A stretch of 64,000 nucleotides of DNA, taken from NCBI GenBank assembly GCA_902799045.1, contig CADBZH010000019.1, positions 1-64,000 on the forward strand, in the 5' to 3' direction. A model generated the notes under the pieces. That model searched no databases. It was given only the letters and a program-made list of their open reading frames with translations, and was not told the origin of the DNA. The stretch is from an uncultured Eubacteriales bacterium (lineage in GTDB: Bacteria; Bacillota; Clostridia; Christensenellales; Aristaeellaceae). Positions 1 through 64,000 of this stretch are shown here, piece by piece. Every line of letters starts with the position of its first letter. Position 1 is the first letter of the stretch. The translations under genes and the position numbers were made by a program.

Positions 1-2217
<2,217 letters not shown>

Positions 2218-2335
2218 GGACGGCAATCCCTTCGTTTAAATTTCCGCAACCCCATAGGCAAGGGGATGCAGTTATGCTATAATGATTAGGGAAAGCAAAG
2301 CTTTTCCGGGTCGGCGGGCAAGGGAGCGAAGCGAG

Positions 2336-2366
2336 TTGCGCAGCACGCCGACAATCATGGTATAAT
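2336..2366 (+). promoter_or_regulatory. Predicted promoter of the yicC-gmk operon
   Basis: TATAAT at 2361-2366 is preceded by TGG in an extended -10 context, with a weak TTGCGC at 2336-2341 (19-base spacing). A second -10-like TGCTATAAT sits upstream at 2275-2283, so transcription may start at two places. Between them an arm pair (GTCGGCG and CGCCGAC) could fold. Confidence 0.5.
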
Positions 2367-2418
2367 AACTTTGGGAATCTATCATTCGCCGGACATCGGC
2401 GAGCTGGGAGAAGAGACT

Positions 2419-3297
2419 ATGCTGAGCATGACGGGCTATGGGCGCGCCTCGATGGAGATCGACGGGCGGCAGATGACGGTGGAGGTCAAGAGCGTCAACC
2501 ACCGCTTTCTGGATGTTTCCTTTCGGATGCCCAGGAACCTGATGTTCCTGGAGGACGCGGCGCGCCGCGCCATCGGCGCGAGGCTGGCGCGGGGCCACGT
2601 GGACGTGTTCGTGACCTATCGCAACCTGCGCACCGACGCGCGTGTGGTGGCGGCGGACGTGGCGCTGTTCAACGCCTATGCCGACGCGCTGCAGCAGCTG
2701 AGCGCGGTCAGCGGCGGCGGCCTGCGGGACGACCGGACGCTGATGGCCATCGCGCGGATGCCGGACGTGCTGACCGCAACCGAGGCCGAGGAGGATCAGG
2801 AGGCCGTGCTGGCGCTGCTGAACGCGGCGCTGAACGCGGCGCTGGACGGGTTGATCGCCATGCGCCGGCGCGAGGGCGAGGCCATGAAGGCCGACCTGTC
2901 GGGCCGCGTGGAGGCCATTCAGCGCATGACCGACGCCGTGGAGGCCCGCTATCCCGAGACCGTCGAGGCCTATACCCAGCGGCTCAGGGCCGCCGTGCAG
3001 GAGTTGGTGGGCAGCGAGGTGGACGAGAACCGGCTGCTGATGGAGGTGGCCGTGATGGCCGACCGCAGCGCCATCGCCGAGGAGATCGTGCGCCTGAACA
3101 GCCATCTGCAGCAGCTGCGCGAGCTGTTTGAATCGCCGGAGCCCATCGGGCGGCGCATCGACTTCATCGTGCAGGAGCTGAACCGCGAGGTGAACACCAT
3201 CTCCTCGAAGTCCCAGGATATCCCCATCACCCAGTTGACCGTGGATTTGAAGGCGGAGATCGAAAAGCTGCGCGAGCAGCTGCAAAACATCGAGTAG
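2419..3297 (+). CDS. YicC family endoribonuclease-like protein
   Basis: 292 aa. It begins MLSMTGYGRASME, the diagnostic YicC start, and ends in the conserved C-terminal domain (RRIDFIVQELNREVNTISSKS, then a final helix ending LREQLQNIE). YicC proteins are about 290 aa; E. coli YicC has been shown to be an endoribonuclease, while the role in Bacillota is less clear. The ATG at 2419 has GGGAG about 8 bases upstream; a longer frame from 2371 lacks a ribosome binding site. gmk follows 41 bases later. In many Bacillota a small DUF370/RemA gene lies between yicC and gmk, and it is absent here. Confidence 0.93.
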   Translation: MLSMTGYGRASMEIDGRQMTVEVKSVNHRFLDVSFRMPRNLMFLEDAARRAIGARLARGHVDVFVTYRNLRTDARVVAADVALFNAYADALQQLSAVSGGGLRDDRTLMAIARMPDVLTATEAEEDQEAVLALLNAALNAALDGLIAMRRREGEAMKADLSGRVEAIQRMTDAVEARYPETVEAYTQRLRAAVQELVGSEVDENRLLMEVAVMADRSAIAEEIVRLNSHLQQLRELFESPEPIGRRIDFIVQELNREVNTISSKSQDIPITQLTVDLKAEIEKLREQLQNIE

Positions 3298-3338
3298 TCC
3301 AGGCATATCCCATTACATAAGCAAGGGAGTGACCCACC

Positions 3339-3977
3339 ATGGCAAATCGAGGCAGGCTGTTTGTCATCTCCGGTCCCGCGGGCGCGGGCAAGACTGAAAT
3401 TGTCAGGAAGCTGATCGCGAACCACCCGGATGTCAAGCTGTCCGTGTCCTGTACCACCCGCGCTCCCCGACCCGGCGAGGTGAACGGCGTGAATTACCAC
3501 TTCGTCACGGACGAGCAGTTCGACGAGTTGGTGGCCCAGGACGCCTTCTATGAGTGGGCGCACGTGCACCAGAACCGCTATGGCACGCTGAAGCGCACCG
3601 TGCAGGAGGAGCTTTCCGAGGGGCACGACCTGATCCTGGAGATCGACGTACAGGGCTGCCTGCAGGCCATGGCCCAGGACAGCACCGTGACGGGCATCTT
3701 CGTCTGCCCGCCCAGCCGGGAGAACCTGGAGCGGCGGCTTCGCGGCCGCGGCACCGAGACGGAGGAATCCATCCGGGTGCGCCTCAACAACGTGGCCGGC
3801 GAGGTGGCCACCGCCTACAGGTATCACTACGTGATCATCCACCAGGACTGGGCCGACGTGCCCAACGCCCTGGAGATCGCCGCCGAGGAAGCCTACGCCG
3901 TGATTGCCGCCCGGCGGCTGGAGATCGGAAACCGGAAGGACTTTCTGGATCACCTGAGCGAAACGCTCAGGAGTTAA
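3339..3977 (+). CDS. gmk: Guanylate kinase
   Basis: Phosphorylates GMP to GDP with ATP, feeding GTP and dGTP synthesis. The product is 212 aa. The P-loop GPAGAGKT is at residues 12-19, with Ala in place of the usual Ser of GPSGxGK. The GMP-binding segment includes SCTTRAPRPGEVNGVNYHF, and EIDVQG and the lid RLRGRGTETEESIRVRL are present. AAGGGAG precedes the ATG. The stop codon TAA lies inside the TTAA target duplication of a MITE-like repeat that begins at the next base, so the 3' end of the gene is exactly the insertion point. Confidence 0.96.
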   Translation: MANRGRLFVISGPAGAGKTEIVRKLIANHPDVKLSVSCTTRAPRPGEVNGVNYHFVTDEQFDELVAQDAFYEWAHVHQNRYGTLKRTVQEELSEGHDLILEIDVQGCLQAMAQDSTVTGIFVCPPSRENLERRLRGRGTETEESIRVRLNNVAGEVATAYRYHYVIIHQDWADVPNALEIAAEEAYAVIAARRLEIGNRKDFLDHLSETLRS

Positions 3978-4087
3978 GTAGACGATGATTAATTGGAGCA
4001 TCGAGGCTGCGAGTGCATTTTTCGGCAGGTGGCCTTGCAGATTTCGAAGGTTTACTGGAGGTAAATCGAGAATAAATCAGCGGCTAC
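3978..4087 (+). repeat. MITE-like element, copy 1 (17-bp TIRs, TTAA target duplication)
   Basis: 110 bp. The left end GTAGACGATGATTAATT and the reverse complement of the right end, GTAGCCGCTGATTTATT, match at 14 of 17 positions. TTAA flanks both sides (3974-3977 and 4088-4091). An internal near-palindrome TTTACTGGAGGTAAA lies near the right end. No reading frame is present. A 130-bp copy in the opposite orientation sits at 9474-9603. Confidence 0.85.
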
Positions 4088-4091
4088 TTAA

Positions 4092-4166
4092 GTCAGGAGT
4101 GAGGAATCAGGAGCTCAGGAATGCGCTGCCGCGCGGCAGCCACTGTCAACTCCTGACTCCTCACTC
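4092..4166 (+). repeat. GAGTGAGG-bounded intergenic element (short copy)
   Basis: GTCAGGAGTGAGGA near the left end and CTCCTGACTCCTCACTC at the right end are inverted repeats around a GC-rich core that contains GCTGCCGCGCGGCAGC. It starts directly after the TTAA duplication of the preceding MITE. Related ends occur near 12239, 15156 and 25986. It lies upstream of the rpoZ ribosome binding site. Confidence 0.65.
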
Positions 4167-4203
4167 AAACAAACCATGATTATTCTTTAGGAGGAAACAC
4201 ACC

Positions 4204-4419
4204 ATGATGACCGAACCCCCCATCGGCGAACTGTTGGAGAAAGTGGATTGCCGCTACACCCTGGCGGTGGAGGCCTCCAAGCGGGCCCGCGAGATCATCG
4301 CCGGCAGCCTGCCGCTGATCGACACCAAGGAGACCAAGCCGCTGTCCATCGCCATCGAGGAGATCAACCGCCGGCTGATCACCTACAGCCGCGACGAGGA
4401 AGCGGAGATCGAGGAATAA
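4204..4419 (+). CDS. rpoZ: RNA polymerase omega subunit
   Basis: 71 aa, a normal length for Bacillota omega. It contains the family core: [22 protein letters not shown], then [16 protein letters not shown]. Omega helps assemble the beta' subunit into core polymerase. AGGAGG lies 8-13 bases before the start; ATG occurs twice in a row (4204 and 4207) and either could be used. The position between gmk and coaBC is the standard one. Confidence 0.93.
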
Positions 4420-4449
4420 TTGACAAGCGCCCTTTCATAGCCATCTGCC

Positions 4450-4488
4450 AGCGAAACCCGATGATCGGTTTCGCTAGTTGTGTTGTTT
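4450..4488 (+). terminator. Hairpin between rpoZ and coaBC, probable terminator or attenuator
   Basis: AGCGAAACC (4450-4458) pairs with GGTTTCGCT (4467-4475) across an 8-base loop, followed by AGTTGTGTTGTTT. The T tract is interrupted, so read-through into coaBC is likely. Confidence 0.5.
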
Positions 4489-4510
4489 GAAGGGCAAGGA
4501 GGGGTGGTTC

Positions 4511-5707
4511 ATGCTGAAGGACAGGCATATCGTGCTGGGCGTGACCGGCGGCATCGCGGCGTACAAGGCCTGCGACCTCGTCAGCCGCCTGGGCAAGCGG
4601 GGGGCCGAGGTGCGCGTGGTGCTGACGGAGAACGCCGCGAAATTCGTGCCGCCGCTGACGTTTGCGACTCTCAGCGGCAACCCCGTGAACACGGATACCT
4701 TCGCGCCTCGCTTTGAGCTGGAGCACATCGCGCTGTCGAAGTGGGCGGACGCCTTTGTGATCGCCCCGGCCACGGCGAACTGCCTGGCGAAGCTGGCGAA
4801 CGGCATCGCGGACGACCTGCTCTCCACCACCGCCCTGGCCATGACCGCGCCGACGCTGATCGCCCCGGCCATGAACGCCAACATGTGGCGGCATCCGGCC
4901 ACCCAGGCCAACCTGCGGACCCTGATCGACCGCGGCGTGGCGACGGTCGGCCCCGGCGTGGGCCACCTGGCCTGCGGCGACGACGACGTGGGCCGCATGG
5001 CCGAGCCCGGGGAGATCGTCGAGGCGCTGGAGGCGCTGCTGACCCCCAGGGACGATTTGAAGGGCCTGCGCGTGCTGGTGACGGCGGGCCCGACCGTGGA
5101 GCGCATCGACCCGGTGCGCTACATCACCAACCGCTCCTCCGGCAAGATGGGCTACGCCATCGCCGAGGCCGCGCGGGATCGCGGGGCGGGGGTGACGCTG
5201 GTCTCCGGCCCGGTGAGCTTGCCCGCGCCGAGGGGCGTTGAACTCGTTTCGATCCAGTCCAGCGCGGACCTGTGCGAGGCGGTGCTGGAGCGGGGGGAAT
5301 GGGCCGACGTGGTGATCCAGGCCGCCGCTCCCGCGGATTTCCGCCCCGTCAGCGTGGCCGGGAGCAAGATCAAGAAGACCGGCGAGGGCATGACGCTTCA
5401 GCTTGAAAACACCACGGACATCGCCGCCGAGCTGGGCCGCCGCAAGCGCGACGGGCAGGTGCTGGTGGCCTTTGCCGCCGAGACGGACGACGTGCTGGAA
5501 AACGCGGCGAAGAAGCTGGAGAAGAAGAACGCCGACCTGGTCGTCGCCAACGACGTCAGCCGCGCGGACGCCGGCTTCGGCGTAGACACCAACGCCGTGA
5601 CGCTGGTCACCCGCGAGGGTGTGAAGGCGCTGCCGCTGATGAGCAAGCGCGACGCGGCCGACGGCATCCTGGACGCCGTGGCAGCGCTGATGGGCCCGGA
5701 AAGATGA
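4511..5707 (+). CDS. coaBC: Bifunctional phosphopantothenoylcysteine decarboxylase / phosphopantothenate-cysteine ligase CoaBC
   Basis: 398 aa. It carries out two successive steps of coenzyme A synthesis. The N-terminal flavoprotein (CoaC) half has GGIAAYKA, the active-site histidine region LEHIALSKWAD, PAMNANMW and the catalytic cysteine in GHLACGDDDVGRM. The C-terminal CoaB half starts near residue 185 with TAGPTVERIDPVRYITNRSSGKMG, then has AAPADFRP with the KIKK lysines and ends NDVSRADAGFGVDTNAVTLV. ATG 4511 is chosen because AAGGAGGGG precedes it and the protein starts MLKDRHIVLGVTGG. The stop overlaps the priA start (ATGA), which indicates translational coupling. Confidence 0.96.
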   Translation: MLKDRHIVLGVTGGIAAYKACDLVSRLGKRGAEVRVVLTENAAKFVPPLTFATLSGNPVNTDTFAPRFELEHIALSKWADAFVIAPATANCLAKLANGIADDLLSTTALAMTAPTLIAPAMNANMWRHPATQANLRTLIDRGVATVGPGVGHLACGDDDVGRMAEPGEIVEALEALLTPRDDLKGLRVLVTAGPTVERIDPVRYITNRSSGKMGYAIAEAARDRGAGVTLVSGPVSLPAPRGVELVSIQSSADLCEAVLERGEWADVVIQAAAPADFRPVSVAGSKIKKTGEGMTLQLENTTDIAAELGRRKRDGQVLVAFAAETDDVLENAAKKLEKKNADLVVANDVSRADAGFGVDTNAVTLVTREGVKALPLMSKRDAADGILDAVAALMGPER

Positions 5708-7932
5708 CCTACGCCAACGTCGTCGTCGATCTCTCCGCCGAGGCGGTGGACCGGCAGTTCAGCTACGCCGTGCCCGAGGGCATGGCCGTTCAGCCCGGCC
5801 AGCTGGTGGCGGTGCCCTTCGGGCCGCGGACGCTGGAGGGCTTCGTGGTGTCGCTTTCCGAGGCCTGCGACCTGCCGCCGGAGAAGGTGAAGCCGATCCT
5901 GCGCGTGGCGCGGGAGGAGCCGGTGATCCTGCCGGACCTGATGGAGCTGGCGGAGTGGATGCACACGCGCTACCTCTGCAATCTGGTGGACGCGCTGCGG
6001 CTGATGCTGCCCGCGGAGCTGCGCGGCGGGCGCGTGCGGGAGCGCACGGAGCGATTCGTCCGCCTGAACCTGACAGGCGCGGAGGCCGACGCGTTCATCG
6101 CCGACAATCCCCGCGCAAAGAAGCAGATCGAGCTGATCCGGCGGCTGCGCCAGGGCGACGTGGCGACCGCCGCGATCGCGGAAAAATCGGCGCTGAAGGC
6201 GCTGGTGGACAAGGGCGCGGCGACGGTCTACGAGAGCGAGCGCCGGCGAACGCCCCACGCGCTGTCTGGCGACGCGCCTGCCGGGGACCCGGCCCTGCTG
6301 CCGGAGCAGAAGCGCGCCGTCGAAAGGCTGACGGGCGCGCTGGAGGGCGGCGGCGGGCGATTCCTGCTGCACGGCGTCACCGGCAGCGGCAAGACGGAGG
6401 TCTACATCCGGCTGATCCGGCGGGCGCTGGAGCTGGGCCGGACGGCCATCGTGCTGGTGCCGGAGATCGCGCTGACGCCCCAGATGGTGGCCTGGCTGCA
6501 CGGCCGCTTTGGCGGCGACGCCGCGGTGCTGCACTCGGCCCTCTCCGCCGGGGAGCGCTTCGACGAGTGGCGGCGCATCCGCTCCGGCGAGGCCCGGGTG
6601 GTGATCGGCGCGCGGAGCGCCGTGTTCGCGCCGGTTCAAAACCTGGGCGTGATTGTGGTGGACGAGGAGCACGAGACCACCTACCAGTCCGACCACCGGC
6701 CCCGCTATGACGCGCGGGAGGTGGCCTGGAAGCGGGCCGGCCAGCACGGGGCCGTGCTGCTGCTGGGCAGCGCCACGCCCTCCATCACCACCTACATGCG
6801 GGCGATGCCCGGCGTGCGGGACGAGAACCGGCTGGAGCTGATCGAGCTGCGCCAGCGGGCCAACGGCAGGCCGCTGCCCGAGGTGGAGATCGTGGACATG
6901 CGCGGCGAGTTTGGCCGGGGCAACCACTCCATCTTCTCCGCGCGCCTGGCGGCGGAGCTGCGCCGGTGCCTGGACGACGGGCACCAGGCCATGCTGTTCA
7001 TCAACCGGCGGGGCCACTCCACGTTCGTGTCCTGCCGAAGCTGCGGCTATGTGGTGAAGTGCGACCAGTGCGACGTGTCGATGACCTGGCACCAGGCGGA
7101 GAACGCCCTGCGCTGCCACTACTGCGGCAAGACCCTTCCGCCGCCCCAGAAGTGCCCGAACTGCGCGAGCAAGTACATCAAGTACTTCGGCGCGGGCACC
7201 CAGAAGGTGCAGGAGGAAGTGCGCAGGCTGTTCCCGGACGCCCGCGTGGCCCGGATGGACGTGGACACCACCCGGGAGAAGGACGCCCACGAGCGCATCC
7301 TGAACCGCTTCCGCGGCGGCGAGGCCAACGTGCTGGTGGGCACGCAGATGATCGCCAAGGGGCTGGATTTCCCAAACGTGGCGCTGGTGGGCGTGGTGGC
7401 GGCGGATCTGTCGCTGAACCTGCCGGACTTCCGGAGCGTGGAGCGCACCTTCCAGCTGATCACCCAGGTGGCGGGCCGCGCCGGCCGCGCGGACGTGCCG
7501 GGCCGGGTGGTGGTGCAGACCTATGAGCCGGAGCACTACTGCATCCAGATGGCCGCAGCGCAGGACTACCGCGCCTTCTACACCCGGGAGAGCGCCCACC
7601 GGAGGGCTGCGCTCTATCCGCCGTTCACGGTGATCGCGCGGATCATCTACAGCGCCCGGGACCGGGCGGCGGCCGCGTCCGCCGCCGAGGACGCCGAGGC
7701 GAAGCTGCGGGACGCCCTGAACGGGCTCGGCGCGGACCGCGACGTGATCCAGCTGGGGGCCATGGAGGCCCCGATCAAGCTGCTCCGGGGGGAGAACCGC
7801 TTCCAGGTGCTCCTGAAGCTGTACTTCAAGGCCGACCTGGAGGCCGTCGCCGCGCGGATGCAGGCGCTGGCCGACGCCGCGCCGGAGGGCGTGCGGGCGG
7901 AGCTGGAGATCAATCCGAACAATTTGTTTTAG
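5704..7932 (+). CDS. priA: Primosomal protein N' (replication restart helicase PriA)
   Basis: 742 aa. A 3'-to-5' superfamily 2 helicase that reloads the replisome at stalled forks. The N-terminal DNA-binding domain is followed by Walker A GVTGSGKTEVY (about 224-231), the DEEH box at about 320-323 and the helicase C-terminal core with GTQMIAKGLDFPNVALVGV and QVAGRAGRA. Between them lies the zinc-binding insert with paired cysteines (CRSCGY, CDQC, CHYCG, CPNC, about residues 444-486). The start overlaps the coaBC stop by four bases. It is followed by a GC-rich repeat and then def. Confidence 0.97.
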   Translation: MTYANVVVDLSAEAVDRQFSYAVPEGMAVQPGQLVAVPFGPRTLEGFVVSLSEACDLPPEKVKPILRVAREEPVILPDLMELAEWMHTRYLCNLVDALRLMLPAELRGGRVRERTERFVRLNLTGAEADAFIADNPRAKKQIELIRRLRQGDVATAAIAEKSALKALVDKGAATVYESERRRTPHALSGDAPAGDPALLPEQKRAVERLTGALEGGGGRFLLHGVTGSGKTEVYIRLIRRALELGRTAIVLVPEIALTPQMVAWLHGRFGGDAAVLHSALSAGERFDEWRRIRSGEARVVIGARSAVFAPVQNLGVIVVDEEHETTYQSDHRPRYDAREVAWKRAGQHGAVLLLGSATPSITTYMRAMPGVRDENRLELIELRQRANGRPLPEVEIVDMRGEFGRGNHSIFSARLAAELRRCLDDGHQAMLFINRRGHSTFVSCRSCGYVVKCDQCDVSMTWHQAENALRCHYCGKTLPPPQKCPNCASKYIKYFGAGTQKVQEEVRRLFPDARVARMDVDTTREKDAHERILNRFRGGEANVLVGTQMIAKGLDFPNVALVGVVAADLSLNLPDFRSVERTFQLITQVAGRAGRADVPGRVVVQTYEPEHYCIQMAAAQDYRAFYTRESAHRRAALYPPFTVIARIIYSARDRAAAASAAEDAEAKLRDALNGLGADRDVIQLGAMEAPIKLLRGENRFQVLLKLYFKADLEAVAARMQALADAAPEGVRAELEINPNNLF

Positions 7933-7935
7933 AGA

Positions 7936-8040
7936 GGCCTCCTCTCAGTCACCTGCCCCCTCACGGGGGGTGAGCCGAGCCCGCTTGCCTCGCCCCGCAG
8001 ACGGGGAGAGGCGCCCCGCCAGGGGCGGAGAGGGGGATCC
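7936..8040 (+). repeat. GC-rich intergenic repeat, family D copy 1
   Basis: Begins with a CCTCTCAGTCA motif, holds several short palindromes (CCCCCTCACGGGGGG and others) and ends GGGCGGAGAGGGGGATC. The same beginning and end recur at 42968-43098. No frame is supported. It fills the priA-def gap. Confidence 0.7.
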
Positions 8041-8064
8041 ATAATCCATACGTGGAGGCAGAAT

Positions 8065-8541
8065 ATGGCGATTCGCAACATCATTGAAATGGGCAAGGAC
8101 GATATCCTGCGCAAGCATTCCCGGAAGGTGACGAAGTTTGACCATCGGCTGGGCGTGCTGCTGGACGACATGGCCGACACCATGTACGAGGCCGACGGCG
8201 TGGGCCTGGCCGCGCCCCAGGTGGGCGTGTTGAAGCGCGTCGTGGTGATCGACGTGGGCGAGGGCCTGATCGAGCTGGTGAACCCGGAGATCCTGTGGAG
8301 CGAGGGTGAGGTCATCAGCACCGAGGGCTGCCTGTCCGTGCCGGGCCGCCGCGGCACCGTGCAGCGGCCGGAAAAGGTGCGCGTCCACGCCCAGGACCGC
8401 AAGGGCAACCCCATCGAGGTGGAGGGCGAGGGCCTGCTGGCCGTGTGCCTGTGCCACGAGCTGGACCACTTGGACGGCGTGCTCTACGTGGACAAGATGA
8501 TCGAGGATGTCACCGACAAGATCGAGGAAGAAAATGAATAA
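8065..8541 (+). CDS. def: Peptide deformylase
   Basis: 158 aa. Removes the formyl group from the N-terminal methionine of new proteins, using Fe2+ or Zn2+. All three motifs are present: [15 protein letters not shown] (metal ligand C89) and HELDH (ligands H131 and H135, catalytic E132). GTGGAGG precedes the ATG. The 3' end overlaps fmt by 8 bases; def-fmt coupling is the usual arrangement, since one enzyme removes the group the other adds. Confidence 0.97.
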
Positions 8542-9484
8542 GTATCGAGTCGTTTTCATGGGGACGCCGGACTTTGCGGTGCCCTCGCTGAAGGTGCTGG
8601 CGGAGGACGCGCGGTATGAGATCGTGGGCGTCGTCACCCAGCCGGACCGCCCGGCCGGGCGCGGCAACCGGCTGACCGCCTGCCCGGTGAAGCAGTTTGC
8701 GCTGGAGAGGGGCCTGCCGGTCTACCAGTTCGAGCGCATCCGCAGGCCGGAGGGCGTGGAGCGCATGAAGACGCTGGCCCCGGACGTGTGCGTCACCGCC
8801 GCGTTCGGCCAGATCCTGACCCAGGAGCTGCTGGACATTCCCGTCCACGGCACCGTGAACGTGCACGCCTCGCTGCTGCCGAAGCACCGCGGCTCCGCGC
8901 CGATCAACTGGTGTATTCTGATGGGCGAGACGGAGACGGGCGTGACGATCATGCGCACCGACGCGGGCATCGATACCGGCGACATGCTGCGCAGCGCCGC
9001 CACCCCCATCGGGGCGCTGGAGACGGCCGGCGAGCTGACCGCGCGGCTCAGCGAGCTGGGCGCGAGGCTGCTGGGCGAGACCCTGCCGGACTATCTGGAG
9101 GGCCGGATCGTCCCCACGCCGCAGGACGCGGAGCGGGCCAGCTATCAGCCCATGCTGGACAAGACCATGGGCGGGATCGACTGGACAAAGAGCGCTTCCG
9201 AGATCGCCTGCCGGGTGCGGGGCCTGAACCCCTGGCCCTGCGCGTATACCGACCTGGAGGGCGGGCGGTTGAAGGTGTATCTGGCCAGGGCCGTGGCGGA
9301 TGATTCCGACGCGCCCGCCGGGGCCGTCGTCGCCTCCGGCCCGAAGGAGGGCCTGGTGATCCGCTGCGGCGAAGGCGCGCTGGAGATCCTCGAGCTGCAG
9401 GCCCCCGGCGGCAAGCGCATGGCCGCGAAGGCGTATCTGATGGGGAAGAAGATCGGGGTAGGGACCGTGCTAGGTAGCCGCTGA
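8534..9484 (+). CDS. fmt: Methionyl-tRNA formyltransferase
   Basis: 316 aa. Formylates initiator Met-tRNA with 10-formyl-tetrahydrofolate. It starts [19 protein letters not shown] and has the Asn/His/Asp catalytic region [18 protein letters not shown], with DAGIDTGDM further on. The C-terminal tRNA-binding domain runs from about residue 205. ATG 8534 lies within the end of def; an earlier frame opening at 8507 would add non-homologous residues. The last codons and the TGA stop (9482-9484) come from the terminal repeat of an inserted element. Without the insertion the frame would run four codons further. Confidence 0.96.
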
Positions 9485-9603
9485 TTTATTCCCGCACCGA
9501 TTCTGCGGCGCCTTTTCCGGCATCTGTCTCTTGCAAATTTCTCGATTTACCTCCAGTAAACCTTCGAATCGCAGCCTCGATGCTCGAATTAATCATCGTC
9601 TAC
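9474..9603 (-). repeat. MITE-like element, copy 2 (17-bp TIRs, CTAG target duplication)
   Basis: 130 bp, inverted relative to the copy at 3978-4087. The ends are GTAGCCGCTGATTTATT and, read on the other strand, GTAGACGATGATTAATT, the same two ends as copy 1. CTAG flanks both sides (9470-9473 and 9604-9607). It shares the TTTAC...GTAAA core. The left end is inside fmt and supplies its stop codon. Confidence 0.87.
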
Positions 9604-9740
9604 CTAGGCAGTAGGGAGCAGGAATCGTGAATCAGGATAAAGGGAACCGGAATGGCTGGACACCCCGTAGGGGCGGCGATGCGCCGCCCGCCCAAAGGCC
9701 TTCCCATACAGGGGAAGACGGTCGGGCGGATCGGGGTCGG

Positions 9741-11144
9741 ATGAGGTCGCCTTCCAACAAAAGTCAACAGCGCAGGCCCGGAGACAGAAAGCCGGCACAT
9801 CCCCGCCTCACCGCCCGGGACGCGGCGCTGCGGGCGCTTCAGGACGTGGTCCGGGGCGACGCCTATGCCTCCCAGGCGCTGGATCGCCGGCTGGAGGAGG
9901 CGCGGCTTCGGCCCGACGACCGCCGGCTGGCCGCGGGCATCTTCTACAGCGCGGTGGAGAACCGGCTGTATCTGGAATACATGCTGAGCCGGTTCCTGGA
10001 GCAGAAGCCGGAGCCGGTGGTGCAGGACATCCTGCACATCGCGGCGGCGCAGCTGCTGTTCATGGATCGCGTGCCCGACCACGCGGCGGTGGACGAGGCC
10101 GTGAAGCAGGTCCGCGCCGCGAGGCACGAGGGCTTCGCGGGGCTGGTGAACGCGGTGCTGCGGGGGCTTGCGCGCGCCCGGGACGCCGGGGAGCTGGTCC
10201 TGCCGGAGAAGGAAGAGGATCCGCTGGGCTGGCTGAGCGTGAAGTTTTCCATCGCCCGGAGCGCGGCCCGGCGGCTGATCGACGCCTATGGGCTGGAGGA
10301 GGCCGCGGCCATTGCGGGCTGGACGCCCGATCATCGCCAGCAGACCGTGCGCCCGAACCGCCTGCGGATGGACGCCGCGTCCTTTGAACAATGGCTGGAC
10401 GGCCAGGGGCTGAAGTGGCGCCGGGGGACGGTAGAGGACGCGTATATCGTCGAGGGCGCCGGAAACCTGGCGGCCACGGAGGGCTATCGCCGGGGCCTGT
10501 TCTCCATCCAGGGCGAGAGCGCCATGCTGGCGGCGCTGGCCGTGGAGCCGAAGCGCGGCATGCAGATACTGGACGCCTGTGCCGCGCCCGGGGGCAAGAG
10601 CTGCCTGATGGCGGAGCGCATGGGCACGTCCGGGCGGGTGTACGCCTGGGACCTGCACGCCCATCGCGTGGAGCTGATCCGCGCGGCGGCGCGTCGACTG
10701 GGGCTGGACAACGTGCGGCCCAGCGAGCGCGACGCCCGAAGGCCGATGGACAGCATGAGCCTGTCGATGGACGCGGTGCTGGTGGACGCGCCCTGCTCCG
10801 GCCTGGGCGTGATCGCCGACAAGCCGGACATCAAGGGCCGCCAGACGGAGGAGAGTCTGGGCGCCCTGCCGCCGATCCAGCGGGACATCCTGGATGCCTG
10901 CTGCGGCGCGGTGAAGGTGGGCGGCCTGCTGGTGTACGCCACCTGCACGATCCTGCCGGAGGAAAACGAGGCGCAGGCGCGGGCCTTCCTCGAGCGACAT
11001 CCGGAGTTCGCGCCGGATGAAGGGGACGGCTGGCTGCCGGAGGCGCTGCGGCCCCGGCTGAAGGACGGCATGCTCCAGATCCTGCCCAACCGGGACGCTC
11101 TGGAGGGCTTCTTCATCGCGAGGATGCGGAGAAAAGGGGTTTGA
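9741..11144 (+). CDS. rsmB: 16S rRNA (cytosine-967-C5)-methyltransferase RsmB
   Basis: 467 aa from ATG 9741. An N-terminal NusB-like RNA-binding domain (about 20-150) is followed by a Rossmann methyltransferase with the SAM motif DACAAPGGKSCLMAERM, the cysteine motif VDAPCSGLGV and the catalytic-cysteine motif YATCTILPEENE. The family uses two cysteines, one in PCSG and one in TC. The frame is open back to a GTG at 9627 with AGGGAG upstream, but bases 9663-9697 match an intergenic repeat (GTAGGGGCGGC...GCCGCCCGCCC), so I take the later ATG. The start is uncertain by about 38 codons. It continues the canonical fmt-rsmB-rlmN order. Confidence 0.9.
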   Translation: MRSPSNKSQQRRPGDRKPAHPRLTARDAALRALQDVVRGDAYASQALDRRLEEARLRPDDRRLAAGIFYSAVENRLYLEYMLSRFLEQKPEPVVQDILHIAAAQLLFMDRVPDHAAVDEAVKQVRAARHEGFAGLVNAVLRGLARARDAGELVLPEKEEDPLGWLSVKFSIARSAARRLIDAYGLEEAAAIAGWTPDHRQQTVRPNRLRMDAASFEQWLDGQGLKWRRGTVEDAYIVEGAGNLAATEGYRRGLFSIQGESAMLAALAVEPKRGMQILDACAAPGGKSCLMAERMGTSGRVYAWDLHAHRVELIRAAARRLGLDNVRPSERDARRPMDSMSLSMDAVLVDAPCSGLGVIADKPDIKGRQTEESLGALPPIQRDILDACCGAVKVGGLLVYATCTILPEENEAQARAFLERHPEFAPDEGDGWLPEALRPRLKDGMLQILPNRDALEGFFIARMRRKGV

Positions 11145-11185
11145 CCCGGGGAGGGAAAGCGACCTCCCGCCGAAAGGATACCTGC

Positions 11186-12244
11186 ATGGATAAGATACAA
11201 CTGCTCGGCATGACGGGCGAGGAGCTGTCGCGCTTCGTGACGGAGGACCTGGGCGAGAGCAAGTTCCGCGCCTCCCAGATCGCCCAGTGGCTGAACCGCG
11301 GCGCGGACATCGAGGACATGACGAACCTCTCCGCGGCGCTGCGGGCGAAGCTCTCTGAAATCGCCGTGGCGAACCCGGTGCGCATCCTGGAGAGCTACCG
11401 GTCGAAGATCGACGAGACGGAGAAATTCCTCTACGCCCTGCCGGACGGCAACTTGATCGAGGGCGTGCTGATGCGCTATCACCACGGGGACACGCTGTGC
11501 GTTTCCACGCAGGTGGGCTGCCGCATGGGCTGCGCCTTCTGCGCCAGCACGCTGGAGGGACGCGTGCGCAACCTGACGGCGGGGGAGATCCTGGGCCAGG
11601 TGGCCGCGGCCAACCGCCACATCCAGGCGCAGGACGCCGACCGGCGGGTGCACAACATCGTGCTGATGGGCAGCGGAGAACCGCTGGACAACTACGACAA
11701 CGTGGTGAAGTTCCTGCGGCTGGTGAACGATGAGAAGGGGCTGAATATCTCCCTGCGCAACATCTCCCTGTCCACCTGCGGGCTGGTGCGGCGGATGTAC
11801 GACTTCGCCAAGGAGAGCCTGCCGGTGACGCTGTCGCTCTCGCTGCACGCGCCCAACGACGAGATCCGCCAGAAGATCATGCCCGTGGCCCACGCCTATT
11901 CCTACAGCGAAGTGCTGGCGGCCTGCAAGTATTACGTGGAGCAGACCGGGCGGCGCGTGATCTTCGAGTACGCCCTCATCAAGGATCTGAACAGCGACGT
12001 GCGCCACGCCGAGGAGCTGGCCCGGAGGCTGCGGGGCCTGCAGTGCCACGTGAACCTGATCCCGCTGAACGACGTGAAGGAGCGCAACCTCGCCGCCCCC
12101 GACCGCAAGACCGTGGACGCCTTCCTGAGGCGGCTGGAGCTGAAGCACGTCTCCGCCACCGTCCGCCGCGAAATGGGCGCGGACATCCAGGGCGCGTGCG
12201 GGCAACTGCGGCGCAAGGTTTTGCTTGAGAGGAGTCAGGAGTGA
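11186..12244 (+). CDS. rlmN: 23S rRNA (adenine-2503-C2)-methyltransferase RlmN
   Basis: 352 aa radical SAM enzyme that methylates A2503 of 23S rRNA and, in some species, tRNA. The iron-sulfur motif is CRMGCAFC (CX3CX2C), and the second essential cysteine is near the end in GADIQGACGQLR. GSGEPLDNYDNV and the SLSLHAP segment are also typical. ATG 11186 (MDKIQLLGM) has AAAGGA upstream. The stop TGA at 12242-12244 lies inside the GAGTGAGG terminus of an intergenic repeat, so the last codons (GAG AGG AGT CAG GAG) probably derive from the repeat rather than from ancestral rlmN. Confidence 0.96.
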   Translation: MDKIQLLGMTGEELSRFVTEDLGESKFRASQIAQWLNRGADIEDMTNLSAALRAKLSEIAVANPVRILESYRSKIDETEKFLYALPDGNLIEGVLMRYHHGDTLCVSTQVGCRMGCAFCASTLEGRVRNLTAGEILGQVAAANRHIQAQDADRRVHNIVLMGSGEPLDNYDNVVKFLRLVNDEKGLNISLRNISLSTCGLVRRMYDFAKESLPVTLSLSLHAPNDEIRQKIMPVAHAYSYSEVLAACKYYVEQTGRRVIFEYALIKDLNSDVRHAEELARRLRGLQCHVNLIPLNDVKERNLAAPDRKTVDAFLRRLELKHVSATVRREMGADIQGACGQLRRKVLLERSQE

Positions 12245-12529
12245 GGAGTTAGAGTGTGTTTCTAAAATCCCTGAAGCGCATTTTCGGCGTCTAAGGTGCA
12301 TCGTCCCAATCCTTCGGATTGCAACGATGCAGTCAGCGCAAGCGCTGGTTTCGGTGGAAATCCTTCGGGTTTCTTTGGTTTTTTGGGGAGACCGGATTGC
12401 CACGTCGCTTCGCTCCTCGCAATGACGTGGTTCGAAGGGGTCAGATTCGATCCTGCAGGAATGAAGCATCGACAGAGAGCTGCGACGCCCTTCATTCAAA
12501 CAAATCCCGCAGGGATTTGCTCCTCACTC
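12239..12529 (+). repeat. GAGTGAGG-bounded intergenic element, long copy upstream of prpC
   Basis: The left end GAGTGAGGAGT (12239-12249) pairs with GCTCCTCACTC (12519-12529). Inside are a fragment of another repeat (12252-12289), a hairpin CAATCCTTCGGATTG, a REP-like ATTGCCACGTCGCTTCGCTC palindrome half and AAATCCCGCAGGGATTT. About 180 bases (12350-12529) are a close reverse-complement match to 15156-15350. This accounts for the 356-base gap between rlmN and prpC; no gene is seen in it. Confidence 0.8.
12252..12289 (+). repeat. Isolated terminal fragment of the 22011-22146 element
   Basis: GAGTGTGTTTCTAAAATCCC followed by a GAAGCGCATTTTCGGC stretch matches the reverse complement of the right end of the element at 22011-22146 almost base for base. 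No partner end is present, so it is a remnant embedded in the larger repeat. Confidence 0.75.
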
Positions 12530-12600
12530 CACACTCCCGCCTCCCCGCCCCCAACGAACACACCCCCCATCTACGCACTACGCCATTGGAGGTCACGCCC

Positions 12601-13322
<722 letters not shown>

Positions 13323-13326
<4 letters not shown>

Positions 13327-15161
13327 TCGGACACGTCATATCGGGCCGATATGTCGTGCAGGCCGTCGTCGGAACCGGCGGTATGGCGGTCGTCTATCGC
13401 GCCTTTGATAAAAAGAAAAACCGAATCGTCGCCATCAAGGTGCTGCGCCCGGAGTATGAGTCGGACGAGGAGTTCGTGCGCCGTTTCAGCCGCGAGGCCG
13501 AGGCCGCCAGCAAGGTGAGCCACGAGAACATCGTGAACATGCTGGACGTGGGCATCGACGGCGACATGCGCTATATCGTGATGGAGTATGTGGACGGGCA
13601 GACGCTGAAGGAGATGATCCGCCAGCGCGGCACCATCCACCCGGACACCGCCATCCGCATGGCCATCCGCATCCTGGCGGCGGTGGACCACGCCCACAGA
13701 AACGGCATCGTCCACCGGGACATCAAGCCCCAGAACATCATGGTGGACAACGAGGGCCGGGTGAAGGTGGCCGACTTTGGCATCGCCCGCCTGAAGGCCG
13801 CGCAGGCCACCACCACGGAGGAGGGCAGCAACGGCTCCGTGCTGGGCAGCGTGCACTATTTCTCCCCCGAGCAGGCCAAGGGCGAGGTGGCCGACGAGAA
13901 GAGCGACCTGTATTCCGTGGGCGTGGTGATGTATGAGATGCTCACGGGCCGGGTGCCCTTCGACGGCGAGACCAGCGTGAGCGTGGCGCTGAAGCACGTC
14001 AGCGAGGAGCCGAAGAGCATGCGCGACCACCAGGAGGGCATCTCCAAGGCCCTGGACGAGGTGGTCATGCGCGCGCTGTGCAAGGACGCCACGAAGCGCT
14101 ATCAGACCGCCGCCGAGATGGCCGCCGACCTGCGCAAGACCATCTCCCACCCCCAGGGCGGGTTCGTCACCTATCCGAAGGACCCGGAGGAGATCGAGCG
14201 CGAGAAGGAGGAGCGCCGCCGCCGCCGCGCCCGCGACCGCAAGCGCCTGCGCCAGACGCTGGTGGCCGTGATCAGCGTGGCCATCGTGCTGATGATCGCC
14301 GCGGGCATCTGGTATTTCACCAACACCTCGAACACCTACGTCATGCCCGACCTGGTCGGCCAGGAACAGCTGCTGGCCCAGGGCGCTCTGGAGCAGCTGG
14401 GCGGAGCGTGCGAATTTGAATACGGCTACAGCGAGGACTATGAAGAGGGCATCGTCGTCGCCCAGTCGCGCCGGGGCGGCGCGCGGGTGAAGCTCTCCGT
14501 GCCCGTGACGCTGACCGTCTCGCTGGGCAGCCAGTGGTATTACCTGCTGGATTACACCGGCCAGACGCTTCAGGAGGCCGAGGAGGCGCTGGGGGCGCTG
14601 GGCGTGGAGAGCATGGAAGTGCTCTACGTGGAGTCGGACGCCCCGGTGGGCACCGTGGTGGCGATCTCCCCGGAGGTGGACACCACCCAGGCCAAGGACA
14701 CGCCGGTGATCTTCACCGTCAGCGGCCAGCGCATCCTGATGCCGGACCTGACCGGCCTTTCGCTGGAGCAGGCCCAGGGGCTCCTGGAGGCCGAGGGGCT
14801 GGCGCTGGGCGCCGTGGGCGAAGCCGACGCGGCGGACGCGCAGCCCGGCGCCGTGGTGGAGCAGAGCGTGGCGGTCGGCACGGAGCTGATGGCCGGCGCC
14901 ACGGTGGATGTCACGCTGAACCGGGCGCAGGAGACGCTGTACTATCCGGCGTCGAAGCTCTCGGTGGTGGTGCCGCTGAACGGCAGCAATGTGAAGCTGA
15001 CGATGACCGCGCCCTCCGGCCAGGTGCAGGAGGTCTACCACGGCATACTCAACGCGGGCACCTATCGCATCGCCCTCGCCAGCGGCGAAGCCGGCGAGCA
15101 CGTCGTGCGGATCGAAATGGACGGCGTGGAGATGGAGACGGAGACGATACTGTTTGAGTGA
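13323..15161 (+). CDS. prkC: PASTA-domain serine/threonine protein kinase (PrkC/PknB type)
   Basis: 612 aa membrane kinase that senses muropeptides or lipid II and controls growth and dormancy. The kinase domain (about 10-270) has the glycine loop GTGGMAVVY, catalytic lysine K39 in AIKVL, HRDIKPQN, DFGIARLK and SPEQAKGE. A basic juxtamembrane stretch (RRRRARDRKRLRQT) precedes a single membrane helix at about 311-331. Three PASTA repeats follow outside (starting near MPDLVGQEQ, YYLLDYTGQ and MPDLTGLSL), then about 70 residues of beta-rich tail. The stop TGA (15159-15161) is part of the GAGTGAGGAGT end of a repeat. Confidence 0.96.
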
Positions 15162-15370
15162 GGAGTTGCGGTGCAAATCCCTGCGGGATTTGTTTGAATG
15201 AATGACGGCGCGGCTCTCTGTCGATGCTTCATTCCTGGAGGATCGAATCAGACCGTTCCGGACCACGTCATTGCGAGGAGCGAAGCGACGTGGCAATCCG
15301 GCCTCCCCCAAGAAATCAAAGAAATCCGCCAGGATTTCCACCTGAACTCCACGCTCCACACTCCTCACTC
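15156..15370 (+). repeat. GAGTGAGG-bounded intergenic element, copy downstream of prkC
   Basis: 215 bp with perfect 11-bp terminal inverted repeats, GAGTGAGGAGT (15156-15166) and ACTCCTCACTC (15360-15370). It contains AAATCCCTGCGGGATTT and the REP-like GTCATTGCGAGGAGCGAAGC stretch. Most of it is an inverted near-copy of 12350-12529. A frame open through it into rsgA (from 15198) is an artefact. Confidence 0.85.
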
Positions 15371-15410
15371 TCCCTGCAATCCCCCTACACCCAGGACCAT
15401 GGAGGTATGG

Positions 15411-16307
15411 ATGTCAGAATCGACGGCATTGAGCGGCACGATCCTCAAGGGCATCGGCGGTTTTTACTACGCGCTGGACGGCGCGGGCACGGTGCACACG
15501 CTGCGGGCGCAGGGCAAGCTGCGGCGCGAGCGGATGAAGCCCAAGGTGGGGGACCGGGTGGAGCTGGCTCCCGGCGAGGGCGAGGAGCACGGCTGGATCC
15601 TGCGGGTGCTGCCCCGGCGCAACGAGCTGGCGCGGCCGCCGGTGGCGAACATCGACGTGATCGTCGTCGTGGTGGCGGCGGCCATGCCGGACCCGGACCT
15701 GATGATGGCGGACCGGCTGCTGCTGAACGCCCGCCGCGCGGGCATCGCCTGCCAGCTGGTGGTGAACAAGAGCGACCTGAACGGGGAGGCCGCCCGGGAC
15801 ATCGCCGCGCAGTATCGCGGCGCGGGGGTGGAGCCGATGCTGGTCTGCGCCGATACCGGCGAGGGGCTGGACGCGCTGCGGCAGAAGCTGCGGGGCAGGG
15901 TGCACGCCCTGGCGGGGCAGTCCGGCGCGGGAAAGAGCACGATGATCAACGCGCTCTACGGCCTGGAGCTGGAGACCGGCGACCTGTCGCGCAAGATCGA
16001 GCGCGGGAAGAACACCACGCGCCACTGCCAGCTGATCCCCGTGGAGGGCGGCGGCATGGTGCTGGATACCCCCGGCTTTTCGCTGCTGGAGACGGAGCTG
16101 TTTGATCCGGTGGAGCTGAAGGACAGCTGGCCGGAGTTTGAGAAATACGAGGGCGGATGCTTTTTCCAGCCCTGCTACCACGCCACCGAGCCGCGCTGCG
16201 CAGTGCGCGAGGCCGTGGCGGCGGGGGAGATCGACGCGCGGCGGCACGGGCGATACGCGGCGCTGCTGGATGAAATGCGACAGAGATGGAGGGATCGGTA
16301 TGATTAA
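15411..16307 (+). CDS. rsgA: Ribosome small subunit-dependent GTPase A
   Basis: 298 aa. A circularly permuted GTPase that checks the 30S decoding site during late assembly. An N-terminal OB fold (about 1-70) is followed by the permuted G motifs NKSDL (G4), GQSGAGKSTMINAL (G1) and DTPGF (G3), and then a C-terminal zinc finger with C, C-x-H and C in GGCFFQPCYHATEPRCAV. ATG 15411 has GGAGG about 6 bases upstream; the longer open frame runs through the repeat and is rejected. The stop overlaps rpe by 8 bases. Confidence 0.96.
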   Translation: MSESTALSGTILKGIGGFYYALDGAGTVHTLRAQGKLRRERMKPKVGDRVELAPGEGEEHGWILRVLPRRNELARPPVANIDVIVVVVAAAMPDPDLMMADRLLLNARRAGIACQLVVNKSDLNGEAARDIAAQYRGAGVEPMLVCADTGEGLDALRQKLRGRVHALAGQSGAGKSTMINALYGLELETGDLSRKIERGKNTTRHCQLIPVEGGGMVLDTPGFSLLETELFDPVELKDSWPEFEKYEGGCFFQPCYHATEPRCAVREAVAAGEIDARRHGRYAALLDEMRQRWRDRYD

Positions 16308-16947
16308 GGTGGCCCCTTCCCTGCTGGCGGCAGATTACCTGAAGGTGGGGGAAGACATCCGGCGCGTGGCCGAAGCCGGCGCGGATTACCTGCACTTTGA
16401 CGTGATGGACGGCAGCTTCGTGCCGAACATCAGCTTCGGGCCGGAGATGTGCCGGAGGGCAGCGACCTGCGGCCTGCCCGTGGACGCCCATCTGATGGTG
16501 GTGCACCCGGAGAGGCACATCGATGCCTTCGCCGAGGCGGGCGCGAGGATCATCACCGTGCACGCCGAGGCCGCCACCCACCTGCACCGGTGCCTTCAGC
16601 AGATCCGCGCGGCGGGGTGCCTGGCGGGCGTGGCCATGAACCCCGCCACCTCGCCGGAATGCCTGCGCTATGTGCTGGGCGATTTTGACCTGGCGCTGGT
16701 GATGACCGTGAACCCGGGCTTCGGCGGCCAGAAGCTGATCCCCGCCTGCATCGACAAGGTGGCCGAGGTGCGCCGGATGCTGGACGAGGCCGGCCTGCAG
16801 GCCATCGTGGAGGTGGACGGCGGCGTGAACACCCAAACCGGCCCGCGCCTTGCCGCCGCCGGGGCGGATATGCTCGTCGCTGGCAGCGCCCTGTATGGGG
16901 CGGAGGATGTGGCGAAGTTCATTGAATGCCTCAAGAACGGGGCATGA
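16300..16947 (+). CDS. rpe: Ribulose-phosphate 3-epimerase
   Basis: 215 aa TIM-barrel enzyme of the pentose phosphate pathway, interconverting ribulose 5-phosphate and xylulose 5-phosphate. It starts MIKVAPSLLAADYLKVGED and contains the metal and catalytic motifs HFDVMDGSFVPNISFG, VDAHLMVVHP, MTVNPGFGGQ and VEVDGGVN. The start overlaps the rsgA stop, and GGAGGG lies before it. The rsgA-rpe order is common in Bacillota. xylB at 22235-23770 could supply its xylulose 5-phosphate (inference). Confidence 0.97.
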   Translation: MIKVAPSLLAADYLKVGEDIRRVAEAGADYLHFDVMDGSFVPNISFGPEMCRRAATCGLPVDAHLMVVHPERHIDAFAEAGARIITVHAEAATHLHRCLQQIRAAGCLAGVAMNPATSPECLRYVLGDFDLALVMTVNPGFGGQKLIPACIDKVAEVRRMLDEAGLQAIVEVDGGVNTQTGPRLAAAGADMLVAGSALYGAEDVAKFIECLKNGA

Positions 16948-16962
16948 GGAATGGCGCCGTAA

Positions 16963-17070
16963 CTCCCTTCGGACTGGCATGACTGAAGGGGAACGGCTCC
17001 CCAAGAAATCGAAGAAATCCGCCAGGATTTCCACCTGGCCTCCTGACGCCTCACTTTTCCTCTCTCAACC
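16963..17070 (+). repeat. Fragment of the repeat found at 15156-15370
   Basis: CCCCAAGAAATCGAAGAAAT followed by CCGCCAGGATTTCCACCTG matches 15313-15352 with one difference and is followed by CTCCTGACGCCTCACTTTT, a degenerate CCTCACTC terminus. It fills the rpe-serpin gap. Confidence 0.65.
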
Positions 17071-17093
17071 CCCTCAGAAACGGAGGAACTGTC

Positions 17094-18212
17094 ATGCGCA
17101 AAATCATCGCGATCGTTCTGGCACTCGCGCTGCTCGGCGCGGCGGCCCTGGCGGAGAGCGCACCGGGGAACCGGCTGGGCTACAAGGTGCTCTCGCAGCT
17201 CTCCGGCGGCAGCCAAAACGCCCTCGTCTCGCCCGTGAGCCTGGCCTGGGCGCTGTCGATGGCGGCGGAGGGCGCGGCGGGTGAGACCCGCCAGAAGCTG
17301 CTCAAGGCCCTGGACGTGGACGACCCTCAGACCGCCGCCGAATTGAGCGGGCCGCTGAAGGATGCGGGCCTGATGTGGGCGAACGCCGCGTTCATCGGCG
17401 CTGGCATCGAGCTGAAGCCGGACTACGCGGCGATCCTGTCCGAGCGCTATGGCGCCGGGCTCTTTGAGCTCCCCGACAGCGAGGCGGCGAACGCCTGGGC
17501 GAGCGACGCGACCGGCGGGCTGATCGACCATCTGGCGGTGGATCCTGCCGCCGGCGGACAGCTGACGCTGGCGAACGCCGCGGTGCTTCAGGCCGAGTGG
17601 GCCTCGCCCTTTGACCCGTCGATGACGCGCGAGGACGCCTTCCACACCCCCGACGGCGACGTGACCGTGCCCTTCATGAGCCAGGACACCTACGCCCAGT
17701 ATGGCGAGAGCATGGGCGTGCAGCTGGTGGGCAAGGGCTATATGAACGGCCGCCTGGCCATGGTCCTGGCGCTGCCGTCGGAGGGCGGGCTGAAGCGGGC
17801 GCTGAAGAACCTGGAGGAGAACCCGAACAGCTTCTTCACCTTCAAGCCCAATCCGCAGAACGTGCGCCTGCGTCTGCCGAAGCTGGATCTGAGCGGCGAG
17901 GCGAGCCTGAAGGACGCCATTGTGGCCGCGGGCTGCTGGGTGCCCTTCCACGAGGAGTACGCCGACTATTCCGGTATCTCCGAGGCCGACCTGAAGGTGA
18001 CGGACGTGTTCCAGCAGGTGCGCGTCCAGGTGGACGAGGCGGGCACCCGCGCCGCCGCCGTCACGGAGGTGGAGCTGAGCGACACCGCCGTGGCGGACGA
18101 GGGCCCGCAGCCCATCGACTTCACCGTGGATCGCCCGTTCCTGTTCGCCCTGGTGGACCGGCCCACCGGCGCGGTGCTGTTCGCGGGCGCGGTGGTGAAC
18201 CCCGTCGGCTGA
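17094..18212 (+). CDS. Secreted serpin-family protease inhibitor
   Basis: 372 aa. It starts with a signal peptide (MRKIIAIVLALALLGAAALA, predicted cleavage near residue 20). The rest is a serpin: NALVSPVSLAWALSMAAEGA is the helix B region, and near the end VDEAGTRAAAVT is the reactive-loop hinge followed by FTVDRPFLFALVD, the strand 5B signature. Counting from the hinge glycine as P15 places P1-P1' near Thr-Ala, and P13 is Arg rather than the usual Glu. Serpins trap serine or cysteine proteases irreversibly; bacterial ones in gut species may protect against host or competitor proteases. The target cannot be told from sequence. GGAGG precedes the ATG, and the gene appears monocistronic. Confidence 0.9.
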   Translation: MRKIIAIVLALALLGAAALAESAPGNRLGYKVLSQLSGGSQNALVSPVSLAWALSMAAEGAAGETRQKLLKALDVDDPQTAAELSGPLKDAGLMWANAAFIGAGIELKPDYAAILSERYGAGLFELPDSEAANAWASDATGGLIDHLAVDPAAGGQLTLANAAVLQAEWASPFDPSMTREDAFHTPDGDVTVPFMSQDTYAQYGESMGVQLVGKGYMNGRLAMVLALPSEGGLKRALKNLEENPNSFFTFKPNPQNVRLRLPKLDLSGEASLKDAIVAAGCWVPFHEEYADYSGISEADLKVTDVFQQVRVQVDEAGTRAAAVTEVELSDTAVADEGPQPIDFTVDRPFLFALVDRPTGAVLFAGAVVNPVG

Positions 18213-18268
18213 TCCCGGTTTCGCCACACTTTTAACACAAACAGCCATGTAACTTTTCAGTGGGCCGC

Positions 18269-18974
<706 letters not shown>

Positions 18975-19057
18975 TTCACGGCTCTGCCGTTGATCATACA
19001 GGCGGCGTGCCGCCAAGGTGATTCTGCATCGGACAAAAGAAAGGTGGATGAATTCAC

Positions 19058-20410
19058 ATGTCTGAACAGGGAATTCGCGACGCAAGATCCTTGGGAATGC
19101 CCAAGATGCTGCTGCTGGGCTTCCAGCACATGTTCGCCATGTTTGGCGCGACGGTGCTGGTGCCGGTGCTGACCGGCCTGCCGGTGGCCACCACGCTGCT
19201 GTTCGCGGGCCTCGGCACGCTGCTGTTCCATCTGTTCACCAAGGGCAAGGTGCCCGCGTTCCTGGGCAGCTCCTTCGCGTTCCTGGGCGGCTATGCCGCC
19301 GTGGCGGGGCTGTTTGAAGGCACGGACGTCAACTGGATTCCCTACGCCGGCGCGGCGGTCGGCCTGGCGGGCCTGACCTACGTGGTGCTGGCCGGGTTCT
19401 TCAAGGCATTCGGCCCCACGCGCGTCATGCGCTTCTTCCCGCCCATCGTCACCGGCCCGGTCATCATCTGCATCGGCCTGTGCCTGGCAAACTCTGCCAT
19501 CAACAACTGCGAGCAGAACTGGTGGATCGCCATCCTGGCCATCGCCATCGTGGTGGTTTGCAACATCTGGGGCAAGGGCATGATCAAGATCATCCCCATC
19601 CTGCTGGGCGTGGTGGGCAGCTATGCCGTGGCCGCCATCTTCGGCCAGGTGGACTTCACTCCCGTGAAGGAAGCGGCCTGGTTTGGACACGCGATCAGCT
19701 TTGAAAATACCGTGCTGGGCATGCGCGGCAGCCTGGATACCGCCAAGCTGATCAGCGCCTATGTCATCATGGTGCCCATCTCCCTGGCCACCATGATCGA
19801 GCACATCGGCGACATCTGCGCCATCTCCTCCACTGTGGGTGAGAACTTCGTGGCCGATCCCGGCCTGCACCGCACCCTGATTGGCGACGGCCTGGCCACC
19901 ACCCTGGCCTCGCTGTTCGGCGCTCCGGCCAACACCACCTACGGCGAGAACACCGGCGTGCTGGCCTTGACCAAGGTCTATGACCCGAACGTCATCCGCA
20001 TCGCCGCCGGGCTGGCCATGCTGTTCTCCTGCTGCCCGAAGTTCGCGGCGCTGGTCTCCTGCATGCCTGCCGCCACCATCGGCGGCGTCAGCCTGATCCT
20101 CTACGGCATGATCTCCGCCGTGGGCGTTCGCAACGTGGTTGAGAACCAGGTGGACTTCACCAAGAGCCGCAACATCGTCATTGCCGCGATGATCATGGGC
20201 CTGAGCCTGGGCATCAACTTCTCCAATACTGGCGCTATCGTGCTGGGTCCCGTCAGCCTGTCCGGCCTGGCCGTGGGCGCTCTGGCGGGCATCCTCCTGA
20301 ACGCCATCCTGCCCGGCAACGACTATGAATTCGGCACCGACCTGCAGGGCGACGCCTCCGTCAACTTCCAGCAGGGCGTGGACCGTCCGACCCACAAGGG
20401 CAGGAAGTAA
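19058..20410 (+). CDS. uraA: Uracil permease, NCS2 family
   Basis: 450 aa, about 14 membrane segments. Imports uracil with protons. It starts with the conserved LGFQHMFAMFGATVLVPVLTGL, has the NCS2 signature around IEHIGDICAISS with the substrate-binding Glu, and GAPANTTYGENTGVLALT in the TM10 region. AAAGGTGG lies 10-15 bases upstream. Together with pyrR it forms a uracil salvage unit under the attenuator. A 19-bp terminator follows immediately. A xanthine substrate is less likely given the PyrR context. Confidence 0.94.
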   Translation: MSEQGIRDARSLGMPKMLLLGFQHMFAMFGATVLVPVLTGLPVATTLLFAGLGTLLFHLFTKGKVPAFLGSSFAFLGGYAAVAGLFEGTDVNWIPYAGAAVGLAGLTYVVLAGFFKAFGPTRVMRFFPPIVTGPVIICIGLCLANSAINNCEQNWWIAILAIAIVVVCNIWGKGMIKIIPILLGVVGSYAVAAIFGQVDFTPVKEAAWFGHAISFENTVLGMRGSLDTAKLISAYVIMVPISLATMIEHIGDICAISSTVGENFVADPGLHRTLIGDGLATTLASLFGAPANTTYGENTGVLALTKVYDPNVIRIAAGLAMLFSCCPKFAALVSCMPAATIGGVSLILYGMISAVGVRNVVENQVDFTKSRNIVIAAMIMGLSLGINFSNTGAIVLGPVSLSGLAVGALAGILLNAILPGNDYEFGTDLQGDASVNFQQGVDRPTHKGRK

Positions 20411-20421
20411 TAAAGCGTCAG

Positions 20422-20466
20422 AACACCGCCCCCGCTTCCGATTCGGAAGCGGGGGCGGTGTTTGCT
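20422..20466. terminator. Strong bidirectional terminator between uraA and the XRE gene
   Basis: A perfect 19-bp stem (20422-20440 with 20444-20462) has loop ATT; both strands end in AT-rich tails (TT and AA runs at the stem base). It serves the convergent genes uraA and the minus-strand regulator. Confidence 0.85.
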
Positions 20467-20670
20467 TCAGGGCTTGTCCGTTCGCCCGGTCAGGTAGTCC
20501 AGTGAAACGTGATAATAATCGGCCAGCTTGATGATCAGCTCCAGCGGGATGGTCTGGAATCCGCGCTCATAGCGGGAATAGACGGTTTGATGGATTCCAA
20601 GGTACTCGGCAATGTCAGCCTGCCTCAGGTCGGCATCCTCGCGCATGTCTCGCAACCGTTGGAAATACAT
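20467..20670 (-). CDS. Small XRE-family helix-turn-helix regulator
   Basis: 67 aa. Nearly the whole protein is a Cro/CI-type HTH: RLRDMREDADLRQADIAEYLGIHQTVYSRYERG, followed by the helix IPLELIIKLADYYHVSLDYLTGRTD. Single-domain proteins of this kind usually repress nearby genes. It is divergent from a second XRE gene across an AT-rich spacer carrying a duplicated AAGTACTA motif. The DNA of this gene and spacer is less GC-rich than its surroundings, which may indicate later arrival. Confidence 0.85.
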   Translation of the reverse strand: MYFQRLRDMREDADLRQADIAEYLGIHQTVYSRYERGFQTIPLELIIKLADYYHVSLDYLTGRTDKP

Positions 20671-20712
20671 GCACCATCACCGCCTTCTGCGTAATCATAT
20701 CAATAAGCTGAA

Positions 20713-20776
20713 AAGTACTATTGACATTATTGCACAGAACGTGCTATGATAATCGATATAGAACCTATAAGTACTA
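20713..20776 (+). promoter_or_regulatory. Promoter with duplicated operator-like sites between two XRE genes
   Basis: TTGACA (20721-20726) and TATGAT (20745-20750) with 18-base spacing face the plus-strand XRE gene. AAGTACTA, containing the palindrome AGTACT, occurs at 20713-20720 (abutting the -35) and again at 20769-20776, a spacing of 56 bases. These are good candidates for binding sites of one of the flanking regulators. Confidence 0.6.
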
Positions 20777-20791
20777 AGAAGATAGGAAGAA

Positions 20792-21115
20792 ATGACAATG
20801 TGGGAAGATACGTGCGTGCAATATCCGGCTATCGGTCGGCGCTTGCGGGCGCGACGGCGAGAGCTGGGGCTCACCCAGGAGGCGCTTGCGGAGCTGGTGG
20901 ACATCTCCTCTTCCTTCGTGGGGCACATCGAGCGCGCGGAAAAGATTCCCTCCGTCGAGACGCTGGCGCGGCTCAGCCTGTGCCTGCGCGTGAGCATGGA
21001 TTATCTCATCATGGGCAGGAAGCAAATCTGTGACAAGGAGCGGTGTCCGCTCTTCGAGGATCTGCAGGGCATCCTTGCCGCGTATTCCAGCGGTCGGGGA
21101 GAGCATAGGGCGTGA
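20792..21115 (+). CDS. XRE-family transcriptional regulator
   Basis: 107 aa. An N-terminal Cro/CI HTH (about 14-68) reads IGRRLRARRRELGLTQEALAELVDISSSFVGHIERAEKIPSVETLARLSLCLRVSMDYLI. A short tail with cysteines follows (KQICDKERCPLFEDL). AGGAAG precedes two possible ATGs (20792 and 20798). It is driven by the promoter in the divergent spacer. The C-terminal CX5C could bind metal or sense redox, but that is a guess. Its partner on the minus strand is a different HTH protein, so mutual control is plausible. Confidence 0.85.
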   Translation: MTMWEDTCVQYPAIGRRLRARRRELGLTQEALAELVDISSSFVGHIERAEKIPSVETLARLSLCLRVSMDYLIMGRKQICDKERCPLFEDLQGILAAYSSGRGEHRA

Positions 21116-21156
21116 TCGACCGCCTGAAAGGCCGTGTGCGGTTCGGTATGAATGGG

Positions 21157-21231
21157 AAAAGATCCTTCGCCGCGCCTGACATGACAACGGGCTGAAATCC
21201 TTGTCATCCTGAGTGCAGCGAAGGATCTTTT
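21157..21231. repeat. GTCATCCTGAG / GAAGGATCTTTT inverted repeat, family E copy 1
   Basis: AAAAGATCCTTCGC (21157-21170) and GCGAAGGATCTTTT (21218-21231) are inverted repeats; the right half also carries TTGTCATCCTGAGTGCAGCG. It resembles the 57201-57271 element. It may act as a terminator for both flanking genes. Confidence 0.7.
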
Positions 21232-21262
21232 CATATCCGTTTTGCGGCATATTTGAAAGCGG

Positions 21263-21982
21263 CTACAGCCTCGCGGTCTTTCCCGCCTCGCAGAACGGGC
21301 GGATCGCGCCGTTCTCCACCAGCCAGGCTTCGCCGCAGAGGGTCTCGCGGCCGTCCTCGACGCGCAGGTAGCTGCCGTCGGGGATCAGGTAGAAGCGGCG
21401 GCCCATGCTGTCCGGGAAGGTGATATCGGCATAGACGCGCAGGCCGTCGAGCGTGACGTCCAGGTTGCCGTCGAAGTGGGGGATGATCATCGCGCCGGTG
21501 AGGCCCAGCCCCGGCAGGAAACGTCGATAGTTCGGGTCGACGGCCTCGCCCTCCAACTCCGGCTGGGCGTAGACGGTCGCGGCGGCGTTCATCGTGCCGG
21601 CGCTGATGCCGATCAGCACGCCGTCGAAGCCCGCCAGCAGCCCCTTCAGGCCGATCTCATGGAAGAAGCGGTTCTGCGTGGGCACGTGGCCGCCGGTGAG
21701 CACGATCACATCCGCCGAGGGCACCAGCGCGGGGGCGTCGGCGGCGTTGCGGCGGTCGAGGATGTCGAAGCACCCGAAGGCGACGCCCGAGGCTTCGAAC
21801 GCGGCCCGCTGCCGGGCGGCATAGAAGTCGTTGGTGTCCGGCTCGTCCGGCGACGAGGCCACGAAAAGCCCGCGAAGGGGCCGCTTCGGCAGGCTCGCCG
21901 CCCAGGCGTACGCGAATCCGTTCGCCGGGTTCAGCGCGCTGTCGTCGGGCAGGAAGGGGTTGCTGGCCAGAAAGCAGATCAT
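21263..21982 (-). CDS. Type 1 glutamine amidotransferase-like / peptidase E (S51) family protein
   Basis: 239 aa. The nucleophile elbow GISAGTMN places the catalytic serine at S127, and IIPHFD gives a histidine near H169. VIVLTGGHVPTQNRFF matches the family region before the nucleophile. Peptidase E cleaves Asp-X dipeptides; related proteins include cyanophycinases. The specificity cannot be set from sequence. GGAGG is present before the start on the minus strand. It appears monocistronic, with repeats on both sides. Confidence 0.85.
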   Translation of the reverse strand: MICFLASNPFLPDDSALNPANGFAYAWAASLPKRPLRGLFVASSPDEPDTNDFYAARQRAAFEASGVAFGCFDILDRRNAADAPALVPSADVIVLTGGHVPTQNRFFHEIGLKGLLAGFDGVLIGISAGTMNAAATVYAQPELEGEAVDPNYRRFLPGLGLTGAMIIPHFDGNLDVTLDGLRVYADITFPDSMGRRFYLIPDGSYLRVEDGRETLCGEAWLVENGAIRPFCEAGKTARL

Positions 21983-22010
21983 GGGAGGACCTCCAAATCG
22001 TAGATTACTA

Positions 22011-22146
22011 GAGTGTGTTTCTAAATCCCAGGAGATGCAGTTTCGAGCGTAGTTGGCTGCATCTCAAGGCGGTTTTCCGCAGGTTTACTGGCGGTAAATC
22101 AAGGAATCCGCCGAAAATGCGCTTCGGGGATTTTAGAAACACACTC
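22011..22146. repeat. MITE-like element with 15-bp perfect TIRs
   Basis: 136 bp bounded by GAGTGTGTTTCTAAA (22011-22025) and its exact inverse TTTAGAAACACACTC (22132-22146). The interior carries GGTTTACTGGCGGTAAATC, the same core as the elements at 3978 and 9474. I do not see a clear target duplication. A lone end of this element lies at 12252-12289. Confidence 0.85.
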
Positions 22147-22234
22147 AAATAACGCAGATTCCCCGACCTTGAATCAATGGGTCGGGGAATCGTTGCCAGA
22201 AACGCGGCAGCGATTGGCTGCCGGCCCCGCCGGC

Positions 22235-23770
22235 TCAGTAGCCCAGCTCCGCAGACTTGTCGTAGACGGGCTTCAGGGCGTGGTAGAGGCGGTTGTAGAT
22301 CTCGTAAGTCTTGTTGTAGGCGGGCTGGTTGGCGGGATCGGGATGGGTCTCGGTCTCGGCCTTGATGACCTGAACGGCCTCGCCCAGGTTCTTCCAGATG
22401 CCCGCGCCGACGCCCGCGACCATCACCGCGCCATACGCGCCGCCCTCGTTCGCGGCGGACATGGTGTAGACCGGCAGGTCGAAGATGTCGGCCTGCATCT
22501 GCCGCCAGAGCGCGCTGACGCTGCCGCCGCCAGAGGCGTAGACCTTCTCGTTGCTGGCGAAGGAACCGAAGATGTCCACCAGCTGCTTCAGGGAGTAGGT
22601 GACGCCCTCCATCACGCTGCGGGTGATGTCGGCCTTCTTGCTGCCCAGCGTGAGCCCGTAGAAGGAAGCGCGGGCGTTCGGGTCCGGATAGGGGCAGCGC
22701 TCGCCCGTCAGGTAGGGGGTGAACACCACGCCGTTCGCGCCGGGCACGGACTGCTCCGCGATCTCGCCCATGATGTTGAACACGTTCTCGCCGGTCTCCT
22801 TGGCCTTGATGGACTCCTCGCCGCACAGCTCGTCCTTGTACCAGCGATAGGCGCCGCCGGCGGTCAGCGTGCAGCCGAAGGCCAGCCACAGGCCGGGCTC
22901 GTTGCCGCAGAACATCTGCAGGTCGCCGTTGGGGTTGTGCTCGAAGTGATCCAGCGCCATGGACACGTTGCCGCTGGTGCCGATGACCACGCCCAGGATG
23001 CCCTGCTTCACCAGGCCCGCGCCGGTGGTCTGGATGACGGCGTCGCCGCCGCCATAGTAGCAGCTCAGGCCTTCGGGCAGGCCCGTCAGTGCCGCGCATT
23101 CGGCCGTGACGCCGCCGGCGCGCTCGATGGACTCGTGCGCCTCGGGGAAGATGGCCTTGTCCAGGCCGGCGATGGCGATCAGCTCGTCGCTCCACCTGCG
23201 GTTCTTCGTGTCATAGAAGCCGGTGCCGGAGGCGTCGGACACGTCGATGCCCAGCTCGCCGGTCATTTTGAAGCGGATGTAGTCCTTCGGGCACACGAAC
23301 AGCTTCATGCGCTTGAAGTTCTCCGGCTCCTCGTCGCGCAGCCACAGGATCTTGCCGCCGGTGTAGCCGGTGAGCATGCGGTTGTTGGTGTAGGTGAGCA
23401 GCTTCTCCAGGCCGCCCGCCTTCTCGGTGATCCAGTCGCACTGGGCCTGGGTGCGCTGGTCGCACCACAGGATGGAGGGACGGATGACCTCGTTGTTCTC
23501 ATCCAGGGCCACCAGGCCGTGCATCTGGCCGGAATAGCTGACGCCCGCGATGTCGGCGGGGTTCACGCTGGACTTTTTCAGGATCACCTGCATGCCGCGC
23601 ACCACGGCGTCCCACCAGTCCTTCGGGTCCTGCTCCGCCCAGCCGGGCTTCGGGGTGTAGAGCGGATACTCCTGGGTGGAGGAGGCGACGACCGTGCCCT
23701 CGCTGTCCACGAGGATGCACTTCGCGCCGGAGGTGCCCACGTCCAGGCCAATCAGGTACTTCTTGCTCAT
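22235..23770 (-). CDS. xylB: Xylulokinase (FGGY carbohydrate kinase)
   Basis: 511 aa. Phosphorylates D-xylulose to xylulose 5-phosphate. It starts MSKKYLIGLDVGTSGAKCILVD (ATP-binding phosphate-1 region), has YSGQMHGLVALD, the substrate-contact stretch typical of xylulokinases, then SGTGFYDT and the FGGY-C domain with GGDAVIQTTGAGL and ASGGGSVSALWRQMQADIFD. There is no xylose isomerase or transporter beside it in the window. The product would feed rpe and the pentose phosphate pathway. Other FGGY substrates are possible, but the MHGLV motif favours xylulose. Confidence 0.9.
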   Translation of the reverse strand: MSKKYLIGLDVGTSGAKCILVDSEGTVVASSTQEYPLYTPKPGWAEQDPKDWWDAVVRGMQVILKKSSVNPADIAGVSYSGQMHGLVALDENNEVIRPSILWCDQRTQAQCDWITEKAGGLEKLLTYTNNRMLTGYTGGKILWLRDEEPENFKRMKLFVCPKDYIRFKMTGELGIDVSDASGTGFYDTKNRRWSDELIAIAGLDKAIFPEAHESIERAGGVTAECAALTGLPEGLSCYYGGGDAVIQTTGAGLVKQGILGVVIGTSGNVSMALDHFEHNPNGDLQMFCGNEPGLWLAFGCTLTAGGAYRWYKDELCGEESIKAKETGENVFNIMGEIAEQSVPGANGVVFTPYLTGERCPYPDPNARASFYGLTLGSKKADITRSVMEGVTYSLKQLVDIFGSFASNEKVYASGGGSVSALWRQMQADIFDLPVYTMSAANEGGAYGAVMVAGVGAGIWKNLGEAVQVIKAETETHPDPANQPAYNKTYEIYNRLYHALKPVYDKSAELGY

Positions 23771-23797
23771 GGGGATCGACTTCCTTTCGTTGTTGTG

Positions 23798-24457
23798 CTA
23801 TTTGCTTTTATTCCGTTTCATCTTTTCCATGACCTTCTTCGATACCTCGGAGATCTTGTGGAAGTCCAGGCGGTTTTCCTCGCCGCGCAGCAGCCGCTGG
23901 ATGTTGCTGCGGTGTCCGAACAGGGACAGTGCCGCCGCCACGCAGGCTGCGCCGAGGAACAGGCCGTAGTTTTCCCGGCCCTTGCAGATGATGCCGGTGA
24001 CGATGGGGAAGGCCACGGAGGTGATCAGCGAGGCGATGGACATGTAGCGGGTCAGAGCCACGGCGATGACCTGCACCGCCAGCGCCGCCAGCGCCAGCCA
24101 CGGGCTGATGGCGATGATGAGCCCCAGCGAGGTGGCGATGCCCTTGCCGCCCTTGAAGCCCATGAACACGGGGAAATCATGGCCCAGGATGGCGAATACG
24201 CCGCCCAGCAGCATGCCCAGGTCGCCGCCCAGCCAGCGGCCGATCAGGCAGGCCACGTAGCCCTTCAGGCAGTCGCACACCAGCGTCAGTACGCTCGGCA
24301 GCCAGCCCAGCGTGCGCAGCACGTTGGTGGTGCCGGTGTTGCCGCTGCCGTGCTTGCGGATGTCCGCGATGCCGTAGCCCTTTGAGATCAGCACGCCCGA
24401 GGGGATGTTGCCCAACAGGTAGCCGAGGACGGCGGCGAGAATACATTTCCATACCAT
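23798..24457 (-). CDS. plsY: Acyl-phosphate glycerol-3-phosphate acyltransferase PlsY
   Basis: 219 aa membrane enzyme that makes lysophosphatidic acid from acyl-phosphate, the first step of phospholipid synthesis in Bacillota. The three conserved motifs are present: SGNTGTTNVLR, GHDFPVFMGFKGGKGIATSLG and the C-terminal HRSNIQRLLRGEENR. Membrane helices are spread over residues 1-175. The tail of about 25 residues is lysine-rich. GGAGGTGATCAAAC lies before the ATG. It follows der on the same strand, the usual DUF512-der-plsY grouping. Confidence 0.95.
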   Translation of the reverse strand: MVWKCILAAVLGYLLGNIPSGVLISKGYGIADIRKHGSGNTGTTNVLRTLGWLPSVLTLVCDCLKGYVACLIGRWLGGDLGMLLGGVFAILGHDFPVFMGFKGGKGIATSLGLIIAISPWLALAALAVQVIAVALTRYMSIASLITSVAFPIVTGIICKGRENYGLFLGAACVAAALSLFGHRSNIQRLLRGEENRLDFHKISEVSKKVMEKMKRNKSK

Positions 24458-24507
24458 GTTTGATCACCTCCGGAAGGAAGGCTTTGGAGAATCGGGAGCG
24501 AGGGGGG

Positions 24508-24606
24508 AGTGAGGAATTCCGGTTGGAATCCTGACGGATTTCCATGATTCCATGGGCCGCGGAACGAACAAATCCCAAAGGGCTTTGCACCGCTGTTCTT
24601 CATTCC
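24508..24606. repeat. Degenerate GAGTGAGG-type intergenic repeat between der and plsY
   Basis: GGGAGTGAGGAATTCC opens the segment, and GGAATCCTGACGGATTTCC and AAATCCCAAAGGGCTTT are internal hairpins of the same style as in the 12.3 and 15.2 kb elements. The right terminus is not recognisable. Confidence 0.5.
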
Positions 24607-24627
24607 GGATTCACAATACCAGGCGCC

Positions 24628-25937
24628 TCATTCTTCCTTCTTCTTTCGCTCCCTCAATATGAACTTCAGCGGCGTTCCCTCGAAGCCGAAGGCCTTGCGG
24701 AACTGCTTTTCCAGGTAGCGCTCGTAGGAGAAGTGCATCAGGTTCTGGTCGTTGACGAACATGACGAAGGTGGGCGGCTGTACGGCCTGCTGGGTGGCGT
24801 AGTAGATCTTCAGCCTGCGGCCGGAGGTGGCCGGGGGCTGCAGCGCCGCCTGGGCGTCGGCCAGGATGTCGTTCAGAAGCCCGGTGGTGACCCGGCGCGT
24901 GGCCTGGGCGTGGGCTTCGCGCACGGCCTGCAGCACCTTGTTCACCCGCTGGCCCGTCAGCGCCGAGATGAACAGCACCGGGGCGTAGGCCATGAACTTC
25001 AGGTTTTCCCGAACCTCCTTGACGAACTTGTCCATCGTCCTGGTGTCCTTCTCCACGGCGTCCCACTTGTTGATGACGATGATGGCCGCCTTGCCCTTTT
25101 CGTCCACATAGCCGGCGATCTTGCTGTCCTGCTCGGTGACGCCCTCAGCGCCACGTCGCAGCGGTCGATGGCCGCCAGCGCGCGCACGATGGAGAAGCGC
25201 TCCAGCGACTGGTATTCGATGGCCCGCTTGCGGCGGATGCCGGCGGTGTCGATGATGACGAAATCCTGTCCGTCGTCGGTGAAGCGGGTGTCGATGGCGT
25301 CGCGGGTGGTGCCGGCGATGTCGGACACCATCACCCGGTCCTCGCCCAGGATGCGGTTCACCAGGCTGGACTTGCCCACGTTCGGCTTGCCCACCACGGC
25401 GATCTGGATCGCGCCCACGTCCTCCTCCTCGGCGTCCGGGTCGGGGAAGTTCTGGCACAGGGCCTCCAGCAGGTCGCCGAAGTTCAGCAGGTTCACGCTG
25501 CTCACGCCGATGGGATCGCCGATGCCCAGGTTGTAGAACTCGTAGATATCGTCCATGCGCTTGACGTTGTCGATCTTGTTGACCACCAGCATCACGGGCT
25601 TGCCGCTCTTGCGCAGCATGTCGGCCACGTCCTCGTCGTCGGCGGTCATGCCGGCCTTGCCGTCCACGAAGAACAGGATAACGTCGCAGGTCTCGATGGC
25701 GATCTCCGCCTGGCGGCGCATCTGCGAAAGCAGTGGATCGTCGCTGTTCGGGTCGATGCCGCCGGTGTCGATCAGCGTGAATTTGTAGTTCTGCCATTCG
25801 CAGTCGGCGTACACGCGGTCGCGGGTGACGCCGGGGGTGTCCTCCACGATGGCGATGCGCTTGCCCACCATCTGATTGAAGAAGGTGGACTTGCCCACGT
25901 TCGGACGGCCGACGATGGCTACGAGGGGTTTGGACAT
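24628..25937 (-). pseudogene. der: GTPase Der (EngA), disrupted by a frameshift near 25146
   Basis: Der is an essential double-GTPase for 50S assembly. The first frame runs from ATG 25937: G1 [11 protein letters not shown]3 DTGGID, G4 NKID, then the second GTPase domain [24 protein letters not shown] and [13 protein letters not shown]. There the frame breaks. From about 25146 the protein continues in another frame with [18 protein letters not shown] (G4) and the complete KH-like tail ending in RERKKKEE. Compared with other Der proteins, about six residues (the VVLDGE-like stretch) plus one base are missing, consistent with a deletion near 19 nt. Everything else is intact, so a sequencing or assembly error is as likely as a true mutation. 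Confidence 0.88.
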
Positions 25938-25985
25938 TATGATAAACCTCCATTATCAAGTGGATGTAAACTGTATGACAGTCAG

Positions 25986-26087
25986 GAGTGAGGCGTATTG
26001 GTTGGCTGGGTACCCCGTTCGCGAGACCAAAGCGTTTGATTCCGCGTTCATTGGTTCGTGGCTATCTGTACTTCTGACGCCTCACTC
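25986..26087 (-). repeat. GAGTGAGG-bounded intergenic element between der and the DUF512 gene
   Basis: Perfect 11-bp inverted ends, GAGTGAGGCGT (25986-25996) and ACGCCTCACTC (26077-26087). Read on the minus strand, the end at 26087 contains the TGA stop of the DUF512 gene. No frame is supported inside. Confidence 0.8.
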
Positions 26088-27407
26088 GATCCGTATCTCC
26101 GCCCCGCTCAGCTCCAGGATCGTGTTCAGCAGGTCCTCGCCCCTTCTCCCTACGGGGCGGACGGGCTTGCCGAGGCGGGCGACGGCCTCGTCCAGGGTCA
26201 TGTCGTCGAGGAAGACCGCGTCGTCCCGCAGCATGACCGCGGTAATCATGATGGCTTCGCATGCCACGCCCGCCATCTGCCGCGTCAGGTCGCCGCCGGT
26301 GATGAGCCCGGAGACGGTGACGGTGGGGCCGAAGTAGGTGTTCTCCAGCGCGTACACGGAGATATTCGCGCCGGAAACCGGATAATCCTGCAGCATTTGG
26401 CGGATAAAATCCGCGGCGGATTTGCCGCAGGCGATGGCGAGCTTCGCACCGCCCGGCGTCGCCCGGCGCATGGCTTCCGGAAGCTGCCGCCAGGCGTCCT
26501 GATACTCCGTGTCCAGCAGCCGCAGCAGCCCCACGCCGTCGTCGATCTGCCCGTAGTCCTCATAGGCCTCGTCCGGCGGGATGGGCCAGTCGGCCTGAAG
26601 GTAGAATTCGTCCGAGGGAAACACGAAGCGCGTGCCGCGCGAATCGAGCAGCCGCGCCCGCCACTTCTCCGCCAGCGCCACCACCGCCCGGGCCTCCTCG
26701 GGCCGGTAGGGGCGCAGCGCCGTCAAGCCATCCCGGTGGCCGGTGAGCCCCACCGGCACCAGCGCCAGCGAGCGCGCCCCCTGAAGGGCGGAGAGCTCTC
26801 GGATGGTGCGGTCCAGGGCGTCGCCGTCGTTGATGCCGGGGCACAGCACGCACTGGCAGTGGAATTCGACGCCGCCGTCGGACAGCCTTTGCAGCTGGCC
26901 CATCAGCCGCCGCGCCCGGGGCGTGCCCAGCACGTGGGTGCGCAGGTCCGGGTCGGTGCAGTGCACGGAGATGTAGAGGGGGGAGCAGTGGCGCGCGATG
27001 ATGCGATCGAGCTCCGCGTCGGAGACGTTTGTCAGCGTCACGTAGTTGCCCATCATCAGGCTCATGCGCCAGTCGTCGTCCTTCACGCGCATGGTGTCGC
27101 GGGCGCCGTCGGGCAGCTGGTCCACAAAGCAGAACAGGCACTTGTTGCAGCACAGCCGCGTGCCGGACATCATCGGCGTCTCGAAGTTCAGGCCCAGGGG
27201 GGCGTACTCGTCCTTGCGGATGGCGAAGTCCACGGGCGCGCCGTCGCGCAGCACCTGCAGCGTCAGCCGGCGCCGGGCGGACAGGGCCTGATAGTCGATG
27301 AAGTCGATGACGGTGACGCCGCCGATGCGCGCAAGCCGGTCGCCCGCGCGGATGCCCGCGCGGTCCGCCGGGCTGCCCGGATCCACCGAAACGATGAGAT
27401 GCGACAT
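26082..27407 (-). CDS. DUF512 family radical SAM-like protein with N-terminal PDZ domain
   Basis: 441 aa. An N-terminal PDZ-like domain (VDPGSPADRAGIRAGDRLARIGG) is followed by a radical SAM-type core with the cluster motif CCNKCLFC (CX3CX2C) in CFVDQLPDGARDTMRVKDDDWRMS, and a C-terminal DUF512 domain (about 240-430). The family is widespread in Clostridia and cyanobacteria, typically next to der, and its reaction is unknown. ATG 27407 follows GGAGGACAGC; the frame extends ten codons upstream without a ribosome site. The stop TGA is provided by the GAGTGAGG end of a repeat. Confidence 0.9.
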   Translation of the reverse strand: MSHLIVSVDPGSPADRAGIRAGDRLARIGGVTVIDFIDYQALSARRRLTLQVLRDGAPVDFAIRKDEYAPLGLNFETPMMSGTRLCCNKCLFCFVDQLPDGARDTMRVKDDDWRMSLMMGNYVTLTNVSDAELDRIIARHCSPLYISVHCTDPDLRTHVLGTPRARRLMGQLQRLSDGGVEFHCQCVLCPGINDGDALDRTIRELSALQGARSLALVPVGLTGHRDGLTALRPYRPEEARAVVALAEKWRARLLDSRGTRFVFPSDEFYLQADWPIPPDEAYEDYGQIDDGVGLLRLLDTEYQDAWRQLPEAMRRATPGGAKLAIACGKSAADFIRQMLQDYPVSGANISVYALENTYFGPTVTVSGLITGGDLTRQMAGVACEAIMITAVMLRDDAVFLDDMTLDEAVARLGKPVRPVGRRGEDLLNTILELSGAEIRIE

Positions 27408-27553
27408 GCTGTCCTCCGCGAACAAAAACTCTTCCAATTACCATTATGCCCCATTTTTCCGCTTCCGTCAACGCCGAAAGGGTAAAAAGGGCTGGCTTTA
27501 GCGCATTTTTGGGCGCAGATTGGATAAAATGGCGATTATTTACTGAAAGATGC

Positions 27554-27582
27554 TTGCATACAGTCGCTCCAAGGTGTATAAT
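27554..27582 (+). promoter_or_regulatory. Predicted promoter of ppdK
   Basis: TTGCAT (27554-27559), a 17-base spacer and TATAAT (27577-27582), in an AT-rich stretch 50 bases upstream of the ppdK start. Confidence 0.75.
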
Positions 27583-27633
27583 GAAGTGCTTTTAAGTAAC
27601 CCTTTGCAATAAATATCGGGAGGATGAAAGACC

Positions 27634-30264
<2,631 letters not shown>

Positions 30265-30290
30265 TCGAACCGAAACTGAACCCACAAAAC

Positions 30291-30323
30291 GGCCCCGTCC
30301 GAAAGGACGGGGGCCTGGTTTGT
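30291..30323 (+). terminator. Terminator after ppdK
   Basis: GGCCCCGTCC (30291-30300), GAAA loop, GGACGGGGGCC with one bulged G, then TGGTTTGTGT. Confidence 0.8.
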
Positions 30324-30368
30324 GTGAGGACTTATCGCAAGAATGCTGACGTTCAATCCCCGCCGTAG

Positions 30369-30388
30369 GGACGCCATATATGGCGTCC
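30369..30388. repeat. Palindrome GGACGCCATATATGGCGTCC, copy 1
   Basis: A perfect 20-base palindrome, GGACGCCATATATGGCGTCC, in the gap between ppdK and the DUF4179-like gene. The identical palindrome occurs at 57126-57145. Confidence 0.8.
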
Positions 30389-30406
30389 GCAGGGCCGGAG
30401 GGATCG

Positions 30407-32014
30407 TCAGCCGTCCTGGAAGCAGGAGATGTCCTCGCCTTCCTCCCACTCGGCGGGGCCGGGTTTGCCGCCGGCGCACACGGGGCAGGGCTTCTTGCCG
30501 TCCTCCACGGCCTTGGAGATATCCCAGTGCACGGCGGAGTACATGCCGGAGCAATGTTCCTCCAGGTGGTAATAGGTGCCGCCCTTCGTGGCCCAGACGG
30601 TGATCTCCGGGTCGCCGGGCTGCCAGCTTCCCGCGGCCTCCCTCGTGGCGAGGGCCTGGGCCTCCTCCTCGGCGGCGGCGGTGTCCAGGATGGGCGTGAG
30701 GTCGGCAATGACAACCTCGTCCGTAAATTCCCGCTTCGCCTCGTCCCAGTGCTTCGCCACCAGCTGCAGCGATTGGATGTCGCCCAGCGGGACGTAGCCG
30801 TCGTAGGTGTAATCCCAGCAGAAGGCGCGGGTGTCGTTCCGCATGGATTCGGTGCCGCCCCACAGGGCGCTGTACAGCTCCCTGCCGTTCACGTAGAAGA
30901 GCAGCTCGGGAAAGCGGCTGAAATCCACGTCCTCGTCGCTTGCCGGCATGCCCTCGTCCGGCAGCAGCCAGATCCTGGTCTCGATCTTGAAGTGGGTCAT
31001 GCGGAACTTCTCGATGGTGATGGTCATGCCGTCGTAGCGGAAGGTGTTTTTCTCCAGGCCGTTGTACAGGTCGTGGGACACCATGTCCTTGTTCAGCGGC
31101 AGCGACACGCTCCGCTCGGCCGCCAGGCTGGCGATGCCGGTGTGGTCCAGGCCCTTCGGGGTGATCGCCCTGTCCGAGAAGGCATAGTCCTTCATGTCAA
31201 TGGCATAGCCCTTCTCCTCGGCATCCTCCGCCGACAGGACCTCCAGCACATCGGGGAACATCCACAGGTCCACCATCGGCGCGCCGCACTCGTCCATATC
31301 CCAGTAGTACAGCGTGTCCGAGTCCGGGAAGGCGGTTGTCTTGAAGCGGGCGCTCTTCCAGGGGACCAGCATCTCGGGATGGGCGTAGTCGCCTTCCTCG
31401 TTGTAGAAACCCGGCAGGTATTGAAGCGGCCGGTTGGACTTGAAGAAGGCCGCGCCTACCTCCAGCTTCATGTCCTTCAGCTCCAGCTCCCTGGAATCGG
31501 CGATGATCGGCTTTACGAAGGTGTCCGTGGCGGGGTATTTGCCGCCCAGGGCGATGGTTGAGCAGGTCCAGCCGTCCTCCAGGTAGCCGCCCACCCGGTA
31601 TTCCGCGGGCTTGCCGTTGATGCGGGGCACCAGCAGCCCGACCAGGTAGGTGTTTCCATCCTCCGGCACGGACAGGGTGTAGGAGACGTACAGGTCGTCC
31701 CCCTCCCAGACCGCCTCGTCGATGGTGAAATTGAAGCCTTCCCCGGCGTCGGCCAGGTGCACGTCCTGCACGCGCTCGGCCATGTCCTTTGCGCCCGCGT
31801 CGCTCAGCTCGTCCTTCAACTGGTTGTTCCCGATCACCGCCGCCACGGCCCCGATGGCCAGCAGCGCGATCAGCGCCGCCACCAGGGCCAGCGTCAGCTT
31901 CCTGTAGCGTTTGCTTTGCTTCATATCCCTATCCTCCAGCCCGCGCAGCGTCTGCTCCACGCGGTCGTGGAACCCCTTCGGGGTCTGGGGGAACGGGTCC
32001 TTCCAGCGCTTCAT
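30407..32014 (-). CDS. DUF4179-type membrane anti-sigma factor with C-terminal Cys/His motif
   Basis: 535 aa. A cytoplasmic N-terminus of about 39 residues is followed by one membrane helix (40-62) and a large external region. FNFTIDEAVWEGDDLYVSYTLSV is the hallmark of the DUF4179 domain, which is found in proteins encoded beside ECF sigma factors in Bacillota. The last 60 residues add WATKGGTYYHLEEHCSGMYSA...DGKKPCPVC, placing H483, H487, C488, C510 and C513 in a likely metal-binding or redox pattern outside the membrane. The start codon overlaps the sigma gene's end and AAAGGAGGC precedes it, so the two are co-translated. The expected role is to hold the sigma factor and respond to an external signal; the signal is unknown. 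Confidence 0.8.
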   Translation of the reverse strand: MKRWKDPFPQTPKGFHDRVEQTLRGLEDRDMKQSKRYRKLTLALVAALIALLAIGAVAAVIGNNQLKDELSDAGAKDMAERVQDVHLADAGEGFNFTIDEAVWEGDDLYVSYTLSVPEDGNTYLVGLLVPRINGKPAEYRVGGYLEDGWTCSTIALGGKYPATDTFVKPIIADSRELELKDMKLEVGAAFFKSNRPLQYLPGFYNEEGDYAHPEMLVPWKSARFKTTAFPDSDTLYYWDMDECGAPMVDLWMFPDVLEVLSAEDAEEKGYAIDMKDYAFSDRAITPKGLDHTGIASLAAERSVSLPLNKDMVSHDLYNGLEKNTFRYDGMTITIEKFRMTHFKIETRIWLLPDEGMPASDEDVDFSRFPELLFYVNGRELYSALWGGTESMRNDTRAFCWDYTYDGYVPLGDIQSLQLVAKHWDEAKREFTDEVVIADLTPILDTAAAEEEAQALATREAAGSWQPGDPEITVWATKGGTYYHLEEHCSGMYSAVHWDISKAVEDGKKPCPVCAGGKPGPAEWEEGEDISCFQDG

Positions 32015-32481
32015 GGGCGGGCCTCCTTTCCGTTCAATGCGTCCTTGAGCAGCGCGCGGCCGCGGCTGAGCCGCCACTTCACCGTTCCCTCGGGAACGGC
32101 GAGGATGCGGGCGGTCTCGGCGACGCTGTAGCCCTCGATGTAGTGCAGCTCCAGCGCCGCGCGCAGCTTCTGCGGCAGGCCCATCAGCGCTTCCAATAGC
32201 GGCGCGTCCTCCGGCTCCGGCTGGGGAATGTCCTCCGTGAGCTCGGTGGGCGCGGGCGGGCGGCGGCGGTAGAAGGTCTTGCACTGGTTGATGAGTATGC
32301 GCATCAGCCACGTCTCGAAGTACGCCTCGTTTTTCAGCGTGTCCAGCCTGTCCCATGCCCGCAGCAGCGCCTCCTGGACCGCGTCCTCGCAATCGCACTC
32401 CCGCGGGAGCTGCGTTCGCGCGACGCGGTAGAGCCTGCGTTCACAGGCCCGCACGCGCTGGATGAAGTCGGCTTGCAGCAT
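32011..32481 (-). CDS. ECF-type RNA polymerase sigma factor
   Basis: 156 aa. Region 2 has CDCEDAVQEALLRAWDRLDTLKNEAYFETWLMRILINQC. Region 4 has LPQKLRAALELHYIEGYSVAETARILAVPEGTVKWRLSRGRALL, the helix-turn-helix that reads the -35 element. The length and lack of regions 1 and 3 put it in the ECF group (SigM/SigV-like). The ATG at 32481 has GGAGGG just upstream; a longer frame to 32553 would cross the predicted promoter. The anti-sigma gene overlaps its stop. An ECF-type promoter lies 30-60 bases upstream, suggesting autoregulation. Confidence 0.93.
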   Translation of the reverse strand: MLQADFIQRVRACERRLYRVARTQLPRECDCEDAVQEALLRAWDRLDTLKNEAYFETWLMRILINQCKTFYRRRPPAPTELTEDIPQPEPEDAPLLEALMGLPQKLRAALELHYIEGYSVAETARILAVPEGTVKWRLSRGRALLKDALNGKEARP

Positions 32482-32512
32482 TGTGGTTCCCTCCAAAGTA
32501 CCGGTACACCTG

Positions 32513-32542
32513 TTAGACGCGCGGGGACGGGAAACGGTTGGG
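32513..32542 (-). promoter_or_regulatory. Predicted ECF-type autoregulatory promoter
   Basis: On the minus strand CCCAAC (32542-32537) is followed after 17 bases by CGTCTAA (32519-32513). AAC in the -35 and CGTC in the -10 are the core of SigM/SigV-like ECF promoters. It lies directly upstream of the sigma gene. Confidence 0.65.
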
Positions 32543-32621
32543 CGGTCCGACAATTTTACGCCCCGTCACGTTTCGGCTCCAAATTGTTGGAATAAAGCGC
32601 TATTTGAGGCGCGTGGCGGCG

Positions 32622-32651
32622 TTGACAGGGGGCCCTCTGTAATGTTATCAT
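32622..32651 (+). promoter_or_regulatory. Predicted sigma-A promoter of the 32766-42883 operon
   Basis: TTGACA (32622-32627) and TATCAT (32646-32651) with 18-base spacing. The transcript would have a leader of about 105 bases. The divergent ECF promoter is about 80 bases away. Confidence 0.65.
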
Positions 32652-32765
32652 TAAATACTGAAAAATGAGCATCAATTTGGGGGCTCAGGCCGTCCAATAT
32701 ATCAGTTGAACGGAGAAACGCGCCGCGTTTGTCCTGCCTATATATCGGAAAGGAAGCAATTTGCA

Positions 32766-35012
32766 ATGAAGAAATGGGTTTGCCTGCTGGCGCTTTGCCT
32801 GTGCTTGAACGGGACGCTGGCGCTGGCGAGCGAAGTGGAGCCCGCTGCCCCGGCCGCTGGGGCGGCGCAGACGGAGGCCGTCCAGGAGGCCGCCGAGGCT
32901 GGAGAGCCCCCCGCGGCGGGCGGGGAGAACGCCGGTCCCACCGCGGAGGAGATGCCCGCCGCAGAAGTCGAAAGCGCGGAGCAGGGCGAAGCGCCCGCGA
33001 GCCAGAATCCCGCAAGCGAGAATCCCACGAGCGAAAGCCCTGCCAATGAGAATCCGACCGGCGAGAACCCGGGGAGTGAGAACCCCGCGAGCGAAAGCCC
33101 CGCGAGCGAAAGCCCTGCCAGTGAGAACCCCGCGAGCGAAAGCCCCGCGAGCGAAAGCCCTGCCAGTGAGAACCCCGCGAGCGAAAGCCCCGCGAGCGAG
33201 AGCCCTGCCGGTGAGAATCCGACCGGCGAAAACCCCGCGAGCGAAAGCCCCGCCAGCGGGAACGCGGACGGCGCGGCCACGGAACCCGCCAGCGCCGACG
33301 CGCAAGACGCCGGTGACGCGGGCGAAGCGCCCGCCGGGGCGCCCACCGAGGCCCCCGCGGACGCGGTGCCGGAGGACGCCCAGGCCTGGTTCGAGGCGGA
33401 CGGCGCGAAGGTGGGCGGCACGCTGGAGGCGCTGCTGCCGCAACTGACCGGCAAGGTCACGCTGAACCTGATCGACAAGAACATCGAGGGCGTCGCGCGG
33501 GTGAAGGACCTGCCGCTGAAGGCGCTGAGCGAAGTGACGCTGAAGCTGGACCCCGAGGATGACAGCCGGGTGATCCGCGTGTCCCGGAGCGATCCCGCTG
33601 GCGTGGAGCGCCCGGAGACCATCGCTCTGAAGGACCTTTCGGACTGCGCTGGGGACGAGCGCGGCGATCTCTTCATCTGGATCGAGGACGCCGCACAGCC
33701 CACGCCCCAGCCCACGGCCACGCCGGAACCCGTTCCGGTGCTGAGCGTGTCGGCGGAAAAGCTGTCCGCCGGGGCGTGGAGCAACGAAGCGCCCTCGTTC
33801 ACCCTCTCCGGCATTCCGGAGGGCAAGGCCTACAGCTATGCCGCCGTGATCTATGACGAGCGCATCGTGCCCCTCTCCGGCAACGCCTACGCGCCGGACA
33901 TGGAGGGCAGGTATTCGGTGCGCTTCGCGATGGTGGACGGCATCGGCGACATCGTCTCCGCCTCGGAGACGTATCCGCTCTGGCTGGATTTCACCGCGCC
34001 GAAGGACGTGATGATCGAATATGACGATGCGTCGGACTACACCCTGCACATCACCGCCACGGACGGCCTGAGCGGCGTGACGGGCGTGTCGTTCGACGGC
34101 GGCGCGACCTGGGAGGCGCTCTCGGACGGCGAGGAATTCACCTATACCGCCGCGGGGGAGACGACGCTCTCGCCCGGCACGGTGCAGGTCCGGGACGCGG
34201 CCGGGAATCTCTGGCGCAGCACAAGCGAGATCCGGCTGGAGGCCGTGACGCCGGAGCCCGGCGGCGGCGGTGGCGGGGGCGGCGGCAGCGGCGAAAAGAA
34301 GCCCGTCCAGTCCCACGCCAGCGGCGACGGCGAGGAGGGCGTGGAGTACGAGGCCCTGGAGCTGGAGCTGCCCGCGGAGCCGATGAAGAAGCTGACCGTC
34401 GGCGGCGAGGAGATGGAGCTGACGCTGGTGCTGGAATCGGCCCGGGCCGAGGGCGCACCGGTGGGGGAGGAACAGCCCTTCACCGCCGCGCTGGCCCGCT
34501 GGCAGGTGCCCGCCGACGCGGACGATCCCCACGAGAACGTGCTGGCGGACGCGGCGGAGCCCGCGCCGAACACGCTGGTGCTGACCGCGAAAGCGGACGC
34601 GAACCTGGGCGACGCCTTCGCCTATACCTGGCGCTTCAACGGCGAGGTGTACCGGCTGCTCGCCAACAGCGGCATCCGCTACGTGGCCCTGCGGGTGGGC
34701 GACGACGTGGCCGCCTTCCCCACAGAGGGCTTCACCGGCGGCACGAAGTACACGGAGCTGAAGATGCTGGGCGTGTCCACCCGCAAGTTTGACTACACCC
34801 TGACGATGCGGGTGAACCTGGACCCGGGCTACGTGTCGGCCATGTCCGACTGCGATTTTTCCCGGTCCTGCGATCTGTCCATCCGCGCCGAGGTGGAGAA
34901 CATGGCCTATGAGCTGAGCGCCTCCACCAACAGCCTGATGTATTTCTACGACGTCTACCTGGGGCCGGAGGCGATGCTCGACGCGCCCTTTGGGCAGTAC
35001 AGGGCCGATTGA
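32766..35012 (+). CDS. Secreted protein with Ser/Glu/Pro pentapeptide repeats and Ig-like region
   Basis: 748 aa, function unknown. A signal peptide (MKKWVCLLALCLCLNGTLALA) is followed by an acidic, alanine-rich stretch. About 17 pentapeptide units (S/N/G)-E-(N/S)-P-(A/T/G) lie at residues 79-163, and then a low-complexity linker. A folded region from about 215 contains a proline/threonine hinge (PTPQPTATPEPVP) and an Ig-like domain with DFTAPKDVMIEY...DGLSGVTGVSFDGG, resembling repeats in secreted cell-wall proteins. A run of nine glycines separates the last domain (about 510-748). No LPXTG or membrane anchor is seen. It is the first gene of a seven-gene operon; AAAGGAAGC lies upstream. The extended repeat suggests a spacer through the wall. 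Confidence 0.75.
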   Translation: MKKWVCLLALCLCLNGTLALASEVEPAAPAAGAAQTEAVQEAAEAGEPPAAGGENAGPTAEEMPAAEVESAEQGEAPASQNPASENPTSESPANENPTGENPGSENPASESPASESPASENPASESPASESPASENPASESPASESPAGENPTGENPASESPASGNADGAATEPASADAQDAGDAGEAPAGAPTEAPADAVPEDAQAWFEADGAKVGGTLEALLPQLTGKVTLNLIDKNIEGVARVKDLPLKALSEVTLKLDPEDDSRVIRVSRSDPAGVERPETIALKDLSDCAGDERGDLFIWIEDAAQPTPQPTATPEPVPVLSVSAEKLSAGAWSNEAPSFTLSGIPEGKAYSYAAVIYDERIVPLSGNAYAPDMEGRYSVRFAMVDGIGDIVSASETYPLWLDFTAPKDVMIEYDDASDYTLHITATDGLSGVTGVSFDGGATWEALSDGEEFTYTAAGETTLSPGTVQVRDAAGNLWRSTSEIRLEAVTPEPGGGGGGGGGSGEKKPVQSHASGDGEEGVEYEALELELPAEPMKKLTVGGEEMELTLVLESARAEGAPVGEEQPFTAALARWQVPADADDPHENVLADAAEPAPNTLVLTAKADANLGDAFAYTWRFNGEVYRLLANSGIRYVALRVGDDVAAFPTEGFTGGTKYTELKMLGVSTRKFDYTLTMRVNLDPGYVSAMSDCDFSRSCDLSIRAEVENMAYELSASTNSLMYFYDVYLGPEAMLDAPFGQYRAD
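33000..33254 (+). repeat. In-frame 15-bp tandem repeats with 45-bp higher-order period
   Basis: About 17 units of 15 bp encode (S/N/G)E(N/S)P(A/T/G). In the middle the units SENPA, SESPA, SESPA recur three times as a near-identical 45-bp block, so the array is likely to vary in copy number by slippage or recombination. The frame is kept at any copy number. Confidence 0.9.
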
Positions 35013-35055
35013 CGGCATGGGACTGGCTGACACAGACACGGAGGGAGGTTGAATC

Positions 35056-36189
35056 ATGAGTATGAACAAGCGCATCGCAATCGCGCTGGCAGCGCTTCTG
35101 ACCCTGGCGATGGGCATGCCGGCGCTGGCGCAGGTGACCTTCCAGGGCAACGTCATCTCCCGCGAGACCAAGGCGGTGATCGCGCCGTTCGGCGGCCTGG
35201 TGGACGAGCTGCCGCTGCGCAAAGGCGACGTGATCCACGTGGGCGACGCCGTCGCCACGATCCGCACCACCAAGGTCTACGCCGAGATGGACGGCGTCGT
35301 CAGCGGGATATTTGCCCGCGAGGGCGACCAGACCGAGGGCATCACCGAGCGCTACGGCGGCGTGATGTACCTGGAGCCGGTGAACAAGTACGTGGTCTCG
35401 GCCACCACCGAGAAGGCCTACAACAGCAGCGCCACCAAGTACGTGCACATCGGCGAGCGCGTGTACCTGTCCTGCACCAAGGACGGCACCCACGTGGGCA
35501 CCGCCGTGGTGACGAAGATCGACGCCGTGGACGACAACGGCAACACCCCCTACACCCTGGAGGTGACCGGCGGCGAGTTTTACATGGGCGAGACCGTGGG
35601 CATCTATCGCGACAGCGGCCACGCCTCCGAGAGCCGCATCGGCCGGGGCACGATCCAACAGAACGCCGCCGTGCCGGTGAAGGGCACGGGCAGCGTGCTG
35701 AAGGTGCACGTGCAGGTGGGCGACCGCGTGGAGCGCGGCGAGGTGCTGTTTGAGACGGTGGAGGGCGTGCTGGACGGGCTGTTCGCCGTGGACAACACCA
35801 TCTATTCCCCGCTGGACGGCTTCGTGGCCACCGTGGACGCGGCCCAGGGCAGCGCCGTGGAAAAGGGCGGCAAGCTGATCACCGTGTTCCCGACGGACGC
35901 CATGCAGATCGAGATGAAGGTCTCGGAGCTGGACCTGGCGGAGATCCACGAGGGCGACAAGGTGTCCATCGAATTCGAGTGGGACGCGGACGGCACGCTG
36001 CAGCTGGAGGGCGTGGTTTCCGGCATATCCAGCGTCGGCGACGACAAAGCCGAGGGCAGCACCTCCACCGACGCCCAGTACAGCGCCTACGTGGACTTCA
36101 CCCCCGTGGACTCCGTTCGGCTGGACATGTCCGTGATCGTGTACGTGCAGGATGAGGCCGACGCAGCCGACGCGGACGACGGCGAATAA
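35056..36189 (+). CDS. HlyD/biotin-lipoyl-like secreted adaptor protein
   Basis: 377 aa. The signal peptide ends MPALA-Q. Two barrel-sandwich (lipoyl-like) segments are visible: IAPFGGLVDELPLRKGDVIHVGDAVATI near residue 40 and IYSPLDGFVATVDAAQGSAVEKGGKLITVF near 250, followed by a beta-barrel piece with MQIEMKVSELDLAEIHEGDKVSIEF. That layout is the membrane-fusion (HlyD/RND adaptor) fold, but the long coiled-coil hairpin is missing and there is no N-terminal anchor after cleavage. GGAGG lies 8-12 bases before the ATG. It probably works with the second adaptor (40366) and the MacB-like protein (41717) of the same operon. Confidence 0.75.
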   Translation: MSMNKRIAIALAALLTLAMGMPALAQVTFQGNVISRETKAVIAPFGGLVDELPLRKGDVIHVGDAVATIRTTKVYAEMDGVVSGIFAREGDQTEGITERYGGVMYLEPVNKYVVSATTEKAYNSSATKYVHIGERVYLSCTKDGTHVGTAVVTKIDAVDDNGNTPYTLEVTGGEFYMGETVGIYRDSGHASESRIGRGTIQQNAAVPVKGTGSVLKVHVQVGDRVERGEVLFETVEGVLDGLFAVDNTIYSPLDGFVATVDAAQGSAVEKGGKLITVFPTDAMQIEMKVSELDLAEIHEGDKVSIEFEWDADGTLQLEGVVSGISSVGDDKAEGSTSTDAQYSAYVDFTPVDSVRLDMSVIVYVQDEADAADADDGE

Positions 36190-36219
36190 AGCAAAACAAT
36201 CAGACAGGAGTACAGGATC

Positions 36220-38484
36220 ATGAAAAAGCTATGCCTGCTGCTGGCCCTCGCGCTGGCGCTTTCGACGATGCCCGCCTTCGCGGCCCAGGGCGATATGCTG
36301 CTGGGGCGCGGGGAAGAGGGCTCCATGTTTTTCAACTACGCCTTCCCGATGGGGGACGAACTCTGTCTGGTGCCCGGCGGGCCCGTCCTCTACACCTACC
36401 ACCTGGGGGATCTGGAATTTGCGGAGCACGCCATTGTCCTGCCCCAGCGGGAAAGCGGCGCCTCCGAGGAGATCTTCCCCTTCCCGGCGAACGACGCGAT
36501 CTACGGCATCGGCCTGGCGATGAACTACGGCGAGCAGAGCGAGTTTGAGGGCGCGACGCTCTACCGGCTGAACGAGGACGGCGAGGGGAACTTCGCCGCC
36601 GAGGCCCTGTCGGAGCTGGACTGGAGCGAGCTGATCGAGTATTACGACCAGGACAGCTACGCCAAGCGCCCGGAGGGCATCGTCGGCGTGGCCGGCAGGG
36701 CCATGTTCCGCGCCTATGACGAGAGCGGCACCTACAACCTCTACACGCTGGACGTGGACAGCGGCCGGCTCGAGCGCGTCGACGCGCTGCGCGACGCCTA
36801 CAACCTGACGCCCTACCGGGATGACACGCTGCTGGTGCAGTGCTATTCCTACGACCAGCCCGGCACGAGCCGCCTGCTGGCGTTCGACCCCGAGAGCGAA
36901 AGCGTCGAGCCGGTGGCCGAGCTGGCCATCGACGACTACAGCCCGCTGGACGCCCTCGGCTATGACTTTGACACCGATACGCTCTACTGCGCCAAGGCCG
37001 GGGAGATCCGCCCGGTGGATCTGCAGAGCGGCGAGCTGGGCGAGGGCGTGACGGACATGCCCCTGGAGACCTACAACGGCGGCACGGCCTACGTGCTGAA
37101 CGGCTGCTATGTGTATTGCGCCGAGGGCATGGTCGTGCGCAACCTGGACCCGGAGCAGATGGCCCAGACGCGGCTGAAGATCAACGATTCCAGCTGGAAC
37201 GACACCATCACCAACGCCTATTACCGCTTCTCCAACGCCCACGGCGACGTGAGCGTGGTGCTCTCTCACGATTGGGCCGAGTCGCAGAATCTGCTGGAGA
37301 AGATGATGAACCATGACGACAGCGTGGACATCTACGTGCTGTCCAGCAACAGCAACATCTTCGACGCGCTGTACCGGCGCGGCTACCTGATGGAGCTGGA
37401 CGGCAGCGAAAAGCTGGCGGCGCTGTGCGAGGGCATGTATCCGGACCTGCGCGAGGCCATCTCCGCCAACGGCCACATGGTGGCCCTGCCGCTGTCGTTC
37501 TACAGCTGGTCGCTGGGCGTGAACGAGGCGCCGCTGGAGGCCCTGGGCTATGCCATGGCGGACGTGCCGGACAACTGGATGGACCTGCTGGACTTCATCG
37601 CCGGCCTTCGCCAGCCGCTGGAGGAGAACCCGGGCATCCACCTGTTCTACGCGGGCTACACCGCGCGGGAGGCCCGAAACGACCTGTTCAACTGCCTGTT
37701 TGAGGATTACGAGCGCTATGTGAACGCCGTCGAGCCGAACCTGGGCTACAACACGCCGCTGCTGCACGATCTGATCACGAAGCTGGAGCAGATCGATTTC
37801 GTGGCCCTGGGCTGCGCCGAGGACAACGGCGACGAGGAGGGCGAAGCGGGCGAACGGGTGGAATACGTGGACTACAGCGAGGAGACCGTGCTGTTCTCCA
37901 GCGGCGTCGGCTGCGCCTTCGGCAGCTTCTATTCCAGCTATACCCCGCTGCTGCTGGGCCTGGACGCGAATACGCCCATGCCGCTGGTGCTGCGGGCCGA
38001 CCTGGCCTTCATCAATCCCTACACGAAGAACCCCGATGTGGCCCTGGCCTTCATGGAGGAGGCGGCGGACAACCTGAACCTGGCCGCCCGCTACTCGATG
38101 GATCCCACGCTGAACGAGCCGGTGCGCGGCGCGAACAACGAGCAGAACGTGGCCGAGGCCCGGCAGTGGGTGGACGATGCCCAGCGGCAGCTGGACGAGG
38201 CCGACGAGGCCGACAGGCAGATGCTGGAGGAGAGCCTGCGCTCCGCCCAGGAAAACCTGGAATACTGGGAGAACTACGGCTGGGACGTGTCCCAGCGGGA
38301 GATCGACTGGGTCCGCGCCCACGATGACAGCCTGACGCTGGAGCGCGTGAACTGGCTCTATGCCGATGACAGCGGCGACGCCTGGGACCTCATCAACCAA
38401 TACCTCGACGGCGCCATCGGCGTGGACGAAATGCTCGCCGGCATCGACCGCAAGGCGCAGATGATGATGCTGGAGGGGAATTAG
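36220..38484 (+). CDS. Secreted fusion of a propeller-like domain and an ABC solute-binding domain
   Basis: 754 aa. The signal peptide MKKLCLLLALALALSTMPAFA has no lipobox cysteine at the cleavage site, unusual for a Gram-positive binding protein. Residues about 25-320 form repeated beta-rich blocks that end in short GRLERVD or SGELGEG-type turns, like a beta-propeller of the PQQ/DUF5050 style. From about 325 the protein resembles an extracellular sugar-type solute-binding protein: VVLSHDWAESQNLLEKMMNHDDSVDIYVL, PLSFYSWSLGVNEAPLEALGY, PDNWMDLLDFIAG and FINPYTKNPDVALAFMEEAADN. It lies just upstream of two matching permeases. The substrate is unknown. The segment 640-690 is helical and charged. 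Confidence 0.8.
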   Translation: MKKLCLLLALALALSTMPAFAAQGDMLLGRGEEGSMFFNYAFPMGDELCLVPGGPVLYTYHLGDLEFAEHAIVLPQRESGASEEIFPFPANDAIYGIGLAMNYGEQSEFEGATLYRLNEDGEGNFAAEALSELDWSELIEYYDQDSYAKRPEGIVGVAGRAMFRAYDESGTYNLYTLDVDSGRLERVDALRDAYNLTPYRDDTLLVQCYSYDQPGTSRLLAFDPESESVEPVAELAIDDYSPLDALGYDFDTDTLYCAKAGEIRPVDLQSGELGEGVTDMPLETYNGGTAYVLNGCYVYCAEGMVVRNLDPEQMAQTRLKINDSSWNDTITNAYYRFSNAHGDVSVVLSHDWAESQNLLEKMMNHDDSVDIYVLSSNSNIFDALYRRGYLMELDGSEKLAALCEGMYPDLREAISANGHMVALPLSFYSWSLGVNEAPLEALGYAMADVPDNWMDLLDFIAGLRQPLEENPGIHLFYAGYTAREARNDLFNCLFEDYERYVNAVEPNLGYNTPLLHDLITKLEQIDFVALGCAEDNGDEEGEAGERVEYVDYSEETVLFSSGVGCAFGSFYSSYTPLLLGLDANTPMPLVLRADLAFINPYTKNPDVALAFMEEAADNLNLAARYSMDPTLNEPVRGANNEQNVAEARQWVDDAQRQLDEADEADRQMLEESLRSAQENLEYWENYGWDVSQREIDWVRAHDDSLTLERVNWLYADDSGDAWDLINQYLDGAIGVDEMLAGIDRKAQMMMLEGN

Positions 38485-38609
38485 GGAGCAGGGACACCGA
38501 TCAACGCCTCCCCTCCGCGCTGGAAGCATCAGCCCGAAGGGCCGGGGGGCATGCCGTCCCGGCTGCCTGCGCCCTCGATCATCTGATATCCGATTTATCG
38601 GAGGAAACC

Positions 38610-39464
38610 GTGTTTACCAAGAAGAAATCCGTATGGCTGTTCCTGCTGCCGGGGGCGCTGGGGCTGATGCTGTTTTACATCGTCCCGTTCTTCGGCGGCA
38701 TCTGGTACAGCCTGACCGACGGCAGCTACAAGAACGCCTTCGTGGGCTTGGACAATTACGTCAACATCTGGAAAAACCCGATGTATCTGCTGGGCCTGAA
38801 GAACACGATGCTGCTCTCGCTGATCTGCGCGCCGCTGGTGTGGCTGCTCAGCTTCGGCATCGCCTCGCTGCTGAACCGGCTGCGGCCGGGCGGGGCGTTC
38901 TTTCGCAACAGCGTGCTGCTGCCCTATCTGATGCCGTCCTCGGCCATGCTGCTGATCTGGCTGGTGGCGTTCGACTACGGCGGCGTCATAAACCGCCTGT
39001 GGACGGCGCTGGGCCTGGGCCGCGTGATGTGGCTGCAGGGCGCCGAGCTGCGCGTGCCGATCATACTGATGTTCGTCTGGAAGAACCTGGGCTTTGCCGT
39101 CATCATCTTCATGGCGGCGCTGCAGGCCATTCCCGAGCCGCTTTATGACTTTGCCAGGCTCGAGGGCGCAGGCTTTTTGCGCCAGACCTTCGGCATCACG
39201 CTGCCGATGATCGTGCCGACGGCGTTCCTCGTCATCATACTGGAGTGGATCAACGCCTTCAAGATCTTCAAGGAGGTCTACTTCATCGGCGGGGCCTATC
39301 CGGACGAGAGCGTCTACACGCTGCAAAACTATATGAACAACATGTACGGCAAGCTGAACTATCAGAACGTGACGACGGCGGCCTACAGTTTCGCGCTGAT
39401 CGTCTTTGCCCTGTTCGGCGCGCTGTTTTTGACGCAGCGGCAGCTGCTGAAGAGGTTGAGCTGA
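38610..39464 (+). CDS. Sugar-type ABC transporter permease (MalF/UgpA-like)
   Basis: 284 aa with six predicted membrane helices. It begins MFTKKKSVWLFLLPGALGLMLFYIVPFF, the usual MalF/UgpA-type opening. The EAA loop that contacts the ATPase is degenerate but present (DFARLEGAGFLRQTFGITLP). GTG at 38610 is chosen because CGGAGGAAACC lies just before it and no ATG fits. The stop overlaps the ATG of the second permease (TGATG). It is separated from the binding-protein gene by 125 bases containing only a weak hairpin (CCGATTTATCGG). No nucleotide-binding subunit is encoded in the window. Confidence 0.9.
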   Translation: MFTKKKSVWLFLLPGALGLMLFYIVPFFGGIWYSLTDGSYKNAFVGLDNYVNIWKNPMYLLGLKNTMLLSLICAPLVWLLSFGIASLLNRLRPGGAFFRNSVLLPYLMPSSAMLLIWLVAFDYGGVINRLWTALGLGRVMWLQGAELRVPIILMFVWKNLGFAVIIFMAALQAIPEPLYDFARLEGAGFLRQTFGITLPMIVPTAFLVIILEWINAFKIFKEVYFIGGAYPDESVYTLQNYMNNMYGKLNYQNVTTAAYSFALIVFALFGALFLTQRQLLKRLS

Positions 39465-40345
39465 TGAAGGGCAAGCCGAAGAATGCCGTATACCGCCCCG
39501 GCCGCTCGAAGCTGGCGACCCGGGGGCTGCTGATGGCGCTGGCGCTGGTGATGCTGGTGCCGGTGGCGGTGACGTTCCTCTATTCCTTCTTCTCGCCGGA
39601 CGAGATCAAGGCCTTCATGGAGACCCGCGGCAGCTATGACGCGGAGAAGTGGATGGACGTGAAACTGTCGCCGCAGATGTTTTCGCTGACGCAGTACTAT
39701 GAGATCCTGATCCGGGACACCTCGATCCTGCGCATGTTCGTCAATTCCGCGTTCTACACGGTGATGATCCTGCTGGGCCAGGCGGCGGTGATCCCGATGA
39801 TGGCCTACGGCCTGAGCCGGTTCCGCTTCAGGGGCCGGGACGCGCTGTTCTTTGCCATCATCATGCTGATGCTGCTGCCCTTCCAGGTGACGATGGTGCC
39901 GAACGTGCTGACACTGCGGGCCATTGGGCTGCTGAACACGGTGTGGGCGGTGATCATGCCGATGTGGTTCGCGCCGTTTTACATCTTCCTGATCCGCCAG
40001 TACATGCTGGGCCTGCCCAACGAGCTGCTGGAGGCGGCGCAGGTGGACGGCGCGGGAACCATCCGCTGCTACGGCCACATCGTGCTGCCGGTCTGCCGGC
40101 CGATCATCGGCGCGGCGGTGGCGCTGAGCTTCGCGGACTGCTGGAACCTGGTGGAGCAGCCGATGACCTACCTCAGCCAGCGCATGGAGCTGCAGCCGCT
40201 GTCGGTGATGTTCAACCAACTGGCCAGCGCCTCCACCGGCATCGAGTTTGCCGGCGCGGCCATCTACATGCTGCCGGCGCTGTTCATCTACCTGTACTTC
40301 CTGAAGGACATCCTGGCGGGCGTGCAGCTGACGGAGCTGAAATAG
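39464..40345 (+). CDS. Sugar-type ABC transporter permease (MalG/UgpE-like)
   Basis: 293 aa, six membrane helices. A large extracytoplasmic segment lies between TM1 and TM2 (FFSPDEIKAFMETRGSYDAEKWMDVKLSPQMFSLTQYYEILI). The EAA motif is textbook: NELLEAAQVDGAGTIRCYGHIVLPVCRP. It therefore should dock an MsmX/UgpC-type ATPase, but none is encoded here, so a shared ATPase elsewhere is expected (inference). ATG 39464 overlaps the end of the first permease. The next gene, an adaptor, starts 21 bases downstream, which ties the importer-like and adaptor-like halves of the operon together. Confidence 0.92.
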   Translation: MKGKPKNAVYRPGRSKLATRGLLMALALVMLVPVAVTFLYSFFSPDEIKAFMETRGSYDAEKWMDVKLSPQMFSLTQYYEILIRDTSILRMFVNSAFYTVMILLGQAAVIPMMAYGLSRFRFRGRDALFFAIIMLMLLPFQVTMVPNVLTLRAIGLLNTVWAVIMPMWFAPFYIFLIRQYMLGLPNELLEAAQVDGAGTIRCYGHIVLPVCRPIIGAAVALSFADCWNLVEQPMTYLSQRMELQPLSVMFNQLASASTGIEFAGAAIYMLPALFIYLYFLKDILAGVQLTELK

Positions 40346-40365
40346 TATCGACAAGAGGTTTTTGC

Positions 40366-41703
40366 ATGAATCTGAAGAAGTTTGCCGTTCGGGGCATCAT
40401 CATCCTGGCGATCTGCGTGGCGCTGTGCATGTTTTTCTCCGGCACGGTGCGCACCATCACCACCCCCAAGGTGCGCCTCACCTCCGCCAAGCGCGGCAAG
40501 CTGGAGGAGCGCGTGGAGCTGGCCTGCAAGCCGGCGTTTCCGCTGGTGGAGGAAGTGGGCGTTGCCATGCCGGATGACATGACGCTGACCATCACCCGCG
40601 TGAACACCCGCGAGGGCTACACCGTGAAGGCGGGCGACGTGGTGGTCGAGGGCAGGATTTCCAACTATGAGCAGCAGCGCAAGGCCGCCCAGGAGGCCTA
40701 CGACAACGCCTCCGAGGCGCTGATGACGCTGGAGAACAAGAACCGCGGCATCCGCATTTCCAAGCGGGACCAGGCCTACGCCGACGCCTTCTTCGCGCTG
40801 CGCGACGCCCGCCGATCCGCCGTGGCGCTGGAGCTGAACATGGAGGCGGAGTTGGGCCGCGAGGGCCTGGAGCGCGTGGACGAGGGCTATCCCGAGGGCG
40901 CGAGCGACGCCCTGAAGGAGCTGATCGACGCCTGGCGCGAGGCCGCGGAGGCGCAGCGAAAGGCCCAGGAGGCCATGGATGCCGCCGGGCGCTACACCGT
41001 GCCGGACGACGTGTGGAGCTACATCACCGAGCAGCGGGAGCAGCAGGAGAAGAAGGCCGAGGCCGAGGCGCAGCTGCGCCAGCTGGTGACCCTGAACGAC
41101 CAGGTGAAGGCCATCACCGCGCCCCACGACGGCTATGTGGCGCAGATCAACGTGAAGGAGAGCGAGGTGTGGGACGGCACCCACGCCCTTCTGACGATCA
41201 CGCAGGAGGGGGAGATGCCCGTGCTGCGGGCCGATACCAGCGAGCTGACCCGCACGATCTCCGAGGGCATGACCGCCGCGATGAACCCCGACAGCTACGA
41301 CGCCATCGAGACGAAGGTGGTCGCTGTCGGCACCGACAGCGACGGCAGGAAGTACGCCGACATCGAGCTGAACGACCGGCTGATCAAGGCCCGCGGCAGC
41401 CTCTTTTCCATGATGCAGGAGGACACGCCGATGACGCTGATCTTCCGCGCCCGGGAGGCCACCGGCCTAATCCCCACCAGCGCGGTGCGGGGCAGCGGCG
41501 ACGAGCGCTACATATTCGTCACCGAGCAGAACACCGCCGCCTTCGGCGGCAGCACGCTGAAGATCCACCGCATGGACGTGACCGTGGTGGGGGAATACGG
41601 CGGCACCACCTCCGTGAAGGAGGACGTGAGCTACTACACGATCGCCTATGGCGAGGACCGCGCCATCAGCGACGGCGACGCCGTGATGGAATACCTGAAC
41701 TGA
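40366..41703 (+). CDS. Membrane-anchored HlyD-like adaptor with coiled coil
   Basis: 445 aa. A single N-terminal anchor (about 8-25) is followed by a beta segment with the first lipoyl half (TREGYTVKAGDVVVEGRIS) and a long charged coiled-coil hairpin at about 100-245. The second lipoyl half, ITAPHDGYVAQINVKESEVWDGTHALLTI, is followed by a C-terminal barrel (TGLIPTSAVRGSGDERYIFVTEQNT). This is the layout of HlyD/MacA-type membrane fusion proteins. In single-membrane bacteria such proteins partner MacB-like ABC exporters; the next gene encodes a MacB-like core. The start ATG 40366 has AAGAGG upstream. Confidence 0.85.
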   Translation: MNLKKFAVRGIIILAICVALCMFFSGTVRTITTPKVRLTSAKRGKLEERVELACKPAFPLVEEVGVAMPDDMTLTITRVNTREGYTVKAGDVVVEGRISNYEQQRKAAQEAYDNASEALMTLENKNRGIRISKRDQAYADAFFALRDARRSAVALELNMEAELGREGLERVDEGYPEGASDALKELIDAWREAAEAQRKAQEAMDAAGRYTVPDDVWSYITEQREQQEKKAEAEAQLRQLVTLNDQVKAITAPHDGYVAQINVKESEVWDGTHALLTITQEGEMPVLRADTSELTRTISEGMTAAMNPDSYDAIETKVVAVGTDSDGRKYADIELNDRLIKARGSLFSMMQEDTPMTLIFRAREATGLIPTSAVRGSGDERYIFVTEQNTAAFGGSTLKIHRMDVTVVGEYGGTTSVKEDVSYYTIAYGEDRAISDGDAVMEYLN

Positions 41704-41716
41704 TCGGGAGGCGCGC

Positions 41717-42883
41717 ATGACGAAGCAAACCAAGCGCAGGCTGCCCTGGGTGCTGATGATCCTGGGCGCGGCGATGGCGCTGTGGGGGCTGGGCATGCTG
41801 CTCGGCACCGGGAGCGCCCTGCAATACTGCGTCGCGGCCCCCGACCCCGGCGAAAAGGGCGAAAACTATGCCAAACTGAACCGCGCCGCGCTGAGCATCG
41901 GCACGGCGCTGAAGGACGCGCTGGCCTGGACGGCAGCGGGCGGCACGGCGGCGGAGGTGAACGTCTCCGCCGGCAGCGCCACCGAGACCGCGGTGCTCAC
42001 GGCCATGGGCGAGGGCTGGCTGGAGGTGTATCCCCGGGCCCTCGTGCAGGGCCGCCGCATCGGCGAGAGCGAGCTGCAATCCGGCGTTCGCGTGGCTATG
42101 CTGGACGAGGGGCTGGCCTTCAAGTGCTTCGGCGAGACGCTGCCGGAGGGCGCGACGGTGAAGCTGGGCGACGTCGATTTCCAGGTGGTGGGCACCGTGC
42201 GCCACGCCTCGAACCGCTGGGGAGGGCGCGGCGTGGGCGACATGCAGCGCTATGACGTGTACGTGCCGCTGCTGGCGACCACCGGCGCGGAGATCGCGCT
42301 GGACACGCTCACCCTTTCGGCGCGGCCCCAGGGCGACGGGGCGGGCGCGTCGCAGCTGTTTCAGGAGGCCGCCGAGGGCGAATGGCAGGGCGGCGGCACG
42401 TTCATCAACCTGAAAAAGGAGGCCATGCGTCGCACGATCCTGCCGCGCATCGTGCTGTTGGTCGCAGGGCTGTATGCCCTCGTCGGCCTGTTCAAGCGGA
42501 TGACGCTGCTGGCCGAGGGCTGGGCCGCGAACTTCCGCGCGCGCCTGAAGCAGAGCTACTTGAAGCCGCTGCTGCCCCGGCTGCTGGGCATGATTGCGCT
42601 GATCCTTGCGGGCTATGCCGCGCTGATCGGCCTGACCTGGCTTTTGATGGTGTTCTCGGCACAGCCGCTGTACGTGTTTACCGAGTGGGTGCCGGAGAAC
42701 ATCGTGGAATGGTCGTCGATCGCAAAGGTGTTCTGGAGCCTGACCTCGGACGCCGCGCGGCTGCTGCGCGTCGCCACCCGCGAGCTGCGCGAGATCGAGT
42801 TCTGGGGCGGCCTCGTGCGCTGGGGCACGGTGCTTACCCTGCTGGGCGCGGCGCTGCTGCCGAAGCGGACGGGCGGGGCATGA
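41717..42883 (+). CDS. MacB-like periplasmic-core membrane protein (ABC exporter permease-like)
   Basis: 388 aa. TM1 (about 9-30) is followed by an extracytoplasmic domain with the MacB_PCD pattern: YPRALVQGRRIGESELQSGVRVAMLDEGLAFKCFGE then GATVKLGDVDFQVVGTVRH. Three more hydrophobic segments follow (about 240-262, 293-315 and 355-383). Standard FtsX/MacB permeases have four helices in a similar order, but here the C-terminal FtsX domain is short and not clearly recognisable. The cytosolic ATPase normally encoded beside MacB is absent. It is the last gene of the operon, with a strong terminator 10 bases after the stop. Its pairing with the upstream adaptor suggests export or cell-envelope mechanotransmission. 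Confidence 0.7.
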   Translation: MTKQTKRRLPWVLMILGAAMALWGLGMLLGTGSALQYCVAAPDPGEKGENYAKLNRAALSIGTALKDALAWTAAGGTAAEVNVSAGSATETAVLTAMGEGWLEVYPRALVQGRRIGESELQSGVRVAMLDEGLAFKCFGETLPEGATVKLGDVDFQVVGTVRHASNRWGGRGVGDMQRYDVYVPLLATTGAEIALDTLTLSARPQGDGAGASQLFQEAAEGEWQGGGTFINLKKEAMRRTILPRIVLLVAGLYALVGLFKRMTLLAEGWAANFRARLKQSYLKPLLPRLLGMIALILAGYAALIGLTWLLMVFSAQPLYVFTEWVPENIVEWSSIAKVFWSLTSDAARLLRVATRELREIEFWGGLVRWGTVLTLLGAALLPKRTGGA

Positions 42884-42893
42884 TACTCGGATG

Positions 42894-42949
42894 AAAAGAG
42901 GCTGTCTCAAATGGACCCCTTCAGGTCGTTTTGAGACAGCCTCTTTTTT
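42894..42949 (+). terminator. Strong terminator of the 32766-42883 operon
   Basis: AAAAGAGGCTGTCTCAAA (42894-42911) pairs with TTTTGAGACAGCCTCTTTT, followed by more Ts. The loop itself holds a small ACCCCTTCAGGT hairpin. Confidence 0.92.
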
Positions 42950-42967
42950 GGCTCTTCACGTTTTTCT

Positions 42968-43098
42968 GGGGAATGCCCCTCTCAGTCAGCCTTCGGCTGC
43001 CAGCTCTCCCCCTCGCGGGGGCGAGCCAAGCGCTGAATAAAACCTTGCCTCGCCCCCGTGAGGGGGAGAGGTGCCCGTAGGGCGGAGAGGGGGATCTT
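42968..43098. repeat. GC-rich intergenic repeat, family D copy 2
   Basis: Opens CCCCTCTCAGTCAGCCTTCG, carries CTCTCCCCCTCGCGGGGGCGAG and a second CTCGCCCCCGTGAGGGGGAGAG hairpin, and closes GGGCGGAGAGGGGGATC. It shares ends and organisation with 7936-8040. It lies between two converging units. Confidence 0.75.
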
Positions 43099-43152
43099 CT
43101 CAATTCCCCAAGTTTCCGTGAAGAACCTCTTTTTTTCGCCGTCGCGGGCCTG

Positions 43153-44481
43153 TCAGCCCGCCGTCGGGGCGTCGGCCAGCGGCGCCTCGTCGAAGGCCTC
43201 GGGCAGGGCGACCTGCTCGGCCTCGTCGAGCGCCGCGGGGGCGTCGCCAAAGATGAGCTGCGGCTTTTCGCCGTTCAGCACGGCCTCTTTGGTGATGACG
43301 CACTTGCGCACGTTTTCCATGCTGGGCAGCTCGTACATCGTGTCGGTCATCACGCCCTCGATGATGGCGCGAAGGCCGCGCGCGCCGCTCTTGCGGGTCA
43401 GCGCCTGGCGGGCGATCTCCTGCAGGGCCTCCGGCGTGAATTCCAGCTCCACGTCGTCAAAGCTCAGCAGCTTGGCGTACTGGCGCACCAGGGCGTTCTT
43501 CGGCTCGGTGAGGATCTTCACCAGGGCCTCCTCGTCCAGGCTGTTCAGCGTCACCAGCACGGGAAGCCGGCCGATGAACTCCGGGATCAGGCCGAAGCGC
43601 AGCAGGTCCTCCGGGCGCACCTGGCTCATGATCTCGGCGTTGGTGCCGTCGTTCTTGCCCTTTACCTCCGCGCCGAAGCCCATCACCTTCTTGCCGATGC
43701 GGCTTTCGACGATCTTTTCGATGCCGTCGAACGCGCCGCCGCAGATGAAGAGGATGTTGCTGGTGTCGATCTGGATGAACTCCTGCAGGGGATGCTTGCG
43801 GCCGCCCTGCGGGGGAACGGAGGCGATGGTGCCTTCCAGGATCTTCAAAAGCGCCTGCTGAACGCCCTCGCCGCTCACGTCGCGGGTGATGGAGGGGTTT
43901 TCGCTCTTGCGGGCGATCTTGTCGATCTCGTCGATGTAGATGATGCCCCGCTGGGCCAGCTCCACGTCGAAATCGGCGTTCTGGATCAGGCGCAGCAGGA
44001 TGTTTTCCACGTCCTCGCCCACGTAGCCGGCCTCGGTGAGGCTGGTGGCGTCGCCGATGGCGAAGGGCACGTTCAGGATCTTCGCCAGCGTCTGCGCGAG
44101 GTACGTCTTGCCGCAGCCGGTGGGCCCGAGCATGACGATGTTGCTCTTTTGCAGCTCCACGTCGCCCTTTTTGTTGCCCATGCAGCGGATGCGTTTGTAG
44201 TGGTTGTACACGGCGACGGACAGGGCCTTCTTGGCTTGCTCCTGGCCCACCACGTACTGATCGAGGATCTCCTTGATCTCCTGCGGCTTCTTGATTTCCG
44301 GCTCGCCGGCGCTGCCGATGGATTCCACGTCGTCGGAAACGATCTCGTTGCACAGCAGCACGCACTCATTGCAGATGTAGGTGTTGTTGGGGCCGGAAAT
44401 CATGCGGCGCACGTGGTCCGCGGTCTTGCCGCAGAAGGAGCAGCGCACCTGCTTCTTGAAAGAATCCTTGCTGTTTGCCAT
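43153..44481 (-). CDS. clpX: ATP-dependent Clp protease ATP-binding subunit ClpX
   Basis: 442 aa AAA+ unfoldase that feeds ClpP. The N-terminal zinc-binding domain has CSFC and CNEC spaced as usual (about residues 14-40). Walker A is GPTGCGKT, Walker B is [10 protein letters not shown], the pore loop GYVG is in [11 protein letters not shown], and sensor and IGF-loop regions are intact. The last 30 residues ([26 protein letters not shown]) are an acidic low-complexity tail not shared by most ClpX proteins. It lies 3 bases downstream of clpP. Confidence 0.97.
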
Positions 44482-44484
44482 GAT

Positions 44485-45069
44485 TTATCTCCTCGGGGCG
44501 ATGATCTCGTCGATGAGGCCGTAGTCCCTGGCCTGCTCGGCGGTCATGAAGTGGTCGCGGTCGGTGTCCTTTTCGACGGTCTTGAGGGGCTTGCCGGTGT
44601 TCTTGGCGAGCAGTTCGTTCATGGTCTTCTTGACGCGCTGGATCTGTTCGGCCTGGATCTGGATGTCGCTGGCCTGGCCGCGCGCGCCGCCGAGGGGCTG
44701 GTGGATCATGATCTCCGCGTGGGGCAGGGCCTTGCGCTTGCCCTTCGCGCCCGCCGCCAGCAGGAACGCGCCCATCGACGCCGCCAGGCCCACGCACAGC
44801 GTGGAGACCTCGCACTTCAGATACTGCATGGTGTCGTAGATCGCCAAGCCCGCGGAAACGGAGCCGCCGGGGCTGTTGATGTAGAACATGATGTCGGCGT
44901 CCGGGTCCTCCATCTCCAGAAAGAGCATCTGGGCGACGACGGTGTTGGCCACGTCGTCGTCGATCTCGCCGCCCAGGAAGATGATGCGGTCCTTCAGCAG
45001 GCGGGAGTAGATATCGTAGGAGCGTTCACCGCGGTTGGTCTGTTCAATGACATAGGGCACCAGATTCAT
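44485..45069 (-). CDS. clpP: ATP-dependent Clp protease proteolytic subunit ClpP
   Basis: 194 aa, full length. The catalytic triad is S98 (in [11 protein letters not shown]), H123 (in IMIHQPLGG) and D172 (in DTDRDHFM). GEIDDDVAN and [18 protein letters not shown] are the head-domain and oxyanion regions. Alternative proteolytic partners are not seen here. GGAGGTGC precedes the ATG on the minus strand. The order tig-clpP-clpX is the common bacterial arrangement, linking folding at the ribosome with degradation. Confidence 0.98.
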
Positions 45070-45108
45070 GGGCGCACCTCCTTATGCTGATTCAATAATG
45101 GAAAATGG

Positions 45109-45141
45109 GGAATGGAGAATGCAGGCGGCATGCTCCATTCC
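45109..45141. repeat. GGAATGGAG / CTCCATTCC hairpin between tig and clpP
   Basis: GGAATGGAG (45109-45117) pairs with CTCCATTCC (45133-45141); a CATGC/GCATG-like core lies inside and GGAAAATGGGG flanks it. It looks like a second flavour of the GAGTGAGG repeats. Confidence 0.6.
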
Positions 45142-45175
45142 TCATTCCAATTTAGTATGTGGCCGAAGTTCGGGT

Positions 45176-46459
45176 TTATTCCGCGTTCGCCTTCAGGAAG
45201 TCGATGGTCTTGCGGACCGCGGCGGCCTCGGCGAAGTATTCCTTGTCGCCGTCGGACAGGCCTTCCTTGAACTTCTCCAGGTCCACCTTGCTCTGGTCGG
45301 CATAGCGGCCAATCTCGGCGTCGATCTCCTCGTCGGTGGCCTCGATGTTCTCGGCCTTCTTCACGGCCTCGATCACCAGCTGGCTCAGCACGCGCTCCTC
45401 GGCCTGGGGCTTGTAGAGGTCGCGCACCTGCTCGCGGGTCTGGCCGGTGTACTTGAAGTAATCGTCCAGCTTCATGCCCTGATAGGCCATGCGCATCTCC
45501 ATGTCGCGCAGCATGCCGTCCACCTGGTCGTCGATCATGGCGGCGGGAATGTCCACCTTGGCGTTCTCGCAGACCTTCTCGATCACTTCGTTCTCGAAGG
45601 CGGTTTCGGCGCGGTCGTCGGCGGCCTTTTCCAGGTTGGCGCGGATCTCGGCCTTGTATTCCTCGACGTTGTTGGCGGTCTCGGACACCTCGGTCACAAA
45701 GTCGTCGTCCAGCGCGGGCATCTCCTTTTCACGGATGCCGTTCACCTTCACCTTGAACACCACGGGCTTGCCCGCCAGCTCCTCGGCGTGGTACTGCTCC
45801 GGGAACGTGACGTTCACGTCGAACTCATCGCCCACGCTGTGGCCGACGATCTGGTCTTCGAAGCCGGGGATGAAGCTGCCGGAGCCCAGGATCAGGTCGT
45901 GGCCCTGGGCGGTGCCGCCGTCAAACTGCTCGTCGCCGTTGAAGCCGGCGTAGTCGATGTTCACCTGGTCGTCCAGCTTGGCGGGACGATCCTCGATTTC
46001 CACCCAGCGGGAGGAGCGGTCGCGGGCGCGCTCGATCTCGGCGTTCACGTCGTCGTCGGTCACCTCGTCCACGGTCTTGACGAGGCCCAGGTGCTTGTAT
46101 TCACCCAGCTCCACGTCGGGGCGCACGAACACCTCGACGGTGAACTTGAGCTCCTTGCCGCGGCCGATCTGCTCCACGTCCAGCTCCGGACGGTCCACGA
46201 CCTGGATGTCGTGCTCCTTCAGCGCGGCCTGGTAGATCTCGGGGAAGATGGCGTCAAAGGCGTCCTCGTAGAACACGCCCTCGCCATAGTGGTTTTCGAT
46301 CACCCGCATCGGGGCCTTGCCCTTGCGGAAGCCGGGAATGTTGATGCGGCCTTTCAGCTTGTTGTAGGCAATTTTGAGGCCCTCGTCGAACTTCTCCGGT
46401 TCGACGACGAAGCCGAGCTTTACCTTGTTGGAAGAGAGCTTTTCAAAAGTCGTGCTCAT
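45176..46459 (-). CDS. tig: Trigger factor
   Basis: 427 aa ribosome-bound chaperone and prolyl isomerase. The ribosome-docking signature is GFRKGKAP (in INIPGFRKGKAPMRVIENHYG). The FKBP-like domain includes LDDQVNIDYAGFNGDEQFDGGTAQGHDLILGSGSFIPGFEDQIVGHSVGDEFDVNVTFPEQYHAEELAGKPVVFKVKV. The rest is the helical chaperone cradle. ATG 46459 follows AGGAGGAC; an upstream extension of 27 codons crosses the promoter and is rejected. It is the first gene of tig-clpP-clpX. Confidence 0.97.
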   Translation of the reverse strand: MSTTFEKLSSNKVKLGFVVEPEKFDEGLKIAYNKLKGRINIPGFRKGKAPMRVIENHYGEGVFYEDAFDAIFPEIYQAALKEHDIQVVDRPELDVEQIGRGKELKFTVEVFVRPDVELGEYKHLGLVKTVDEVTDDDVNAEIERARDRSSRWVEIEDRPAKLDDQVNIDYAGFNGDEQFDGGTAQGHDLILGSGSFIPGFEDQIVGHSVGDEFDVNVTFPEQYHAEELAGKPVVFKVKVNGIREKEMPALDDDFVTEVSETANNVEEYKAEIRANLEKAADDRAETAFENEVIEKVCENAKVDIPAAMIDDQVDGMLRDMEMRMAYQGMKLDDYFKYTGQTREQVRDLYKPQAEERVLSQLVIEAVKKAENIEATDEEIDAEIGRYADQSKVDLEKFKEGLSDGDKEYFAEAAAVRKTIDFLKANAE

Positions 46460-46508
46460 GGAATGTCCTCCTGATATGCTTGTTCTGCATTTATTTAGCG
46501 CAAGCACC

Positions 46509-46537
46509 AGTTTATCACAGCCTGTGGCGTTTTGCAA
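46509..46537 (-). promoter_or_regulatory. Predicted promoter of tig-clpP-clpX
   Basis: On the minus strand TTGCAA (46537-46532) is followed after 17 bases by TAAACT (46514-46509), about 50 bases upstream of the tig start. Confidence 0.55.
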
Positions 46538-46583
46538 CACGGATAAGTAAATTTCGGTTTATCTTTTAATATAATAAGAAAGA

Positions 46584-47765
46584 TTATTTTGCCCGCCGCC
46601 GCAGCCGGGCGATGCCGGCGAGGATCAGCATGGGGAAGACGACGGCGAAGAGCAGGCCGCGCTTCAGGTCGCCCCCGAAGGCGCTGGCCACGAAGCCCAC
46701 CAGCGTCGGCCCGCCGGAGCAGCCCACGTCCCCGGCCAGGGCCATGAAGGCGTACATGGCCGTGCCGGCGCTGGGCAGCGCCGCCGCCGCGATGGAGAAC
46801 GTGCCGGGCCAGAAGATGCCCACCGAGAAGCCGCAGGCCGCGCAGCCCGCCAGACCCAGCGCCGGGCTGGCCGTCAGCGAGGCGAGCAGGTAGCAGCCCA
46901 CGCACAGCGCCGCGCAGCCGATCATGGCCTTCTTCAGCGGCAGCTTTTCGCTGAATTTGCCGTAGAGGGCGCGGGAGGTGCCCATCAGCAGCGCGAACAG
47001 GCAGGGCCCCGCCAGGTCGCCCACGGTCTTGGACAGGTGAAGCGCCGACTCCGCGAAGGCCGAGGCCCACTGGCTCATGGCCTGCTCCGACGCCCCGGCG
47101 CACACCATCACCACCATCAGCACCCAGAACACCCGCTGCCGGAACAGATGCCTGATGGACAGCGGCGCCTGCCCGCCGGTGAGGGAGTAGAGGGGCACCC
47201 GCGCGAAGTAAAAGCAGTTTGCCAGCGGCACCAGCGCCCACAGCCCCGCCAGCCACGGCCAGCGGTCGATGCCCGCCAGCGTGAAAAACAGCGTGGACAG
47301 CAGGATCACGGCCAGGTGGCCCCAGCAATAGAACGAGTGCAGCAGGCTCATGGCGGCCTCCTTGCGCTCGGTGGGGCAGGATTCCACGATGGGACTGATG
47401 AGCACCTCGATCAGCCCGCCGCCGACGGCGTAGAGCACCACGGCGATCAGGATGCCCGCGTAGGCGTCCGGCATCAGCTGCGGCAGCAGCGCCAGCGCGA
47501 CCAGCCCCGCTGCCGCGAGCACATGGGCCGCCACCACGCAGACGCGGTAGCCGATCCGGTCCACCACCCTGGCGGAGACGAGGTCCACCAGCAGCTGCAC
47601 CGCGAAGTTCAGCGTGGTGATCAGCGCCAGCCGGTCCAGCGTCAGGGAAAACTGCCGCGCGAACGTGAGAAACAGCAGCGGGGCGAAGTTGTTCACGATC
47701 GCCTGGGTGATGTAGCCGACGTAGCTGGCGTAGAGAGTGTGGTTGTAGTCGTCGCGTATGCTCAT
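46584..47765 (-). CDS. Major facilitator superfamily transporter
   Basis: 393 aa with about 12 membrane helices. The loop 2-3 motif is LVSARVVDRIGYRVCVVAAHVLAAAG, a form of the MFS signature. There is a cytoplasmic middle loop near residue 185-210 (SLTGGQAPLSIRHLFRQR). Several GG/GA-rich helices (ISPIVESCPTERKEAAMSLLHSFYCWGHL) resemble the FucP/sugar-type and YbfB-like MFS groups. The substrate cannot be assigned. ATG 47765 has GAGGTG upstream and a TATAAT on the minus strand near 47801-47796; the frame continues 20 codons upstream without support. It is not closely linked to a pathway gene. Confidence 0.88.
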   Translation of the reverse strand: MSIRDDYNHTLYASYVGYITQAIVNNFAPLLFLTFARQFSLTLDRLALITTLNFAVQLLVDLVSARVVDRIGYRVCVVAAHVLAAAGLVALALLPQLMPDAYAGILIAVVLYAVGGGLIEVLISPIVESCPTERKEAAMSLLHSFYCWGHLAVILLSTLFFTLAGIDRWPWLAGLWALVPLANCFYFARVPLYSLTGGQAPLSIRHLFRQRVFWVLMVVMVCAGASEQAMSQWASAFAESALHLSKTVGDLAGPCLFALLMGTSRALYGKFSEKLPLKKAMIGCAALCVGCYLLASLTASPALGLAGCAACGFSVGIFWPGTFSIAAAALPSAGTAMYAFMALAGDVGCSGGPTLVGFVASAFGGDLKRGLLFAVVFPMLILAGIARLRRRAK

Positions 47766-47892
47766 GGGACACCTCAGCGTTGGTATTGCGCTTGCATTAT
47801 AAGGGACGGGCCGGGCAGAGCGCAAGGGAAAGGGGCGTTAAGATTGTTGGAGCGGCCGCCGCGCCGGAAAGCCTTTCCACAAGGAGGAGGCA

Positions 47893-48009
47893 GGGAGACC
47901 GGATTGCCGCGACGGTTCCGTTGGAACCTCCTCGCAATGACGAACAGCGAAGCATTATCGAACAACGTCATTGCGAGGAGGCCTTTGGGCCGACGTGGCA
48001 ATCTGGCCT
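47893..48009. repeat. Pair of inverted REP-like CATTGCGAGG elements
   Basis: The half GGATTGCCGCGACGG...CCTCCTCGCAATGACG (about 47901-47942) is followed by an inverted half CGTCATTGCGAGGAGGCC...GACGTGGCAATCTGG (about 47966-48006). Related sequences occur at 12390, 15270 and 54085. Together with the MFS promoter and the rplJ promoter this explains the gap 47766-48303; no gene is seen there. Confidence 0.75.
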
Positions 48010-48103
48010 TCTCTTTGCTTCCCCTCAACGCCTTCCCCTTTGAAGAAGGCGCCTTTGGGCCCGCTCCATTTTTTCTCCACATGTTAATCTTTGTTGGCGC
48101 ATA

Positions 48104-48132
48104 TTGACATCCCCGCCGGCATTTGCTATAAT
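48104..48132 (+). promoter_or_regulatory. Promoter of rplJ-rplL
   Basis: Consensus TTGACA (48104-48109), 17-base spacer and TATAAT (48127-48132), the strongest promoter in the window by sequence. Confidence 0.9.
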
Positions 48133-48138
48133 ACTCCT

Positions 48139-48257
48139 TGGCTATTAAAGGCTCTGTGCCATAGACAGCGAGCACGCAAGTTCAATGACCGGAAGGTCGC
48201 TCGCCGAGGCGCAAAGGTAGGAATCACACCGCCCTTGCGTCTTGCGCAAGGGTTTTT
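48139..48257 (+). ncRNA. Ribosomal protein L10 leader with attenuator
   Basis: The leader before rplJ has the ACCGGAAGGT hairpin and a conserved GTAGGAATCACACCGC segment, then an intrinsic terminator CCCTTGCG-TCTTG-CGCAAGGG (48232-48252) with five Ts. This matches the known L10 leader of Bacillota, in which L10(L12)4 binds the RNA and favours termination to limit its own synthesis. The assignment rests on position and the terminator; I cannot run a covariance search. Confidence 0.8.
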
Positions 48258-48303
48258 AATTTGCCGTCTGAATATCTTTGGACGGAATGCGAGGTGTATG
48301 AAA

Positions 48304-48801
48304 ATGTCCAAAAACCTGGAGATCAAGAAGGGCGTCGTGGCCGACATCAAAGAGAAGTTTGAAAAGGCCCAGTCCGTCGTCCTGGTGGATTATCGCGGCC
48401 TGAACGTCGCGGAAGTCACCGATCTTCGCAACCAGCTGCGCAAGGCGGGCGTTGAGTATGCGGTTCTGAAGAACACCATGATCAACCTGGCCGTGAAGGA
48501 TATGAACCTTGACGACATGAAGCCCCACCTGGAAGGCCCCACGGCCGTGGCCTTTGGCTACGAGGACGCGGTTGCTCCCGCCAAGATCCTGTCGGATTTC
48601 GCCAAGAAGAACAAGAACGTCACCATCAAGTGCGGCGTTGTCGACGGCGCCTTCATCGACGAGACGGGAGTGCAGTCCCTGGCCAACACTCCCAGCCGCG
48701 AGGTTCTCATCGCGAAGATCATGGGCAGCATGATGAGCTCTGTGTCCAAGTTCGTGTACGCGCTGGAAGCGATCCGCAAGAAGCAGGCCGGCGAGGAATA
48801 A
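48304..48801 (+). CDS. rplJ: 50S ribosomal protein L10
   Basis: 165 aa. Forms the base of the ribosomal stalk, binding L7/L12 dimers through its C-terminal helix. MSKNLEIKKGVVADIKEKFEKAQSVVLVDYRGLNVAEVTDLRNQLRKAGVEY is the family N-terminus. Two in-frame ATGs are possible: 48298 is only one base from GAGGTG, while 48304 has it 7 bases upstream, so I choose 48304. The gene is controlled by the leader and terminator upstream and is followed by rplL 51 bases later. Confidence 0.95.
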   Translation: MSKNLEIKKGVVADIKEKFEKAQSVVLVDYRGLNVAEVTDLRNQLRKAGVEYAVLKNTMINLAVKDMNLDDMKPHLEGPTAVAFGYEDAVAPAKILSDFAKKNKNVTIKCGVVDGAFIDETGVQSLANTPSREVLIAKIMGSMMSSVSKFVYALEAIRKKQAGEE

Positions 48802-48852
48802 TCGCAGCCTGAAGCACTACGACCCATATCAAATAATTTGGAGGATATAATC

Positions 48853-49233
48853 ATGGCTAACAATGCTGAAATCATCTCCGCGATCGAGAGCATGACGATC
48901 CTGGAGCTGGCCGATCTGGTTAAGGAAATGGAAGAGAAGTTTGGCGTGTCCGCCGCGGCTCCCGTGGTTATGGGCGGCGCTGTGGCCGGCGGCGAGGCCG
49001 CTGCGGCTGAGGAAGAGAAGACCGAGTTCGACGTGATCCTGAAGAACGCCGGCGCCAAGAAGCTGAACGTCATCAAGATCGTCCGCGAAGTGAAGCCCGG
49101 CCTGGGCCTGAAGGAAGCCAAGGACCTGGTGGATGGCGCGCCCTCCACTCTGGCTGAGGCCGTCACCAAGGAAGCGGCTGAAGAGCTGAAGAAGAAGTTC
49201 GAGGAAGCCGGCGCCGAGATCGAGATCAAGTAA
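48853..49233 (+). CDS. rplL: 50S ribosomal protein L7/L12
   Basis: 126 aa. The N-terminal dimerisation helices ([28 protein letters not shown]) are followed by an alanine-rich hinge and the C-terminal factor-binding domain ([43 protein letters not shown]). It recruits and stimulates translational GTPases. GGAGG lies before ATG 48853. A strong terminator follows, so rplJ-rplL form a closed two-gene unit; normally they would follow rplK-rplA, but here they precede rpmG. Confidence 0.97.
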
Positions 49234-49248
49234 TTTCGACGCGCTTCG

Positions 49249-49281
49249 AAAAGACCATGCGCGCGAGCGCATGGTCTTTTT
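49249..49281 (+). terminator. Terminator after rplL
   Basis: AAAAGACCATGCGC (49249-49262), loop GCGA, GCGCATGGTCTTTTT: a 14-bp stem with a T run. Confidence 0.92.
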
Positions 49282-49322
49282 CGGGGTTCTATGTAAAATT
49301 TCCCCGCTAACGCCAATAATGC

Positions 49323-49351
49323 TTGCATTTGGCGCAAAGCTATTCTATAAT
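49323..49351 (+). promoter_or_regulatory. Promoter of rpmG-secE-nusG
   Basis: TTGCAT (49323-49328), 17-base spacer, TATAAT (49346-49351). A leader of about 110 bases follows, with short GC palindromes but no leader family I recognise. Confidence 0.8.
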
Positions 49352-49467
49352 ATATCAGTCTGCCCCGGATGTGGGCTGCTGTTGTCGTCGGCAAATTTGC
49401 CGCTCGCATATCGGCAGCCGCGCAAGGAACGCGGGTTGCCGAATTAACAGATGGGGAGGTGTCAAGC

Positions 49468-49629
49468 ATGGCATCGGATAAGCGTATCAAGGTGACGCTG
49501 GCCTGCAGCGAGTGCAAGCAGCGCAATTACAATACCATGAAGAACAAGAAGAACGATCCCGATCGTTTGGAGATGAACAAGTATTGCCGCTTCTGCAAGA
49601 AGCACACCAGCCACAAGGAGACCAAGTAA
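49468..49629 (+). CDS. rpmG: 50S ribosomal protein L33
   Basis: 53 aa. It has the four-cysteine (zinc-type, C+) form: CSEC near residue 13 and CRFC near residue 41, in [49 protein letters not shown] precedes ATG 49468. It starts the rpmG-secE-nusG group. Confidence 0.96.
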
Positions 49630-49669
49630 GGTCGGCCCTCTGTGAAGCCATAAGCGAGGAAGTGTAAGC

Positions 49670-49912
49670 ATGGCAAACGAAGAGAACAAGAACACCAAGC
49701 CCGGCTTTGGTCAGCGTGTCGTCAATTTCTTCAAGGGCATCGGCCGCAGCTTCAAGAACATGTTCCACGAGCTGAAGAAGGTCTCCTGGCCCACCAAGAA
49801 AGAGCTGATCAACTATTCCGTGGTGGTATTCGTATTCATGATCGTCATGGGCGTGATCATCGGCCTGTTCGATCTGGGCGCCGGCGCTCTGATCAAGCTG
49901 ATCACCGGCTGA
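49670..49912 (+). CDS. secE: Preprotein translocase subunit SecE
   Basis: 80 aa with one membrane helix (about residues 48-68) after the conserved amphipathic segment FHELKKVSWPTKKELINYSVVV. It clamps SecY in the protein translocation channel. It lies 40 bases after rpmG and 17 bases before nusG, the standard order. Confidence 0.96.
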   Translation: MANEENKNTKPGFGQRVVNFFKGIGRSFKNMFHELKKVSWPTKKELINYSVVVFVFMIVMGVIIGLFDLGAGALIKLITG

Positions 49913-49929
49913 TCGCATAGGAGCCGAAT

Positions 49930-50457
49930 ATGTCTGAAAACGCGGATATCAAATGGTATGTTGTGCATACCTATTCCGGCTATGAGAACAAAGTGCGCGA
50001 CAGCCTGCTGAAGGCCGTTGAGAACAACGGCATGCAGGACAAGATCGTGGATGTTCGCATTCCGGTTGAAGAGGCCGTAGAGATCAAGAACAACAAGCGT
50101 CGCATTGTTCAGCGCAAGCTGCTGCCCAGCTACGTGATCGTCAAGATGGAAATGACGAACGAAACCTGGTATGTGGTGCGCAACACCCGCGGCGTGACCG
50201 GCTTCGTGGGCTCCGGCAACAAGCCGACGCCCCTTTCCGAAACGGATTTCGCCTCCATCTTCGACGCGGCGCCCCAGGCGCGCATCGACATCATGGTGGG
50301 CGACAGCGTGCGCATTCTCACGGGTCTGTTTGAGAACTTCACCGGCAAGGTGACGGCGATGGATCCCAAGACCCAGAAGCTCACCGTCACGGTGCCGATG
50401 CTCAAGCGCGAGACCACCGTGGAGCTGGCGTACGACGAGGTGGTGCGGGAGGACTGA
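49930..50457 (+). CDS. nusG: Transcription termination/antitermination protein NusG
   Basis: 175 aa. The NGN domain starts WYVVHTYSGYENKVRDSLLKAVENNG and contains LLPSYVIVKMEM, the polymerase-contact region. The C-terminal KOW domain reads VGDSVRILTGLFENFTGKVTAMD. It binds RNA polymerase and links it to ribosomes or Rho. AGGAGC precedes the ATG. It is followed by rplK after a 107-base gap. Confidence 0.97.
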   Translation: MSENADIKWYVVHTYSGYENKVRDSLLKAVENNGMQDKIVDVRIPVEEAVEIKNNKRRIVQRKLLPSYVIVKMEMTNETWYVVRNTRGVTGFVGSGNKPTPLSETDFASIFDAAPQARIDIMVGDSVRILTGLFENFTGKVTAMDPKTQKLTVTVPMLKRETTVELAYDEVVRED

Positions 50458-50564
50458 TCCCCGCGCACCCAATGACAAGCTGAACCCCCGGATTGGGTTT
50501 CAGGGAGTGGGAGGGACGCTTTGCCGTCCCGCTTCACCACATACATGTTAAGGAGGATACCCAA

Positions 50565-50990
50565 ATGGCAAAGAAAGTTACCGCGCTTATCAAGCTGCAG
50601 GTGCCTGCCGGCAAGGCGACGCCCGCGCCGCCCATTGGCCCCGCGCTCGGTCAGCATGGCGTGAACATCCCCGGCTTCTGCAAGGAGTTCAACGATCGCA
50701 CCGGCAAGCAGGCCGGCCTGATCATCCCGGTGGTCATCACCGTGTATCAGGATCGCTCCTTCACCTTCATCACGAAGACGCCCCCGGCTGCCGTTCTGAT
50801 TAAGAAGGCCTGCGGCATCGAGCATGCCTCCGGCCGTCCGAACAAGGACAAGGTCGCCAACATCACCAAGGCCCAGATCAAGGAGATCGCCGAGCTGAAG
50901 ATGCCCGACCTGAACGCCGCGTCCGTCGAGGCCGCGATGAGCATGATCGCCGGCACCGCCCGCAGCATGGGCGTCGTGGTGGTAGACTGA
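50565..50990 (+). CDS. rplK: 50S ribosomal protein L11
   Basis: 141 aa. [43 protein letters not shown] is the conserved N-terminal domain (thiostrepton/stringent-response site), and the C-terminal rRNA-binding domain ends [21 protein letters not shown] 50565 follows AAGGAGG; a longer frame from 50493 is not supported. It pairs with rplA downstream. Confidence 0.97.
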
Positions 50991-51047
50991 CAAGCCACAA
51001 CTACGTGGGAGGATTTTCAATCCGCTTGACCACAAGGAGGATGTTTT

Positions 51048-51791
51048 ATGAAAAAGGGTAAGAAATATTCCGACAGCTTGAAGCTGATCGACCGCAGCAA
51101 GCAGTATGACCCGGAGGAGGCCATCGCGCTGGTCAAGCAGACCGCCAAGGCCAAGTTCGATGAGACCGTGGAGATCTCCGTCCGCCTGGGCGTCGATCCC
51201 CGCCACGCTGACCAGCAGGTTCGCGGCGCCGTCGTTCTGCCGAACGGCACCGGCAAGACCGTGCGCGTGCTGGTGATCTGCAAGGCTGACAAGGCCGCCG
51301 AGGCTGAGGCCGCGGGCGCGGATTACGTGGGCGCCGAGGACATGGTCGCCAAGATCCAGGGCGGCTGGTTCGATTTCGACGTGGTCGTGGCCACCCCCGA
51401 CATGATGGGTCAGGTCGGCCGTCTGGGCCGCGTGCTGGGCCCCAAGGGCCTGATGCCTTCCCCGAAGGCCGGCACCGTGACCATGAACGTGGCGCAGGCC
51501 ATCAGCGAGATCAAAGCCGGTAAGGTTGAGTATCGCGTGGACAAGACCGCCATCATCCACTGCCCGGTCGGCAAGGCTTCCTTTGAGGAGCAGAAGCTGG
51601 TCGAAAACCTGCGTGTGCTGATGGAGGCCATCATCAAGGCCAAGCCCGCTGCCACCAAGGGAACCTACATTCGCTCTGCCGTGATCTCCAGCACCATGGG
51701 CCCCGGCATCAAGAAGGGAACCTACATTCGCTCTGCCGTGATCTCCAGCACCATGGGCCCCGGCATCAAGCTGAATTCCCTGAAGTTCTGA
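51048..51791 (+). CDS. rplA: 50S ribosomal protein L1 with a duplicated C-terminal segment
   Basis: 247 aa, about 19 longer than expected. The family core is intact: [77 protein letters not shown]. The normal C-terminal strand [18 protein letters not shown] appears twice, because 57 bases (51657-51713) are repeated exactly at 51714-51770. The second copy ends in the usual LNSLKF. L1 also represses its own operon in many species. AAGGAGG precedes the ATG; a terminator follows. The exact repeat suggests a very recent event or an assembly error. Confidence 0.95.
51657..51770 (+). repeat. Perfect 57-bp tandem duplication inside rplA
   Basis: Two adjacent identical 57-base copies (51657-51713 and 51714-51770), each encoding K plus [18 protein letters not shown], keep the reading frame. 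Confidence 0.95.
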
Positions 51792-51808
51792 TCTCATGAA
51801 TAGATGAG

Positions 51809-51838
51809 CCGCGCATCCGCAAGGGTGCGCGGTTTTTT
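51809..51838 (+). terminator. Terminator after rplA
   Basis: CCGCGCATCC-GCAA-GGGTGCGCGG with one G-T pair, followed by six Ts. Confidence 0.92.
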
Positions 51839-51900
51839 GCATATATGCAGAAAAACCGGCATAATTTACCATTTTGCCCCGCATTTCAGCCCGCCCGCGA

Positions 51901-51929
51901 TTGAAATGGCGTTTGCGTTGTGATATAAT
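51901..51929 (+). promoter_or_regulatory. Promoter of the L,D-transpeptidase gene
   Basis: TTGAAA (51901-51906), 17-base spacer, TATAAT (51924-51929), followed by an A-rich start region. Confidence 0.75.
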
Positions 51930-51966
51930 TAAAAAAGATTTATTTGGTATAACAGGGGTTTTTGCG

Positions 51967-53880
51967 ATGAAGCTGCGAAGGATCATTGCCCTGGTCGGGG
52001 CGATGCTGATGCTGATGACGGCCATACCCGCCTTTGACCGGGTGGCGAAGGCCGGCTACGACATGCCCTATTACATCCGGGCCGACCTGACGAACCAGAT
52101 CGTCACCATCTACTCCACCGAGACGGATGTGATCGTGCGCCAGTTCCTGTGCTCGTCGGGCCTGGAGAATGCCACGCCCCACGGTACGTTCTATCTGCCG
52201 AAGAAGACGGAGGAATCGGAGCGCGAATACTGGTATTACTTCCGCTCCTACGACTGCTATGCCCACTATGCCACGCGCATCTTCAAGGGCGTGCTGTTCC
52301 ACTCCATCCCCTACAAGATGATGGACGAATCCACCATCAGCGAATCCGGCGTGGCGAACTTCGGCAAGCCCGCCTCCCACGGCTGCCTGCGCCTGCGCTG
52401 GCAGGACGCGGAATTCATCGCCAAGTGCTGCATGGCGGGCACCCGCGTGAAGATCTACACCAGCGACAAGGAGGACCAGAACATCCGCACGCTGCTGATG
52501 CGCGGCTCCTACACCAACGAGCGCGGCCAGTCCTACGACTACTTCCTGGCCAAGACCGACGAGGAGGGCGTGCTGGGCAACGGCTCGAAGGGTAACGAGG
52601 TGCGCGACCTGCAAACGCGCCTGCGCGACCTGGGCATCTTCAGCGATGCGATCAACGGCAAGTACGGCGGCTCCACCATCAACGCCGTGCGCGACGCCCA
52701 GCAGCTGTTGGGCGTGGAGGAGACGGGCCTGGCGACGCCGGAGTTCCTGAAGGTGCTGTATTCCGACCAGGCGCCCACGGCCTCCAACGTGACGCTGGAG
52801 GAGGGCATGAGCGGCCCCGTGGTGCGCAAGGTGCAGCAGCAGCTGGCCGATCTGAAACTCTATGACCCGAACGCCATCGACGGCGTGTTCGACGTGGACG
52901 TGCTGGAGGCGGTGAAGCAGTTCCAGAGCGCCTATGCCTATCCCGCCGACGGCATCCTGATTCCGGGAATGCAGAAGGCGCTGGAATACGAGGCCAACAC
53001 CGTGAAGGGCCTGTTCGAGGGCGGCGATTGCGAGCTGGAGACCACCAACGACCAGATGACCATGGCGCGCACGAACCTGAGCGTGTCCATCCGCCTGCGC
53101 TCGGAGCCCAGCACCAGCGCCCAGGCCCTGACGAGCCTGACCTCGCAGAACGTGGTGATCGCGCTGGACAGCAACAAGGAATGGGGCCACGTGCAGCGCG
53201 GCGTGAACGTGGGCTTTGTGAAGAACGTGTTCCTGGATTACTACACCCAGGACATCGCCTCGCTGACCTATCGCGATCCCGCGGGGGAAAAGGCCTACAC
53301 CATCGGCTATACCCGGGAAGAATACCTCAGCGGCGTCAACATGCCCTGGGAGGTATTCGCCAACTACCTGGCCACCGACAAACCCGTCGAGGAGTATCGC
53401 GGCATGACGACCTACGCCCAGGTGGACACCGGCGACCCGAATGTGACGCTGAACCTGCGCAAGGAGCCGAACACCTCCTGCGCCGTGCTGGCGGAGGTGC
53501 CCTGCGAGACGCAGGTGCGCGTGCTGCTGAGCAACCCGGAGTGGTCCTACGTGGCCTGCGACGGCACGAACGGCTATCTGCTGAACCAGTATCTGCAGTT
53601 CCCCGAAGGCCAGAACCCCGCCGGGGACGCCGAGGCCGCCCAGGTGGCGGCGGACGAGTCCACGATCCCGGCGGTGGTGCACGCCACGACCGAGAAGAAG
53701 GCGCCGGTCTACGATGTGGATTCCGGCGATGCGACGGTGCTGGGCCACCTGGAAAACGGGGTCCGCGTGGAGGTGCTGGAGACCGTGGACGGCTGGAGTC
53801 ACATCCGACTGGAAGACCACGAGGGCTATATGAAGGACGCCGATCTGCAATTCCTGCTGGCGGACGAAGTGGTGATCTGA
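51967..53880 (+). CDS. Secreted L,D-transpeptidase with peptidoglycan-binding and SH3 domains
   Basis: 637 aa. An N-terminal signal or anchor segment (LRRIIALVGAMLMLMTAIPAF) leads into a YkuD catalytic domain (about 30-165): IRADLTNQIVTIYS, HGTFYLP, FHSIPY and the active-site motif SHGCLRL with catalytic C140 and H138. Two PG_binding_1-type repeats follow (GNEVRDLQTRLRDLGIFSDAINGKYGGSTINAVRDAQ near 215; GPVVRKVQQQLADLKLYDPNAIDGVFDVDVLEAVKQFQ near 285), then three SH3-like domains (about 365, 480 and 560). It should make 3-3 cross-links in peptidoglycan. ATG 51967 sits after an AGGGG; the upstream frame crosses the promoter. The Cys-140 motif makes the enzymatic call firm. Confidence 0.93.
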   Translation: MKLRRIIALVGAMLMLMTAIPAFDRVAKAGYDMPYYIRADLTNQIVTIYSTETDVIVRQFLCSSGLENATPHGTFYLPKKTEESEREYWYYFRSYDCYAHYATRIFKGVLFHSIPYKMMDESTISESGVANFGKPASHGCLRLRWQDAEFIAKCCMAGTRVKIYTSDKEDQNIRTLLMRGSYTNERGQSYDYFLAKTDEEGVLGNGSKGNEVRDLQTRLRDLGIFSDAINGKYGGSTINAVRDAQQLLGVEETGLATPEFLKVLYSDQAPTASNVTLEEGMSGPVVRKVQQQLADLKLYDPNAIDGVFDVDVLEAVKQFQSAYAYPADGILIPGMQKALEYEANTVKGLFEGGDCELETTNDQMTMARTNLSVSIRLRSEPSTSAQALTSLTSQNVVIALDSNKEWGHVQRGVNVGFVKNVFLDYYTQDIASLTYRDPAGEKAYTIGYTREEYLSGVNMPWEVFANYLATDKPVEEYRGMTTYAQVDTGDPNVTLNLRKEPNTSCAVLAEVPCETQVRVLLSNPEWSYVACDGTNGYLLNQYLQFPEGQNPAGDAEAAQVAADESTIPAVVHATTEKKAPVYDVDSGDATVLGHLENGVRVEVLETVDGWSHIRLEDHEGYMKDADLQFLLADEVVI

Positions 53881-53940
53881 CGCGGGGATATGCCCGGGCC
53901 TTTTCCGATGGGGAACAGCGATAGAGGTATGCTCATTCCT

Positions 53941-54016
53941 GTAGGGACGGCGTTGCGCCGCCCGCCCAAAAACGAAACGTTGCGTTCAGGGCGGGCGGAG
54001 CAACGCCGTCCCCTAC
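53941..54016. repeat. Long inverted repeat GTAGGGACGGCGTTGCGCCG type
   Basis: GTAGGGACGGCGTTGC followed by GCCGCCCGCCC (53941-53967) pairs with GGGCGGGCGGAGCAACGCCG and TCCCCTAC (53989-54016). A shorter relative lies at 9663-9697. This and the next two entries account for the 351-base gap 53881-54231; no gene is seen. Confidence 0.75.
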
Positions 54017-54084
54017 TACAGCGGAACAACCAATCATTTCCCATCAAGAATCAGCGGTTACTCCATACTACGAAAATGAGGCCC

Positions 54085-54130
54085 CGGATTGCCGCGTCGC
54101 TTCCCCAAACCAGCCTCGCAATGACGCGGA
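54085..54130. repeat. REP-like CATTGCGAGG element
   Basis: GGATTGCCGCGTCGC...CCTCGCAATGACGCGG, one half-palindrome of the family also present at 12390, 15270 and 47893-48009. Confidence 0.65.
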
Positions 54131-54182
54131 GCATAACGCGAGGATCAACGTCATCCGGGAGGCGCGAGGCATCCGTCTCCCG

Positions 54183-54228
54183 GATGCCACAAGGCCGCCG
54201 GTCGATGGACCGGCGGCCTTGTGGCATC
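54183..54228. other. Perfect 21-bp hairpin downstream of the Nudix gene
   Basis: Bases 54183-54203 are exactly inverse to 54208-54228 around a GATG loop; arms begin GATGCCACAAGG. No T run follows on the minus strand, so it is not a classical terminator for the Nudix gene. It could stabilise RNA 3' ends. Confidence 0.8.
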
Positions 54229-54231
54229 GTG

Positions 54232-54651
54232 TCAGTGCGCGTGATATTTCTGTATGTGTTCAAACGCGTCGCGCATGATCTTGCGGTCGCGCTCGTAGGT
54301 GAGCCGTTCGGCGGCCTCCCCGACGGGAAGCCAGAAGGCCTCGGCGATCTCCTCCGGCTGGGGGGTGATCTCCGCCTGGGTCGTCACGGCGGCGAATATG
54401 ACCACCAGCTTTTGGGTGTCGGGCCGGATGTTGTAGCGGTTTTCCGCCCGATAGCGTCGGTCCACCCGCACCTTCAGGCCCGTTTCCTCCAGGATCTCCC
54501 GTTCGGCGGTCTGGCTCTCGGTCTCGCCCGTCTCCACATGGCCCTTTGGGAAGGAGATGTGGCGGCCCTTGGTGTGGCGGATCAGCAGCACGTTCCAGCC
54601 GTCTTCCGCCCTTCTGAAAATCACGGCGCCGCAGGATTTTTCATATCTCAT
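54232..54651 (-). CDS. Nudix hydrolase
   Basis: 139 aa. A complete Nudix box GHVETGETESQTAEREILEETGL (GX5EX7REUXEEXGU) spans about residues 37-59. SCGAVIFRR at the start and a terminal helix match the bis(5'-nucleosyl)-tetraphosphatase (Ap4A hydrolase-like) group, but substrates of this family cannot be told from sequence. It ends next to a perfect hairpin and starts 36 bases from the mrp stop; both genes run leftward and may be co-transcribed. Confidence 0.9.
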   Translation of the reverse strand: MRYEKSCGAVIFRRAEDGWNVLLIRHTKGRHISFPKGHVETGETESQTAEREILEETGLKVRVDRRYRAENRYNIRPDTQKLVVIFAAVTTQAEITPQPEEIAEAFWLPVGEAAERLTYERDRKIMRDAFEHIQKYHAH

Positions 54652-54687
54652 GGCAGCCTCCGTTGTCGCTTCATTGGTAATGGGCCC

Positions 54688-55518
54688 TCACAGCGCCTCC
54701 AGCGCCGAAGCCATGTCCTCCAGCCAGGGAGCCTCCATCATCTCGATGGAGCCGTTGTCACAGGCCGCGGCCAGGGCGGGCTGGATGGGCAGGCGCGCCA
54801 CGTTTGCAACGCCGAAGCGCCTGGCGATCTCGTCCACGTGGCTCTCGCCGAAGATGCGATGCTCCTTGCCGCACTGATCGCACACGAAGTAGCTCATGTT
54901 CTCCACGATGCCCAGCACCGGCACATTCATCATCCGGGCCATGTTGGCGGCCTTTTCGACGATCATGCCCACCAGCTCCTGGGGGGAGGTGACGATCAGG
55001 ATGCCGTCCAGCGGCAGCGACTGGAACACGGTCAGCGGCACGTCGCCGGTTCCCGGAGGCATGTCCACGAACATGAAGTCCACGTCCTCCCACATCACGT
55101 CCGTCCAGAACTGCTTCACGGTTCCGGCAATGATGGGGCCGCGCCAGACGACGGGATCGGTTTCATTGGAGAGCAGCAGGTTCAGCGACACCATCTTCAC
55201 GCCGGTGGCGCTGGCGGCGGGGAAGATGCCGTCGTCGGAGGCCATCAGCTGGCCCTTCACGCCGAAGGCCTTGGGGATGGAGGGGCCGGTGACGTCGGCG
55301 TCCAGGATGCCGACGCTGTGACCGCGGCGGCGCATCAGCGCGCTCATCAGGCTGGTTACCATGCTCTTGCCGACGCCGCCCTTGCCGCTGACGACGCCGA
55401 TGACCTTCTTGACGCGGCTGTTGGCGTTGGCGGGGGCGGAGAAATCCGGCTGCTGGCCGTTGCGGCTGGGACAGTCCACGCCGCAGGAATTGCAATCATG
55501 GGTACAGTTTTCGCTCAT
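54688..55518 (-). CDS. Mrp/NBP35 family iron-sulfur cluster carrier ATPase
   Basis: 276 aa. An N-terminal cysteine cluster (C5, C9, C12, C16 in MSENCTHDCNSCGVDC) resembles eukaryotic NBP35. The deviant Walker A is VVSGKGGVGKSMVTSLMS, Walker B-like is FMFVDMPPGTGDVPLTV, and a later CX2C (FVCDQCG) can bind a bridging cluster. The family loads 4Fe-4S clusters on target enzymes. ATG 55518 follows GGAGATG; the frame extends upstream past the divergent promoter. Its neighbours do not suggest a specific client. Confidence 0.92.
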   Translation of the reverse strand: MSENCTHDCNSCGVDCPSRNGQQPDFSAPANANSRVKKVIGVVSGKGGVGKSMVTSLMSALMRRRGHSVGILDADVTGPSIPKAFGVKGQLMASDDGIFPAASATGVKMVSLNLLLSNETDPVVWRGPIIAGTVKQFWTDVMWEDVDFMFVDMPPGTGDVPLTVFQSLPLDGILIVTSPQELVGMIVEKAANMARMMNVPVLGIVENMSYFVCDQCGKEHRIFGESHVDEIARRFGVANVARLPIQPALAAACDNGSIEMMEAPWLEDMASALEAL

Positions 55519-55705
55519 AGGGCAAACATCTCCAATTTTCAAGATAATACTGGATCTATGATAGCGCACTTGCCCCGGTTCGTCAAGGTTAAATCTCTGA
55601 CTTTTTCGCCCGCGCCCCGGCGAGGCAATGAAAACGCAATGAAGCGGTGTTATAATGCACAGCACTGGATGCGATTGAACGGCCAAGACGCCGGGGAGAG
55701 ATACG

Positions 55706-57106
55706 ATGCGCCTGAGGAACAAGCACTACGAAATCGACATGCTGAACGGCCCGGTGATGCCGAAGCTGCTGAGCTTCGCGCTGCCGCTGATGCTGTCAAG
55801 CATGCTTCAGCTGACGTTCAACGCCGCGGATGTGATCGTGGTGGGCCGCTTCGAGGGCGACGCCGCGCTGGCGGCGGTGGGCGCGCCGGGGCCGCTGATC
55901 AACCTGCTGGTGAACCTGTTCATGGGTCTTTCGGTGGGCGCGAACGTGGTGGTGGCCCAGTGCTGCGGCGCGGGCAATTACAAGGATATCCGCGATTCCG
56001 TGCACACCTCCGTGGCGCTGAGCCTGATCGGCGGCGTGCTGGTGGGCCTGGTGGGCTTCTTCCTGTCCGGCACGTTCCTGAGCATGATGAACACGCCGCC
56101 GGAGGTGTTGCCCCTGGCGACGGACTACATGCGCATCTACTTCCTGGGCATGCCCGCGAACATGCTCTACAACTTCGGCGCGGCCATCCTTCGGGCCGTG
56201 GGCGACACCCGGCGGCCGCTGACCTACCTGACCATCTCCGGCGTGGTGAACGTGGCGCTGAACCTGTTCTTCGTGATCGCGCTGGGCATGGGCGTCTCGG
56301 GCGTGGCCCTGGCGACGATCATTTCGCAGGTGATCTCGGCGGTGCTGGTGTTGCTGTGCCTGATGCGCAGCGACGGCGCCATCAAGCTGGAGCTGAAGCA
56401 GCTGCGGCTGGACATGAACAAGGTGGCGCGGATCACCCGCGTGGGCCTGCCGGCGGGCCTGCAGGGCATGGTGTTCTCGATCTCGAACGTGCTGATCCAG
56501 TCCACGGTGAACAGCTTCGGCAAGGTCGTGGTGGCGGGCAACACCACCGCCAGCAACCTGGAGGGCTACGTGTACGTGGCCATGAACAGCATCTATCAGG
56601 CGGCCATCACCTTCACGGGCCAGAACGTGGGCGCGAAGCGCTATGAGCGCATCTCGCGGGTGTGCCGCGACGCCCTGATGGCGGTGTTCGGCATCGGCGC
56701 GGCCCTGGGCGGGCTGCTGATGCTGTTCAGGCACACGCTTTTCGGCATCTACACCGCGGACGAGGCCGTGATCGCCGCCGCGGGCATCCGCACCACCATC
56801 ATCGCGCCGACCTACTTTCTCTGCGGCATGATGGACACGATGGTGGGCATGCTGCGCGGCATGGGCAGCTCGGTGCTGCCGATGGTGGTCTCGATCATGG
56901 GCGCGTGCGTGCTGCGCATCATATGGATCCTGACCATCTTCCGCATGGACCCCACGCTGACGATGCTCTACCTCTCCTATCCCGTCTCCTGGGCCGTCAC
57001 CTTCGCCACCCACTTCGCGTGCTATCTGGTCGTGAAGCGGAAATTCCCGGCGGGAGCTGTGAAGGCCGGCAACCTGGAAACGAGGAATGATTCAAAACAA
57101 GGCTGA
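55706..57106 (+). CDS. MATE family multidrug exporter
   Basis: 466 aa, 12 membrane helices. It has the MATE pattern: SFALPLMLSSMLQLTFNAADVIVVGRFEGDAALAAVGAPGPLINLLVNLFMGLSVGANVVVAQ in the first half and GLPAGLQGMVFSISNVLIQSTVNSFG in the second. It exports cationic drugs or metabolites against H+ or Na+. GGGAGAG precedes ATG 55706 and a TATAAT lies at 55651-55656. It is divergent from mrp. The short C-terminus after helix 12 (KAGNLETRNDSKQG) is not conserved. Confidence 0.93.
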   Translation: MRLRNKHYEIDMLNGPVMPKLLSFALPLMLSSMLQLTFNAADVIVVGRFEGDAALAAVGAPGPLINLLVNLFMGLSVGANVVVAQCCGAGNYKDIRDSVHTSVALSLIGGVLVGLVGFFLSGTFLSMMNTPPEVLPLATDYMRIYFLGMPANMLYNFGAAILRAVGDTRRPLTYLTISGVVNVALNLFFVIALGMGVSGVALATIISQVISAVLVLLCLMRSDGAIKLELKQLRLDMNKVARITRVGLPAGLQGMVFSISNVLIQSTVNSFGKVVVAGNTTASNLEGYVYVAMNSIYQAAITFTGQNVGAKRYERISRVCRDALMAVFGIGAALGGLLMLFRHTLFGIYTADEAVIAAAGIRTTIIAPTYFLCGMMDTMVGMLRGMGSSVLPMVVSIMGACVLRIIWILTIFRMDPTLTMLYLSYPVSWAVTFATHFACYLVVKRKFPAGAVKAGNLETRNDSKQG

Positions 57107-57125
57107 CGGCGCAATTCCACCGCGG

Positions 57126-57145
57126 GGACGCCATATATGGCGTCC
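57126..57145. repeat. Palindrome GGACGCCATATATGGCGTCC, copy 2
   Basis: Identical to the 20-base palindrome at 30369-30388; here the match extends outward (GCGG...CCGC). Confidence 0.8.
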
Positions 57146-57200
57146 GCGAGCGGCATGTATGCCGCCCCTGCTCTTTCGATGCCGGCAGCCGACGTAACGT

Positions 57201-57271
57201 ACAGATCCTTCGCTTCGCTCAGGATGACAGCAAACCAAAGCCTGTCATCCCGAGCGAAGCGAAGGATCTGT
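57201..57271. repeat. GTCATCC(T/C)GAGCGAAGCG inverted repeat, family E copy 2
   Basis: ACAGATCCTTCGCTTCGCTC (57201-57220) pairs with GAGCGAAGCGAAGGATCTGT (57252-57271); inside, AGGATGACAG and CTGTCATCC extend the arms. A weaker copy lies at 21157-21231. It sits between the convergent MATE and TetM-like genes. Confidence 0.8.
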
Positions 57272-57316
57272 TTATTGCGCTATCCTGAACGCTTCCCGCA
57301 TGGGAATCCTTCGCCC

Positions 57317-59308
57317 TCACGCCTCTTCCACCGGGCAGTGCGCATACCCCTTCACCTGATCCCAGGGCACCACGAAGCCCGCGCCATGGGAGCAAAACAC
57401 GGAGTCCGGGGTGTCGTCCGCGAGGGGATTGTAGGCCGCCTCGGCCACGACGGCCTCGGCGTTTGGGCAGGGCGCGTAGTGGTCCAGCCGATGGCTCATC
57501 AGCCCGCGGCCGTGGGTGACGGCGAGGAAATCGTCCGAGTAGGCGGCGAAGGCGGCGAAGGCACATTCGCCCGTCAGCGCGAAGCGTTCGCCGTCCATGC
57601 GGGGCGGGTCGAGGGCGGCGCGCATGGCCGTCAAATCGCCCATCACGCGGCCGTAGCTCTCCTGCGGCGCGCTGACGGTGAAGCGGCAGATCGGCTCCAG
57701 CAGCACGCTCTCGGCGTACATCAGGGCGTTTCGGATGGCCCGGTAGGTGCTCTCGCGGAAGTCGCCGCCCTCGGTGTGCTTCAGGTGCGAGCGGCCGTGG
57801 AGCAGCTGCACCGTCACGTCCGTCAGCGGCGCGCCCGTCAGCACGCCCTTGTGCGCCTTCTCAAACACGTGCGTCTCGATCAGGCGCTGCCAGTTCAGCG
57901 AAAGCTCGTCCACGTGGCACAGCGATTCAAAGCGGATGCCGCTGCCCCGGGGCCCCGGGACCAGCCGCAGCTGCACCTCCGCGTAGTGCCGCAGCGGCTC
58001 GTAGTGGCCGACGCCCACGGCGGGGGAGGCGATGGTCTCCAGGTAGAGCACCCGCATCGGGCCGAAGGCGATGGACAGGCCGAAGCGCTCCCGCGCCAGC
58101 TGCTGAAGCACCTCCAGCTGGATGCGCCCCATCACCCGCAGGTCGATGGCGCCGGTGGTCTCGTTGTAGGCGACGCCCAGCGCGGGGTCCTCGTCCTCCA
58201 GCTGCCGGAGCGCCTCCAGGAGCCTGCCGGTGGGAACGCCCTCGGCCAGCACCGTGGCGGAGAGCATCCCCTCGGCGTGGAAGGCGTTGCGCCGGCCTGC
58301 GTCCGCGCCGATATAGTCGCCCGCGCGAACGCCGCCCAAGCCCGTTGCGGCGCAGAGCATGCCCGCCTCCGCCCGCTGGACGGGGGTGAATTTCGAACCG
58401 TTGTACAGCCGCAGCTCGTTCAGCTTCGCCCTGCCGCCCAACACGTCGAATTCCTCCCGCGCGCCGAGGCTGCCGCGAAGCACCCTGAAAAAGCACAGGC
58501 GGTTGTTCTGGCTGTCGCGGCGGACCTTGTAGACCAGCGCGGAGAAAACTCCCTCCGACCCGGCTGTGCCGGGCCACCTCCCTCCGGAAAAGGAATCATT
58601 GGGGAGGTCATGGGCTCCCTTTGCCAGCGCCGTCAGCGCCTCGAGGAATTCCGCCACGCCCACGTCGTTCAGCGCGGAGCCGCGCCAGACGGGGAACAGG
58701 GCGCGGCGCGCGAACTGGCCGCGCAGGGCCGCGAGCCACGCGCCCTCGTCATAGTCGTCGAGCATCCAGCGATCCAGCAGCGCCTCGTCCCGCTCCGCCA
58801 CGGCCTCGACCAGCGCCGCAGGCAGCCCGTCCCCGCGCCAGCCCGCCGCGTCCACGATGTCCGCGCTCAGCCGCTTTTTCAGCTGACCGAGCACCGCGTC
58901 GGCGTCGCAGCCGGCCCGGTCGGTCTTGTTGATGAACAGCATCGTGGGGACGTTGTAGGCCGCCAGCAGCGCCCACAGCGTCTCCGTGTGGCTCTGGATG
59001 CCCTCCGCGCCGTTGACGATCAGTAGCGCGCAATCGAGGATCGACAGCGCGCGCTCCATCTCGGCGGCGAAATCCGCGTGGCCGGGGGTGTCCACCCAGA
59101 AGAAGCGGGTGCCGCCCCGCTCGAACACGGCCTGGTCCGAGAAGATGGTGATGCCCCGCTGCTTTTCCAGCGGATGGGCGTCCAGCAGGGTGTTCTGGTG
59201 GTCCACCCGTCCCGCCGCGCGCAGTACGCCGGCGTGATAGAGCAGCTGCTCGGAGAAGGTGGTCTTGCCCGCATCCACGTGGGCCAGTATGCCGACGACG
59301 CGGTTCAT
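57317..59308 (-). CDS. TetM-like translational GTPase (ribosomal-protection family)
   Basis: 663 aa, EF-G/TetM architecture. The G domain has AHVDAGKTT (G1), RGITI (G2), DTPGHADF (G3) and NKTD (G4), followed by domains II-V. It opens MNRVVGILAHVDAGKTTFSEQLL like ribosomal-protection proteins, and the VFEKAHKGVLTGAPLTDV region matches domain IV entry. I cannot align its domain IV tip with the residues TetM uses to displace tetracycline, so resistance is not assured; many chromosomal members are non-resistance GTPases. A start at 59308 sits 1 base from the dipeptidase stop, so the two are co-transcribed. Confidence 0.85.
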   Translation of the reverse strand: MNRVVGILAHVDAGKTTFSEQLLYHAGVLRAAGRVDHQNTLLDAHPLEKQRGITIFSDQAVFERGGTRFFWVDTPGHADFAAEMERALSILDCALLIVNGAEGIQSHTETLWALLAAYNVPTMLFINKTDRAGCDADAVLGQLKKRLSADIVDAAGWRGDGLPAALVEAVAERDEALLDRWMLDDYDEGAWLAALRGQFARRALFPVWRGSALNDVGVAEFLEALTALAKGAHDLPNDSFSGGRWPGTAGSEGVFSALVYKVRRDSQNNRLCFFRVLRGSLGAREEFDVLGGRAKLNELRLYNGSKFTPVQRAEAGMLCAATGLGGVRAGDYIGADAGRRNAFHAEGMLSATVLAEGVPTGRLLEALRQLEDEDPALGVAYNETTGAIDLRVMGRIQLEVLQQLARERFGLSIAFGPMRVLYLETIASPAVGVGHYEPLRHYAEVQLRLVPGPRGSGIRFESLCHVDELSLNWQRLIETHVFEKAHKGVLTGAPLTDVTVQLLHGRSHLKHTEGGDFRESTYRAIRNALMYAESVLLEPICRFTVSAPQESYGRVMGDLTAMRAALDPPRMDGERFALTGECAFAAFAAYSDDFLAVTHGRGLMSHRLDHYAPCPNAEAVVAEAAYNPLADDTPDSVFCSHGAGFVVPWDQVKGYAHCPVEEA

Positions 59309-59309
59309 G

Positions 59310-60227
59310 TCAACGCCCGCGGGCCGCCTCGGCCTGCTTCAGCAGGTTCCACAGGTTCAGCCCCGCGAAGCCCTCGATCTGCGCCTCGGTGTAGCCGCGG
59401 CGGCGCAGCGCGTCCAGCAGGTTGCCGAACTCACCGGGGTGGGCGAGGCCCTCCGGCCAGGCGGAGATGCCGTCGAAGTCGGAGCCGAAGCCGATCACGC
59501 GCTCCGCGCCCAGCTCGCACAGCGCGTCGATGTGGCGCACCACGTCGTCCAGCGTGGCCGGGCCGTCCTCGCGGAGGAAGCGGCTGTAGAAGTTCACGCC
59601 GATGAAGCCGCCGCGCTCGACGATGGCCTTCACCTGCTCCCTGCGCAGGTTGCGCGGCACGTCGCAGAGCCACCGGCAGTCGGAGTGGCTGGCGATCGGC
59701 GGCAGCTGGGCATGCTCGCAGATGTCCCAGAAGCCTGCCTCGTTCAGGTGGGAGGCGTCGGGCAGCACGCCCTCGGCGTCCATGGCCTTCAAAAGCTCCA
59801 GCCCGAACGGCTTCAGGCCGCCCTCGGGGCCCTCGACGGCGGGGTGGCCGATCTCGTTTTCAAAGTTCCAGGTGAGGGCGATCATCCGCAGGCGCAGCGC
59901 GTCCTGAAACTCGTGGAAGCGGGCGAGGGAGCCCTCCAGCATCTCGCCGCCTTCGCAGGAGAACACGCCGGTGGGCGAGGCGGGCGGGGCGTCCGGCAAA
60001 TCGCCGGTCAGGATCGGCACGCCGGCCTTCTCCACCGCCTTCAGCATGGACTGGGCGTCGGCGTAGGGGGTCCCGGCGGGGCCGTGCTTGCCGCAGAACA
60101 GCGCGAAGGTCTGAAGCCCCACGCCGCCCGCCGCCAGCCGCCCGGGCGTGACGACGCAGTCCTCGGGGCGGGTGCCCTCGATGGCCATGGCGTAGAGGGT
60201 GTCGCAATGGGCGTCGGCTATGAACAT
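59310..60227 (-). CDS. Membrane dipeptidase-like metallopeptidase (M19)
   Basis: 305 aa. The zinc ligands typical of renal-dipeptidase-type enzymes are visible: HCD in FIADAHCDTLYAM, the glutamate in GVFSCEGGEML, and histidines in DASHLNE and IASHSDCRWLCDV, with GSDFDGI near the end. The family hydrolyses a wide range of dipeptides, including D-amino acid forms. No signal peptide is seen, so it is probably cytoplasmic here. It is followed at once by the TetM-like gene. AAAGGA lies upstream. Confidence 0.92.
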   Translation of the reverse strand: MFIADAHCDTLYAMAIEGTRPEDCVVTPGRLAAGGVGLQTFALFCGKHGPAGTPYADAQSMLKAVEKAGVPILTGDLPDAPPASPTGVFSCEGGEMLEGSLARFHEFQDALRLRMIALTWNFENEIGHPAVEGPEGGLKPFGLELLKAMDAEGVLPDASHLNEAGFWDICEHAQLPPIASHSDCRWLCDVPRNLRREQVKAIVERGGFIGVNFYSRFLREDGPATLDDVVRHIDALCELGAERVIGFGSDFDGISAWPEGLAHPGEFGNLLDALRRRGYTEAQIEGFAGLNLWNLLKQAEAARGR

Positions 60228-60261
60228 GGAATCGCGTCCTTTCAGAGTGGGATGGTCCGGT

Positions 60262-61254
60262 CTATTGCGCCTGCACGGCGGTGAGCGCGACGGTGTTCAC
60301 GATGTCCTGCACGGAGCAGCCGCGGGACAGGTCGTTGCAGGGCTTTGCCAGGCCCTGCAGCACCGCGAAGGCTTCAGCCCCGGCCACGCGCTCGGTGATC
60401 TTGTAGCAGATGTTGCCGGCCTGCAGGTCCGGGAACACCAGCACGTTGGCCCGGCCCGCCACGGGGCTGCCCTTGGCCTTGGAGGCGCCGATCTCGGGCA
60501 CCAGCGCGGCGTCGGCCTGCATCTCGCCGTCCAGCAGCAGCTCCGGCGCGAGGGTGTGGGCGATGGCCACGGCCTGCTGCACCTTCTCCACCAGCGCGTG
60601 CTTCGCGCTGCCCTTCGTGGAGAACGACAGCAGCGCCACCCGGGGTTCCTCGAAGCCGCAGAGCTTCTTGGCGGTGTCGGCGGCGGAGACGGCGATCTGG
60701 GCCAGCTCCTCGGCGGTGGGGCAGGGGACGACCACGCAGTCCGCGTAGACCAGCACGCCGTCCTCGCCGAGGGCCTTGTTCCGGCACTGGATCAGGAAGC
60801 TGGAGGAGACCACGCGGATGCCCGGCGCGGTCTTGATGATCTGCAGCGCGGGGCGCAGCATGTCGCCGGTGGTGTGGCTCGCGCCGGAGACGAGGCCGTC
60901 GGCGTCGCCCTGCTGCACCATCAGCACGCCGTGGTACATTTCGTCCGCGGCCAGCCTCGCGGCTTCCTCGTGGGTCAGCCCCTTGGCCCTGCGCAGCGCA
61001 TACAGCGCGTCCGCGTAAGCTTCGAGCTTTGGGCTTTTTGCGGGATCGACGATCCCGACGCCCGAAAGGTCTGCGCCGGCGGTCTTCGCCGCGGCGAGGA
61101 TCGCGGCCTCCTCGCCCAGCAGGACGGGCCTTGCCAGCCCCTCCCGCGCGAGGATCGCCGCCGCCTGCACGGTGCGGGGCTCGTCGCCCTCCGGCAGCGC
61201 GATGGTCTTCACGTCCGAGCGGGCCTTGGCGTAGATGCGTTCCATCATGCCCAT
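60262..61254 (-). CDS. pta: Phosphate acetyltransferase
   Basis: 330 aa. It matches the Pta core: [90 protein letters not shown] and [13 protein letters not shown]. It interconverts acetyl-CoA and acetyl phosphate. It lies 12 bases downstream of a butyrate kinase-type gene rather than acetate kinase, so a role with butyryl- or other acyl-CoA is possible, but its sequence is of Pta type rather than Ptb type. It starts [14 protein letters not shown]; the ATG at 61254 or the third codon could be used. Confidence 0.92.
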
Positions 61255-61266
61255 GCGTATTCCTCC

Positions 61267-62388
61267 TTACAGATCGATGTCTCCGAAGCCCTGCCAGACC
61301 GGTACGCCGGTGTATTTCAGGGCCTTTTTCTCGCCGCGCAGCACCTTCAGCGTCGACAGGGCCAGCGCCTCCTGCTCCAGCTCGCCCACATACACGTCGA
61401 TGGGCGCGATCCAGCCGCAGCGCGCGCGGATGCCCGCCACCACGTCGTCAAAGCGGGTCAGGCCGCCGGTGAGCAGGATGCCGTCCACCTTTCCGCAGAG
61501 CACGGCGCTCATCTCGCCGATCATCTTGGAGACCTGATAGATCATCGTGTTCCAGACCAGCGCGGCCTTCCTGTCGCCCGCGTCCACCTTCGCGTGGATG
61601 GCGTCGGAATCGGAGGTGCCGAACAGGCTGACGAAGCCGCCGGAGCGGGCGCAGAGCAGACGCGCCTCGGCGATGGAGTGGGCCTCCACCCAATCCAGCA
61701 TGGCCAGCACCGGCACGGTGCCGATGCGCGTGGGCGTGAAGGCGCCCTCGCCGTCCGCGCCCATGTTGCCGTCCACCATGCGCCCGTGGTCGTGGGCGGA
61801 CACGGTGATGCCGCCGTCGATGTGGGCCACGATGAAGCTGCAATCCTCATAGGCGCGGCCCAGCTTTTCGGCCTGGGCTTCGGCCACGGCCTTCTGGTTC
61901 AGCACGTGGGAATGGCTGACGCGATAGACGCCCTTGATGCCGGTCAGGCGGGCATAGTCGCCGTACTCGTCCACGTTGGTGGGGTTGAGCGTGTAGGCGG
62001 GCTTGCCGAATTCCCTCGCGAACCGCCAGGCCAGCATCACGCCCAGCTTGGCGGGGTGCTCGCTGCCGCCAACGGCGGCTTCGGTGTCGTCGAAGAGCTT
62101 CTGGTCCACCTCCGTCACGCCTCCGGGCTGGGTGCAGGCGCTGCCGCCGCGGCCCACGAACACGTCGATCTCCGCCGGGTCCACGCCCTCCTCCCTCAGC
62201 ATGTCCAGGATCACCCGGTAGCGGAAGGGCATCTGCAGGTTCACGTGGGGATACTTCAAAAGCTCCGGCGCGTCGTGAAACAGGCTGTGTTCAAACCGCA
62301 CGCGCTCGTTTTCAAACAGGCTCACCTTCGTGGAGGTGGAGCCGGGGTTGATGATCAACAGCTTCCAGGTCTTCTGTGCGTCGCTCAT
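61267..62388 (-). CDS. buk: Butyrate kinase (acetate/propionate kinase superfamily)
   Basis: 373 aa. Acyl phosphate plus ADP to acid plus ATP. It shows the ASKHA-fold pattern: INPGSTSTKVSLFENE at the start, GRGGSACTQPGGVTEVDQKL, IVAHIDGGITVSAHDHGRMVDGNM and LTGGLTRFDDVVAGI, all butyrate kinase-like. Acetate kinase would show different spacing (e.g. a NAGSSS-type start). ATG 62388 is used; an upstream extension of 15 codons is unsupported. On the minus strand AGTATA at 62422-62427 gives a -10 TATACT with TG extension. It forms buk-pta, a substrate-level ATP-generating pair. Confidence 0.9.
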   Translation of the reverse strand: MSDAQKTWKLLIINPGSTSTKVSLFENERVRFEHSLFHDAPELLKYPHVNLQMPFRYRVILDMLREEGVDPAEIDVFVGRGGSACTQPGGVTEVDQKLFDDTEAAVGGSEHPAKLGVMLAWRFAREFGKPAYTLNPTNVDEYGDYARLTGIKGVYRVSHSHVLNQKAVAEAQAEKLGRAYEDCSFIVAHIDGGITVSAHDHGRMVDGNMGADGEGAFTPTRIGTVPVLAMLDWVEAHSIAEARLLCARSGGFVSLFGTSDSDAIHAKVDAGDRKAALVWNTMIYQVSKMIGEMSAVLCGKVDGILLTGGLTRFDDVVAGIRARCGWIAPIDVYVGELEQEALALSTLKVLRGEKKALKYTGVPVWQGFGDIDL

Positions 62389-62506
62389 GGCGTTCTCCTC
62401 GGTTTCTTCAGGCTGTTTCACAGTATAGCACACTTTATCGCTGGAATTTGTTAAAGCCCGGATAAATAATGGAATCGACCGGCGACGGGGGATTTTGCGC
62501 GGCCTA

Positions 62507-62535
62507 TTGCCAATGGGCGAAAAAGGTGTTAAAAT
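62507..62535 (+). promoter_or_regulatory. Promoter of the branching enzyme gene
   Basis: TTGCCA (62507-62512), 17-base spacer, TAAAAT (62530-62535). AAAAGGAG follows near 62561-62568 as the ribosome binding site. Confidence 0.65.
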
Positions 62536-62576
62536 GGGATGTAGATATTAACAAAACCATAAAAGGAGTTTTTGCG

Positions 62577-64000
62577 ATGATACATGTGGACAACGCCCTG
62601 TGGCTGCTGATGGAAAAGGACCCCTGGCTGGGGCCCTATTCGGGAGAGGTGCGCATGCACCTGGACCGCTACAACGACCGGCGCTGGCATCTGAACGGCG
62701 GGGAGAGCCTGGTGGACTTTGCCAACGGCCATCACTACTTCGGCTTTCACCGCACCGACACCGGCTGGGCCTTCCGCGAGTGGCTGCCCGGCGCGGACGC
62801 GGCGTGGCTCACCGGCGATTTCAACGACTGGGAGCCGTACAGCCACCCGCTGACCAACATCGGAAACGGCGTCTGGGAGATCGAGCTGGAGGGCCGCGAC
62901 GCCCTGCGGCACGGCCAGTTCGTCAAGCTGATGGTGGGCCGCCTGGGCGCCAGCTTCGAGCGCATCCCCGCGTGGATCACCCGCTGCGTGATGGACGAGA
63001 ACACGAAGCTGCTCTGCGGGCAGATCTGGGCGCCGGACGAGCCCTTCCAGTGGACCGACGGCGACTACTACGGCCGGCAGCGCCCCGACAGCCCGATGAT
63101 CTACGAGGCCCACGTGGGCATGGCCCAGGAGAAGGCCGGCATCGGCACCTATCGGGAGTTTGCCGACGAGACGCTGGAGTGGATCAAGGGCGCCGGCTAC
63201 AACACCGTGCAGCTGATGGCCATTCAGGAACATCCCTACTACGCCTCCTTCGGCTATCAGGTGACGAATTTCTTTGCCCCCAGCCACCGATATGGCACGC
63301 CGGAGGACCTGAAGTACCTGATCAACAAGGCCCACGGCATGGGCATTTCGGTGCTGCTGGACGTGGTGCACGCCCACGCCTGCCCGAACGTGGGCGAGGG
63401 TCTGAACCAGCTGGACGGCACCGACGGCCAGTATTTCCACGAGGGCGCGCGGGGCTGGCACGACGCCTGGAAGACCCGCGTGTTCGACTACGGCCGCTTC
63501 GAGGTGCTGCACTTCCTGCTGTCGAACCTGAAGTACTGGCAGGAGGAGTTCCACTTCGACGGCTTCCGCTTCGACGGCGTCACCAGCATCATGTATGAAA
63601 ACCACGGCATGTGCGCCTTCGGCAGCTATGACGACTACTTCTCGATGAACACCAACATCGACGGGCGCATCTACCTGATGATGGCCAACGAGCTGATCCA
63701 CGGCGTGAACGAGAAGGCCATGACCGTGGCCGAGGACATGAGCGGCTTCCCCGGTATGTGCCTGCCGCTGGAGTACGGCGGCGTGGGCTTCGACTATCGG
63801 CTGAACATGGGCGCGCCGGACATGTGGATCAAGCTGGTGAAGGACATGCGCCAGGAGGACTGGGACCTGAACTACATGTGGCACGAGCTGACCAGCTGCC
63901 GCCCCGGCGAGATGAGCGTCAGCTACGCCGAGTCGCACGACCAGGCGCTGGTGGGCGACAAGACGCTGATGTTCCGCCTGGCCGACGCGGAGATGTACAC
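62577..64000 (+). CDS. glgB: Glycogen branching enzyme, eukaryote-like GH13_8 type, partial
   Basis: The first 474 residues; the gene runs off the window. An N-terminal carbohydrate-binding module (about 30-160) has FREWLPGADAAWLTGDFNDWEP. The GH13 barrel has YEAHVGMAQE, TVQLMAIQEHPYYASFGYQVTNFFAPSHRYGTPEDLKYLI, GMGISVLLDVVHAHACPNVGEGLNQLDGTDGQYFH and FDGFRFDGVTS with nucleophile D333; the acid/base is E386 (AEDMSG) and D455 is in AESHDQ. These motifs follow the eukaryotic branching enzyme and its bacterial GH13_8 relatives rather than the common GH13_9 GlgB. It makes alpha-1,6 branches in glycogen. Confidence 0.92.
   Translation, partial: MIHVDNALWLLMEKDPWLGPYSGEVRMHLDRYNDRRWHLNGGESLVDFANGHHYFGFHRTDTGWAFREWLPGADAAWLTGDFNDWEPYSHPLTNIGNGVWEIELEGRDALRHGQFVKLMVGRLGASFERIPAWITRCVMDENTKLLCGQIWAPDEPFQWTDGDYYGRQRPDSPMIYEAHVGMAQEKAGIGTYREFADETLEWIKGAGYNTVQLMAIQEHPYYASFGYQVTNFFAPSHRYGTPEDLKYLINKAHGMGISVLLDVVHAHACPNVGEGLNQLDGTDGQYFHEGARGWHDAWKTRVFDYGRFEVLHFLLSNLKYWQEEFHFDGFRFDGVTSIMYENHGMCAFGSYDDYFSMNTNIDGRIYLMMANELIHGVNEKAMTVAEDMSGFPGMCLPLEYGGVGFDYRLNMGAPDMWIKLVKDMRQEDWDLNYMWHELTSCRPGEMSVSYAESHDQALVGDKTLMFRLADAEMY

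Follow-up and report, generated by a model that had tools for sequence, protein, structure and literature searches.

Two types of described transporter lie closest to the locus reported here. The MsmX-energized CUT1 oligosaccharide importers of B. subtilis (PMC7658222) have a binding protein and two MalF/MalG-like permeases, are encoded in operons without an ATPase gene, and depend on an orphan UgpC-type ATPase; neither HlyD nor MacB appears in the text of that paper. Monoderm MacB-type systems, exemplified by Spr0693-0695 (PMC5768738) and YknWXYZ (PMC4887032), join an HlyD-like adaptor to a protein that has four helices and an outer domain of the MacB type. ABC importers and MacB-type machines are usually regarded as distinct architectures. 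A conserved unit that pairs an importer retaining its ATPase with a MacB relative lacking one would show that the two kinds of parts can be combined and, if true, would assign a new role to monoderm HlyD-like proteins.

Organization of the locus and its proteins

We analyzed a window of 64,000 nucleotides from an uncultured Eubacteriales bacterium (contig CADBZH010000019.1), in which seven co-directed genes, A to G, occupy positions 32766-42883 of the + strand between a promoter and a terminator. Genes for an ECF sigma factor and a DUF4179-type protein run divergently from them.

30407..32014, - strand: candidate DUF4179-type anti-sigma factor, 536 aa (Pfam DUF4179, 5.5e-05, below cut-off)
32011..32481, - strand: ECF sigma factor (Pfam Sigma70_r2/r4_2 and TIGR02937, above cut-off)
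32622..32651, + strand: promoter, TTGACA-18-TATCAT, with TG before the -10 element (11/12 matches)
32766..35012, + strand: A, secreted protein with signal peptide, low-complexity repeats, an Ig-like part (weak profile matches only) and a conserved C-terminal part
35056..36189, + strand: B, secreted HlyD-like adaptor with signal peptide (HlyD_3, 7e-22)
36220..38484, + strand: C, fusion of an all-beta (propeller-like) domain and a maltose-type solute-binding protein (AlphaFold model and fold matches)
38610..39464, + strand: D, MalF/UgpA-like permease (BPD_transp_1, 3.6e-13)
39464..40345, + strand: E, MalG/UgpE-like permease with EAA motif and marker WNx(V/L)EQ (BPD_transp_1)
40366..41703, + strand: F, membrane-anchored HlyD-like adaptor (TIGR00999, 2.3e-10, below its cut-off; profile of relatives)
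41717..42883, + strand: G, MacB-type outer core domain with an altered membrane part, lacking the FtsX coupling motif (MacB_PCD, 2.1e-13)
42894..42949, + strand: terminator stem-loop with T run (from reading the sequence; the automated scan did not list the stem)

The initial annotation had placed A to G between a single promoter and a single terminator; both signals were found, and the promoter is kept in five relatives (L085, L086, L089, L090, and L091). Together with the gene spacing, these signals suggest that the unit is one transcript. Pfam and TIGR profiles and our reading of the locus bore out the proposed gene set, order, and domains, with the exception of the propeller in C. The AlphaFold model of C (pLDDT 88.4) combines an all-beta N-terminal part with a predicted maltose-type binding protein, the latter recovering MBP-type fold matches, while the Pfam SBP_bac_8 match is below cut-off. 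The strand pattern of the model and a PQQ_2 match in L203, weak and below cut-off, are propeller-like signs, and no propeller was among the 50 fold matches shown. Of the suggested propeller and solute-binding fusion, the all-beta part and the binding protein stood and the propeller as such was unmatched.

The permeases, like the binding part of C, have the features of a CUT1 importer, being two BPD_transp_1 proteins with EAA loops. As had been proposed, E keeps the EAA motif: the pattern is present in 30/30 E proteins and modified in D, where the strict form occurs in 0/30. D is 58 to 91% identical to 29 relatives, and B is 41 to 88% identical to 15. The E type forms a single clade (support 96/96) and carries WNx(V/L)EQ in all 24 rows of this type versus none of 15 ordinary MalG rows. 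Its profile scores were bimodal across 398 genomes of the phylum, at 358 to 445 bits in eight (the window's own genome included) with the next at 217.

F also matches HlyD_3 below the Pfam cut-off. The G model (pLDDT 90.5) superposed poorly on MacB at full length (TM 0.36-0.44, rmsd about 15-18), but its outer domain alone fitted, with Foldseek matches to MacB and YknZ (target TM-score 0.69 for YknZ). MacB_PCD exceeded its cut-off in G of L161, L162, L163, L166, and L199 and fell below it in L167. No FtsX domain was matched in the seven G proteins scanned. The FtsX coupling motif was found in 0/42 G proteins of the family and in 0/8 and 0/8 rows of two outside sets (three rows shared), compared with 12/12 true MacB proteins of the sister cluster used as a control. 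A G tail pattern (PE..., then FW) is no general marker, since it occurred in 37/42 family, 4/8 outgroup, and 0/8 class-level rows.

Compared with the MsmX importers, the unit likewise has a binding protein, a permease pair, and an operon without ATPase, with an orphan UgpC-type ATPase elsewhere in the genome, and differs in having F and G as fixed parts, plus A and B. Compared with the monoderm MacB-type systems, it has the adaptor and the outer domain but no MacB-type ATPase, FtsX match, or coupling motif in G; importer permeases and a binding protein are present instead. A third system, which we call System II, belongs to the bacterial family of the window (14 loci, the ATPase being in view in 12; L134 scanned with Pfam). 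It shares the A and B families but has HlyD, an ATPase of 230 to 262 aa, and MacB with FtsX, without D or E. A TolC-type pump was also considered and rejected: Omp85 and OEP profiles, whose controls matched in 7/14, gave zero matches in the genome and thus no outer membrane channel. A literature search found no description of the combined unit, in line with the original view of it as a candidate undescribed system.

Conservation of the unit

The unit occurs in gut and other clostridia. The complete A-G order was present in 43 of the 76 loci found with B; 10 more B loci carry D, nine of them cut by an end and one with C after G. In 150 genomes of the family, F comes directly after 71 of 79 E-type permeases, mostly 3 to 46 bases away, and E and F occur together in 70 genomes, E only in 3, F only in 3, and neither in 74. 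These counts exclude chance juxtaposition and agree with the earlier proposal that the importer genes and the HlyD/MacB-like ones belong to a single conserved unit. The core D-E-F-G is also present in other families and classes. A and B were absent or unrecognized in 4/29 loci of the first set with D.

We also looked for importer and adaptor/MacB genes lying apart with separate ATPases. The eight E genes without an adjacent F match trace back to truncation at contig ends, to divergence of F, or to cases in which no F call was possible. In L208, F could not be called; L214 has an F-G pair without D/E on a 4-kb contig. It is improbable, in our estimate, that the locus encodes two machines that are only co-regulated, with C, D, and E forming a plain MsmX-dependent sugar importer and A, B, F, and G a remnant of an HlyD/MacB system unrelated to it. 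In 12 loci, A and B accompany a true MacB exporter that has its ATPase, so they can work without D/E, and the short L214 contig points the same way. However, D-E-F-G remain linked in several families and classes, the sole ATPase gene, where present, is of importer type, the E marker is absent from the ordinary MalG rows tested, and G lacks the ATPase-coupling motif.

Candidate ATPase and proposed machine

The window's A-G unit has no ABC ATPase gene, as first reported. Among 53 loci with D, the profile found none inside the unit or closer than 900 bases to it, and these loci show no adjacent MacB-type ATPase of the kind that a MacB-type exporter has. In L129, an ATPase gene lies 950 bases on, on the opposite strand, and L128 and L129 have one 2.5 to 2.9 kb on. 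Presence was scored by profile; the motif pattern alone misses the 301-aa ATPase that the profile detected in L204. A UgpC/MalK-type ATPase gene directly follows G in 6/6 loci from other classes (L199, L200, L201, L202, L203, and L205). The missing gene is thus a trait of this lineage rather than of the system as a whole, and one importer-type ATPase most likely drives the whole unit.

The genome of the window has 76 ABC_tran matches, three of them over the UgpC cut-off. The genome search that the initial annotation had recommended recovered an orphan UgpC/MsmX-type ATPase outside the operon (C2:252810-253928). Of nine ATPases of this genome tested, it is the closest to the operonic ones (55 to 60% identity; others at most 53.5%), and it groups among them in the tree (support 86/93 and 87/88). 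Genomes with and without E share this gene: an orthologue at 70% identity or more was present in 66/73 E-positive and 61/77 E-negative family genomes, and its presence tracks D-G only weakly; seven E-positive genomes, 70 to 89% complete, show none. The ATPase at C19:70389 was rejected as a partner; it sits in a cluster of methionine-type appearance.

We consider it likely that the unit is a CUT1-type importer with accessory envelope subunits derived from MacB and HlyD and an ATPase of the UgpC/MsmX type. We infer a physical complex, the direction of import, the ligand, and the use of the orphan ATPase. The base of such an envelope machine would be a type I ABC importer (CUT1, oligosaccharide class), in which C would capture the ligand and pass it to the D/E pore, and an ATPase dimer, presumably the orphan, would dock on D/E at their EAA helices. 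F and G would descend from an HlyD/MacB pair and would no longer bind an ATPase of their own; they would probably form a collar or conduit that carries the transporter outward across the wall, joined in this family by secreted A and B. The ligand may be a cell-wall-derived glycan, or the complex may report wall damage, as the neighboring sensor genes suggest. More tentatively, and with rather less confidence, we raise a new class of ABC machine in one-membrane cells, in which one importer-type ATPase drives a MalFG core with a captured MacB/HlyD trans-wall extension, taking up wall-derived glycans whose flow cell-wall stress sensors would monitor.

Regulators and other neighbors

The initial annotation inferred that the sigma pair belongs to the system. 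This was not supported: outside the window, the pair was found in only 5/76 B loci, all close relatives, and it was rejected as a core part, though other envelope regulators adjoin the core elsewhere. Envelope-stress sensors lie near 9 of 21 outside loci (D-E-F-G loci other than the seven-gene form), with none noticed in the other 12, where profiles covered some of the flanks and several loci are cut. VanR/VanS genes occur near the core in L199, L200, and L202 (3.4 kb from the module in L202), VanI and VanX in L200, and a DD-carboxypeptidase in L199 and L202. Kinase/regulator pairs lie near the core in L163, L201, L208, and L210, and an ECF sigma gene does in L209. L213 has a BlaI gene and a BlaR1-binding-protein fusion, in which a BlaR1 protease is joined to the binding protein that precedes D-E-F-G. 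These neighbors point to an undescribed envelope transport or sensing machine, perhaps one tied to cell-wall sensing. Such a transporter would stand near VanRS, vanI, and BlaR1/BlaI, for which it is of interest how regulation is linked to fragments of the wall; in Bacillus licheniformis, a fragment of peptidoglycan is reported to act on BlaI (PMC3305447).

That the transporter serves as a sensor, with a wall ligand on C and D/E cycling reported via F/G or C to a regulator and little net uptake, would account for the L213 fusion and for the VanRS, kinase, and ECF sigma genes. We nevertheless think it unlikely, as most seven-gene loci share no regulator family; moreover, the kept EAA motif and the ATPase gene in other classes make transport likely.

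L200 would be Desulfitobacterium-like, judging from its VanI match and the order of its genes. Its module directly follows vanS in the same orientation, with a vanI-type glycopeptide-resistance cluster just upstream. The available part of the report on that cluster (PMC4229326) covers the van genes, and the terms transport, permease, ABC transporter, and HlyD are absent from it. This position, and the fact that HlyD and MacB relatives are export parts, could be read as reversed use, with a MalFG-like core exporting or flipping an envelope glycan or lipid and F/G as the exit path. We regard this as very improbable. CUT1 permeases with a binding protein import, as is established for the family, and a binding protein gene lies beside 12/21 outside loci by Pfam and three more by weak profile match.

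Several observations count against our preferred reading, an importer with accessory envelope subunits: the flanks of seven-gene loci are not conserved, the orphan ATPase also occurs in most E-negative genomes, 12 outside loci show no sensor that was noticed, and some loci depart from the full gene set, as described above for A and B, L208, and L214. Orphan C genes elsewhere had no common neighbor in nine loci inspected; one has a sigma/anti-sigma pair. Apart from local synteny, clustering the flanks of 58 loci revealed no functional partner, except for a secreted protein encoded upstream of A in seven loci; the one scanned was NAGPA. Also against the preferred reading, the modules of L162 and L166 have no adjacent binding-protein gene that was noticed. 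In L162, a GH9 cellulase gene lies two genes on, which would fit a plant glycan as ligand.

The operon and its conservation in the family

Seven co-directed genes lie between a single promoter, kept in five relatives, and a single terminator in the window, which has a G+C content of 65%.

32622-32651: promoter, at the start of the seven co-directed genes
A: secreted protein with repeats and an Ig-like part
B and F: HlyD-like proteins (B secreted, F membrane anchored)
C: solute-binding protein
D and E: MalF/MalG-like permeases (BPD_transp_1)
G: MacB-type outer domain protein (MacB_PCD)
42894-42949: terminator, at the end of the seven co-directed genes
ECF sigma gene and DUF4179-type gene: divergent from A

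The initial annotation had treated importer and adaptor genes as parts of one candidate system. We searched the same 150 family genomes with profiles of E (up to 1e-70) and F (up to 1e-50) and obtained 79 E matches and 77 F matches, each set in 73 genomes. Both genes were present in 70 of the 150 genomes and neither in 74; 3 genomes had only E and 3 had only F (Fisher p 7e-35, kinship ignored). Of the 79 E matches, 71 had F after them in the same orientation, with gaps of mostly 3 to 46 bases; conserved co-occurrence was borne out. The eight exceptions were inspected: F was there but divergent or cut in six (L209, L210, L211, L212, L213, and L215); the contig of L216 stops at E, with F and G located terminally on a second contig (L217); and L208 has G downstream, with F not callable. 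Five F matches lacked an adjacent E, and four were inspected. L218 has a partial E at its end, and the sequences of L217 and L219 break off at F. The fourth, L214:2-3988, carries F-G, with C on the opposite strand and no D or E on its 4-kb contig, and is the sole result against a strict unit.

In a first set of 40 stretches (at most 20 kb each), picked from C matches in same-family genomes, D was present in 29, 25 of which also had A and B; the remaining stretches had C without D. C-D-E-F-G occurred without A or B in L056, L057, L058, and L071, and C was placed after G in L047. First-set loci carried one to five tandem copies of C; the five tandem binding-protein genes ahead of D-E-F-G in L057:5221-18785 suggest several ligands for one pore. 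A B profile scan of one genome per species gave 94 relatives, the best 80 of which were kept as 76 loci, from records naming clostridial bacteria, many from animal guts. Among these (best 80 of 94), the complete A-to-G order was seen in 43, and D was present in 10 more, 9 of them truncated where the contig or stretch ends and 1 (L127) with C after G. Another 9 were cut with only A, B, or C visible, including L138 (A and B visible), which could be either the seven-gene system or system II, a separate HlyD-ATPase-MacB cluster of the same family that accounts for 14 of the 76. System II genes run B-like, A-like, HlyD, ATPase, MacB, B-like, as in L134:1449-11104, where Pfam saw the FtsX domain; since the A and B families occur there too, A and B serve two machines. 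Conservation is highest for D and E (identity, 58 to 91%). The unit is patchy even inside the window's genus, C not being found in four of its listed genomes. The sigma pair was found in 5 of the 76 B loci, each from a close relative; one further instance adjoins an orphan C (L061). Two further observations are a secreted phosphodiester glycosidase (NAGPA) gene immediately 5' of A at L160:4956-6002, with members of this family at 7 of 58 loci (a single one was scanned), and a ribosomal protein L10 leader (RF00557) at 48141-48267 of the window (44.7 bits; gathering score, 44).

The core beyond the family and the G protein

At 1e-20, the F profile matched 17 of 297 genomes of the order, every one of the window's family; at class level (391 genomes), 11 genomes from other families gave weak matches (1e-11 to 4e-15). 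Eight of these places were inspected. E of this type accompanied F in all eight, and D was present in seven (L161 begins at E); a G relative lay beside F in seven by profile and in L167 by Pfam MacB_PCD below its cut-off, and Pfam scans of four further places (L161, L162, L163, and L166) gave MacB_PCD above cut-off. Across 398 genomes of the phylum, E scores were sharply bimodal: 9 matches in 8 genomes scored 358 to 445 bits, and the next scored 217, followed by a continuum of ordinary MalG. The high scorers were the window's own genome, G1043, G1093, G1230 (twice), G1033, and G1201 of other classes, and G682 and G548 of the same class; the score of G682 was expected because the profile contained a G682 row. 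In a tree, the 24 rows of this E type formed one clade (support, 96/96), and WNx(V/L)EQ was present in 24/24 of them versus 0/15 ordinary MalG rows. We found no description of such a system in the literature searched, which leaves out most subscription papers.

An AlphaFold model of G (42 sequences; pLDDT, 90.5; pTM, 0.84) has the following parts.

9-29: helix
35-231: outer domain
241-277: long helix
282-320: helix
332-346: short helix
355-379: helix

The best Foldseek matches were MacB, YknZ, the Streptococcus pneumoniae transporter 5xu1, and LolE, with a good fit of the outer domain (target TM, 0.69 to 0.70) and a poor fit of the whole chain. Passages of a study of Spr0695 describe the helix after TM2 as coupling to the ATPase (PMC5768738). 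At the equivalent place, the FtsX motif was present in 12/12 system II MacB proteins versus 0/42 family G proteins, and in 0/8 outgroup and 0/8 class-level G proteins (three rows common to both sets). Family G aligned with outgroup G across 253 columns that take in the outer domain and some of the membrane region (99.2%, 1.7e-19); its alignment with system II MacB extended over 283 columns (97.9%, 5e-13). Most F rows share an N-terminal stretch, FFSxTI...TxPKV.

The ATPase

That the operon lacks an ATPase was confirmed: none is encoded between 32622-32651 and 42894-42949. The ATPase profile found none in the 29 first-set loci and none inside the unit in 53 public loci with D, of which L128 and L129 alone show any, outside the unit; none was found in L161 to L167, and L168 has one about 4 kb upstream. 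In all six loci fetched from other classes (L199, L200, L201, L202, L203, and L205), a UgpC-type ATPase of 360 to 433 amino acids follows G. L204, of the window's class, has none after G; a 301-amino-acid ABC ATPase and a 731-amino-acid ORF lie directly upstream of D at L204:10521-13587, the sole such case seen with the ATPase profile.

The suggested search for a UgpC/MsmX-type ATPase elsewhere in the genome gave 76 ABC_tran matches, 3 of them above the UgpC cut-off. Nearest to the operonic types among nine ATPases of this genome that were compared is an orphan at C2:252810, alone among unrelated genes; it passed the NCBI UgpC cut-off, as did the ATPases of L199, L202, L203, and L205 in the set scanned. 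Its identity to the six operonic ATPases is 55 to 60%, against at most 53.5% for the other eight, and it falls among the operonic ones in the tree (support, 86/93 and 87/88). Of the 150 family genomes, 127 have an orthologue (at least 70%); these comprise 66 of the 73 genomes that carry E and 61 of the 77 that lack it, and the gene is therefore a shared one. Passages on Bacillus subtilis MsmX describe service to several importers without an ATPase gene (PMC7658222). The orphan is a plausible candidate partner of D/E. In L079:6588-8932, an orphan UgpC-type ATPase lies next to genes resembling a cdaA/ybbR pair (named by look).

Proposed mechanism and neighboring sensors

C had been annotated as a propeller fused to a solute-binding protein. 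Its AlphaFold model (pLDDT, 88.4) is all beta up to about residue 310, followed by a binding-protein fold in which a helical hairpin lies near 638-686; the fold and sequence matches were maltose-type binding proteins, which upheld the binding-protein part, and no propeller was matched among them. Neither Omp85 nor a TolC-type match was found in the window's genome; an outer membrane is therefore unlikely, and F and B cannot join a known outer membrane channel. The most likely arrangement that we infer is one in which a single importer-type ATPase would drive import through D/E, C would bring the ligand, and F/G, here with A/B, would contact them as an extension outward through the wall.

Around 21 loci outside the seven-gene form (L161 to L168, L199 to L205, and L208 to L213; range, about 3.5 kb), sensors lay near D-E-F-G in 9, and none was noticed in the other 12. 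VanR/VanS genes were near the core in L199, L200, and L202, with a D-Ala-D-Ala carboxypeptidase near them in L199 and L202. At L200:3324-17865, a VanI-type D-Ala-D-Lac ligase cluster is directly 5' of D-E-F-G-ATPase-binding protein, all co-directed: VanX, three genes that by look resemble murF, vanK, and vanW, then VanI (749 bits; cut-off, 700), VanR, VanS, and D, the same order as that given for the vanI cluster in passages of PMC4229326. Kinase/regulator pairs were near the core in L163, L201 (regulator named by look), L208, and L210, and an ECF sigma gene with a DUF4367 protein was near it in L209. In L213, a BlaI gene is followed by a BlaR1-binding-protein fusion and then D-E-F-G; the fusion is a 969-amino-acid ORF (L213:5576-8485) with a BlaR1-type M56 peptidase (HEEEH), a propeller-like stretch, and a solute-binding protein. 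These neighbors, above all the BlaR1 fusion, suggest that the ligand may be wall related or that the machine may have a reporting role. A GH9 cellulase with CBM3, two genes past the D-E-F-G module at L162:13517-16141, would fit a plant glycan ligand instead.
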